Shown here in pieces: positions 1-64,000 of a stretch of DNA of 64,000 nt. The position numbers and the translations under genes were made by a program. Position 1 is the stretch's first letter; each line of letters starts with the position of its first letter. The DNA is from Glycine soja (taxonomy: Eukaryota; Streptophyta; Magnoliopsida; Fabales; Fabaceae). The stretch covers positions 45,501,534 through 45,565,533 of the forward strand of contig NC_041009.1 of NCBI RefSeq assembly GCF_004193775.1, in the 5' to 3' direction. The notes under the pieces were generated by a model, which saw nothing but the letters and a program-made list of their open reading frames with translations, had not been told where the DNA came from and made no database searches.

Positions 1-2619
1 TGTGGGAGAATTCAATCACTTCTTTTAAAGTTCTCAAGCAAATTAGATAATAAGTTGATGACACTGTTTTGTTAGAAAAGAGCTTGGCTTGTTTAGTTCA
101 TAGTTTTGTTTAATGTAAATTGTATTGGACTTGAGCTAATTAATTAAGTTATCAATAAATTGTCAAAATATTTTTGAGAGATTTACTAAAATTGAAATTC
201 TAAGATATTTTATCTAAATTCTAAGATAAGATATCCATAATTTGAATTTAAGTAAATCCTAAAAAAAATATTTATAATTTGATAATTGAATTAGGTCAAC
301 CGTAGAATAAATTCAACATTGTTTATATAAATATAATGTGACCAATCATTTGTCTATTTGAGGGGGAAGTGTGTAAAATAGTATATGAATAGGATCACTT
401 AGTGCAATCAAATGTGATGATGTATGAAACTATAAGTGTGAAGGCCACTGCCAAATAAAAGCTTTTTGTGATAAAGTGAATGTGAATAGAACAGTAGTTC
501 TAAAGGTGACCCATGTGTCTCATAGAGGGTGCAGGTATCACAGAATTGATGCCATATATATGATGATGAGAGGTCGATGACATAAAGGAAAGGAAATTGG
601 ATAAATCAGTGGCTAATAAAAGCATCTAGCTAACTATACCTTTGAATATTGCAATCTTTTGCACATCAAATTTGGAATATATAATTGCTGAGGGAATATA
701 TTATGTGAAGGACGTTTTGCACTCGATTAGAAGCCCTTGTTCGATATTGGGGCTGTTGATCCCCTTTTTTCGTGGCCACCTTTTTTTTCTTCACACGGCT
801 GTGGTCCCTTATTTGTTGGGCATGCATGTATATGATCATACTCACATGTTCTATTGTTCACCCACATGTACATCCCATGCAAAAAAAAAAAACTATAACT
901 ATCCGAAACGCATGCATACCTACAAAGAAAACACAAACTCTGCATCCATTTGATTTACTTTATTTATTTCTCTGAATTTTCAGTAATACTTTTGTCATAT
1001 AGGAGTTAATTTGCTTGCATAAGATTTAGGTTTAGTTTTTGGTGAAGAAAAGTTTATGTGCGGGGAAAGCTAGATGAATGTTTTGTTTTGGGGGGAGGGG
1101 AAGTGAAAATTTTTGGATAGTAATTATCCTCATTTTTTTCCATTGTTTTGTTTGCATTAGCTTACTAATAAAAGGTGTCAACCTAACCAAAATTGATACA
1201 ATTGTTAAGAATCAGACTCATATCTAAAAAGAACTTTATTTAATGAATTTTATTATCCATAGGAAGACTTTATTTGTAGATAATCTATAAGTACTTATTA
1301 AGTATTCAGAGAACTCAATTCACATAAACTTTTTGCCTAAATAAATTATCAGTCGGACAATTAGTGAAATACAAGGAAACGATTGTTAGCAACAATACCA
1401 TAATATTTTAACCCTAGCTATGTGTACGTTCAATAATTTTTTAATTATTAATTATAAATAAAGATAATATTTTAAAAGAAAACTAGGAGAGAGGATAGCC
1501 CCCGATCGAAGCAACACTAACATCTGCCCGAGTTTAAGAGATGTTGTGTTTTAACGTAAAAAAAATGACTTTTTTAATTTTTAAAATAATTTAAAATTAA
1601 ATTTAAAAAATAAGAGTTTTGAAATTAAAGTTAAATTTATTTGTTAGTTTCACAATTTTTTTAAATTAAAAGTTACTTTAAAATACCAGAATCTTATATT
1701 TAAAATAGATCGGAGAAGAAGCTAGAAAGTCTTAAAATTAATTTATCGAAATAATTTTCTATTTTTTTAATTAAAAACTACTTATAATAGCAAAAAAATA
1801 CATTAAGGAAAACACTGCCTTAATAAAATTTAAAATTAATTTATCATAATAACTTTTCTATTATTTTTAAAATAAAGAGCACACTGCAATGAACCAGTTT
1901 ACATGCATGCATGTATAGTTCTTATAATTCGAAGTCAACTGAGTTTCAGTGCCTTATATATATTCACACATTATAAAAAAAACTAAAAAATCACTAAGCT
2001 TAAATATATTTGAAATCTTTAATATATATCCAGTTTTTATTTCAAGTCTCTGATAAATTTATTTATTATTTTAAGTATATGATATATTAAAAGTTTTATT
2101 TTCTGTTATTGTTACCAATTAAATAATAATATGATATCATCTCAATTATTCATTTAATACATATAAATCGATATTTAAAACAAAACTTTTTAATGTATCG
2201 AAAAGTCAAAATAATAAATTTTTTTATCAAAAGTCCAAAACAAAAATCAAATATATATCAATTTCTTGATAATTATTGAAGCCCATCTTTATTTTTAAAC
2301 AGATTCATTCACTTGTTACATTACAATTCCAAATTAATTGTAATACTCCTCAGTGTGCTCCATGATCAACCCTATTAAGCAAGTTGGATTAAATACTTCA
2401 AAGCTTCTCCCAAATAATGGCTGCCACCCGTTGCACCTTGTATATTGAAAATAATTAAAAATTTACCAAACGCCCCCTGCAAGGAAAAATCATCCAATCC
2501 CCCTCACATTCGTGAACTTAATGTTAGAACGCCCCACTGCATCCTGCCTCACACGCCCCACCATTCAATTAATAATGAATAAAATATACTATTATTTATA
2601 TAAATATATGTAAAAGATA

Positions 2620-2626
<7 letters not shown>

Positions 2627-2668
<42 letters not shown>
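2627..2668. repeat. (TA)21 microsatellite
   Basis: An uninterrupted TA dinucleotide run of about 42 bp in intergenic DNA. Runs of this kind are usually polymorphic in length between accessions. Confidence 0.97.
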
Positions 2669-2671
<3 letters not shown>

Positions 2672-3943
2672 GGTGTGGTGTGAGACGAAGTGGATATTAA
2701 AGTCCTAGTACCTGCATCCATTTCCCTTAAAACTTTGGAGGTAAATATTTATCCTGAATCCATCGCGAATAAGCAAGTATTTACTTATTTATTTGTGAAT
2801 ATTCTTATAATTACTTGTAGGATATGAGTGCATTTTATCATTCCTAGCTTACTGTCATGAAATTTGCTTATACTCCTATATAGTTTATATATGATTATCA
2901 TAAATAGTAGCGCCGTGTGAATTAATAATGTGTACATGAACATAGACAGCTTGGAATGAGGGAAAGATGAAAAACTGAAGTGAAGGCGTTGTGTTTATAC
3001 TTTTACATGTGCGTGAGAAACTGAGAATAAAAAAATGACTACTTGCACTTTGATTGACGTTGAAAGTGGAGTGCGTGAAGATTTTCTACAATTATGCAAA
3101 TGCAATTATCTTATATGACACGAAGTTTGATCTTATTATATTCATTAAATACCAACCTTTTTAGAATCGGAGGTTGCTCAATGTAACCTTTTACATGGAA
3201 GAAATCATTAACTACTTTGTTTAATCATCTTTTGAGCCCAACAAACAGCTTACCAAAACAGTCACAACTAACATTGCTTAATTACCAAATTTACTTTTTG
3301 TTTCATTTATGTAACAATCATCACTGAATTTCAAGGATTTTGTATGTGTATCATATAGAAGTTAAAGTTATACATTCTACTCTAATAAATGATGCTTCAA
3401 ATTTGTTACACAGGGATAGATGAGTTGCTCTTTTAGAGTGGAATATATCATTTAATTTTTAGTCCCTAAAATTAAAACTTGATTTTTTTTAGTCCTCTAT
3501 TTATTTCATTTTTTATTTTAAATTTATTTATAATAATTACATATAACTATAAATACTGTACAAGTTTGAGACATTTCTAGTTACTTATAAATTCATTGTT
3601 TGTTCCCCCTCATGAATTGTAGTTAGTTATAAATTCAAAAATTAAAGAAATAACATAATCACATGTGATTTCAAGCATTGTTTAATTTATCCTCACGTGA
3701 CTTTGTATCTTTGTCCATTAGCCTATGTAATCTGTTTAATTTATGATAAGAGAATGCAAGTGATCCACTCACATGAGTATTTCAACCGCCTCTCTAAAAT
3801 CCACAATCCATATTCCAAAGGTAAATGAGGAACACAATTTCATGTTTTTTGAGCTAGATAATTCGATAGAAAATTATCTAATATCCGTATATCTTCAATC
3901 ATATATATAATGTTCAAATATATATTTTCTATACATAAAATAT

Positions 3944-3970
3944 TTATATATATATATATATATATATATA
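3944..3970. repeat. (TA)n microsatellite
   Basis: A TA dinucleotide run of about 27 bp in AT-rich intergenic sequence. Confidence 0.93.
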
Positions 3971-4814
3971 CTTTAGAAAGAAAAAAATTACTATAAGTAA
4001 TGTAAATTTGGCTACTAACAGGCAATCATGTTAAAAATGTATTCTGAATAAAAAATATGTCGAAGGCATAGAAATTAAAACGGAATCAAAGGGAAATTAT
4101 ATGTGGATATTTTTCTAGTTGATTTGATCATGTGAAACGATGTATAGTCGACTCGTGTTTGTAACTAGTGAGACAAAAAAAGTATTATTTTGGTTATTAG
4201 CATTTTCCCTTTCTTCGTGCACACTCACACAAAGGGTTGGAGGAAAGGTTTTCCCATGTTGAATCATAATCAAGGGTCAATTATCACTAAATCCATAATT
4301 GGTCACGGAGACTGCTTTTATGTTTTCTCCCTTTCTTTAATTTCCACTAGTTTATGTGTATGGTTTGTGGGTGCTTTGGCGACATTATAGGTCACAATTA
4401 AGAATAATGTTGAGACCAACATTTCAAAAGAAAAATATTGCTCTTTTCACACCATTTTTCTCTTTTGATTCAAGCATATACAAAACATTAAAACTTCGAA
4501 ATTAAGCATGAAGAATGTTCAAATGATTTGAAATCGAATATCACCGGTTATGCACTTTATCCGTGAGACGGTGACCTAGTTAACGATTTTAGATTTTGCC
4601 CTTCTTTTGTCCCTGTAACAGAGAATTTTTTTTAGTCTTATAATTATTTTTTTGTTTTGCTTTAGTCTATTAGAGTATTGTATACTCTTGATTTTTTTAA
4701 TAAATTTTTTCATAAGTACATATAAGAGGAAAAAAAGAACATAAAATTCATTAAACTTTTTGAATAAGTTAAAACTAACTTATGCATCATAACTTTTGAA
4801 AAAGCTAAATAAAA

Positions 4815-5263
4815 CAATTCAATTCAATTTATCTACTTATTTTTGTTTCTTATAAATACTTGTGAATAAATTTAGACTTAAATAACCTTTTGATCCCAAT
4901 AAAATATGATATTTTATTGTCCTTTAATTATTATATTTTTAGTGTTATCTTTCTTATGTAAATTGAATTTTTAAATATATCTTATTAATTATTTTGAATA
5001 AAAAAGAATTTAAAAATATAATTTATTAAAGAAATTATCAAATCCTTTTGATGATGACAAGTCAATGAATTATCATTGTCATTGTTATATCATCAATTAA
5101 CATTATTACTTAACAGTATAGACTAAAAAAAATTAAAATTAAAACAAATATTTATTAAACTAAAAAAAAACTCTATTGTACAGACACCAAAAGGTTATCT
5201 AAGTGTAAACTTATTCATAAGTATCTATAAGAAACAAAAATAAGTAGATGAAATGAACTGAGT
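4815..5263. mobile_element. Terminal-inverted-repeat element, about 450 bp (MITE-like)
   Basis: The arm at about 4831-4893 (tctacttatttttgtttctt, then ...aaataaccttttg) reappears in inverted orientation at 5188-5248. About 60 bp are matched at high identity, and weaker pairing extends outward to roughly 4815 and 5263. The interior is AT-rich with no open frame. Long inverted arms without coding capacity fit a non-autonomous DNA transposon, perhaps MULE-derived. I could not fix the exact ends or a target duplication. Confidence 0.6.
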
Positions 5264-6917
5264 TTCTTATTAACATACATCAATCAAGACGTTAGCAAAT
5301 ATGTATTATTTTAAATAGTTTTAGCTTTTAATTATATTGTTTTGATTAGCACATCCCTAGTTTTTATCCTTCATCTCTTTAAAAAAAATTGGTGATTTTT
5401 TTTTTATCCTTGACCTAATACGCTTCCTATATATGTATATACAACTTTAACAGTGAAGTTGCATATATAATTACAGAGAATGAAAATTCTACAAAAGTCA
5501 TGACATTTTAAAATAGGCAGCATCATACAACCTTTTATGCATAGTTCAACAATTAGACTTTACACCCTTTGTGACGAGAACACATCAGATACTATACTCA
5601 ATCTTATATAGCCAAAAGCTCTACAATTCAAAGACATATCTTGTAATTTGATTGACGAATAGTATATATAGGATACAATTTGATCAAAGGTATATTCTAA
5701 CTATAATATGCTAATTGAGCAGCGTATTATAGCAGGAAGTATTTAATTAATTAGTGTCTTCAGCTGATAAAGTTTAATTATTTTTCTCATATGATGTGTA
5801 AAGATACAGTATCGAATCTTCGTTTTTATTAAAGGGCTAACTGAAAGTCTAGGAAAGGAGAGATGATGCATGGTTTCAGAAAGGAGAGCTTGCCTTCGGT
5901 GTAAATGAAAAAAAAAAAAAGAAGAGTAAAAGCATTGTTAATTGACGCTACTCTAGATCGAGCTCGCAATGTAGTTGAGGAAATCATCAAGTGAAATTAA
6001 TTAGTACTAATATCATAATTACATTATTTTTTATTATCATGATTTTCACGCAAATTATATATTCTGATTCACGATATATCTTCAATATCTAGTGAGTTTG
6101 TTTAAATTTAAAAAAACAATTTTAAAATAAATATTTTTCATATAAACACTTTTTTAAGAGGCATATATGATTTATTTATTTATTAAAATCATTAAAAAAA
6201 TAGTTTTACAAAAATAATTTAAACAAACACACAAAAAAATTTAAAAAATATTGATTTTATTAAAATAAATATTTATTTTTTAACAAATTAAGTTTTAATA
6301 AACCAACCTATCATCATCATCAGACAAAGTGAATTCTATTTGTTAAAATGTTTAGTTTTGCCGTTTTTTATTTGATCCTAAATTAATACTAAAAAAATGT
6401 TATATTACACATTAGGAACAAACTAAATATCAAATAGAAACATAATTAAAGACTAAGACCGGACCAGATAAATAAAAATTTAAGGATTAAAATATAATTT
6501 TTTATTTTTTATAATGATAATAATGTAATGTTAAATCATTAGTATATAATATTTTTTATAGTATATATAATTCTACATTTTTATGGTCCTTAATTAAACA
6601 AGGAACTAAGAAATGTTAATTGTATTTCCCAAATCAAAGATTAATATACATAATAATCAATATAAGGTGATGATGTTGGGGATAAATATGTATGCTCAAG
6701 ATCCAATCCATAATGTTATCAATTTTAGTAAAGAATTATTCTTTATTTTATTATCATATTTATTGTTTTATTAAATTGTTTATTTAACAAGTCCTTGATT
6801 AAAATTAGAGATTTGTTATTATGATAGAGATTATGATAATGAAAAATAAGTTCTTTATAATTTGAATTTAAATTATTCTTAGTCGTAGAATTATTCTGAA
6901 TAAGACATCAATAATCT

Positions 6918-6919
<2 letters not shown>

Positions 6920-6951
<32 letters not shown>
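6920..6951. repeat. (TA)n microsatellite
   Basis: A TA run of about 32 bp in intergenic DNA. Confidence 0.95.
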
Positions 6952-6954
<3 letters not shown>

Positions 6955-9781
6955 TTTATTGGATAAAGATTAATAAATCTCATTCATTAAATTATTTATA
7001 CAGATGATGTAGATGTGGATGTCACTATTGAACTGACTCAATTGAAAATTTCTAATAGTTAATATTACCTTGATATGTCAATAGGAAGTTCTTAAAAAAA
7101 TATAATAATTTCCTTTGACATGAGATTATCATAATAATTGTCAAATTATTTATTATATTTTAATTCAGAACACCTAATTTCTTAGGATACTTGTTGAATT
7201 GGATATGATTAAATACACGTAAAATTAATGATTAATTAAGAAAGAATTCATCAACTCTAGATAATGAGTTTGAAATCTATGATAAAATTAAGACATTGTT
7301 GAGGACAATTTAATGAATGAAAAAAATAATTTTTAAAGTTATTTATTGATTAAATATAATGTGTTAACTTATTAGAGTTTGATAATAATATTATACTCCA
7401 AATTTAATCTTGAGATGTAAATGATAAAAGGAAATATTATATTATTGTTCTATTGATTCTTCTTGAAGGTAAGGTAAAATATGTTATTCGACACTCATTT
7501 TTCTTGCGGATGATGATACCGGTTCATCACTGCAGCTGAATGGAGACATGGATTTGTATGTATATTCTTAGGGTTCCTTCACCTAAAGATAGGATCTAGA
7601 TATGCCTCTGCATTTAAATAAAAAAAATGAAAATAAAAGGGAGGGAAAAAAAAAGAAGACAAGAAGAATCCATCGTGTAGATACATTCGTTTATTTTAGA
7701 CCAAGCTAAAGGATCACTCGAAAGATTGTGCCAACTTTTATCAAAACTTTTCTTCACGTATAATGCTATACAAAGGCAAAGTTGTGTGCATAGGAAAAAC
7801 CACTGATCTATCGAGAAAAGTACTGAGATAACATTGGGACTTTAGACTGGAGCAGCATTAAATTTTGAGCTTAAACTTTAGTTGACTCTAACAGCTACTA
7901 CCTTCAATTTGTAGAAGAGAATCTCTCTATTGCATGCATAAACCCCACCCCTTAGCGTAATGCCTCCTCTTTAGTTAAGGCAAATGTTTTAAAGTATTCA
8001 TACACATAATCTCAATTGCATTTCAATTATTGTAGTTTTAATATTTCTACTGAATGAATTAATCGCTGTTTTTATGCTTGCTTAACCCAAATTCACGTGG
8101 AAAAAAATTAATACTACTAGATTGAATATCATCAAACATAGAAATTCTAATCTAACCCTTATATATTAATCCCGTTTTGAAAAACTTTAGCTATAATTTG
8201 ATGTGTCTCCTCTGTATATATTATAATAAAATTGATTCATGAAAAAACTTTAGAAACCTTCTTGTAGTTGGATAAATTAGTTAGTAACTTAGTACTGATC
8301 GAATAATAACTTCTTTTGACGTAGGAAACATCGTTTCAATCATCAGGACAGATTATGTGTAAATGCCAGCAATTATCTTTTCTGCTTTTATGATTGTCAA
8401 ATAAAAAGAACGTGCACGAACTCACATGTATCAAAAGAGAGATAGATCAAATATTTTGTAGAAATGAGTGCCACATATATTGTTGTTTTCAATATTAAAC
8501 CATGTTTAAGGCCAGGTGTATATGTATTTCTAAAGCAAAGCAAGTTGGTCAGTTAGATTCCCGTTCCCTACTTATTTAGAAAAAGAAGGCTTTAGCACTT
8601 TAGACAACGAACAGCATCATACTGAAGCAATGGATGAAGATTCTCTCACACTGCAGATATATATTAAGCTTTTATATCCAATGAATTGATGAAGGGGGTT
8701 CATCTTTTTTAATTATTTAATTTATACATTGTTTCAGTTTATAGAGCATTGTACTTCACAATTGCAATTTGTTTTGTTTCAAATTACAGAGAGTATAAAG
8801 ATGGAAATCAAAAGCAAAAATTATTCAATCAAGATGACAAGATGTATGATGTATCCAGTTGAATTGCTCTATACGATGATATAGAATTGTATACTTACAT
8901 TGAAACTTTTATATATAGGAAGTGTAAATCTCAATAGGTAATTTATTACCTTTAATTTAATTAGTTTAATTAGATCAACAATCTTCCACCCCCTCTGGTC
9001 AGTGCTTCTTCATCTCCTTCTTGAGCACAAACAAAATTTCAACCATTGATTCGAACTTACGAATCATTTGCAATTCACATTTCATTTAAAATTCTATTCA
9101 AATATAAACTAATAGTACACACGTCAACGGTCAAATTCTCAAAAAACCCTTTTTCCTTAACTTATTTTTTGTTTGTTCAATAAAGATAGTCGTATTATAC
9201 CGACCCCTTTCTTTCATTTGGTCAAACTCTATTGACTCCTTTATGTATAGTTCCTTTGTTTATTATGGGCCATTGGTGCAAAATTGTGTTGTTACTGGAT
9301 CCAGCAGTTTAGCTATTATTGGCCCAACTCACAGCTCACAGAAGCAAATCTAAACTCTACAATTTGGGTAATGTTTGAATTGATAGATTGGAGGGATTAA
9401 TAATAGAGTGCAGTGAGAAGAGGGTTTCAAACTATTATGAGTTTCCATAGAAATAGAGTGGAGATGAGAAAAATGGAAGAAAAAAATTAATTGAAGAATA
9501 AATTATTAGAATTTCTCATATGACACAAAGTAAAGGACTAAATCTATTAGCCATCAAGTTAGTAGGTTGTTTCTTCTTACATTCCTAAAATATCACCCTA
9601 AATCCCCTCTTAATTATAAAAAATCAATTTTATTTTTTATTTGTAGGAATCGAAGACAAGTATTAAAGAAATTTACAATTCACATTTTTCTTAATCAACT
9701 GAATTAGACCTTTCTTGACATGGAAAGATTAATCTGAAATGAAGGTTTTACATTTTGAATTACCTAATTTGAAATTTATAA

Positions 9782-9901
9782 GGGGTGTTTCTTTCATTGC
9801 TAAATAATAAATCTGGATTCAAATTTTAAATTTTGGAGTACCTAATCCAGAATGTACAAAGAGTTAGGGTGAGATTTTTGGGGTGCAGGAAGAAACACCC
9901 C
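9782..9901. mobile_element. Short TIR element, about 120 bp (MITE-like)
   Basis: The left end reads ggggtgtttctttc. The right end is its near-perfect inverse, ggaagaaacacccc (13 of 14 match), and each is followed inward by a TGC-type extension. The interior is non-coding. A related piece (gggtgcaagaagcaattg) lies at about 10018, which suggests nested or rearranged copies. A target duplication was not evident, so the class is open. Confidence 0.45.
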
Positions 9902-11045
9902 AGTTGATATCGGCCACAATCCTCTCAAACCTTGTTAAGGCCCAAACAGCACGAAGGAGATGCAAGAATACCTATTCAGGAATAAGATAAGGGTAATATG
10001 GGAATTTTGAAACATTTTGGGGGTGCAAGAAGCAATTGTCTTAGAAAAATATTAATGGTCTTAAAATAAAATAAAAAAGGCTCAACCTCCCAAAATGGTG
10101 CTGGAAAAAATTGACCATATTGGATCTTGGACTTTCAGCATAGTGGTGGGTATCTAGTTGTTCTTGATTTAACCAAGTCACCAATCATACTTTCTGTGTA
10201 TGATAGCGAGAATCTGTTTGAGGATTATTAGTTAGGAGCTAATTCAGTCATTTCCCTCATATTGCTCGCAGCTGTGATAGAAATACTAGCAACCTTTGTT
10301 ATATTTCCAATTTATATATGATATTAGAAACAGTCCAGTCTATTCTGGTTTTAGAATGAGGCAAAAGATAAAGTGTGCTTAATTTTTAGTTTGGAAAGTC
10401 CCAAACCACAGTTTGGGGAAAATCTTGTCTCTTTTAACTATTGCACAAATCTTGTTCTGCAGTTTCCAAACTGAAATCCAAACATGCTAAAGATGGTTGT
10501 ACTTGCTTTAGAACTTAATATTAGTACTGACAATGTGACTTGCTTGATAGTCTTCTTTAGTTTATTGCACTTATAACCTACTTAACATCTATATGTAACA
10601 TTGGAGTTAAATCATGCTTGGTATATGATTTATTTGAAAAAAAAAATGGACAGGATGGGGTGCAGGTTTACTTTCCCCAAGCAATTAGCAAAACATGTAG
10701 GGAGAGGGGCCAGGTTGCCCCTATGTTGTTGGAGTTGGGTGTCTATTTCTATAACCTACGTGCTAATATAATGCAAACAATGTGTAGTGAAAGACTACGA
10801 ACCATTTTCTAGTTTCATTGAACTTATCATATGGACAATGTAATCCATATTAAACTCATGCTGTTACTGTTATTATTCTACTCAATTGATAATTCTTGTA
10901 TATATTTTCTGTATCTGTTCAGTTCTTGATATTATGATTTTGTGATAGCCTGATGTGTAATATTTTACATTTATCATCTTTCCTAGGGAGGCGTTCTTTC
11001 TGGTGTGAGTGTGACATTACTAGTTTCCTGATAGAAGAAAGTCTA

Positions 11046-11501
11046 ATGGCACATTCAACAAGCTTGATCTTTATGGGCCGCAGTTTTAGTCCACTTCCTA
11101 AAACCAAAGTCAGTGTATCTGGAAGGCTTGTCTCCAGATCTTCAGCAGGACTTTGCATTCAAGCTGTGCAAGAGAAAGGTGGACCACGAAGACTAGTGGA
11201 CATTATTAGACTTGTGCCTGAGCTCTCAAGGAATTAATTACTTTAGAAGCCCTTCTCGCAGGGCTCTGTTTGGTGGAATCTCATTGTTGGGTGGATTTTA
11301 TGTGGCACAAACAATCTCTCTTTTGGAGCTCTAGGAGTCAATGATGTTATTGCTGCAGTGTTATGTGTTCTTCTCACAGAATATGTGACAAAGTTCTACT
11401 AAAGCCGACCTAAAGTTACTTTCCTAGTTGCTCTTCTCAACAACTTTAAAATGGGTTTCACTTATGGACTCTTCATTGATGCCTTTAAGCTTGCCAGTTG
11501 A
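11046..11501 (+). pseudogene. Intronless, disrupted Ycf20-like gene (probable retropseudogene)
   Basis: The frame from ATG 11046 encodes a plastid-leader-like start followed by RRLVDIIRLVPELSRN. After a shift it continues with YFRSPSRRALFGGISLLGG, then VNDVIAAVLCVLLTEYVTKF, and ends LLNNFKMGFTYGLFIDAFKL-AS-stop. The tail NNFKMGFTYGLFIDAFKL is the signature of the Ycf20-like family of chloroplast membrane proteins. Three lesions are visible. A 4-nt gain (AATT repeated) near 11235 gives an immediate TAA. A compensating loss of about 4 nt lies near 11320. A TAA at 11400-11402 replaces a tyrosine codon. The whole homologous region is uninterrupted by introns. Nuclear Ycf20-like genes are expected to have introns, which points to a processed copy. 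The sequence downstream (11512-11680) contains a diverged direct repeat of about 50 bp and may be former 3' UTR. No poly(A) tract or target duplication was identified. Confidence 0.8.
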
Positions 11502-11699
11502 TCTTTAACATCAATGCAACTACTCGAGATTGGAACTTTCATACTTAGCTGGTTACTCTCCAAAATGGGTTTGCTTTTGTTCAGCCACCAAGCTTGTACA
11601 TTTCAGAACTGGTCAACATATAAATGCAACTATTGAAGATACATGTTACGTGGTCACTCTCCAAAATTGGTTTGGTTTGTAAATGTTAGAATTATCCCT

Positions 11700-14340
11700 T
11701 TGTACATCAGCCATAATTCTCGTAATAACATACCAATTATTTTTGCCTTATATGTCTTCTATTTTCTTTGTAATTTGTCTGGCTGTTCTGGTCTTTTTCA
11801 CTATTTTTGTACCTTTTAGGCTCTAAAAAACTGTATACCTCTTTGGTCTTTATATTTGGGCCACAAATCACAATATTGGAGTTATGAGCCTATGACCACA
11901 TTCTTATTACATTTTTCTATTTGGGTGGACCTTAGGGTAAATGGCTTACATAGGGAGGATAACTCTAATGGTTTTCCATATAGTGGATGATACTAATATT
12001 TTTAAATATCTTTTAATTAGTTGACACTTTATGCTATCACCCTACCAATCTATTGAAAATCTACTTGCGTGGCTCTATTTTGTTGCTCAAATGTTGCAAA
12101 CTAGTAGTTATTGAAGCATTTTAGCAGTTTCAAAAAACCAAAATTATATCATTAGTATTGAATAAACATAGATAGTGGAGATGTTTGGTCATCAAACACG
12201 TCAACCTCATAGACTGTATGACAAAGAACAATCTTGTTTGATTTTATAGGCATGATGTTTCTTGCTTAGTTGATATCATCTTTATGAATGTTAGGTGACG
12301 GTATTAAACCTCTAGATATTTAGTCCTTATCAAATTCTTGTAAGGAATTTTCTAAACACGAGTCAGGGTCTCAAAAAAAAATTGAGTTTCACTGTCTTGC
12401 TTGCTTTGGAAAAAGGTTGGGTGTGATAACTAAATAATTTATTAGAATATATATGCGTGTATCATATAATTGATGCCATCCTTATTTAATAATTTTATTT
12501 CTCCAACTTCCTTTTATATTAGAGATGTGAATTACAATAATGTTGATTGTCCTGACCCAACCCAGTTGAATGGTTTTTCTTTAAAAGACTAGAATTTCAT
12601 CTCTCCTTTGAGCGAAACTAATATCTCTGTATTCAAGCCTCCATCTTTCATATAAATAAATAGAAAATGGGTATTGGCATATCATCTAGAAACTAGTATA
12701 TAATATTATATTTTGTATACGTATGCATTTAGATAAAAAAAAATATTAATTAAAATTAAGGTAGTGATTTAATTGAATAATTGGAAAATAATATAGTACT
12801 GTATAACTTTTTGGGTAGATTATTCAAAATATAATTTTCCTTCACGACTAATATATTGTGCTCAATGGGGGGGGTGGATATGAGTAAGGCAAACCCTCAA
12901 AGAACTCGAAGTCTAACCAAATAAAATTAGTTTTGGCCATTGGTCAGATCAAATTGACATACGTGAAATTAAAAAGCAATCAATTCAAGCATCGGGTTCC
13001 ATCAATCAAATCATCCAAACACGAACTTAGCCAAACATGTATCCATAACTGCCTTCATTCTTATATTTTGTTTTGTTGATCTATTAGCAACATCTCATAT
13101 TGTTCATGTTGTTATTTGTCATTTTCTCCATAATACAAATCAGTTGTTAAAGTTTATTGGAAATTAAGAAATTATAAGGGATAACTTGTTAAATAAGGAA
13201 CTAGACTTATGCAATTTTATGATTTTTAAAATATGTAAGTTGATAATAAATAGTAGGGGTGAGCGTGGAACGATTTGGGATGAGTTTTTTGAGGTCTAAA
13301 AAGAATGGTTTAGAAATCTTTAAATGTTGTGCATTAATATCGTACTTACCTGGTAATACTAAACCTTATCAAATTGAGTCCTTTCGATGAGAATTTTATT
13401 TCATTAAGAAAGCCCCGAAAACACGTTTCCTCGTCAATGAAGTGTTTTACTACTATTATAATACGATATTATCTGTCCAAACAAACATAATGAAAAATAA
13501 AATAAAGATAAAAAATCACTTCTAATTGCTGTGAGATTGTTGTCCTCAACAACAAGTGAGACTCACGTTTCCACATCCTCACCCAAGCAACAAATAAACC
13601 TTCAAACTTTTTACCCTTTTTTTTTTCAGTGTGTAGCGTGTAAGAGATATAAAAAGTACTGGTTCATTTTTGTTTTGACAAAAAAAAAGTAAATAAAAGG
13701 TTAATAAAGGTTTAACAATATTTTGTCCAGTGACGTTGCTTTAATATATGGAGAGAAACGCCTATAAAAGGTTAGTAATGGTTTAACCTTTTAAGTAATC
13801 TCTATTGATATAATTTTTATTCAACAAAAGTATTAATAAAGGTTTCTAACTTTTTTTATCTCCTCTATAAAAAAAACTTTTTTATCCAATAATAAATTAC
13901 ATTTATTTATAATGAATGTTATAAATTAAATTATAAGTCTTAAGATATAAATAACATTAATTAATATTTTAATACTTTAAGGCAAATTACATTGAATATA
14001 AACTTTTCATATAATACAAAGAACAAAATACTAGTTTTTTTTACAGCAAAATACTACTTTATTATTATTTATTAAGTATCAAAATGATTTTAAATTTATA
14101 AACATTATATAAGACTCTGGATAAGACGAGAATAACACCATGTTTATCCGTAAATGATCACACTAAAAATAGAAATTTCAAGTAAATTTTGTCAATAATG
14201 TTCCCAATCTAAAATCTAAAATCTAAAATCTAAAATTGATATTCATGGATGAGGCATTACTTGACTATCATTCTCATTATAGAAATTCATTCATAAAAAT
14301 ACTCACCTAACGATAAAAATAAATAATAATCAAAGAAGTG
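11700..14340. other. Intergenic region without recognisable genes
   Basis: AT-rich DNA between the Ycf20-like pseudogene and the NF-YA promoter. No supported coding exons or structured repeats were found, apart from a short (atctaaa)4 array near 14208-14236. Confidence 0.65.
14208..14236. repeat. 7-bp tandem array (atctaaa)4
   Basis: Four consecutive copies of a heptamer, ending in aaattg. The unit resembles but does not equal the plant telomere repeat in reverse complement, so this is simply a short minisatellite. Confidence 0.85.
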
Positions 14341-14489
14341 AATATTAAAGCAACACCAAATCCAACTGAAACTCCAAAAATTTCAACCTATTTCTATTTC
14401 GAGTTAACTTGAGAGAAAAACCAAATCGAGAATCAAAGAAGAAGTAAAGTGAAAAGAAAAGAAAAAGTAAATAAATAAATAAAAAGCGT

Positions 14490-14790
14490 GATGCATTTGC
14501 AAAGGCAAGAAGGGGACACGTGGCCAATGTTGCTGTCAGCGCTGGAACTATGTGGGCCCCACACAGAGGCCACGCGTTCCGCGGATTCGTGCTGCTCAAG
14601 TGCGTGTCACGGGGGCCACATTTTCCTTCCGCACCTCTCACCCGTTGTCTCCGGTCACCCTCACCCTCTATCTCCCCACAGCGTACCTTCTCCCGCCACC
14701 GGCACTCCCGGTTGCCCTCCTCCACGTGTCCGCGCGGACCCCACAGGTAGGTGACGTCATCATCACCCTCGTCTCCCGAAGCGTAAAAGA
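14490..14790 (+). promoter_or_regulatory. GC-rich promoter of the NF-YA gene with ACGT-core elements and a CCAAT box
   Basis: This island stands out from its AT-rich surroundings. It contains a G-box (gacacgtggc, 14515-14524) directly overlapping a CCAAT box (ggccaatg, about 14522-14529). A second CACGTG lies at 14723-14728 and a palindromic TGACGTCA at 14752-14759. These are classical binding sites for plant bZIP/bHLH factors and for the NF-Y trimer itself. The island lies about 0.25-0.5 kb upstream of the likely transcript start. Open frames across it on both strands are composition artefacts. Binding is inferred from motifs only. Confidence 0.7.
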
Positions 14791-15125
14791 ATAATAATTT
14801 AATTAATTAATTGAAAAGTAAAAGGGAAAATGCGCTTTGAGGACTCAAGACTTAAAAAGACCCAAACAAAGACTTTTGTGAGATGTTATGTTTATGTTAC
14901 TATTTTTTTAAAAAAAACTTAAAAAGTTTCAATTTTTATTTTAATTTTCTCTATTATTATTGGTGCTTTTACTATTAATTAATTTCTGGGGCTAAATTGA
15001 GAGAACTGTGTGTGTGTGAGAAAAAGAGAGAGAGTAAGAGAGAAAAAGAGGAATCAAGATAGCTCCTTTGAATTTTCTATCAGAATCTGAGGACCCAAAA
15101 TCTAGGGTTTTCTGTTCTTCTCTGG

Positions 15126-15950
15126 GTAAGTGAGTGCTTTGATTTTCTTGGTTCAATTTTTCTCTTGATTGATTTGGGGATTTGCTTTGATTGCGTGATT
15201 CGTGTCTCTCTGGGTATTTTTGGGATTAGGGTTTTTGGGTTCGCTCTTCAGAGCTGAAATTTTTATTTTTGATGATGGGTCGGAGAATTTGGTGACTGAT
15301 TGAGTTTTGATGTGGGAATTCTTGAATGGAATCATGGAAATTTTTTTTTCATGGCGGGAAGGGGATTTTAGCTGAGCTAGGGTTGATTGTGAATGTGGGA
15401 AGAAAAGGGAGAGAATTGGGGATTTTGGGGGTGGTGTCAAGTGACGAATTTGGTGAAAATTTGTGAAACTGAGCTTCGTAGGTAGTGTGTTGTTCATTGT
15501 CTGGCACCGGCCGACAGTTAGACTGCATATGTTGTTGATGTGTGCTATGGTTTCCCTGTGGTTATGTTTGGTTGTCTGACTAAATATGCCTTAAAAAAAA
15601 ATAGTAGTGTTTGAATTTCCGTTCCCCTGGCTTATATCTATCTATAGCTGTAGCTATTAATTGAGAGATGTTGTCTTTCAAGAGTTTTGCAACTCTAATG
15701 TATGGTCTAGTGACACAAAATCAATACCAGTTTTGTAACTTTCTATTAGTTTGTTTTCTTTTATGATGAATCATGATGGTCAATTTCACTTGAGGTTGCT
15801 GGATGGTTTTTATCATATTTTTTGTTTCTGAGATTGAATTTAATCTTATGAAGGTTGTCAGTGTTGTTTTAGTATCAGTTGGCTTTGTTTCAGTGTAAGG
15901 ATTAAGGAATAAGATTTATGTAATTATTATGTATGTTGTTGCTTTTGTAG
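15126..15950 (+). other. Leader intron in the 5' UTR of NF-YA
   Basis: The donor is ctctgg|gtaagtg at 15126 and the acceptor is cttttgtag at 15941-15950. The acceptor is followed after 12 nt by the start ATG at 15963. The upstream non-coding exon is purine-rich (GA repeats at about 15010-15060) and starts at about 15000. A long 5'-UTR intron is typical of this family. Its boundaries are inferred from splice motifs. Confidence 0.75.
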
Positions 15951-15962
15951 GGATCTGAAGAC

Positions 15963-18262
15963 ATGCAGTCCAAGTCTGAAACTGCAAATCGGCTGAGGTC
16001 AGATCCTCATTCCTTTCAACCTGGCGGTGTTTATTCTGAGCCTTGGTGGCGTGGTATTGGGTACAATCCCATGGCCCAAACAATGGCTGGGGCAAATGCG
16101 TCCAATTCGTCGTCTCTTGAATGCCCTAATGGTGATTCTGAATCCAATGAAGAGGGCCAGTCTTTGTCCAATAGCGGGATGAATGAGGAAGATGATGATG
16201 CCACTAAGGATTCGAAGCCTGCTGCTCCTAATGAAACAGGTGCTTTAGAGAATCATGTAACTAGTTTAAGACAAATGATGAAATTAGGGAATATAATCAG
16301 ATGAATTGGCACTTCCGGTTTTATTTGATGTACCTTTGTGATTCTTCCAAGTACTAAAACATTAATTTTTTTCTTTGCAGGAAATTATGAGCAAGAACAG
16401 CAAGGGATGCAGCATACTGCATCATCTCCACCATCCATGCGTGAAGAATGCCTTACTCAGACACCACAGCTGGAACTTGTTGGTCATTCAATTGTTAGTC
16501 TTTGCCTTTGTTGTTATCACTTTTTTAAGATATATACATGGTCCAAATATTGATGACTTTGTTTGATAGCATAAATTGTTTTTGATTTATGCATATCATT
16601 TTGATAAAAAATCTGTTATAGAATTTATAGTTGCTTGCCTTTGGAATGGATTGGACTCTTCGTTTTCTGTTGATGCAGGCATGTTCTACAAATCCTTACC
16701 AGGATCCGTATTATGGGGGCATGATGGCAGCTTATGGTCACCAACAGTTGGTATGTGACATTAATCTGTGTTAATACAATATTAATGATTATTGCATATA
16801 TAGGTCATAGTTATAATAATTACTGATTCCAGTGTTTTGCATTTTTCTCAAATTAGTCTGATAAGAAATGTGGTTAGTACATAATCCAGAAGGGATATGT
16901 TCTTGTCATAATGATAAATTTGTTTCATTCTGTTTAGTATATTGTCTTGTTTAAAGCAATGGTGATATTTGGATAAGAGAGATAAATAACTATATGATTT
17001 TTTTACCATTAGGGATATGCTCCTTTTATAGGAATGCCTCATGCCAGAATGCCTTTGCCCCTTGAGATGGCTCAAGAACCTGTGTATGTGAATGCCAAAC
17101 AGTACCAAGGAATTCTGAGGCGAAGACAGGCTCGTGCTAAAGCTGAGCTTGAAAGGAAGCTCATAAAATCTAGAAAGGTACTAATGCACCAGAGCTGATG
17201 TGCCTTTATGCATTTTTATTATTTTTAACTATTGTAGTTTGGCACTGTTTTATCATTTGGACAAGTGATATCTAACCACATTTTAGTTTTGATATATTTT
17301 TCAGCTTTGTTGCATGTTACTGTACTGGTGTACTAAACTTTATTATTCTGTGCTGATCTAAAAAGAAAAATCATTGGGACTTGAATAAACTTAACATGTC
17401 TGGGAAAGTTATATATAAAGGGTATACAATGTAAGTAGAAAATTTGTGGACCTTATAACTAGTAATTCTCCTTAAGCCCAATTATTAGAAGTTTGTTTGG
17501 GTCTTAAATGATGAGAAGGTCCCTACAGGAGCAATGGCTGACCTGATTAGCTTCCTTCTCATATTCAGGTCCATCTCTCCATGCAAATCCATTTTTGGGC
17601 AATATTCTGTTTTCTTTAACAATGATATTGTTGAATTCCTCGGTTTTATAGCTTTTTTTTGTGTGTGAATAACCCGTGGATCTATTCTATTATCCACTTT
17701 TATGTCACCTAGTTGCTTCAAAAGTTTTGTTCACTTATCTGCTAAACGCGATTCTGTGTTTGAAAGGGCATAACATGCTCACAAACATTGGACAGAATTT
17801 GGTTCTACTATTACTAGTGTCCTTCTTAACGTTTTGGGATCCTCTATTGGGCTATATGCTGACATCTGGTGTACACAGCCATATCTTCATGAATCTAGGC
17901 ATCAGCATGCTATGAGAAGGGCAAGGGGTACCGGAGGACGATTTGCAAAGAAAACTGACGGTGAGGGCTCAAACCACTTAGGCAAGGAAAAGGATAATGG
18001 TACTGATTCTGTCCAATCAATTAGTTCATCTGGTTCTGAACCTTTGCATTCTGACTCTGCCGAAACCTGGAATTCTCCTAACATGCAACAAGATGCAAGA
18101 GCATCAAAAGTGCACAACAGCAGGTTCGAAGCACCCAGTTACCAAAATGGCAGTGGCTCCTACCATAACCATAATGGATTGCAATCTTCAGTGTACCATT
18201 CATCCTCAGGTGAAAGAGTGGAGGAAAGGGACTGTTCAGGTCAGCAGCTGAACCACAATTGA
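15963..18262 (+). CDS. NF-YA: NF-YA (CBF-B/HAP2) subunit of the CCAAT-binding nuclear factor Y
   Basis: This subunit recognises CCAAT DNA after docking on the NF-YB/NF-YC histone-fold dimer and acts in the nucleus. Coding exons are 15963-16239, 16381-16493, 16679-16750, 17013-17177 and 17879-18262. They total 1011 nt, or 336 aa, and all phases join. The N-terminus starts [10 protein letters not shown] and contains EPWW (about residue 26) and the [16 protein letters not shown] stretch, which resembles the plant NF-YA1/YA9 type. The core domain at about residues 178-236 begins [20 protein letters not shown] (NF-YB/YC-interacting helix). It continues with [20 protein letters not shown] and GRFAKK (DNA-binding helix), and the conserved residues are intact. 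The exon 5/6 junction falls between the two helices. The C-terminus is Ser/Asn/His-rich. Post-transcriptional control by miR169 is suggested by a site in the 3' UTR. The paralogue identity cannot be settled here. Confidence 0.97.
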
Positions 18263-18355
18263 TGGGGGGTTAGAGGCCGAGGTTGGTTTGTATCCTAGTG
18301 ACATTTGGTAAATACCTTGGTTATCTGTAAACACTCTTGGCAATATATGTGCCAA

Positions 18356-18376
18356 GCGGCAAATCATTCTTGGCTT
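18356..18376 (+). promoter_or_regulatory. miR169 target site in the NF-YA 3' UTR
   Basis: The 21 nt gcggcaaatcattcttggctt lie 94 nt after the stop codon. They are nearly complementary to miR169 (known sequence CAGCCAAGGAUGACUUGCCG), with pairing interrupted mainly by one G:U-type position and one mismatch. NF-YA 3' UTRs are the established miR169 targets in plants. Cleavage here is inferred from the match. Confidence 0.88.
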
Positions 18377-18407
18377 TGTTCTTGTGTTTGTGGTGTGAAT
18401 GATACTA

Positions 18408-18431
18408 GGGGGGGGGGGGGGGGGGGGGGGG
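18408..18431 (+). repeat. 24-nt guanine homopolymer in the NF-YA 3' UTR
   Basis: An uninterrupted run of 24 G residues on the sense strand, 31 nt after the miR169 site. It may form G-quadruplex structure in the mRNA, or its length may be a sequencing or assembly estimate, since such runs are unstable. Confidence 0.9.
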
Positions 18432-18569
18432 AAGAATGATTGATGATTGGTGTCTGTGATTTCTGTTGAAATCAGTCAATCAATCATTCGTTCTTTTCTC
18501 ATTTTTGCATTTTGTACAGTTTTTTAGTGGTTAGGCAACTCCAACCAACATGGAATGGAAGGATGGTCA

Positions 18570-20990
18570 GAGGTCAGAGGTCAGAAGATTATGGAGTATG
18601 GAGAAACAAAAACTCTTGGTGTACCAACACTCGTTTGACTGGTTTATCTTTTGTGTAGTTCAACCGGTTGTTAATGTTAACGTAAGACATCATAGAATAA
18701 TGAAACATGCTATTACATCATTTGTTGCCCTTTGTTATTTCAGTTTTTAGTATTTTATTGGTTCTTAAGAAAATTAATTTTCCATTGTCTGTAGCAAAGA
18801 TGAAAAGGAAAAGTTTTCTCGTCCATGACTTTGTTTGCCTTGTTGAAGTGGCCATGGGACAATCGGCCGAATATTCTTGTATTATAAGTGAGTAGGTATA
18901 AAGGAAGAATAAAGATGCTATTATCTAAACTTGATTATAGCTCTCGCTAAATTTATCAAAGATGAAAATGATTTATAATTGACTTGAATATTTTTAGTTT
19001 TTTTAAATTTGAGTCATTTTAGTCCTTTAAATTCGAAGTTTTTTTTTGTTCTTGAAATTTGTAAAATATTTTCTTTAATTTTTTTTAAAAGTGAGTCAAA
19101 CAAGAAATAAAATATTTATAATTTTTGTCATTTTTAATAGTTAGAATTTAATTTTTTTTATTTTATATTTTAAAGTATGATTTTTTGGGTTAATTGGTTT
19201 TTAAAGTGGTTAATGGATTTTTAAATTTTATATTGACTTGATTTCTATGATAGTTTTTAATTTTTTTTAGATGTGTATTTTAAAATATAAACTAAAAATA
19301 TTATTATTAATGTTACAAATAGCAGATCTTTTAGTTTACATTTAACTTATACTATGCAGAAGAATTAAAAAATATTTTGTGGATTTTAATGATTAAAAAA
19401 TTAACCTCAAATTTAGATAATTAAAAAACTAAGACTCACGTTTAAGAGATTAAAAAAATATTTAAATCTTTATAATTTTGTATGATATTATGGATCACTG
19501 GTTGCGGAGGGAAGTACTACATTTTACTCTTTTTTTATTTCTTTCGATAGTATTTTGTGTCCTGTGGCTTAGAAAGGGATATACTTTGTCCCCATAAAGT
19601 TTGCTTTTTTTATTTTATCCCATCAAAATCTTAAAATAAGACGCACGTTTGAGTTTTAAAAGGGGTTACCAGTTAAGCTTTATTTTTGTGCATATCATTC
19701 ATTAGTTTTATAACAAAAGTGCAGTACTGTCTTGCAATAGAGAAATTCATTTGATAACTTCTGTAGTTCTTTATCCACTAGTGTGATTTGATATTTTTAT
19801 CCTTTTTATTTTGCTAATCTCTAATGTGTTTTTCTGATAAGCATTAAATATAAAAGATCACACATAGTTAATGTTTTTATTATTATCAAACAATGATGTT
19901 AATTGATTCAATTTAACATATAATAGTCTTAAATAAGTGTTATTTTAACTTTTTAATATAACATTAAAACTTTTTCATTAATATTTTTTAATAAGTGTGG
20001 TCTTAATTTTTCAATCTGATATTAATAATAAGATTAATTTTGTGAAATATTATTTATCTTTTATGTATTTATTAACTTTTGTTTACCTGTGTAAAAAAAA
20101 TATATATGATAACACTTATTATGGGATGAATAAAGTATTTTTTTAAAATCTATCTATTAGCGAGAAGTTATTTGAATAGTATTTATCACTAATATTGCAA
20201 GATTATAATCACATTTTTCATTACTTTTAATGGATGTCTTTCCACAGAATAACAAGGAAGTGTTTGTATTAATTTATTTTAAATAAATAAAAATCTACGT
20301 CTATATTATAAATCCGAATCTTCTTTGAATGATGGGGATTTTAGGAACTATTTTTTATAAGCATTTTTACTCGTTATTTTTTAATGAACATTTTTAGAAG
20401 TTATTTTTGTTGGAAAAATTAATTTAAATTTTCAAATATTGATGAAGTAGATGAAAAGTTAAGAGGTACATTTCATGAGGTGGTGAATGTATCGTAACTA
20501 TTGACGACGAATCTCACTAACCATAATAAGAAGGAAGTCAAAGGAATACTTAATGTCTACAATGTGTCATTTATAAAGGAAGTCATGAACCTTTGCTATA
20601 CAAAGGAATCATTTGAAGAGAACAGTCACCATTTAGCCTAGAGAAAGGGGACATCATCCTAAACGAGAGGAAGGTCATGTAACTGAGAGTTTCAATATTA
20701 ATTTTCTAGAATAAATTTCAATTATTTAAAAAAATTATTGATGATTAAAAATAACCTTGTATCACAATATAAATTATTTATGATAAATTCCAAATATAAT
20801 TTGTATCTTCAAAACATTTATTGGTTACAAAATTTAATTATTGTATTTTGAGTTATATTTATTTATTATAACTTTAATTCTACATATTTCTTCGTTGACT
20901 TCCCAATTTTTTTACCCCTCAAAAACTCGAGGCTTGAGCAAATTAAGGTTAGGGAATCGGCTTAATGTAAATGTTTCTTCATTAATTTAC
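18570..20990. other. Intergenic region between convergent NF-YA and SEC62
   Basis: Beyond the NF-YA 3' UTR the DNA becomes very AT-rich. A probable inverted-repeat element spans about 18985-19468. No coding sequence is supported. The less AT-rich stretch at about 21000-21130 probably belongs to the SEC62 3' UTR. Confidence 0.6.
18985..19468. mobile_element. Diverged inverted-repeat element, about 480 bp
   Basis: The left arm (gacttgaatatttttagttt ... tttgagtcattttagtcctt) matches, imperfectly and in reverse complement, the right arm ending near 19468 (gactcacgtttaagagatta ... tatttaaatc). The interior has no coding potential. It fits an old non-autonomous DNA transposon. The low complexity of the arms lowers certainty. 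Confidence 0.4.
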
Positions 20991-21230
20991 CTTTCCATTT
21001 TGACATGAACATAAGTTATCTGCATAGTATAAAGCAAGGTAACGCGAGAGATCAGCCCGTCAACCGCATTGAGAAGCACGAGGAAGAAAAACACAATCCT
21101 TCAAGAGCACATCGATTTGAAGGCGAAGAACCATTTTTACTGTTATTATTTCATACATGGTACTTTTACACTCAAAAGGAAAATTGTGATCTAGTCACTA
21201 AATATATTTCATTTAGGTATATGATAACCT

Positions 21231-24200
21231 TTAATCATGATGTTTATCATCATCCACATCGTTTATGACTTCTTCAGTATTATTATCCTGTTCCATGAAA
21301 TCTTTTGCATCGTCACCATCGGCTGGAGCTGCATCCTCCGGTCCATTTTTGCTCGCATCGGCGGACCCTGTGGCATTAGCCACATTTTGTTGCTTATCCA
21401 TCATCCCAGACAAGGCTAGAGTCGGAGACCATTCAAGAACATCATCAATGATGTTAGACACCCTCTTCTGGTACCTGCAAAGCAACATGTAACAGTTAGA
21501 AAAACCAACTACAAACAGTTTTCCTTTTATGGGTTTATAGATCCAACTAGAAAGGAATTTAAGCTGAAAATGGATGGATAAATTCCATCCACTATATTTA
21601 GGACTTGCCTTGCTCTGGCAGCTTCATCGGGTGCATGATGCCTCAGCAATAATATGAACAGCACAGCTACCCCAGCATAGAAAAGTCTTGTTGTCCACTT
21701 GGGCTTTTCCTCTTCATCTTTCTTAGGCCAAAATCTGAACAACTCCCGCAGTGTTGCTTCCTCGGCAAGGATGTTAGGGAAAAACCAGATTCGCTTTCCA
21801 AGAATAATATATAAAGCCCCAAATATTGTACCTCTTACTACAATATTAAAACATAAAACATGAGGCCCAAGGAAGCACTGAAGCAGAATGTGGTGCACTT
21901 AATAAGCATATTTCAGACAATTAGCCACCTCTAATAAAAAATTAATTTCTAAAAAAAAATGTATATGGTTGAGTATGATTCTAATGAGACTAGATGCATG
22001 TATAGCTAGGTATGCCTTAGGTATTAGATAGATCATTTCCCTCCCAAAAAAATGACAATTTTTCAGTTATATTTAGGGATTTTGGATATTTTTAACCTTT
22101 CAATTTTTCCATGATTGTTTCTCCATATTTTAATTAGACCCATTCATCCTTGCTTGGGAAATGTAAAAGGCAAGTTTGAAAATTTATTTTATTGTAGATG
22201 TTTTCACAACAATATATAAATATGAACCCTGGTACAGCGGTAAAGTTGTGTCTTGGTGACTTGTTGGTCATGGGTTCGAATCCGGAAACAGCCTCTTTGC
22301 ATATGCAAGGGTAAGGCTGCGTACAACATCCCTCCCCCATACCTTCGCATAGCGAAGAGCCTCCGGGCAATGGGGTACGAAGTTTTATATAAATATTGTA
22401 TATTCATTTATAGTATTTAAAAAATCATATTAACACATTCATATGTTCAACTTTTAAAATCGAGGTACTTTGTGTTGGTAATAAAGTACCAAAGCCATAT
22501 TCATGCAACATATCAGAGGGTAATTAAACTAGGCAAAAACAATCAAATATTAAAGGAAAGAAAACCTTACTCAAAAGTAGAGAGAGAATGAGGAAAAGGA
22601 TCCCGGCACATGAGTAAAGTATCAATAGCTTGCAGCGATGAGGGTACACAGGAAATAAGCAAATAGCCAATGTTAACACAGGCCAGAAAAACGAGAGGAG
22701 TGTCTGCCAAAGTGGATGGCGTTTTACAAACGTCCATGCAAAAAAAGCATCATTTTCAGAAAATACTTGTTCCTGCCAAAGACAATCAAATTGTTAGATT
22801 CAAACACAGAAAGAAACCTAATCGCGTAAACTGCAGAGGAGAAAAAACCATACAATATGATGGTTTTAACATAGAAAATGCATTTTCTCCTAAAAAAAAC
22901 ATAGAAAATGCATTTAAACACCACAAATACACCTTACAATTGTCTCGGTATATGATATGATGAGTCATACACATATATCAAGCAAAAAAATAGACTCATC
23001 TAAGAGCATTCAGCCTTAGAGAAGGTTGTGGTCACCAGAATGTGGCTGGAAACAAACAGAACTCAACCAGAAACAAAAGAGAAGGTTATGGTCATCGGAA
23101 AAGGTTTACCGTCACAGGAAAACTGTCAGATAAGAGGGTCTCCAATGACAGTGGGTGAGTATCCTTCTGAGCTCAGAGTGTGGATGTTTCAAAACTGAGA
23201 GGGAAACTAGTAAAAGACCTAACTTTCATTTAAGGTCTGAAAAGGGAGTAAAATCTCATTTTTACCCCCTAAAAAAACCCCAAAATGACACTGGAAAGGG
23301 GCAAAACATTCTACTGTGGCTTTTCAGTAGCAGCCTAGGGCTGCTCCACTCCACAAGAGCACTTTAGCACCACTATTAATAACTATGAATTCATCAGGTT
23401 ATCCATTTCTCAACATAGCACAAGTAACTATATCAGGCATAGGCAGACCTAAGCCGTCCATTGAGAGTGACCATAAGTTTCCAACATAGAAAACTTCCCC
23501 TTATTATTAGCTTTCTCTTTGAACAGTATAGTAATATGATAATCGGCTATTCGCCAAATGTAGTTCTCTCTTAAAACACTTCAATCAATTCATCCTATAG
23601 ACTCTCCCCATAATTCGATCTTGGTTCCAACCCTCATCCTGTAGAAGCGATCTGAGAAACCTAATCCTCATCCCACCAAACCGGATAGGAAGAAAAAAAA
23701 AGGGGTTTTAACAGCTTCTGAGAATCGAAAAAGAAACATCAAACAGGTCAGTATTGCAGAGTGAGAAATTTCTGAGATATCGACAGATCCACATTCAAGC
23801 ACATACATATTGAACTTTCTGATGTAATCATTGCACGTCAATGATTGCAGAAAGAAGGCTCAAACTCGAAACCAAAAAAAAAAAACACTTACAGGGAAAA
23901 TTTCTAAATGTGCAGGCCAGGTAGACAGCTTTTTCTTCCCAGGACGAACAGTTTTTACAACACGATCACAGCGCACTAAAAGATTTTTTGCGAGTAGAAT
24001 GCTGGCAATCTCCTCTGTTTCCAAATTCCTATCTGATTCTAGAACGTCTTTGAGCTCCGGATGGTTTTTCAAGAAGCTCACAAAATCCTTCCCTCTAAAA
24101 TACTCAACACGCGTCTCCTGTAGAACAGCCCACCTTGAAACCAATTCCTTATGATCTCTAACCTTCTCAGCAAACACCTGGAACACATCTTTCTTGACAA

Positions 24201-24851
24201 CTTGTTTCTGAAAACAAAACAAGACCAACACAGTCACAAATTAAAAAGAGGCAAAAAAGAAAAACTGAACAGCATTGCACAACTGAACATGACCCGCAAA
24301 ATGACATAGACACATAGTACAAGGTTTCAGAAAATCATTAATTGAACATGAAGTCTAAATCAACAAATAAATCTATAAAATCTACCAGATCAAATGTCAA
24401 TAACAACTCAACCACAGTACATTTTCAAGCTTTCCTAATTTCTCTTTTACATTAAAAACACTAGTGAAGTTGAAAAATGAAAAAACAAATATAATCACAG
24501 AAAAAACCCAATAAAAAATTGAGCTAAAAATAGGACACTATCACATTCACACCAAATTAAAATAGCTTTTGCCATAACTCATTTCAAATATGATTGTAGT
24601 ACATTACTGAAACCTAAACCCACCCTAAAATTGAAATCGAAAATTTGATCAGTGACATTTCCGTAGCAACGAAAATGGAATAGAAAACACGTTGAGTCAG
24701 ATTAACAATGAGAGCAGTAGAGTAAAGAGAATGAAAAATTGAGATGGGAATTAGAAACCCTAACCCTAGGAGGAGCGTCGGAGGTGGGATCTGGTGCGGA
24801 TGAGCGTCGCACCCTCTTTTTGTCAGCTGCGCTTCCCGAAGACTTCTTCAT
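21231..24851 (-). CDS. SEC62: Translocation protein SEC62, ER post-translational import
   Basis: Sec62 is an ER membrane subunit of the Sec61/Sec62/Sec63 translocon that supports post-translational import, and in animals and Arabidopsis also ER-phagy. Coding exons on the minus strand are 24851-24765, 24207-23893, 22772-22571, 21837-21609 and 21474-21231. They total 1077 nt, or 358 aa, and every phase joins. The N-terminus is basic (MKKSSG..KKRVRR). A conserved cytosolic domain (VFQVFAEKVRDHKELVSRWA, EYFRGKDFVSFLK, LLVRCDRVVKTVRPGKKKLS) is followed by hydrophobic spans at about 159-178, 183-203, 203-220 and 253-266. WFFPNILAEEATLRELFRFW lies between the last two. The acidic C-terminal tail (DDAKDFMEQDNNTEEV.., DDDKHHD) is usual in plants. 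Intron 3 (22570-21838) hosts a SINE. Intron 4 needs a GC donor. Confidence 0.96.
21475..21608 (-). other. GC-AG intron of SEC62
   Basis: Minus-strand exon 4 ends ...agagcaag and the intron starts gcaagt, the consensus of rare GC donors. The acceptor ttgcag precedes gtaccag. Only this junction gives the conserved RARYQKR reading. The nearest GT would shift the frame. Confidence 0.85.
22213..22396 (+). mobile_element. tRNA-derived SINE (Au-like) with 11-bp target-site duplication
   Basis: The body at 22224-22385 starts gaaccctggtacagcggtaa. It carries a Pol III A-box-like stretch (ggtacagcggtaaag) and a B-box (gggttcgaatcc, about 22271-22282). It continues with ggtaaggctgcgtacaacat, a sequence typical of plant Au-type SINEs, and ends in a short T run. 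Both sides carry the identical 11-mer tatataaatat (22213-22223 and 22386-22396), a textbook target duplication. It lies in SEC62 intron 3, antisense to the gene. The intact duplication argues for a fairly recent insertion. Confidence 0.92.
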
Positions 24852-24989
24852 TTCCTTCGTCTCTTTCAGTTACCCTACGCTGTCTCTCTCTTTCTTTCTT
24901 CTATTTTTCTAACATTTTATTAACAACTCATGTGAATCTTAAGATTCAAGACTGTAATAAACTATATTTTATTTATTTATTTTACTACT

Positions 24990-27240
24990 ATTACTTATTA
25001 TATTGCACAAAATCACATAGGAATAAAAAATAAGTTGAGTCTTCCAGAAAAAAGAAAATGGGTGGAATCAAACTTTATTTAAAGAGAGAGAAAAAATTAT
25101 AAAAGTGTAAAATAATTTTATATTCTAATTCAAGTATAAATTGATTGATTTTTATAAAATAATCTTAAAAATTATATTAACAATAACATGATTTGTAATT
25201 AAGTGATAATATAAAATTATTTTAGATTATTGATACATTATCATTAGACTCATGTTTAAATAGATTATTTTTTGTTTAAATTACATATATCATCTATTTG
25301 AAATAATCTTGTTCAGATTATATTGCACAAAATCACATAGGAATAAAAAATAAGTTGAGTCTTCGAGAAAAAAGAAAATGAGTGGAATGAAACTTTATTT
25401 AAAAAGAGAAAAAAATTTATAAAAGTGTAAAATAATTTTATATTATAATTTAAGTATAAATCATAAATTGATTGATTTTTATAAAATAATCTTAAAAATT
25501 ATATTAACAACAACATGATTTGTAATTAAGTGATAATATAAAATTATTTTAGATTATTAATACATTGTCATTAGACTCATATTTAAATAGATTTTTTTTT
25601 GTTTAAACTACATATATCAATAATCTTGTTCGGATTAGATAAAACTTTGATGAACAACAAACTTTTTCCTTTAAGTATCTAATAATTATATAGTTGTCCA
25701 ATATTTTAATTCGAAACTTGATCAGATGTACTAATCACATGTCAATTGATAAAGATGTTATATTTATATAATTTATGATGTTAAGTTATATGTGACAAAA
25801 CTATTTAATGTAAAGCTATTTGTTAAAGTAACAGAAAAATGTAAAATGACATAAAAATAATAAATTATAATTTATTTAAAAAGAATAATTAAGAAATTGG
25901 ATAAATATAATAAGAATAAAAATAAAAGAAAATATAAAAATAACTATAAGTTAGCCATTTTAAAAAATATTGCTTAAAATAATATTTCAAAAATAAATAT
26001 TTATCAAACCGTGAAACATATTTTTTTATTAATGAAAAACTAAAAAATAATTAAAATAATTTTCCAAACATAATCTTAATATGACTAACACATACGTCTT
26101 TCACTCTTTTTGTTCATAGTAGCTTGTGATTTGAATTCGATCATTATACTTCTCTTATTGGTGACGATATATAAATTCCAGTATAGATTTTTCTGAGAAT
26201 GGTAGTTTTCCCTCACCTGCAATAAGACATGCCTTCCCTTATATTTTTTTTAATTAAAAAAGTTTGTTTAACAAGTTATTTTATTTAAAAAGGCTTATTT
26301 TATATCAAAAATATTAGATAATATTTACTTGTTTCTACATGAGTTAATAGACTTATAGGCTAATGAGAAGAAAAAAATCAAATAAAACAAAATATAACTT
26401 AATGAAAATTAAAACTATTGTTACTAAAAGCATGGAACAAAGGACTATTTGTTATAAGGACTATAAATTGAGCATAAATTTATCCTTCAATAAAATTACA
26501 GCCTTTACTTTTTATGATAAATAAATATATGATTAAAAGAACCTTGTAAGATTATTTTATCTTTCTATCAAAAAAGATTATTTTATCCTTCCACTTTTGT
26601 CCCTTTTCATATTAAGTTTGTTGTTGACATTATTTTGTAGTTTTTAGATTTATAACTATTAAGATTAAGATAAAAACAAAATGCATAAAAGATAGAGTTT
26701 TATAAAGAAAAAAAAAATATTATGATTTAAAAATAACCCATTCTTACATATAAAAAAATCTCTCTCTCTATATATATATATATTTATAAAAATTATACTA
26801 GATGTATTTTTTTTGTCTGGGTATTATTAATTATTAATGCATTATATTTAAATCGATAAAATTTACATTTCTTTTTTGCAAATCTGTGTTACATTTATTT
26901 AATATGATAAGTAGAAGCGGAAAGATATGTCCAATCATATGTGTAACTTAATTACATTTTCTTTATTTTCTTTTCCAAATTTAAATTCCTCAAAAGGGCG
27001 TGTATGAAATAAAATTTCCAAAAACTTACCAACCCATCAGCTAAAATTTTATTGAATATTTGAGATGAGTGCATTATTAGGAGGCCAATAATAGATGTGA
27101 AAGTCCATTTTTGTAAGATGACTAGAACGCACTTAATTATATCTCAATACATTAGTTACCAAAATACTCACATTAGAAAAATCAAAGGTCAGTGTCACGC
27201 TTGAAGGTAAAGACAAAAAACATTATCTTCAACTCCTTTG
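24990..27240. other. Intergenic region upstream of SEC62 and of the plastid-protein gene
   Basis: Non-coding AT-rich DNA between divergently transcribed genes. It contains a 320-bp tandem duplication at 25001-25637. The rest is low-complexity A/T sequence with no gene. Confidence 0.65.
25001..25637. repeat. Tandem duplication of a 320-bp unit
   Basis: The unit at 25001-25320 (tattgcacaaaatcacatag...) is repeated at 25321-25637. Only scattered substitutions and a few small indels separate the copies, for example cttccag/cttcgag and a 10-nt loss near the end of copy 2. The copies abut directly. Neither has an open frame. The high identity suggests a recent event by unequal exchange or replication slippage. 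Confidence 0.93.
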
Positions 27241-27280
27241 CTCGTGTTGTGTTTTGGATATTTGAGTGAGAGAACAGTGA

Positions 27281-28322
27281 ATGAGGAGTTCCAATTCCCA
27301 TATTCAATTTCAAATGTTCTTCTCCATGCAGCTTCTTTGCTTCTACAAGCACCCACCACCACTGTTTGTACACAATATTAATGAAGGCATTTTTAAGTAC
27401 AAGAGGTTTTTCACAAACCCTTCTTCTTCTTCTCGTGGCATAGTTCATGCAGTGAAGGAAGATTCACAATCACAGCAATATGAGGTAGACCCAGATAAAG
27501 CCAGAGAAGCACTCAAAAAGCTTGATGAGCAAATCCAGTCTCTCTCCAATAAAAAACAAGTCTCCACTCCAAAACTCAGAGGTACTCTTTTCATCTTTAC
27601 TTATTTTATCATCTGAAACATTTTTTTATCGACAAATAAATATTAATTATTAATTTATTAATTTTTGTTAATAAGAGAATTTGAACTTACAATATCTTTT
27701 CTCTTTTATTTTCTTTTTCCACCATGAAGTCAACTTTATCCTCAATGCATAACTTATTGACTAATTCTTGCAGTGTTTGAGTTATTAGTATTATTTAAAT
27801 TTGTAAAAAAAAAAGTAATTGTTAATATGGTATCTTTATATATTTTTTTATATATAAATTCTCGTTACCCTCAATCACTTTATTTCCAAACAATAGTAAC
27901 TGAACATGTTTTTCACTGGTACCGAAGGGCTGTGTATGAAATAAAGAAAACAAATTAATTCTTCTTATAAGATTTTCTAAAACAGAGTTGAGTGTTTTTT
28001 AAGTTTTCAAAAAATTAAAAGTATTTCCTATTTTATTTAATGCTTTTTCATAATATATCAACAGTATCTGTAGAAAGATTTATAAATATATATATAACTA
28101 CTCTGGATTTGAACTTGTCCCGAACTCATATATAGTGAAATACTTGAACCTTTTGCAGTTTCGGACATGAAGCTTCCCACAGAGCAAGCCAGTCGCAATG
28201 ATGAGAAGTTAGAAATTTCAGATTCGTTCCTTACAACTTTAGCTGCTGGTCTGGTTCTCTTCACTGTATTTTATAATGTACTATTCTATGCTGTAATTAA
28301 GCCTGCCATCGATGGTTCATAA
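27281..28322 (+). CDS. Small uncharacterised single-span membrane protein, probably plastid-targeted
   Basis: Two coding exons, 27281-27581 and 28159-28322, join in phase (ctcaga g|gtactc ... ttttgcag|tt) to give 154 aa. Residues 1-56 are rich in Ser, Phe, His and basic residues and almost lack acidic ones, as in a transit peptide. In-frame ATGs at codons 12 and 16 could also serve as starts. A charged segment (DPDKAREALKKLDEQIQSLS, about 70-89) is probably helical or coiled coil. An acidic stretch (EQASRNDEKLEISDS) precedes one hydrophobic span (about 124-147, TTLAAGLVLFTVFYNVLFYA), and the protein ends VIKPAIDGS. The architecture fits a small thylakoid or envelope protein. I do not recognise the family and assign no function. 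Confidence 0.78.
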
Positions 28323-29069
28323 CATCTCCATATATGGCTCGTGTGTGTATACATAGAAGAAGAAGGTTTTATAGCATATAAGAACCTCGTTGTTATATAT
28401 ACATATGAAATGGAAGTTGGACTATATCATTTTTCTCACGACTGTATATACATACTTACTCTCTTGCATGTTACCAAAACTCTAATTGTGAGTTGTGAGT
28501 TAAGGGAATCTAATTCAATTGTTATTTAAGTTATTATAAATTCTTTCATACTATTTTTTATTCCTGCATGTTAAAAAATATCTGATTATGATACCACTTT
28601 GGAAGCAATTACTAATTCTTCTTGCATTTTCTTCAAATTTTCTTTATCATGGTTACCACCAGAGTTTAAACTCTTGAATTAAATTCTCCCGAGCATTTAT
28701 TTGCAATTATTGTCAAATAGGTTATCTTACAAATATTTTTAAGAAAATATTGTTCAATATAAGAGGTTTACCCGTCAAGATAAAAATAATAAGAAGAAAA
28801 AGAGCAAAAAAAATTTTTTTTTGAAATAAATGTAAGTAGAAATAGAGATAAGAATACGAGTAAACTTTCCCTTCTTTAAGAACCCATCAATCAAGAAACT
28901 AAAATAAGAAAAAGTAAAAATGGCAACAAATTAACTATCATTGATGACTCGTGGTAAAAATGACAAGTTAACTTGTCCAGACATTTTTATAAGAAAAAGT
29001 AAAAATGACTGGAGTATCTATCATTGATGTGCCTCAACCTATGAGTGAATGGTGATTCAAAATGTTCAG

Positions 29070-29276
29070 GGAAGAAGTTACACTCATGGAATTTTTTTAT
29101 GACTGTGATTCATTACTAACATTTGCATCTACCAGCAAGATGGTTTTCACAAAGAGAACTGGTAAATGGTAATCTAGCAGCTCATTTTCTTGCCTCTTTG
29201 GCTTTTTTTTTCGGTGAAGAGGTCTCTCGTCAATTGGACCCCATAAAGCAAGGACTAACATTGTGTTTCGCTTGAA
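29070..29276 (+). pseudogene. Fragment resembling the end of a plant retroelement RNase H-like domain
   Basis: Read from about 29155, the frame gives RELVNGNLAAHFLASLAFFF, then GEEVSRQLDPIKQGLTLCFA and a stop at about 29276. The pattern R-E-x-N-x-x-A-x-x-L-A is the usual end of RVT_3/RNase H-type domains in plant non-LTR elements and their domesticated relatives. Upstream homology is broken by stops. This is identified by motif memory only and is a low-certainty relic. Confidence 0.4.
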
Positions 29277-30463
29277 TGTGAATCTTTGTTGGTTGTTCAG
29301 GTGGTTTTTTATATTGATCTAGTTCCTTGGACTCTTAAAATAGGTGATAAATTTATATAGAATTAACAAACTCTATAAGGTTTCTAGTTGGTCACATTTA
29401 TAGAGAGGCCACACTTGTACATATAGGATTGTCTCTCATGTTTTTTTTTCAATGATTCTCTTGGTGGGTACAATTCAATATATTTAAGAAACAACTCAAC
29501 TGAATTAATAACAATATATAAAACAAAATTTAAAGAAATTATGATGTATAAATTTGCACAATTAATTTTTATATTAGTTCATTCTTTCCCACTAAAAGTT
29601 ATATCTAATTCTCAATCAATTCTGAGAGAAAATTTTCACTACAACTTAATTATACAATCAAGACACTTCACTTAACATTATTGGGATACCGCACCCAATT
29701 ACGCAACTCTTCTTTAGGGATGCTTACCCTAAACTGCTTGAAATCTATTTTGCTCAAACAACATCAAGTACCAATAACATGCAAACTCTAGTGTGCAACC
29801 TTGAAGCAATCTTCAAGAAATCAAAGAGAGGATTTGAGTGCAGTTTTCTCCAATGTAACACCAGTTTTTCAATAATATTTTTGAACACAGAGACTTTTTT
29901 TTATTAGAAATGAATGAGCTTCCAAATGGGCCTCTGTTATAGAGTAATCAATTGTTTTTTTTTACGTAATTGATTAATTGTCTCGAAGTAATTTATCACT
30001 GACTTATAATTAATTATCTAATACAGTTTTTCAAAATGGCAATCAATTACTACTCACACAGAAAACCAAATTTTTAGCTCTTTGAAGTATTCAATTACTA
30101 TAAGTAATGAAAGTCACTAAGTATAACCTTAAAATAATCTATTAATGGATATTATTTAGAGAATACTTATGAGTTATTGGTCCAAACAGATCATCCTAGA
30201 GATTAAGAGTTTTAAGAAGATTCACAAATATAAAGATATGAAAACTTATATGTTGGGAACTCATGCCAACGCCATTCATGATAATAAAGATAAGTACATC
30301 TAGCCAAAGATACTTGACAGCAAAGTGTATTAAAAGATATAAAGGGTTACAACTCAAATAAAATACAATAAAAGTGAGAATATAAATGAAGTCATATAAA
30401 AAACTAGTGACTTAATCTAGTAACATATTCGAAAACTTGAGAGTTTGCATCATTTATATGTTT

Positions 30464-30900
30464 TGATCTCAAGTCAGTAAGGATCGTTAACATCTTTTGT
30501 ATTTGAGATATTATCTATTTAGGTGTTTGGTGGACCGTCACAATTTTATCTTTGGTAAAATGAGTCTCAGTAGGTTGAGAGGAGAGTGTTTATAAATGAC
30601 ATGTGGTCTTGACTCCTAAGTGATATAGAGCTTTGAGTCTATTGAAATAAGCTTTATGGTCGAAGCTAAAGGATAAGAATGGCCTAGATCCTCTTTCTAG
30701 CACCAATGTTCTGACCTCAAGTTTGCAAACATCATTAATGTCTCATATATCTAAGGTATTGTTTGTTTAGGTGCTCGATGGGTCGTTACGATTTTGTCCC
30801 TAGTAAAAGATGTCTCAATAGATTGAGATGAAAGAATGTTTATAAAAACTTATAATCCCAATTCCTAAATAATGCCAAACTTTATGACTATCAAAGCACT
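30464..30900. mobile_element. Pair of diverged 190-bp direct repeats, TRIM-like
   Basis: The segment at 30464-30650 (tgatctcaag ... tttaggtgtttggtgga ... gtctcagtaggttgagagga ... gtgtttataaatgac) recurs at 30712-30900 with about 70-75 per cent apparent identity. About 60 bp separate the two. Short direct repeats around a tiny non-coding interior suggest a terminal-repeat retrotransposon in miniature. The minus-strand interior (ttggtgctagaaagagga) could be a decayed primer-binding site. Ends are uncertain. Confidence 0.5.
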
Positions 30901-31124
30901 CTATTTATTCTTCCTTTCGGAGTTTATCAAATTCTCCTTATATTTATGTTTGACTTTTGATCTCTTTGTTTTTGTGGACTCTTAGTGAATCATGAACCTA
31001 AATAGATGAGTTATTATAGATTCTAGTTGTAAACTTTGATTTATATTTTTATATAAACTTTATTCTATATTTATGTGGACTTTTGGGATAATGTCCCTCA
31101 TAAATCATTTAGTAAAGTGATCAA

Positions 31125-31128
<4 letters not shown>

Positions 31129-31171
<43 letters not shown>
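31129..31171. repeat. (AT)n microsatellite
   Basis: An AT dinucleotide run of about 43 bp, roughly 0.5 kb upstream of the THO3 start codon. Confidence 0.96.
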
Positions 31172-31172
<1 letters not shown>

Positions 31173-31695
31173 CTCAAAATTTTTGTTTTTAACGGTATTT
31201 GGATAAGGAATTTTGAGAGAAAAGTTTAATCATTTAAGTGAATTTAAAATATTATATGCTCATATAACTTATTTGTATATTAAATTCAAAGAAGTTTTTA
31301 AGTGATAAAACTTTAATATTTTTTTTCTAACCAAAATAAAAAAATTACAAATAACACTTAAAATGAAAAAAAACCCTGAAATTACACATAAAATTTACTT
31401 ATAATAAAAATCAAATTACTCCTCTATCGTAAAAAAAAATTACAAAAGTTAAAATTATTTTATAAAAGGAAATAATTTAATTAAAATAATAAAATTCTCA
31501 TAAATGAAACCTAAAATAATATTAATAATCACAGGATTGCGCTACAAATTTTCAGGTAAGAACACACAATACAACGCTAACTCTTCCTCCTCCTGTTCCT
31601 ACTTGTGCGTTTCCACTGTCATCAGATACTGCTCACAGCAATCACAGTTACTGGAAATCTTTATAGTCAAGCCTCTCAGATTCGTTGCTTCCACC

Positions 31696-34600
31696 ATGGA
31701 GGAACAAATCCCATTTAAGAATCTCCATAGCAGAGAGTATTCGGGTCACAAGAAGAAGGTACCCTTTTGCCCCTTCTCTCTCCCCCTTTCTCGTTCATGG
31801 TAAACGCGTTCAAAGCTCAAAACTTTCGTGCTTCAATGCTTCGGTTTGTGTGAAAGATAAGCCCTTTCTCAGTTTTTCTGTTAGAATTCTGAAATGGGTA
31901 TTTTTGTTTTTTTCTCCAATAGGTGCACTCTGTGGCTTGGAATTGCATTGGCACAAAACTTGCTTCTGGTTCCGTGGACCAAACTGCGCGAATATGGCAT
32001 ATTGAGCCACATGGGCATGTAAGATTACTCTTAATTGAGCCCTTTTTTCTCTGTGTGTGGCTAAATTTTGTATTGATATATTTTCTCATAAATAGCTATC
32101 AGGAGAATGAGACAGCAAATTATGTTGTTTTATTTCATGGATTAGAGGAGACAAAGGGCTTTTATATTAGCCTTAGGTCTAGGCCAGTCTTTTGGGTTGT
32201 TGTACCTGAATATGGCTTCAGAGCTAATGGAATAAAAGGGCATATTAGCCACATAAAGATTTCATCATTTGAATGGAGAAAGCATAAATTAATGTTTACA
32301 AAGAAATGTGGTAGGTTTGCTGTTTGTGAAAAAAATTGAGTGGCCTTAGTATCAATATCTTGTTTGATAATCTCCACTTTGAAATTACTGTGGGAACTTT
32401 TAATGAATTCAAGCAATGTCTTTCTATTACTTTTGGTGGATGAGATAACATGACATCATGTGATTTTTTTATTTGTTGGAAATCGGAATGTCATATAACC
32501 AAGGATTAATCCTTAGAAGATGTTGCCATAAGGAAGAGTAGAACTTATTTAGAGGGGTATCTTGAGCAGGGGAAGGACAAGGGGTCAGTTGGGATAAAAT
32601 AATGGATGAGGGTTATCTAAGAATCACTGCCCTTTGATTACATTTCCATGATCCAAAATGACTGTACTATCAGAGAATATGTGTCTAAGAATTAGGACTT
32701 GTTGGACCAAATTCAAATCAATAAGTGCATTGCAAATTATGTATAATCTGGAAGGAAATTCTTATCAAAGTTGTAGATCAACTGTGAATTTTTCCACTGG
32801 CTTCTTGCTAGAAATGAAACATTATGTTGTGATATGGGGGGTGGGGGTACAATCGAGAAGGTTAAGTATGGTACCCTTTCTGCAATTCTCTTTTAGTTTT
32901 TGCTGCTTCTTTTGTGTCATTGTAAGCAATTTTATCTTTCTCATTATTTTGTGGTTAGAAATTTTATTTTTCTGTTTTGTGTGATTGGGTGGGGTGTTTA
33001 TTGTAGGGCAAGGTCAAAGATATTGAATTGAAAGGTCACACTGATAGTGTGGATCAGCTATGCTGGGACCCCAAACATGCTGATTTGATTGCAACTGCAT
33101 CGGGTGACAAGACTGTTCGTTTGTGGGATGCTCGAAGTAAGTGATCATTTAGTTGCTCAATTTATTTTGATTTGTCATATCAGAAGGGTGGAGATTTATT
33201 ATTGGCTTTTTATAATTTGGGAGACCTGTAATCCATTGTATGGTTATATTCTCTTAATCCCGTGCAAACCTACCATATATGCAATTGGAATGCACAAATA
33301 ATTGGTTTATTTACTTGAAAATATTTCTACTGGCAAGATAAAAGCTTTCGTCGATGAATAGTTAGAAAAAATGCTAATTGAGTTAGCTTAAAGGAAATCT
33401 AAAATTATGTTAACAGAGAATATTTATTATTTTTTCTTTTGAGGGCCAGGAAGGGGTTTTGAAAAAAGTTGCTCATGTTTGGTTTCTGCAGGTGGAAAAT
33501 GCTCTCAACAGGCAGAACTTAGTGGGGAGAATATTAACATCACTTACAAACCTGATGGGACTCATGTAGCTGTTGGTAACAGGGTATGTGATACAACCCC
33601 TTTCATTTGCTTTAAGCTCTGAAGGGCTGATGTGGTGACTGGATATGTCAAAATCGACTATATACTGTTATGTTTGAATTGTTCTTGTTCTAGAATCATT
33701 GGGTTTGTAGTTAATAAATAGACTATGTCTATGATTCTCTTGCTATTTTTAAGCATGTTAAAACCATATCCTGTTGTTTTGTATTTCATAGGATGATGAA
33801 TTAACAATACTGGATGTTCGGAAGTTCAAACCAATTCATAGGCGCAAGTTCAATTATGAGGTATTATCTAGTTTATACTTCATTCTTGCTGTCTGGTCTG
33901 TTTCTGTCAGTTTATTAAAGCCTATTTTCGAGGATAAGAGATGATATTGAACCTTGAAAATTATGATCAACTTGTCTTTCATTATCTGTTACCAGTTTAA
34001 TTGGTAAAATACATGTATTGTACTTATGTTAGTGTATTCTTGTTGTATTGAGCCCGTTGACGCATTAGTATATGTTGTATATAAATATATCCTTGTACTC
34101 TTATTTTTCATTTAAGTTTATTCATATTTTTTGGTTTTTTACTACTATATTTGTTGAGTAAGAGTGACTTACAATTTCCATGCCTTGAAACCTGATATGT
34201 CTTTTAAAAATCGATAGAATGTTGTTTTTTCACTACATCCACTCCAATGTAAGTTTCAAGGATTCACCCTATATAGAGAATATTATGTATTACTAGCTGT
34301 ACGAGCATCATAGTGCTTCTGCTTCCCAACACACACCGTCACTTTCTGAACTATCTGTGTTTTCTGGTTCCTAGCTTTTGTTTTCTTCTCTTTTTGCATT
34401 CATCTCACCTGAAATTTGACTCCTTCAACATCTTTCATTATTATACTGTTCTGGAGTTCATTGTTTTGCTCAACTGCACTAAACTTATGCCTTTTTCTTT
34501 TGGGGGTTCATACATGTCCATCTATGATTACACATTTTCAAAACTTAAAAAAGTGAGCATCCTTGCTGTTTACCACAATGGGAGATGTGTTTCACTACAT

Positions 34601-35746
34601 CAAAACAAATTAATTCCAATGAACTCAATAATTCCTGTGCTTTCCTAGGTAAATGAGATTTCTTGGAACATGACGGGTGAGATGTTCTTTCTAACAACAG
34701 GAAATGGTAAGATCATTCTTTGACTCGTACTTTCTAAAATATGAATCTCAACTTGGACTCTGATAAAGTAGAAAACTTTCTTATATTTTTATTACATGCT
34801 CACCTTCTCAGGGACTGTGGAAGTTCTCTCTTACCCATCTCTTCGACCTCTTGACACTCTCATGGCCCATACAGCTGGTTGTTATTGCATCGCAATTGAT
34901 CCAGTAGGAAGGTACATTTGTTCTTTCTGGTCTCATTAATTGCACTTCAATTAGCAAGGTAGTATACAAATGCACAACCATATCTGATTCTAAAATTTTA
35001 ATTGTCTATCTTCATTTCCTTCAATAGAATATCTTTAATTTTCATAGAAAAGTATCTATAAGTACATAAATAGATAATGTCATGTTATTGCCGCAGATAT
35101 TTTGCTGTTGGAAGTGCTGATTCCCTTGTAAGTCTGTGGGATATATCAGAGATGCTCTGCGTGCGTACCTTCACAAAGCTGGAGTGAGTTTTCCTCAGCT
35201 TCATGTTTGTGTATTCAGCTTTTGTTTTTCAGGTTATAATGATCGTGTTTCTTGTGACAAATGTGGCATGTTATGCTTCTCAGATGGCCTGTCCGGACAA
35301 TTGGCTTCAATTATTCTGGAGATTTTATTGCTTCTGCAAGTGAAGACTTGTTCATTGATATTGTAAGTTACACATGACATTTTTTTATTTTTGTTTTCTA
35401 ACTCATCTTTTGCAAAACTTGGGCTTATCCATCTATCAAATGATTGAAATTTAATTTGCATCTTGTTTGCTACTACTTTATGAAACAGTCAAATGTTCAT
35501 ACTGGAAGAACAGTGCATCAAATTCCTTGTAGGGCTGCTATGAACAGTGTTGAGTGGAATCCTAAATACAATTTACTTGCATATGCTGGTGATGACAAAA
35601 ACAAGCATCAGGCTGATGAAGGTATAATTTTTTTGGGTACATGTGTAGTGTTAATGGAAACACAAAGAATCACAATATGCCGCAGTTAACTACTGTGCTT
35701 TTTGGTTGCAGGTGTTTTTCGCATTTTTGGTTTTAAAAATGCTTAG
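31696..35746 (+). CDS. THO3: THO complex subunit 3 (TEX1), WD40-repeat mRNA export factor
   Basis: THO3/TEX1 is a nuclear WD40 propeller of the THO/TREX complex, which couples transcription to mRNA export. In plants it also supports production of small-RNA precursors. Eleven exons join in phase: 31696-31758, 31923-32018, 33007-33136, 33492-33583, 33792-33860, 34649-34706, 34812-34911, 35097-35183, 35284-35362, 35489-35621 and 35712-35746. They give 313 aa, matching the roughly 315 aa usual in plants. Repeat signatures are visible: HSVAWNCIGTKLASGSVDQT, GHTDSVDQLCWDPKHADLIA, SGDKTVRLWDAR, YFAVGSADSLVSLWDI and NSVEWNPKYNLLAYAGDD. The start MEEQIPFKNLHSREYSGHKK has a good Kozak context (caccatgg). 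Introns 2 (988 bp) and 5 (788 bp) are the longest and hold no recognised element. The gene looks intact. Confidence 0.97.
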
Positions 35747-36277
35747 TATATATGGTAGGGGCACTGTTTTTACTGGTTTGAGAATGCAAACAAATGGGAA
35801 GACTGAGAGAGCCTAATGGAGGTTGATTTGTAATCTGAATAAATTTGATTATTATGTGTAGAACAAGGGGCAGCATTCACGGACATGAATAGTAAGTAAA
35901 AGGGATATTTTTTTTTTCCATTCTTTTTAGTAATTGTATGGATAAATGATATCGTTCAACAGCATATTGCCCTATACAAGTTGTGACACAAGTTGTGACC
36001 AAATTGTTATGTATTTAGACATAATAGTTCTTTTGCTTTTTACACCGCTCTCCCATCAGAATGGTTTGGTAATTGATGACATTAAAGGACAACAGCACAA
36101 ATGGTATTTTGGAATGCTGAGTTTGAAATGTTCGCGCTAATGTCGAGTTTCACTTTCTGTATGGATCTCCAAATCGTTTTTATTTTTCCGTGGATCACCA
36201 ACACTTTTTGTTAGATCGGCTGGATCACAAACGCTTGATTGGCCATATTTTATTCTTCTATGTTACTCAGGTAGAAA

Positions 36278-36380
36278 GGAGCATGGTTGTTGAGTGAAAG
36301 CTGTTTTGGGATAAGGAGCATGGTTGTTGAGTGAAAGCTGTTTTGGGATAAGGAGCATGATTGTGGAATGAAAGTATAAT
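36278..36380. repeat. 37-bp tandem repeat, 2.8 copies
   Basis: The unit starting ggagcatggttgttgagtga occupies 36278-36314 and 36315-36351 identically. A diverged partial third copy follows at 36352-36380. Confidence 0.95.
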
Positions 36381-36414
36381 TTTGTGGAAAATGAGAGAAT
36401 AACATAAGAGTGCA

Positions 36415-37045
36415 TTTGGATGAGAGAATTTAAAATTGAGAAATTTTAAATTCTAAGAATTTCAAATACTTCAATTGAAATTCTTTTATTTTCAAAATTT
36501 TATGTTTGGATAGAAAAAATTAAAATTGTGAGGGTGAAAGAAAATAAATGTAAAGAGAGGAGAAGATATGTTTAGTGTGCTTTCAAAGAGAAGAATATTG
36601 ATGTTGCATGAGGAGGCGCAAGGGAATCCAGACATGACGAGACATACCACCATACTTGATCACAACATTCAGTCAACAACGCAAGACATGATTCACCTAG
36701 GCCTTCTACGCCGACAAGCACCTCTATCGCGTGATAGACAGCGACGGTCGCTCTCTTGACTGGTGGGTGCAATTCTACTTGTTTTCCTACGCTCGCACTC
36801 GATTGACGCTCCGTGAACTCAGACAGTGTTTCTTGAGAGAAGAGGATCATTAGCGTGAAGGAAGAGTCGTGAGTTCAAGAATGAAATTTCGGAAACTTTC
36901 AGGATGAAGGTTATAAAAGAAATACACTAACGTTTTGAAAGGTTCTTTTATCAATAAGAAAATTTTAATTTCTCACCTTTTAAAAAGAAATTAAAATTTT
37001 ATATTTTTAGTTGTTTGAAATGAAAATGGAAGTATTTGCTCCCTT
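36415..37045. mobile_element. Possible TIR element enclosing a gene-like GC-richer segment
   Basis: The left edge (gagtgcatttggatgagaga...) and the right edge (inverse of agggagcaaatacttccatt) share the general plan of plant TIR elements with (T)TTGGAT/GAGAGAATTT-type ends, but pairing is loose. The interior at about 36570-36860 is clearly less AT-rich. One frame (36700-36852) reads as a compact protein-like stretch, AFYADKHLYRVIDSDGRSLD then WWVQFYLFSYARTRLTLREL, ending at a stop. It could be a captured gene fragment. I do not recognise the source. Confidence 0.35.
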
Positions 37046-38187
37046 ATATTAACACTGGCTAGATTACTATTGCAGGAAATTGTTATTCTGGCGCTTATTA
37101 AATACTTACTTTTTTTGCAATATAGGCTCCAAAAATGAATTGCATCTTTCTTCCAACAAATGGTAATGAGTCAAAATTGCTTTTCAGATACTTCAAATTT
37201 TTTTTTTTTGCCATGAAAGTTCCAAAAAGTGAATTGCATATTTTATTTCACAATATATTCCAACAAATAGTAGTGCAGAAAGAGTTCCCAAACATTGTAG
37301 ATATCTGGAGCACACAAGAGGTGTTGCTTTCAGAATAGAAAGAACTACGCTCTTGAAGGATCTCCAAGTAACAATATGTCGTACTTTGAGACCCCTCATC
37401 AACTAACCAAATCAGCAACACAATCAAGGGAAAAAATCTTCTCGTATCAATGAAAAAATCAACTAAATAAGTGTTTATCCTTGCGAGAATGTCTGGACTT
37501 GATGAATCCTTGTATCAATGAAAAAATCAACTAAATAAATGTGCATCCTGTCTCCCATAGGTGGTCCTGTGTATATATGACATATGCTCCAGCCCCCTCC
37601 TTGCAAAATTTGAACTTTGCATTGAAATCTGAGGCCTCTTTTATTAACATCATGATTCAAAAGGGTTTGCCTAATCTATCGGACCAAATCTGCTTCATTC
37701 CCCAGCAGAGGCTAAACAAGTGCAAGAGACACAAACCATAAAAACAATAAACCAATCAAAAATCATCTCTTCATATGACTTCTAAGATAGTTAACTTCCA
37801 ATCAAAATAGTTAAAAAGCAATTTTAATCCCAAGTATTTTGAAGATAGTTACTTTAAAAGCTATGATCTTTTTTTTATTATAATTGATGAATTTGATCCC
37901 TCAACCTAGTATTTAAAGTTCAACAAAGAATGACTAAATTCACCAAGTATACAAGGGTCAAAATAAGAGTTACCAATTTATAGAAGACACAAAATCATCT
38001 TTTGACCAAAATTTAACTATACCCTTCTAAAATAGGATTTTATAAAATAGTTTATTCAATAACAGAACCAATGAACACAAACAGCATAACAAGATTTGAT
38101 GTGAGGGAGAAAAAGAAACTTTACCACAACAAGTCCCTCAGCAAGATCCACCAAAGCCCATGCTCCAAGGAGAGCCAGATCCAAGGA

Positions 38188-39036
38188 TCACAGGCCACAG
38201 AGGACAAGCTTGGAAGCAGGAAACACCAAACCTGAAAAGAAAACAAGGGAAATGGTGAGCGAGTTCTTTGAACACCAAGTGAGTGGCCTCCACTTGATCT
38301 CAACACTTGAGCTCTTCATCCTCTTCCCACTACTACTACTATTAGGCTCCTTAGAAAGATCAAAGCTTGCCCCTTTCATCCTCAACTCCTGAATGCACCT
38401 TGTCACAGCCCTCCCATCATTCCTCTCTCTTTGCAAGTGCCCCCACACCTTCCAATACCTATGCACCTTCACCTGCAAAGGGAGATATATAAAGTTGGTC
38501 TAGTGGTGAAGGAAGAAGTAAAGGGGAGAGAATTCGCAGGTTCGAATCCTCTTGCTAGCAAAAACTAAAAATACTAACACCTAAAAGTTGCCGATATAAA
38601 AAAATAAAAATAAAAACTTCACCTGCACAAGAACCACAAACACAAAGGAGGTGCAAAGGGACACCATGGAGGGAAGCCACCACTTGTGACAAACACTATG
38701 GTGGGCTTGTTGTTGGGCTTTGGCCCAAGACGTGAAAAGGAGGGTTAGGAAGAAGGCATGGAAGATGAAGAAGAATGAGGAGAGTTGAAAGAGTTCAGCT
38801 TTGATGGTATCCATTCTTGTCTCCTTGTGAGCAATGCGTTTGGAGAAGAGCTCTTCCTCTCTTTGCCATAGCTTCAGGAGCAAGAGGTGCCCGGGGCTCT
38901 CGGAGATTTCGGTTAGAGGGTGGTCCTCTATGGCCTCAATCATGTTGCTTGTCATGGAACACAACACGTTCTTGTGATGATTATGCTCTTGGTCTACTGG
39001 GATTTCTACTATGTGGGTGTCTTTTGTTTCACCCAT
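38188..39036 (-). CDS. Uncharacterised plant membrane protein; coding intron made by a SINE
   Basis: Minus-strand coding exons 39036-38623 (138 codons) and 38472-38188 (95 codons with stop) join in phase 0 to give 232 aa. Residues 1-80 are soluble and acidic, containing SMTSNMIEAIEDHPLTEISE and a charged stretch (KLWQREEELFSKRIAHKETR). Hydrophobic spans follow at about 86-105 (LSSFFFIFHAFFLTLLFTSW), 120-138 (MVSLCTSFVFVVLVQ) and 212-229 (SLVFFSGLVFPASKLVL). The loop between spans two and three is basic (VKVHRYWKVWGHLQRERNDG). I know no function for this family. ATG 39036 was chosen because the upstream in-frame sequence has only non-ATG codons. The sole coding intron (38622-38473, 150 nt) consists almost entirely of a SINE. 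Without splicing, a stop in the intron would truncate the protein after the second span (about 149 aa). The 5' UTR carries a CT/GA microsatellite. Confidence 0.82.
38467..38627 (+). mobile_element. tRNA-derived SINE with 11-bp TSD that supplies both splice junctions
   Basis: The body at 38478-38616 (139 bp) contains an A-box-like ttggtctagtggtgaagg (about 38495-38512) and a B-box ggttcgaatcc (38539-38549). It ends in an A-rich tail (ataaaaaaataaaaataaaa). The 11-mer cttcacctgca flanks it exactly at 38467-38477 and 38617-38627. On the minus strand each copy reads tgcag^gtgaag. The upstream copy provides the GT donor and the downstream copy the AG acceptor of the 150-nt intron of the membrane-protein gene. 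It is unrelated in sequence to the SINE at 22224. Confidence 0.85.
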
Positions 39037-39173
39037 TGTTGTTGTTGATGTTTGATGTTTGCAAAGGTGCAAAGGATTGAACTGAGAATGAAAAATGTGA
39101 ATGGTTGTTGCAGAAAGCGTAGAGAAAATGAAACGTGTAGAGAGAGAAAGAGAGAGATGTAACTGAAGTTGTT

Positions 39174-39191
39174 GAGAGAGAGAGAGAGAGA
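39174..39191. repeat. (GA)9 microsatellite in a 5' leader
   Basis: A GA run (CT on the transcribed strand) about 140 nt upstream of the start codon at 39036. It is followed by further GA-rich sequence at 39138-39157 and lies in the probable 5' UTR. CT-rich leaders are common in plant core promoters. Confidence 0.9.
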
Positions 39192-42100
39192 TTTGGAACG
39201 TTATATACCATTTTGATACTCAACCGTTACATTTAAGGTTCCAACGGTAACATTTCTTATTTTTAGTTTAGTATTAATCTCAACGGATACTTATGTTCTG
39301 CTATGTTGAAGCCTTTTCACACCATGCCGTCAACAATTAGTTTTTTTTTTTATATTTATAAAATGCATGTTAAGAAACAAATGAAGGATTTAACTAGAAA
39401 ACTTTAATTAACTAAAATATACGCAAACTTATACGTTCTAAATTCTCTTATAAAATCTTCCGACCAATCCTCTTATTTATAAGATAAAAGAAAGTGCTGA
39501 ATATGTTGTATGTTTCCAAAATATATCAAGTGTATTTATTAGCTTTTTATAAAATATTTTTAAAAAGTATAGGAGAACATAATATTACTCGGTTATCTAA
39601 TCGAAGACCTTCATTTATTTTTTTTTGTAATAATTAATTTAAAAATTATATTTATGGTAATTTTTAATTGAATGAAATTGTACAAAAATTATACAGTGCA
39701 TGGAAATTAAACTATTTGGTGAATTGGAACGCAAAATAACTGAGATTAATTTTATACAATGCAAAAACTGGATGCCTATAAATCAACAGAGATTAAAAAT
39801 TGTACATCACTTTACTGTATTCCAATAAATCAAGATCATATAATTAAACAGAAAATAAATCATTAAGGTTAGGTTGTCTAACTAGAGAACGAAACTACTT
39901 TCAATTAAGCTAAAGAAAACTAAAACATTTTTAATTTTTTTATATTATTAAATTTCATTCTTGCCTACTTTTATAGTTCTACTTATTTATTATTTACTTT
40001 TATTCTTTATTCTACTTTTGCTAAATTTTCGTTTCAAGTGTTTTTTTTTAAATAAGTATTTATTTTTACTCAAGAAGTGACCAACTCTTAATCCAACTGC
40101 GATTAGCCCACTAACTTGTAGGAAAAAGAAAAGCTTTGGTCTAACCTAAAAAAAAACTGGCTTGACTAAGAAGATTTCAACTCAAAAAGTAATATCAAAC
40201 ATGTAATTTTTATGTTATCATTATTACACTTTAATTAACTGAGCTAATAAATTAATTATATTAAAAAATAATTGATATTATTATATATAAACTAATTTTT
40301 TTATTAACCAACGGATCCATATAAGACTTATGAATTACCAATTCGTAAGTCACTTCCCTATTTTTTATTTTTTCTCTCTAATTGTGGGTGTATTGGAAAA
40401 AATGCTAGGGGTAGGAAGAAAATCCCCGGAAGGTAAGTGGTTTTTTCTGAGAGCTCTCTTTTGGGCTGGGTTTTGATTATATTTCTTGTTGGTGGATTAT
40501 GAGTTTCGCTACGAAATATTTATTTTGTTTTGCAAAAGAGTGAATAATAGGATGATAAATAGGTAATAGTATATATATAAAAAAAGTCCATAATCCATTC
40601 CTAACTTATCGTAACAAGTAGCAATTTCAGTATTTCTCTTTAGTCCTTAAATTTGAAATGTGTGTTTTTTTTAAGTCTTTGTACGTGAATTTTGATAAAT
40701 TGTTATTTTAGTTTCTTACATAATAAATTGGTACTTTATGAGTTTTTTTAATTTAATCTAAAATATTTTTAAGATAAATTTAAATATAAATTTTAATATG
40801 TTTTTACTTATCTTAAAAATATTTTAAAATTAAAATATAAATTTTTTGAAAAATGTTGGTTTAAATTGATAATTTGGACCATTTTTCACTGATTTAGACT
40901 AATATGACTGACACCAATTTTAGAAAGAGACAATTTTTTGAAGTTACCAGAACATTTACCAAATATGTTGTCGATCTGACCAATCAATCGGTTCAATTTT
41001 TGAAACAATAAATTCAACGAAACTTAATAGAGTTGAGCAAAAATGAAAAAATAACAATTTCATTGTTTACATATTTTATGATGGAACAAAGTAAATTTCT
41101 CATTTCATTGTTTAGGAAGTAAACAAAATTAAATGAGTTATAATTTTTTATTCTTATATTATCCATATTTAAAACACCAATATTAAAATTAGATAAAGGG
41201 TGAAAATCATATTAATAAAATATTAAATATACTGTCAAAAAAATATTAAATATAAAAAAATGGACCAACGTTTTTTTTTTTTTTTTTGTCTTTTCCATTC
41301 TTAACCCGGCTCATCATGTGGAACAAACAACAAAGACTAGCACCCTAGCCTCGGTAGTTAAGTAGCTAATATCAACGAGTTATTTCCAAGTTTGTGTTAT
41401 AAAACATACCATAACAATTTCTTTTTTTCATTTATGCTATTGTTTTGAAAGGTTATATCCTGCATTTTAATGGGTTTTGCTTTTGCATGGATATTCACTA
41501 ATCAGTTTTTATATCCCATGAACAATAATTAAGGCTCGGTAATGGCAAACAATAAGGTAACTCTTTCAATTAATTCATTTTCTCCACAAGTGCCTCCATA
41601 TGTCTCTATAGCACCTTCATTATTAGTATTCTTTTCCTTGTGGGCATTATCTTGAAACATTTTCCACGTTTGTTTTTTAGCACCCTTCTTGAGCACTTTC
41701 CCCCTTATTTGCATAGTCGAGAGTCAAATATCAATTTTTTTATATATAAAAAATTTATTTAAGAGTATAATTATAATTAAAGATCATGATTATGCATCAA
41801 TCATATTATACCATACTAATCTTATTCATTTATCTTGAACTTGAAACACAATTTCTCATGTTTGTTTTTCAATTTTTCTTGTGTTCTTTTTCCTTCCCTA
41901 AATGCAACGAATAACATTGATAATGTGAAATTTTTTTATTTCCTTTATGGAATAAATTGTAAGTGATTGTATATGACAAATTTGCTAAATTTTATAATAT
42001 TTATTTTAATTAAAAGTCATATAAAAACAATTTCTAGTTTATTAGCAGTATAAAAAGTTTTACGATAAAAAATACATGTCTACTAAACTCATCTCCAATA

Positions 42101-43792
42101 ATGCCTCCCCTTTTATTATTCGGATTATCTTGGGAATAATTCTTGTCCATGGCACCCGTTGTACTCTAGTTAGAAGAATTTCTTGTTCAGAGATTAAAAT
42201 CCTGTCATATCCTATCAAATAAAAAATAATACCAGCAACACATCCTTCGTAAGTTATTACTATTAAATAAGATTCGCATAAGTCTTACAAATTAAAAATA
42301 ATTTTTTTTATATCATGGGAAAACCCTATATTTAATGAATTGATTGGACACAATTTTTTCCCTTACTAAATGATGCATTGGAATCCTTTACTTGATAATT
42401 GATAGTTATATCAATTATATTTAATTAATTATTTATTATAATTGTTAACAAATATTATAACATGTTTAATTTGATCTCTATTAAAATTTAGATATTATAT
42501 CTTATGAGTTATGGATAGTCACTTTTATTAGTGAAGGTTTTAATTTTTTCATTATTTATAAGAAAAGTTTTCTTTTTAATGTTATGAAATTATAAATATT
42601 ATATTGTTTTTTATTTAACATTATCTAATATGTTATTTTAAAAAATAAAATTATATAATCTATTTATTACGGATTCAATCACAATTAAACAAGTAAATCT
42701 TTAATAAGTACCTTCACCCATTTGCATGACTGATCCAATTTTAACACCAATATAAACCTACTTATAAATACACTTTAACTACACTATTTAAGTTTAGAGT
42801 ATTTTCAAAATTAACTACCTTCTGATGGGTTAATATATCTTAATATAGTAGCACTAGCCACAAATTAAAAGACTATACTTATATCTTTGAATATTGCAAA
42901 TGGCTATTCGGACATGGATTGATGGAACTGCTACAACTTCTTGTGTGTTTTTGTGAAACACTTTTAGTAAAACTTTAATTATATATTAATTATTTTAAAT
43001 ATAAAAATAGTTTAAACGTACAGTAATTTATTTGATGATAATAAATATAATATATAGTATTTGTTTTATAAAGTAAGCATCTCGTTGACCGATCCAAAAG
43101 TTTAGACTATTAAATAAAAGAACTTGATGATCAATTATGCATGATGTATGATACTCCTTTAGTCCTTGTCCATTCGTTGCAATAAAGCACTAAACCTAGA
43201 AATCTTGAATTGAGTACTTTTCACTGAGGCACCTAGCTAGCTACTCCATCTTGCATGACATTAATTAATTAAGGATGAAATTACGAAAGGACAGAGTAAT
43301 TGCCATTAGTGTGAGAATATATATATTTGAGTTCTGCCCCCATGCATGCCTATTCATGATCCTTTATTTTGTTCCATTACAATAAAGGAAAAAAAATTGT
43401 TTTTGCATGGGTTCTTTTCCAATTCTTTGAGAATTATTTGGGTGCTGATTGGAACATCTTCCTCATCTTTAAATCTCTGTCACACATTAATTTACATACA
43501 CGAAGGGGACAGGATGAGCCTTCACTTTTTCGACTAAAGTTATGCAAATTTGTTATTGGAGGCATCCCATGATTAATGAATCACCTACACTAGCCATTGC
43601 TTGTTATATTAAAATTATTTTGTTAAAAACGGACAAGAGTTTTTTTTATATAAATTATGTATCATCATACAATATGATTTGTAATTTTATTACAATAACT
43701 TTTACAACACTATTTTGTCTTTTTATTTCTCTTTAATATATCATATAATTTATTTCACACTTCTCTTTCCTCTCTTATGATTATATATATAA

Positions 43793-43796
<4 letters not shown>

Positions 43797-43828
<32 letters not shown>
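43797..43828. repeat. (AT)n microsatellite
   Basis: An AT run of about 32 bp, preceded by shorter TA stretches from 43781. Confidence 0.94.
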
Positions 43829-43831
<3 letters not shown>

Positions 43832-45079
43832 TTTTTGTACAATTTTGTTGTACAAAGACATTCTCTCTTTTTTATGGAAATCCAATTCCAATATTCTTTA
43901 TAACTTAGTCAAATAGGTGATGATCTTTTTAATTTAATCAACGAAAGTGTTATGATTTTTCAACCTTCCGACCTTTTCGAGAAGATGGATGCCAAAAATG
44001 TTACGGGTTCTTCATTATAGTTAAACAAACGTTTTTATGATCATTATTAGATCCGAGGCATATATTGCCTTTTTGGTTTTTTATCATTGAGGGATAAAAT
44101 AAGTGCAGAAACTTTGAGTTTGATTTGACTCATGTGCAAAGGATTTTAGTTCCATGTTTGCATCCATTAGTTTGATCATATTTCATCTTGTATCTCTCTC
44201 TATTATTATGAATGAAATGAAAATAATATTCTTTCATCCTCTAAAAAAAAGTTGAACTGGTTATCTTCTCTAGTACTCAGCAAAAAAAAAAATCTAGTCT
44301 AGTGTAAGTTATTCATTAGCTAGATCGGTTATGCAATTAATTCGGTACAAAGTAATTTGAGATGGTTTAAAACTCCATTGAAACATTTAAGGCCGAATAA
44401 TGAATTGAACTGTGTTGCTTTTTTTCTTCTATATTAATAGGAATGTAAAATTTCATTAGCGATATATTAAACATATATGAGATCATTTTTTTAAGGGAAA
44501 AGTTAAACATGTGATCTAGTAATTAATTTAAATAACATCAACACCACAACTATAAGTTAATTATAATATTTTACTTATTACGTTAAACTATACACAAATA
44601 TTTAAATTATATATAATATAATTTAATTCAAATGGTTGACGTAACCACATCAAGCTATGTTGCGTTTATGTGAATAAAATTAATTTATTTAACAGAAAAA
44701 TTCATGTTTATTTATCATCGTGTACAAAATTTCATTAGACCAATGATAATTACGGATCACGAGCAGGATTAGTCTTTAACCCAGTGTATTGGAGGATAAT
44801 TCAGACTCTAATAAAATAAAATAAAAACTATATATGATTTGACTTGACAAAATAAAAAAAATTATATACCATTTGACTGGTTAAAACATATTGGTTCAAT
44901 GAGTTAATATGTTAATTTTAAAAATTATTACATACTTCTATATAATTAGGGATGAGAATGTTAGATGCATGAACTATTTCACATCACACATAACTTGGAT
45001 CAATTTTTTTTACTAAACAAATTAAGACTTTTTCTATATATATATAGAAGTAAATCAACTCTGAATAGATTCCTCCCCT

Positions 45080-45363
45080 CAAAGGTACTTGAAATGCTAA
45101 AATCGCCACTTGCAGATTGTTTAAAGCTAAATGTGGACACTCGACAACACAAAATTTGGAGGTATTCTAAGAGATTAATTATAAATGACGGACCATTTTC
45201 ATGTCATGTCATTTGGAGAACTAACAAGAAAGTGCCTCCTCGTGATGTAGTTGAAGTTCTAACCTTGAGATGTTCATTAAAACAAAGAATTTCAGCAAAA
45301 AGAGTTCTATCATTGAAATGTGGCATAAAATTTATTCTACATCTACCATGCATTTCCACTTGG
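45080..45363 (+). pseudogene. Degenerate RNase H-like (RVT_3 type) retroelement fragment
   Basis: One open frame contains SPLADCLKLNVD, then a damaged stretch, then GPFSCHVIWRTNKKVPPRDV and EVLTLRCSLKQ. This is the order seen in plant RNase H-like domains (P-x-x-x-x-x-K-L-N-V-D ... G-x-F-x-x-x-x-W ... A-E-x-x-A-L-R-x-x-L). The glycine-rich segment after LNVD is missing or mutated, and the aspartate/glutamate pattern is incomplete, so it is presumed inactive. The assignment rests on motif order alone. Confidence 0.5.
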
Positions 45364-45693
45364 TGAATTGGTGGAGGTAGAATCAAACTCACTAATTTTG
45401 ATTAACAACTCTCACAAAAATAGTGAAGCGACAAAACTTAGATACATTATTGGTGACAACCTGCGCAATTGTACAACAAGCCTTTACTTTCATGATTCAT
45501 CTCTCTTTCACGTGCATGTAGATAGGAAATAAACCTAGCTAGCTACATGGTTGTTTGTATGTTTGATAACTCCTTTTGGCTGTACTTAACACCATCTTGG
45601 CATACGAGACTAGAGGTGTCCACCTGGTTTCTAATCCATGTGCTAACCTTGTCTAGTCTAATCCAAGTCACTCATATATCAATCTACACTTAT

Positions 45694-45821
45694 GTTGTGC
45701 TTGGTTTCTTCTCTAGGAGAGTAAAATAGAAAAGAAATTTTGTGACTTTTTTCATATCTCTTATATTTCATTTTAATTTAAATATTATTTTTTATTTTAT
45801 CCTCTCAATCAAACACAATAC
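45694..45821. mobile_element. Short TIR element, about 130 bp (MITE-like)
   Basis: The left end gttgtgcttggtttcttctc and the right end (inverse: gtattgtgtttgattgagag) are imperfect inverted repeats around an AT-rich core. Both continue inward with aggagagtaaaata/gaggataaaataaa. Boundaries are approximate and no target duplication was established. Confidence 0.4.
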
Positions 45822-48800
45822 GAGAGAAAGACTGAAACAATAAATATAATAGGTACATATGGTGGTAAAAAAGATAGATATAGATAAATTAAGGGTCTCA
45901 ATAGAATCAATGTCCTAAAGTGTTGGAGTGTTTTTTTTTCTTCGAAATATTATTGGGGTGTCTAAAATAGTCTAATTTTTATAGATAATATATATTTTTA
46001 AATCAATGTCTATTTTAAAAAGGTGATAACATCACATTAGTTTAACAATAAATTTAAAAATACAATTTACTAAAAAAAATAATTATATGTTATTGACAAA
46101 TTAATGTCAATGTTACTCTTATGTTATCATTGACAACATGAACTAAAATCAAAAAATTTAAATCTTAAAGTGCTAAAGAAAAACATTAAAAGACTATAAT
46201 AAAAAACAAAATAGAAATAAAAATTATTTAAAGTTTCTTTTTTAATACAAATGTAGTGTACATCAAACATAGGATATTATATAAGAATTTATTGTGTCCT
46301 TATCTTATTCTACTGTTCCCTTAAAAAAAATCTTATTCTCCTGTTATCCAACTCTTGTACTTTATTTATTTTAATTATAATAATGCTTGACTTTTATTTA
46401 ATTGATATAACTCCTTTTTCAAAGGCCCTAATATCAAAATTAATCTAAAAGATTAGTTTAACTTTTTTAAAATAGTTAAATAAATCAAACTCTAAATAGA
46501 CTAATGGTCCTAAATTCTAAATTAACTGTACGTAGGTAAGTGAACTTAAACTTATAAATAAATTAATAAAAAATATATAATTTCAAAATATTATAGTAAA
46601 AATTTGCAATATTATTATTAACTTAAATTAGTTAGTTTGTTAAGATTAAAAGACCTATTAAATGACTTAAAATACATCATTTTTTGCTATTTTTTTTTCA
46701 AATCTTAATTAACTTATTTTAGCCTAATTAATCTTGATCCGAACTAAACCAAATTAAAATCTCCGAACATCGAACTAACTTATTTTCAATCTTATTTTTT
46801 TTAAAAGGCATTTTCAATCTTATTATTCAAAGTGAATTATTTTTTATTCCCTTCTAAATATTTTTAGACCAACGTTATTGTTATTTTGTCCAGCACATTA
46901 ATTAATTAAACAAAGCATTTGGAACCATTTTGATATATCATTTAGACTTTATTTTTTGGACGCAAGTCACGTAACCTACCATTATTTATACATTTTAGAC
47001 CGAATAAAGGGTACCTTTTGGGATTAAAAAAACAAAGCAAGCTTATATAGACGAAACCCGGCGCAACGACATCGCAGGCGATCATTTTCACCATCCACAA
47101 CTTTATAGGATCAGATTCAGATCTAATAAAGAAAGAATCAAACATTAGTTTATGTTTTCAAATGTTTTTGATTCTGTAGTAGCCAATTTACTAATGAGTA
47201 AAGTTGTGTACTATGTAAACAAAATATTCTTTGTTCATATTCTATTATATCTTTTAAGATGGTATTGCGCAGATTCTTTAAAGGGTGAAGGAATATTGTG
47301 ATAACTTCATTTTACTGTATTGGAAGCAACTAATTGCGGTGCTTAAAATTCATGGTAAAGAGAGGGAATATGTGTGTAGGATTTAAGTACATGATATATG
47401 TCTCTCTCTAATTTTTTATTTTATTTTACATGATATATGGTTCGACCGTTCAAGTTTAAAGAGTGTGTGACAAAAAGTACATGATAGCTTTAAACTTAAA
47501 ATTCAATGTTCTTTGATGCATACTAGATAATTTACATCAACTTTTTTTATGACTTTTGTATAATTTTTAATATATTATGCATGATTTGTTATTGTTTTGC
47601 ACATTACATCCTGACTCATATTCTCTTCTCTACTATTTGTTTTCTATAAAAGAAAAAAAGAGACAATCCAAGCTTTAAAAATAATGAAAAGCATGTAAGA
47701 GAAAAGTCCTAAAAAGTTTAAGCTAAATGGAGGGAGAAATACCAAAGGAAAGGGCATTATAAGTAGAGTAAGTATGATGTCCCATCCTGAGAAATTGACA
47801 AATCAAAAGTCGTCACAAACACGTACGATGGTTTATACTTTATACATTTTTTATGCACACTAAAACTTAGTTTTGAAAAAAAAATTATCTTTCTCTTTTG
47901 ATATGTTTATTTTTATATATCACAAGTATTTTTTTATTTAAGAAAATAATACTCAAGTCAAATAAAATTATTATGCATAATAAAATATTTCTTCAAAATA
48001 TTTGATACAGTCACATGTCCATAACTCAAATTTAAAATTAAATTGAAATCATTTCACACGAATCAATTTATTTTATGATATTCTTTTGATATGATTTGGA
48101 TCTTCTTTTTAAAAAAACCCATAATTAAAGGGTTCTAGGCACACAGAAAACATAATTTTTTAACATTGTTTATAGAGATCAAGATTGTTCTTTTCTCTTC
48201 TTGCATTTCGGAGACCATGAGCAACTAAATTCATTTTTCTAGTTCAAGGTTGATTGAAGTTTAGTTCTTCAAGAATTGTGGGATCTAATCTCTATGACTT
48301 TATAAAAAATACTATTTTAATGACTTTTACTATTTATATTATAACAATGAGTTAGAGTATTATCATGACTTGAGCGTAAGACTGTTTTCACAATTATTCG
48401 ATGTCATCATCTAAAAGGAGAACGTGTATAACAGGATGAGAAACATGAAAGTACTCAAACATTGATATAAGTCAATTTTATAATTTAAAATAAAAATAGA
48501 AAATATTTTCTTAAACTAAACAAATTCATTAAAACAATATACTATCATTCATATATGTTTGTACGAAATAAAATTAAGATTTACTTTTTTAGTTGATGTT
48601 TTTTTTGTTTCCTCCCTCTAAAAAAATGCTTCCACCTATTTATTTATTTTTATTTTGTTTCGGTGGCCCTTAGAAAGTGTTTTGGTAAACGTGGAATTCT
48701 CGTTTGCGTTGAATGGAATATTTAACGCATAAGCTATATTTTCCTCAACGTGTTGGATAAACGAATAATTTATACTGTGGCTAATGGTTGTGGAAGTTGG

Positions 48801-49170
48801 AAAGATCCAAATTCATCCTTAAATGAAAAATTAATTTTTGAAAGTGAAAGATATTGATAGATCATCCTTAAAATAAAAAATTAATTTAGTTTTGAATGTA
48901 CAAAAATATAATAATCTAGTCTTATATATAATTTAATGATAAATTAGTTTTTAAATTTTATAATTTAATGTTAAATTGATCATAAAAAATATAACTTTTA
49001 TCAAATTCATTCTTACACATTATAAGTTAATAATAATGATCTCATAAATTTAATTACATGACTAATTTATTTTACTTTTTACATATTCATAACTAGATTT
49101 ATATTTATTATTTTTTTATCCGTGCATCATACTTTTGAAGATGGATTTAGGCATTTAGTTATTTATCCTA

Positions 49171-49930
49171 AGGGAGCATTTGATAGCCGTAAAATTTTTA
49201 AATACTTGAGAATCATGATTCTTGGAAAATTCAGTTATTGAAGATCATGATTTTTAAGAATGTGTAAAATAGGTTTAATTAGTCTTAATATATTTATTAG
49301 GAAATAAAAATTCTCACGTTTGGTTACATTATAATTTTTTAAAGATTTTTTTACAAATATATCTTTTATTAAGAAAATGCATCCCAATGATTGAATCATC
49401 TCTTCAACTTTGATGTTTTTTATTATATTTTTTTTAGTGTGTATTCATAGAATCACATTAGAAAAGCTAATGATGAACTGTTATTATCAAAATTGGTATG
49501 ATAATAGAAAAATAAACACAAGTGATTTATCACGTAATGTTTAATAAAGATAATGTCAAATATCAAAGCTTTAGACAATGAGAAATATATGAAAGTGTAA
49601 AAATATAAAAATTAAAATATACCATAAACACAATGCAGCAATAATAGAGATTGAAGTTTTTGGATAAACATCACTTGATGAATTCTAATTTATAATTGCA
49701 AAAAAGGATAATGTAGTCATTTTTTGTAATTAAAACTTTTTTCACTTGAAAAACTTGGATTCCACATTTTTCCTTGGGAACATTTTTGCGATAAAGTGGA
49801 TTAAAATTGATGTCTTGAAATCATAATTTTTGGGATTTTTTTAATTAATTACATATCAAACGTGAGAATCATAGTTTTCCAACATAAGATTCCTAAAAAA
49901 AGTAAAAAAAATTCGGCTATCAAATACCTC
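49171..49930. mobile_element. TIR element, about 760 bp, non-coding
   Basis: The left end agggagcatttgatagccg and the right end cggctatcaaatacctctt are inverted repeats, sharing an exact tttgatagccg core. Sub-terminal words (gagaatcatgattctt, aaattctcacgtttggt) also recur inverted near the right end (aaacgtgagaatcatag). The interior holds no transposase frame. This fits a non-autonomous DNA transposon, possibly of hAT or Mutator type. Confidence 0.6.
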
Positions 49931-50349
49931 TTAAGGAAAAAGTTTTTTCATTCCTAGGAATTATAATACTGAAAATCATGTTTCTTGATAACGAATAAAA
50001 TTTGTTTGATTAGTTATTAAAATCTTAAGATAAATTTCATAAAAATCAAAGAGTTATACAATATTTTTATCATATTAAATAATTTAATAAAAAATAAGAT
50101 GATATTTTTATTTTAATAAAAAAATTACTCGATAAAGTAAGATTCTCACCTCCTTTCCTAAGAAAGTTTTTGTAAAAAACAGATTAAAAAATATTCTAAA
50201 AAACATATTATTCTTTTATTTGATACTAAACATAAGAAATAAGTTCCAAGAAATAAAAAAATAAAAAATCTCCCAGCAAACGTCTCCGAATTGAAAAGTT
50301 GAGTTAGTGCATGATAATGAATTGGGAGGAGTATATTCCAATTTTCCGT

Positions 50350-50720
50350 TTATAAGTCATGGGAATCTTGTTAATAATATATGTGCGTGTTTACTGTTTA
50401 GGGGACCAGAAGTAGCCTCTGGTGTATAAAAACAAAGTATATATAACAGATATCTCAGTTGGCAGTCGCAGGTATCAAATGTAAGATCCTGTGCTGTGTT
50501 CAAAGGTGAATCAATGAAAAAGTTGAACAAAGAGAGAAGAGAAGAGACCATGGTCCTAATGGATCTCTTTATTATTAAGGTAGGGACGCCACTGCCCCAG
50601 CTTTTAATGGACACACCTTCCCTCCATGCCTGCTTCTCTCTTTTATTATCTGTCGCTTGCATAGCTTCCTTTATTCTACATTCAAAAATTACTTGCAATT
50701 CTTTTAAGTGTGAAGATCCA
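50350..50720. other. Unassigned, less AT-rich island
   Basis: This 370-bp stretch has clearly higher GC content than several kilobases on either side and contains overlapping 113-codon open frames on both strands without a recognisable domain. Two segments (aagagagaag at about 50527 and its inverse cttctctctt at about 50634) could pair as a long-loop hairpin. It could be a degraded gene, a transcribed non-coding locus or a transposon remnant. Confidence 0.35.
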
Positions 50721-53360
50721 TTTAGGTTTTATAACATGTTTAGTTATCCTCAAAAAGTACAATTTTGCACATTAAAAATTTACTTCAAAATTGAGTTTCT
50801 TAGAAATAACAGTTTGGTTACTTATTTCTCAAATTGAAATTCAATTTCTAAACTTTAATTTAAATATGCACATAGGTTGCATGATTCTCCTTTTAAATAT
50901 TTGATGTAATTATATATTTAGAACTTAAATTTGAAATAATTGGTTAACGTATAACAAAAACCTATCTTAGTTGTTCCACACACTTTGTAGTATTAAAAAA
51001 TTTATTTTCTTTTAGTGTTAAGATATCTTAAAGTATATAAATTTATTTATGGGACTGATATTTTCTAACAAAATATTTTCTCACACATATTGGAGATTAA
51101 ATCTTTGATTATATGTTTTAAGATATAAAATTATTTATCAACCACACAATAATAGTTGTTAAAAAAAATTATGTTGCGTGGCAATGTGACATGCATCACC
51201 TTCTCCTCTTTTTTTTTTTTTTTTTGAAAAATATCAATAGATGTTCTTGCCTCTTGGAGTAATAATTAAAAATAAAAAATATTAAATATTTAAAAATATT
51301 TTTATTAGATTAAGACTTTAAAACATAATATTTATTTTTAATTACTTATAAATATTTAATAAAATATATCAATTTTTTTTAATCTAACACCTTAAAATCA
51401 TTTACGAATAAACTTATTTTTAATAATAACAAATAAATTATTAAAAATTTAATATATTGTCATTGCTAGATTGTTTTTATATTGTTACTCGATAGTTGCC
51501 TCCTGGTGAAATGCACATGTAAGTTTGGAGAGAATGTTCTTTTTTTTTTTATGTATAAGTAATCATATTTGATAATTGATATGAATTTTTAAGTTGCTAT
51601 TATTTTATTATAATAGTCAAGACATTTTCCATACATAATTTGTGATTAAATAGTAATATATAAAAAAATAATAGTATCGTTATTTATTCTGTAATATTTT
51701 ATCGAGTTGTTTTGCCTTCAGATTTATTTGAACCGGTCTATTTCATTAGTCTTCTTTGTAAATAAGAAAATAAATAAAAATTCTTAATTTAAAACCCATA
51801 AGATAAGAGTAACTTCTTTCTAAAATTACATGCATCTTTCATTCTTTCTTCTTCAAAAAGATAGCATCTATTATGTCAGATTTTAAAGAGATAAAGTTTC
51901 GAATGTCCAAATCAGATACACAAGTTTATAATGTCAAATGACAATTAGGTTTCAACCTCAATTTCCTTTTCCGTTACTTTTCATTGTTAAATAGCAATAT
52001 GATATAAAAAGACTAATTAACTTTAAGTAACACCGAATATCTCCTGATGGTAAAAAAATAAATAAAATCGTGAGATGTGGACATCCAACGGGTTAAAATG
52101 AAACAAAAAAAATGCCAAAGTTATATATTTTTTTGTTTGGATTAGTTTATTTTACATTTTAAATACTTTAATAGAAAAATACAAAAAGAGTTTTTTGTAA
52201 ACAATTATTATAACGCATAGATAGAAAATTAATCATGTTATTATTAGCATAATCAATCAGTTAGCTTTTTTTATTATATAAAATCAAACTTAGATACCCA
52301 AAAAATTATAACAAATTAGGCATGTTACTCAACTAAACTAAATCTCTTTTTATATCAATTAATTATTTAATTAACAGGTGATTCAAATGATAAATAAATT
52401 TGAATAATTTTTTCAATGATCTCCATAATGTAAGGATTTTGAACCTACACAACATATAATTGGAAAAATAAACTTCATCTCCCACCGATATTCAAATAGC
52501 ACATGCAATAACACTTCAACATGAAATATCCTAAAAATACTGATTAAGTAATATATAAATAGATTTTTTTATATTAAATTACAGGATTAAAGTATATTAA
52601 TAGCATTAAATATTTTTTTTTTATAGAAACTCTATTTTTATTTTCACACTTTTTAAAAGAAATTTAATGATTATTTTATAGTGCCATCAAGTTACATATC
52701 AACGTTGGTATGATTATAATTATATTTATATTTATCTCTCTCTATATAAATAAGTAAGTTATTCAGAAAAAGTAAGTTTGTGGTATTTTGTCAATTTTTA
52801 ATTTCTCGTCCAAAAACAGGGCGAATTAGTAAATTTATGTATGACAAATTGGTAAACTAATGTTGGGATTCTTTTCTCATAAATTAATATTTAATGTTTC
52901 TATGTTTTATAGTAAATGTTTTTATAATAAATGCCTTTTTTTTAAATATAATGAATGTTGGAAAATTAATTATTAAATGGTGTAATTTACTTTTTTTTTT
53001 ATAATCACTCCCAGTAATGTATTGCGTGGGGGGGTTGAAATCGAAATGAAAATCAAAGTTCTTTTCCACAAATTGAGTGTTGAGTTGTCAATGGAGTTCA
53101 ATGGGTGTGATAATTTAATTAAAAGAGTAATTAGGAACTAAGTGGCATAAATAAAAGAAAAAAAGAGTTAGTCCTAGCAAAATTGGAATTTACTTGTGTT
53201 GGAATCTTACAAGCATTGGCATCTGGATATTATTAGTCCTTGAAAAAGGGGGGTTTAAAGTAAATTCCGCAGCTTGAATCTATTACAATTTACACACTCT
53301 CTTAATTCACCTTTCTTGTTAAGAAAGTTGCTCCCAATCTTCAATCCTTGACTCTGCACC

Positions 53361-53368
53361 TATATAAA
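53361..53368 (+). promoter_or_regulatory. TATA box of PA200
   Basis: tatataaa lies 50 bp upstream of the start codon at 53418, followed by cacaccacc. If transcription starts about 30 bp downstream, the 5' UTR is very short (about 25-30 nt). Confidence 0.6.
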
Positions 53369-53417
53369 CACACCACCAAACTCATTTTTCGCATTTCCTC
53401 CAAATCAAACAACAAAA

Positions 53418-56400
53418 ATGCATCTCTACAATGCATGGCTTCCGCCGCCGGTGGCGTCTCAGACCTCCGGCGAGCGCGACTCCTTCGCCCGCCTCATCGC
53501 CGCCGTCAACTCCTCCTTCCGCTCCGACGATCCCGATTCCGTCTACTCTACTCTCAAATTCATCTCCGTCCTCGACCTGTCAGTTTCACCACTCCTCAAT
53601 TTCCCAATCTCCGCCTTCTCCTTTTCCCTAATTCCTTCTTCAATTTTATCTTACTTTTTGCTTTCGCTGTATTTCTCTCCCGTACGGCTCAATTCGGAAG
53701 ATTCTCGAATATCGTTTCGATTGATTTTCCGCTGTTTTTTTTAGCAAGTGCTGTGGTGCGAGGTTTTGGAAAATGATGTTGAATTTGTGATCGAAGGTTG
53801 CGAAGTGTTGTTAGAAGTTACTGAAAGGCTTAGGAGTGTGAGATTCATGGTTCTGTGAGCAGTTTAGCTGATTATGTGAATGGAAAAAAATAGTTTAGGA
53901 GAGTGATTTAATTGGTTTAACATGTTTTATTCTGCTTAATTGCAAGGAAATGATGATTTTTTTTCCTTTCAAAACAAGTTAATAAGATTAAGTGATTTCT
54001 TTCACTGTGTGTTCTGAAGATATAGTATGCTTACTTAACTCTTATCAGTATCAGTGATTTCGTATATTGTATATTAACTGGCCGAGGTTGTGTAATACTG
54101 TTATTGTTTGCTTCGGTGTATGTTATCCAGTGGAATACTTTTGTTAGAAGCAAGGTTTTAAAATGCAGTTGCGGTTGCAGTTTTGTTGCTTTCCTTTACA
54201 TTGCGGGAAATAGCGGATAAATGTGGTCGCAGTGATTCCAAAAACCTTGATGTTGTGTCTGAAATTGTGGTCACGGACCTTTTTTTAAAAACCTTGGTTA
54301 TAAGTAATGGCTCTATTTTTACTTCCAAAACTGCATAATATCTAAGTAGTGGACGTGAGTGTTTTTTTTTTCACTCATGGCTTGTATCCAGATGGAGTTG
54401 GTTGTTGGGTTGAAATCTAACTTTTTACGTGTGTTGTGCAGTTTCATAAAGGCAAAAAGTGATTTAGCTTTGGAGGATGTTCGCAACCTTATCCATAAGG
54501 GCCTTGAGATATTTCATGTGTCCCGTAATAAGCTTTATGCTCAGGTGATGCTGCATTTTGTCTTGGATGAGATGCAGAGTTTTCTTGTTCTTTTTATGTC
54601 TTGGGTTGCTCTTAAATGATTGTGCCATTTTTTGTTTATTAGGTTAGATGGGGAAATTTCTTAGTCAGACTACTCAACAAATATAGGAAAAAGATTTCAC
54701 TGACTACTGAATGGAGGCCACTGTATGATACACTGGTTAGCACACATTTTACTAGGTGAGTTTTGTATTAGTACTGTTGCTGCTTCAGCCTTAATTGGTT
54801 TAAAGTTATTCTGTTCTGTACTTAATTTGTGATTCTTAGTTAGCTCAATGAAAGGAAAAATAAAATAAAAGAAGGCAAGTCCTGAGGATTTAATCCTTGA
54901 CATGGCAATAAATCCACAAGTTACCTTTGTTATAAGCTTAAGTTTGACTTTTGAATTCGGTGTTATATTTTTTTCCATTTACTTTTGAAATTTAATAATC
55001 TCTGGGCTCTTGCTAAATCAAAATATGGAGTTGAATTTATATTGAATAATTTATTTCTTTTCTGCATATGAGATTTCAAAATTTGAGGTTGGGGATTTTG
55101 AATTATATTATTGCTGCAGAAGTACAGGACCAGAAGGTTGGAGAATAAGACAGCGACATTTTGAAACTATAACTTCCCTTGTTCAGTCCTGCCGGAGATT
55201 CTTCCCATCAGGTTCTGCCTTTGAGATATGGTCTGAGTTTAAGTGAGTGCTCTGGCGTTGTTTCTGCATAATGTTGAGTTATTATGAGAGTTTGTCTTTT
55301 ATTTATTTTGTACTTGATATTGATGCTGAGCCGAGTTAAAGTGAATTTTCTGTGAATCAATACTTCCAGTGAGTGGAATAATGCTGGACCTGTATTAGTA
55401 GGACTTTTATATTCTTTTTCCTACTTTGAGCTTTTGATTTAATTTGTTTTTTGTTCTTAATTCCTTTTCTTTGGGTTGGATAAATACTTTCGGTGAGTGG
55501 AATCATGCTGGACCTGTATTAGGACTTTTATATTATTTTTTCAACTTTGAGCTTTTGATTTAATTTGTTTTCTTCTTAATTCCTTTTCTTTGGGTTGGAT
55601 AATTTGTAGATTTTTATTGCAAAACCCATGGCATAATTCATCCTTTGAAGGTTCTGGCTTTGCAAGACTGTTTCTCCCCACAAATCTGGATAATCAGGCC
55701 TTTTTTACACAGTAAGCATAAAATTCTAAGGATATTTTTTTGGTGTGATATCTGACATGACTTCCTGCGAATTAAATTTTATAATTGGATTGGCAGGGAT
55801 TGGATAACAGAGTGTATAGAGTTGTGGGAATCTATACCAAATTGCCAATTCTGGAACAATCAATGGGCAGATGTTATTGCTCGTGTTGTAAAAAATTACC
55901 ACAATGTTGACTGGGAGTGCTTCTTGCCTTTGCTTTTTGCTAGATACTTGAATATGTTTGAGGTGAGCATGTAAACTCTTCTAGCAATGTTGGTTTTATT
56001 CACACTTTGATTGAATGTTTTGGCATTGGACGTAGATTAATTGAAAATGAATAGGAAATAGATATAATCTATCTCTCTGAAGACTCTTATTCTGAAGCTT
56101 AAATCTTGTCTTCTTTTTCCTACTTCTTTTTTAAATTAATATTGATAACCTTGTTTGTTATCGCAACTGAGATTTTAGCTAAACATCTAAAAGATGTTTT
56201 TTTTAACACTTTCAACTGTTGAAACATAATTAATTACATTCAAGCGTTTTAGTGGTTAATACTGAATATTAAAAGAATGAGGTATCTTTTATGGATTAAT
56301 GCTGGATGTTAGGGTTTTTCTCATTTATTAATTATACATGCACACCTTATTTTTTTCCTTTGCTTTTTGAGTTTGCATAAGTAAATTGGATGTACCTGCT

Positions 56401-59400
56401 GACAGTGGTAACAGTTAGCTTCATGAAGTGTAACTTTTAGCTCTTGGTGTAAAGTCCTTACTTTGCTAGCAAAACTAGCTAATGTATTTTCAAATACATA
56501 TATGAAGTAAATAGTGCATTCTTTGGGTACACTAGTTGACCTATTGCTACACCCATGTTTTGTGTAAATTTTATTACCTATTCATAAGAGCTAATTGATC
56601 TATATCTTGTAAATCATAGGTACCTGTTGCAAATGGAAGTGGATCATATCCCTTTTCACTGGATGTCCCAAGAAATACTAGGTTCTTGTTCTCCAATAAA
56701 ACTTCTACTCCTGCAAAGGCTATTGCCAAATCAATAGTAAGCAAATATTCTGTTACTTCTGTGAAATTATAACATTGGAACCATGTTCTGGTTTCTTAAT
56801 TTTAGTTTAATAATCTTTTTTAATTGCAACTGCAGGTATATTTACTAAAACGTGGTAGTTCATCAGAAAAGCACTTTGAGAAATTGATCAACATTTTGGA
56901 ACAGTTTGTTTACTCACTTATTGCTCTGATTATTTTGCTTAACTAAGCTTTCTTTGTCTTCACAATTCAGTTATTTCCGTAATTTTTTTAACTGGCATTT
57001 ATTCTTGTAGATATTATCATCCCTCAAATGGGGGTCGGTGGACCTATGCATTGGAGCGGTTTTTGTTTCATTTGGTGTTTCAATTTCAAAAGCGTCTACA
57101 GAATGAACAGTTGTAAGAATTGATTATAATTTGTCATCTATTTTATTTTTTGTCTGTTTTGTGCAACTGAAGAAGTTGTGTATTATAGGGGCATAAATAA
57201 TAGCAGACCCACCGAACAGCATCTTGGGGAATTAGAGAGGGTTTTCTTTGTTAATTCAGTGCTAAAGTTAATTGACCGTGGTCAATACAGCAAGAATGAA
57301 CATCTCTCTGAGACAGTTGCTGCAGCAACTTCTATACTGTCCTATGTAGAACCCTCATTGGTTCTGCCATTTGTGGCATCTCGGTTTCGAATGGCCCTTG
57401 AGACGGTTAGTACTTCTGCATGAATTTTATGTTAGAATTTCAATAGTTATATGTGGTCAATGGCTTATCCAAAGCATAATATTTTTCTTGATAGAATGTC
57501 TCCTGAAGGATATGATATGATGATATATTCTTGTGAATGTGTAAATGATATATTTTATTAGATTAGTTTGTTTTCTTGACCAAATTCATTTTTCCTATCC
57601 AAATGATAATGTCTTGTGAAGTATATGATACATTCTTGTCAACATAAATGATTATTTTAGTAGATACTTTGTTTTTCTGACCAAATTCATTTTGCCTAGC
57701 CAGATGACTGCCACTCACCAGTTGAAAATTGCCGTTATGTCAGTGGCATTTGTCGGGCGTTCACTATTTTATACATCTGTATCAGCTTCCTCCATGAAAC
57801 CAATTGATCTTGGTGGTGGTGATGAAACATTCATTGATCTTGTGGGGGTTTCATTATCCAATGCATTACTTGGCATGGATGCTAATGACCCTCCAAAAAC
57901 CTTGGCTACCATGCAATTAATTGGTTCCATATTTTCAAATGTGAGCTTTCAACTTTTTGATATGTTGAATAAAAAACTTCTTACTACTATAGATGAATCT
58001 TTACCTGTCTACCCTGTAAATGCAGTTGGCTTTATTGGATGATAAAATTGATGACCTATCATTTATGCCGATGATCCGCTTTTCAGAGTGGCTGGATGAG
58101 TTCTTATGCCGCCTGTTCTCCCTACTTCTACACTTGGAACCCGGCAATGTTATGTAAGTAATGGTGCTAAGGTCCTCTCTTGTTCATGTTACTTTATTTG
58201 GAAAAATAATTGTTTAACTGGATTTTATATGTTGCTTATAATCGGAAAACTGGTTTCTGGTACATTAGAAATGAAGGTCTGCAATCATCAGCAGCAACAG
58301 GAACTTTCCTGGTTGATGATGGTCCATACTACTTCTGTGTGCTTGAAATTCTGTTTGGGAGGCTTTCAAAATCACTGTATAATCAGGTATTACTTATGAT
58401 TTAAAAATACTTCATAGTTACTACAATTTCTTGGCTAATATATTGTCTTTCTCTTCACTGATATGTCAATAGGCTTTGAAGAAAATTTCCAAGTTTGTGA
58501 GGACAAATATTCTTCCCGGTGCTGTTGCAGAGGTTGGACTGCTTTGTTGTGCGTGTGTTCACTCAAACCCGGAAGAAGCAGTTAGTCAACTTGTTGAGCC
58601 AATATTACTGTCTGTGATATCTTCTTTGAAAGGAACACCACGCACTGGATTTGGAGGAGGAGGAACTTTTGATGCTTCTGCTTCATCAAAGGTACCTTTT
58701 TTTGGTCAGTTGTGGTTATCTTTCACTGCAATGTTGCTTCTGGATTTTCTTGAAAGCTGAGTTATTTTTTCAGGTTAGATCCAGCATTTCACCAGCTCTT
58801 GAGGCTTCAATTGACTATCAACTTAAGATATTGTCTGTTGGCATCACATATGGAGGTCCAGCGATCCTCCACTACAAGGATCAATTTAAAGAAGCTATCT
58901 TCTTGGCTTTTGACTCACCATCTTGGAAGGTCTTATTCTTCCCATGCTTGATTTGTTTATTCAAATAAGTTGATTATGTTCTCTTACAGATTAACATGAA
59001 TTTTGGTGGTTAATAATGGAGTGATCCATTGGTTCTCTAAATTTGATTTTCTTACTTCCAATGTCAGGTTAATGGGGCTGCTGATCATCTTCTTCGGTCC
59101 CTTCTTGGAAGTCAGATTCATTATTATCCAATAGATCAGTATAAGTATGTACATAGAAGGGTTTGACTATGTTTATTTAGTTCCCCCCCTCATTCTGTGG
59201 TTTTATTTTTTATCTGGACATTCAAACATAAAAGTTTTTGGTTTGTAGGTGTGTTCTTAGTCACCCTGATGCTGTTGCTCTAGAAGAATGGATTAGCACA
59301 AAAGGTTTTTCCACTGATGAAAAGTTGATCCCAAAGTGGCATATTCCTTGTGATGAAGAAGTTCATTTTGCAAATGAGCTTTTAGACATTCACTTCAAGT

Positions 59401-62400
59401 CAGCTTTGGATGATCTTTTGAAAATATGCCAGACTAAAATCCATGCCGACCAAGGTATATAACAAATAAGCTTGTCTTAAGTAGTTTATGCTTTATCCTG
59501 TCATTCTTTTAGCAAGATAAATTATTTGAGTTCCTTTTTGACAAAGTTAGAAATCTGGTATTGATTCTGAATTTTTATTTTTTGAAATCATCTATGTCAA
59601 TACTGATTATTCTGATTTTTTGGAATTGATTTCCCCCCCACTTTTTTCTGTTATATGATTTGTTGATCATGACATGAAAATGCATTTGGATGGTAGTGTT
59701 CCATGAAGAAGTTCCTACTTGGCTAATACAAATGTATGCTTTTTGCTATATTGAATGTACTTTGTCATGCAGGAGACGAGAAAGAGCACTTGAAGGTGAC
59801 TCTTTTGCGTATTGAATCATCGTTGCAAGGACTTTTTTCTTGTTTGCCCGATTTTGTCCCAGACTCTAGGAATGGAATGGTTGAAGATTCAAACCATATG
59901 TTTTTAATTGCCGGGGCCACAGGTTGTACTGTTGGTAGTACTGCTCTGAGAGAAAAAGCTACTGAGGTTGTACATGCAGCCTGCAAGTAAGGATCACACT
60001 TAATGCTACTCTGTACATTGTTCCTTCAACTTATGTTCTTGTGCCATTCTGAAATCCTGTTAATCTTTTTGGTTTAATAGATATGTCCTGGAGAAAAAAT
60101 CAGATGACAGCATCCTGTTGATACTGATTATTCGCATCATTGATGCTTTAGGAAACTATGGTATTGACTTCTACATCTGATTAAGTTTTCACTTATTTCT
60201 CTGTTTTCTGTTTGTATATGCACTGCCTAATTTATTCTATTTCCTTTTTTCTACACAGGAAGTTTGGAGTATGATGAGTGGTCTAGTCACAGGCAGGCTT
60301 GGAAATTAGAATCTGCTGCCATAATAGAACCCCCCATTAATTTCATTGTGTCATCTCATTCTAAAGCAAAGAAAAGGTATTAATACTTTGAGAACTCATC
60401 TTTCTTGATTACAGGAAGAGTGTTCGAAGACCTTTTAATAAATCTCTGATGTTTGTGGTATATCCAGACCTAGGTGGGCTCTTATTGACAAGGCATTTAT
60501 GCACAATACATGGAGGTCTTCACAAGCATCCTATCATCTTTACCGTACAAGTGGGAATTTCTGCCCATCTGATCATGTGACTATGTTGATGGATGATTTG
60601 TTGAGTCTCTCGTTGCATAGCTATGAAACTGTCCGCCTGTAAGTGAGAAACCCTTGGCTAACGAAAACATAAATGTTTTATATTATGATTTTTTTTTTTT
60701 GCGTAAGCACGTGGTTTGATATATAGCATATTTATTTATTTTCCATATTTAATCTCATCTAGTTAGTTTTGCCATATTCGTTGAACAAACAGAATCTAGA
60801 GTTCTTTTTGAAGGAGCAAAAAGTAGCAGAATAAAATCAGTTCAGATACAGGCTTTTATGTAGCATTTAGATAGTTACATCATTAATGGTCTAACATTGC
60901 AAAGACTTTGGAATTGTGTATAATAAATGAACAATAGTTTATAGCAAGCAGAAAGGAAAAGATAAAGGGACTTAAAAGTATCGTCTGTCACTGCTGCAGT
61001 TTTAATCTCCAAGCTATGGTATGGATCCTTATGTCAAATTTTACTTCATAGTAGACAATAGGGCCCTATAGCAGTGTAGCGGAGCTTCCCTAGACAAATT
61101 CAGTAGTGGCTGCAACCCTAGCAAAATTAACAGCTTTTCCTATGCTACAGTGACGTTACTGTGATGGGCTTTAGAAACCCATTTTTACCCCTGAAATGCT
61201 GCCTTTTTTTTTTGTTGGAGTTAAAATTGCAACCCCCCCACCCCCAATTTTTCTGACGTGGTTTTTGATTCAAAAGTATCATGTTTATGAAACCCTTCTT
61301 CCTCAATCATTCCTGGAAAAAAGCTACCTCTGTTTTGAACGCTGTTGTCTGACCCAGTGACCTGCTGCTTGCTGGCACACCAGCCCTGACATTTCCAACC
61401 AATGACCAACTACACATGGAAATCTGTTCTTCCTTTGGTTTCTGTTCATGCATCACAATTCACTTAGCTTAGTCGCTGTTTACACTTCACTGCTCGCAGA
61501 TGTATTCTTTTTTGGTGTGTTTGTGTTTTGTTCTTTCTTCTTCCTACACACATTACAGGTCTATTTTTCCTGTGTTCTGTTCTATCTCCTGTTGTACTTC
61601 ATACAGTTCACATTTTCCTAAGTTTTATCTTACGTGCTGTTTAATTTCACCTTCACCTTTCATTTTTTTGACTTCATTCCTATGTTCTTATTAGTTATTG
61701 TTCCTAGGTTATATTTGTAAACTGTGGATTATTATTTATCATGAATTTATTTAATTTTGGATATATAGTTTTTAATTTTTGAGTATTTATATGTGTGGTA
61801 TAAATTATTCTGTTTATATTATAATATTTAAAATAGCAGCCAACCTGCTTTCCTTTATCCTGCTATGACATTGTCTTTGCTGGCTGGTATGTGCCACTAT
61901 TTGGAATTGGTAACTAGGTTTTATTCCTCCTCACGTTATAATCAAAGAAAAGATTCTTCATGTTTGAGTAAGACTCCTTGCACTGCCTGTTAGGTCAGCT
62001 GCTGATTTATTCATCCTGGCAAATGAAACTAGTTTATAAAGCTGAAAAACACCAATGAGAATCATCTGTTAGTGATTGCTTAGGTGGATATCTTTTCATA
62101 TTCTCTTGAACTTGTTTGTTTCTTCTCTAATGAAATTAATTCTCTCACAAAAGTAAAGTAAAGAAAAAAATGTGCAATGGTATCCATGTATAATTCAAAC
62201 TGTGTTTTGGTGCTTTTTTGGGGTATCACGTGTAAATGTGTAATAGAAGTTCAGTATGCTTCTATTTCATTAAATTGCTATGTAAATGTTTATATTGATT
62301 CTCTTTATTTTTAGAACATGAGAGAATATTTTATCAGATCTTATAGACTATTCTCTAAGATTAATTTCCCTATTTTCTCATTATTTCTTAAGATTAGTTT

Positions 62401-64000
62401 TCATAGTTCCTTATCTTGTCATGGTTTGTTTCCCTTTCCCCAGTTAGCTAGGATTATGATTAGTATAAATAGGGGTTAGAGTGCTCTTGTTTTTATGTAA
62501 CCTTAAACATATTAATACATTCTAATACATCTGTTATATCAATTCAGTGTTTCAATCTCTTCTATCTCTGTTTCTCCCTCTTCCCTAAAAACTCTACAAT
62601 TTCAACAGTATCTCATTCCATAATCTAACATGCTTGCTTTAGTTAAGACTGCTACAGTACTTTTGTATGCCTGATTGAAATTTCTCGTATGATCCAGGCT
62701 TGCTGGGAAATCTCTAGTGAAGCTGATCAAGAGATGGCCATCTATGATTTCAAAATGTGTTATCACTCTTACCCATAACTTGCAGGATACCAATGCCAAG
62801 GAATATGCAGTGTTGGGGTCCTGTTCAGTCCTTGCCTCACAAACAGTACTCAAGCATTTGACAACGGTGATTGTCAAGGATGATGTTCTTAAAATTGTCT
62901 TTTTGGATGGTTAATACTTTCATGTCTCATTATTTTCTTTGATTTCAGGATCCAAAGTCATTCTCTTCATTTATCTTGGCAATTCTTTCAAGGTAATCTC
63001 TTTTTTCTGTTTGTTTTACATGAAAATTTTTGTACTGTGTAACATTAGAGATTAGAGAATAATACTTTCCTGGTTTCTTCTTGAAGTTCGCATCATGAAT
63101 CCTTGAAAGCTCAGAAAGCAATTAATGAGGTAAACTTATCCTGCATCTGATTATTACAGTTTCATTATGTGCTTTATATTGTTTAACTTTTCCTTGCTTT
63201 CAACAGCTTTTTGTGAAGTACAACATTCAATTTTCTGGAGTATCTAGAAGCTTTTTCAGGATCTCAGACAAAGAAAATCATACTGGTGGGCTGGGGTTTT
63301 CAGATTTGGTTTCTCAGATTGGCTCTATGAGTTTTGATTCTACTGGCTTGCATTGGAGGTAAATGTTAATTCGTTTAGTTTGAAAATCATTTGACACTAA
63401 TGATAGAATAGTTGCTCTTGCATATTTAGATTCTGTCTCTGCTATTTCTTATTTATTTGTTTTAGTTTATTGGGAAAAATCCAAGTCCCACATTGGCTAG
63501 AGAGATAAGGCCAAGATAGAGTATATAATTGAGGTGCAACCCTCATCTCATGAGCTAGCTTTTGGTGTTGAGTTAGGACCAAACTCACATTCTAAGATGA
63601 TATCAGAGCCTATCCTAGATCCATTAAACGAGACACCCGCCATGTGATCCACACACCAAACCCAATTGTGTTGGGTGTGTTGGAAAAAACTCAAGTCCCA
63701 CATCGGCTAGAGATAAGGCCACAATAGAATATATAAGTGGGAGGAAATCTTCACTCTATGAGCTAGCTTTTGGGATTGAGTTAGGCACAAATCCCACATT
63801 CTAAGACATGCTGCCTCTCAATTTGTTAACTAGTTTAAACATCATGTTTGTAGATTCTTTTGCATATTTAAAACATTGATTTTAATAGTTTCAGTTCTTC
63901 AGGTATAACTTGATGGCTAATAGAGTGCTGCTCCTGCTGGCTTTGGCATCTAGGAACCATCCAAATTCATCTTCTAAAATTCTGAGTGAAACTGCTGGTT
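53418..64000 (+). CDS. PA200: Proteasome activator subunit 4 (PA200/BLM10), 3' end beyond window
   Basis: PA200 is a large nuclear HEAT-repeat protein that caps the 20S proteasome core and stimulates ATP-independent peptide and acetyl-histone degradation. Visible exons, all in phase: 53418-53578, 54442-54544, 54643-54755, 55120-55242, 55610-55711, 55797-55962, 56620-56736, 56836-56903, 57011-57112, 57189-57405, 57704-57940, 58026-58153, 58269-58386, 58473-58691, 58774-58929, 59068-59144, 59249-59454, 59773-59986, 60081-60160, 60259-60376, 60468-60638, 62698-62866, 62949-62992, 63087-63129, 63207-63358 and 63903-64000. They encode about 1167 of the roughly 1800 residues usual in plants. Supporting motifs include EWRPLYDTLV, GPEGWRIRQRHFETITSLVQ, YYHPSNGGRWTYALERFLFH, RPRWALIDKAFMHNTWRSSQ and LIKRWPSMISKCVITLTHNL. 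The N-terminus begins MHLYNAWLPPPVASQTSGER and exon 1 is strongly GC-rich. Introns 1, 4, 21 and 25 host repeats. No lesion is seen. The C-terminal domain and the activation motif lie outside the window. Confidence 0.97.
54143..54304. mobile_element. hAT-type MITE in PA200 intron 1
   Basis: The body at 54151-54296 starts caaggttttaaaa and ends with the inverse, ttttaaaaaccttg. Flanks are gttagaag and gttataag, an 8-bp target duplication with one substitution, the length typical of hAT elements. The interior (gcagttgcggttgcag ... attgtggtcacggacc) lacks coding potential. The element sits in the middle of the 863-bp first intron. Confidence 0.75.
55361..55602. repeat. Tandem duplication of about 120 bp in PA200 intron 4
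   Basis: The segment 55361-55484 (tacttccagtgagtggaata ...) is repeated at 55485-55602 with a few substitutions and small deletions. The second copy ends eight bases before the exon at 55610, so its pyrimidine-rich part (ccttttctttgggttgg) now forms the upstream part of the acceptor region. The first copy keeps an equivalent tract. Confidence 0.93.
60639..62697 (+). other. 2.06-kb intron 21 of PA200
   Basis: This is the largest visible intron of the gene. It contains a GC-richer, repeat-like stretch (about 61010-61420) with words such as gcagtgtagcggagcttcc, and an LTR-like segment near its 3' end (62309-62607). No exon is supported inside it. The open frame at 61500-61694 is just pyrimidine-rich sequence. 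Confidence 0.75.
62309..62607 (+). mobile_element. Solo-LTR-like segment in PA200 intron 21
   Basis: The segment begins near ttagaacatgagagaatatt. It carries a core-promoter-like tagtataaataggggttaga at 62461-62480 and continues with ttcaatctcttctatctctg. It ends tacaatttcaaca. Promoter, then pyrimidine-rich leader, then a CA end is the plan of a plant copia-type LTR. No second LTR, primer-binding site or clear target duplication was found, so a solo LTR is an inference. Confidence 0.5.
63468..63808 (+). mobile_element. TRIM (miniature LTR retrotransposon) in PA200 intron 25
   Basis: Two direct repeats of about 130 bp, 63468-63597 and 63678-63808, share tcaagtcccacatnggctag, gataaggcca and gagctagcttttggg.ttga, and end ...cacattctaaga. 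The second copy has canonical TG...CA ends (tgttgg ... ctaagaca). Directly after the first copy lies tgatatcagagc (63598-63609), one change from tggtatcagagc, the primer-binding site complementary to initiator tRNA-Met. Only about 70 bp separate the site from the second repeat, so there is no coding capacity. A clear target duplication was not seen. The element is in the sense orientation, within the intron between exons 25 and 26. Confidence 0.85.

Follow-up and report, generated by a model that had tools for sequence, protein, structure and literature searches.

Within the window (the whole 64-kb stretch that was analysed, G000:C8:45501534-45565533), a minus-strand gene is interrupted by a tRNA-derived SINE that lies antisense to it, and the features of this locus and of its counterparts elsewhere in the genome are collected in Table 1. 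Excising 38622-38473 gives a frame of 232 open codons that reads VVLVQ/VKVHRYW across the junction, which agrees with the frame that an earlier, sequence-only reading of this DNA had expected before the insertion (LVQVKVHRYW). The product of the host gene has no Pfam match above the cut-off, and no member of the gene family was found in viral or prokaryote contigs. The homologue search found 412 proteins and listed 120, of which 18 were aligned with the query (19 sequences in total); in this protein-level comparison the LVQ/VKV region is ungapped in 18 of the 18 homologues. As far as sequence comparison tells, the predicted 232-codon frame is conserved in eudicots. Gene models of other plants (P0140, P0142, P0144 and P0146) have borders seemingly at the CAG/GTGAAG site or near the FSG/LVF site of the host gene, so that the CAG/GTGAAG site (38622-38623) and the 38232 site may be weak splice signals even without a SINE.

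Table 1. Features of the window locus, and further genes carrying the same SINE family (a slash marks a splice site).
Feature	Position	Strand or orientation	Details
Exon 1, coding part	38623..39036	-	138 codons, ATG at 39036
Exon 2, coding part	38188..38472	-	94 codons + stop
Target-site duplication, donor side	38617..38627	-	TGCAG/GTGAAG on gene strand; GT donor; intron start 38622
Target-site duplication, acceptor side	38467..38477	-	TGCAG/GTGAAG on gene strand; CAG acceptor; intron end 38473
Predicted new GT-AG intron, phase 0	38473..38622	-	150 nt, 65% A+T
tRNA-derived SINE insert	38478..38616	+	139 bp between duplication copies; antisense to the minus-strand gene
SINE A box TGGTCTAGTGG	38496-38506	+	by box consensus
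SINE B box GGTTCGAATCC	38539-38549	+	by box consensus
SINE A-rich end	38595-38616	+	
Alternative intron implied by A0A0R0J6M0	38232..38622	-	391 nt, donor 38622, acceptor TTTTCTTTTCAG inside exon 2, frame-shifting
Second intron of A0A0R0J6M0	37712..38124	-	downstream of the main stop codon
ACA-type Ca2+-ATPase	C17	SINE antisense	sister C5: 96.2%, 0 gaps
F-box/kelch gene	C3	SINE antisense	sister C19: 93.6%, 0 gaps
LIN-like E3 ligase	C9	SINE antisense	sister C15: 95.8%, 0 gaps
11S-type cupin gene	C11	SINE antisense	sister C15: 89.1%, 0 gaps

The window contains exactly two copies of the 11-mer CTTCACCTGCA (38467-38477 and 38617-38627), against an expectation of 0.02 in shuffled sequence and with two copies in none of 100 shuffles. 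Both the exact 11-mer on either side of the SINE and the reading of each copy on the gene strand, with a GT donor in the first and a CAG acceptor in the second, were part of the sequence-only reading and are borne out; AGGT lies within the duplication, which supplies both splice sites of the predicted intron. The 139-bp insert is a tRNA-derived SINE as had been proposed, with a small correction at its boundary, since most copies of the family begin GGAGATATAAGG and the SINE proper thus starts at 38481, three bases (AAG) off the duplication. The acceptor stretch CTCCCTTTGCAG is made up of the SINE end, this linker and the duplication. Most oriented copies of the family start with GGAGATATAAGGTTGG and end near AACATTTGCCGATAAAAA; 40 scored matches were found in the genome (1,013,641,977 bases), and the 17-base SINE end ACCAANYTTATATCTCC is present at 189 sites compared with 5 in the reversed control. 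Of the 30 loci that the family search gave, 22 have a duplication of at least 7 bp, the shortest of which may be due to chance. With its boxes, A-rich end, flanking duplication and copy number, the element is a multi-copy, dispersed tRNA-derived SINE, and the genome-wide search recovered both the family and its defined ends, a point that had been left for confirmation.

ARAGORN found no tRNA, and the three Rfam matches were weak and all under gathering scores. The search of viral contigs for copies of the SINE gave 0 matches; 81 viral-contig stretches were rejected as relatives (best similarity E 0.02, mostly over the tRNA-like part), as was one match that looks like a tRNA gene with unrelated DNA behind it. 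The copy at L106 (G000:C3:1027202) and that in the window have in common the start GGGAGATATATAA and a long TAAAAATAAAAA tail, in the manner of a subfamily. Elsewhere in the window there is a second tRNA-like repeat at about 22213-22340 on the plus strand, with a B box at 22273 and a body that seems to resemble the Au SINE family, and short direct duplications, spaced at about 122 and 210 bp, are seen at 55381-55559 and 63482-63806.

The predicted intron has 65% A+T against 52% in the flanking exon, and its U-rich start corresponds to the A-rich tail of the antisense SINE, a correspondence that the sequence-only reading had pointed out and that is confirmed as composition, its use by the spliceosome being presumed. 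If the insert is retained, translation halts within the SINE after VKFLFLFFYIGNF and a truncated protein results. We infer that the SINE is spliced out as a 150-nt intron.

The state before the insertion is preserved in the homoeologue at C18:6623047-6623754, which has one uninterrupted frame with 97% identity, no stops and no SINE, and a single copy of the target, CTTCACTTGCA, with one base different. The rejoined C8 site aligns with it at 96 of 101 bases, ungapped across the empty site, and this answers the earlier suggestion that the soybean homoeologue be compared: both intron and SINE are absent there. Most simply, the insertion in the window would be later than the separation of C8 and C18. 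The two copies differ overall by a Ks of 0.163 and a Ka of 0.015, with Ka 0.009, Ks 0.216 and three amino-acid changes in exon 1, and Ka 0.023, Ks 0.091 and five amino-acid changes in exon 2. Three of the five changes in exon 2 fall on the window side, as judged by eye against the outgroups of the protein alignment, so some loss of constraint in exon 2 is possible. The 236-aa protein P0001, from a contig of 1,234 bases, was not used as evidence for the C18 homoeologue, since it differs from the C18 frame and has residues in common with each of the C8 and C18 loci; it may be an assembly chimera or a real recombinant.

Protein records bear on how the splice sites are used. Exons of the window encode, without a difference, the protein of the G. 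max record A0A0R0J6M0 (P0089), which uses the predicted donor at 38622 but joins it to 38232 and not to 38473. It is the only record found with the tail from the 38232 acceptor. P0092, recorded from three sources, continues past the donor into SINE sequence, and since P0089 is encoded by the window exons and P0092 enters the SINE, the insertion is not confined to a single assembly. The SINE-side acceptor at 38473 may lose to the more pyrimidine-rich downstream acceptor at 38232. Among protein fragments, 0 of 39 matches represented the spliced window locus, in a database that shows only representatives of 90% clusters.

Introns of this kind seem to have come from the same SINE family in at least four further genes of the genome. 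The first of these was found at L103, a Ca2+-ATPase gene, among the 30 loci of the family search, and a search for the SINE end followed by AGGT within 15 bases gave 11 matches, compared with 3 in the reversed control. In five of the 11 the duplication bears AGGT and the joined frame is 186-399 aa long; these are an F-box/kelch gene (C3), a DnaJ-like gene (C4), a LIN-like gene (C9), a cupin gene (C11) and ACA (C17). The DnaJ-like candidate (L120, G000:C4:6478168) was set aside because its C6 homoeologue has an older intron at that place; here the SINE sits near the 3' end of the older intron and could supply a new acceptor. For the other four genes, sister-gene alignments over 312-313 rejoined bp per gene are free of gaps, and Pfam domains cross all four junctions. 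The ACA junction is also ungapped against the solved plant plasma-membrane Ca2+-ATPase sequence (8qmp), and the 11 closest ACA paralogues (72-99%) are all unbroken, only the C17 copy being split.

The remaining matches were rejected on several grounds. L127, with AGGT on both strands of its repeat, does not code; in L126, which perhaps has AGGT in its repeat, TAGGTGCAGTT is present three times, another duplication search gave a different repeat, and it is non-coding either way; and L118, L121, L123 and L125 have no convincing AGGT-bearing duplication. L101, which is not one of these matches, has an open stretch of 212 aa across its joined site, but its junction is 12 residues from the start in low-complexity sequence and its duplication lacks AGGT; L129-L132 were left aside. 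Two further search patterns brought no new coding case, one of them finding only the window copy and the other giving five matches, of which three were known, one (C10:15380235) was a chance match with no SINE and one (C12:43789405) was a SINE copy that has an AGGT-bearing duplication but lacks a convincing coding frame.

The introns of the window and of the four further genes are alike in length (127-150 nt), in being GT-AG and in composition (64-70% A+T). In each, a U-rich stretch derived from the SINE tail follows soon after the donor, and the family end CTTATATCTCC, which reads CTTTATATATCTCC in the copy of the window, stands just ahead of the AG supplied by the duplication, which is exact and 11-13 bp long. 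The targets in the window and in ACA have TGCAGGTGAA in common. The cupin insertion is also found in the near-identical C11b, about 30 kb from C11a, and in C12, and is lacking in C15; all three copies keep GT and AG though the SINE bodies have changed. The last Glycine doubling took place about 13 million years ago, and if C11 and C12 are homoeologues of that event, the cupin intron is older than the doubling. In the other four cases the sister copy lacks the insertion.

In our view, with a probability of about 0.9, a SINE entered an uninterrupted exon of the window gene and its target duplication provides both splice sites, the same family having acted likewise in at least four other genes. 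The element would have inserted at TGCAGGTGAAG in the coding exon, probably by target-primed reverse transcription, and duplication of the target would have turned the GT of the first copy into a donor and the CAG of the second into an acceptor, exact excision leaving the frame unchanged, as can be read from the DNA. In the antisense orientation the A-rich tail of the SINE makes the start of the intron U-rich and the 5' part makes its end pyrimidine-rich, both features presumably being used by the spliceosome. The empty C18 homoeologue and the SINE family support the model of the sequence-only reading, intron gain by insertion at a duplicated proto-splice site. That the SINE instead replaced or filled an ancestral intron, which the homoeologue then lost by retroposition of spliced RNA, is hardly credible. 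Exact intron loss by way of spliced RNA is a known process, named also in PMC3443670; the C4 candidate does have its SINE in an older intron. However, the rejoined site in the window keeps no base of an older intron, which would therefore have had no body, and the 11 closest ACA paralogues are all without the intron. It is more conceivable, if still unlikely, that the SINE simply disables the gene, being retained or misspliced to 38232 so that a truncated or frame-shifted protein is made and the function is carried by the C18 homoeologue. The frame-shifting 391-nt intron of the G. max record, the stop met inside the SINE on retention and the higher Ka/Ks of exon 2 than of exon 1 all point that way. 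Set against them are the 94 of 94 open codons of exon 2, with only five amino-acid differences from C18, the restriction of the alternative tail to one record, and the same exact arrangement in four other genes, including a Ca2+-ATPase that is open on both sides.

Given that arrangement in at least four other genes, an antisense copy of the SINE has the look of a prefabricated intron body, to which the target has only to add AGGT. We lean slightly towards regarding the family as an Introner, whose antisense copies would bring a U-rich start, a pyrimidine tract and a probable branch site, so that insertions at AGGT could become instant, frame-neutral introns, and would have done so repeatedly, from before to after the last Glycine doubling. 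It is also possible, at somewhat under even odds, that chance and survival suffice: the SINE would have no special aptitude, any insert of suitable length would do equally well, and insertions into coding sequence would be tolerated only where AGGT was duplicated. A few per cent of insertions should have AGGT in their duplication if this is about 12 bp long, there are non-coding copies whose duplications contain AGGT (L127 and L167), and this is the transposon-insertion model as set out in PMC3443670. Against it, four exact coding introns were found among the 189 end-bearing sites, compared with about 0.25 expected by our own estimate (189 copies, a coding share near 6%, half of the copies antisense and AGGT in about 4.5% of duplications, the window copy lying outside the search pattern), although the comparison is biased because introns may preserve a SINE end that other copies lose. 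The sense orientation gave 10 matches, of which five, read afresh, have no AGGT in the duplication and two lie at places of the antisense search (L118 and L127). Among the sampled copies of the family, L097 bears AGGT in the sense direction within its duplication but has no frame. An antisense bias of the intron-forming copies is thereby suggested.

According to the part of Gozashti et al. 2022 that was available (PMC9860276), Introners are mostly DNA-transposon-like, range from 5 to over 2,000 in a genome and include none in land plants, and in some families one splice site or both come from the duplicated target. That study kept Introner families of at least four and used a similarity filter of its own. 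The soybean SINE resembles Introners, as they are described there, in that one mobile family gives introns at several independent positions, here in five genes, and differs in that it is a retroposed tRNA-derived SINE, that its host is a flowering plant, and that introns account for at least five of about 189 end-intact copies, so that most copies are not introns. The tandem duplication of an exonic AGGT reported by Hellsten et al. 2011, as described in the available part of PMC3443670, likewise yields both splice sites with no change to the coding sequence; the source of the splice sites is the same, whereas the intron body is copied exon there and a SINE in soybean. That part of PMC3443670 also counts 35 gains by transposon insertion in Oryza, Drosophila, Oikopleura and Zea, and a 2014 study of grass introns (PMC4256211) holds that no transposable element had been linked with any proposed intron gain that is fixed in a species. 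No report of SINE introns in soybean was found by title in the literature searched, a scope that leaves most subscription journals outside. A p-SINE1-like intron in the rice CatA catalase gene was reportedly described by Iwamoto et al. in 1998 and 1999. There, as in soybean, a plant tRNA-derived SINE makes up a whole new intron of a coding gene; the rice intron is a single case in another lineage, whereas the soybean family has at least five, with exact duplications and with sister genes that have empty sites. The p-SINE1 intron is presumably an exception to the statement on grasses. Giroux et al. are said to have found in 1994 that maize Ds, a DNA transposon, was spliced as an intron in a laboratory allele. 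In both Ds and the soybean SINE an exonic transposable element is removed by splicing, as predicted for soybean, whereas the soybean insertions are natural and present in more than one soybean sequence source. How plant introns arise is unsettled, and five introns from one SINE family, with sister genes in the pre-insertion state, would offer a natural set of cases in which to follow when newborn introns arise, which targets they take, how they are spliced and how they decay. The kind of event is known from the p-SINE1 catalase intron, maize Ds and Introners; what is new is its repeated occurrence through one SINE family in a land plant.
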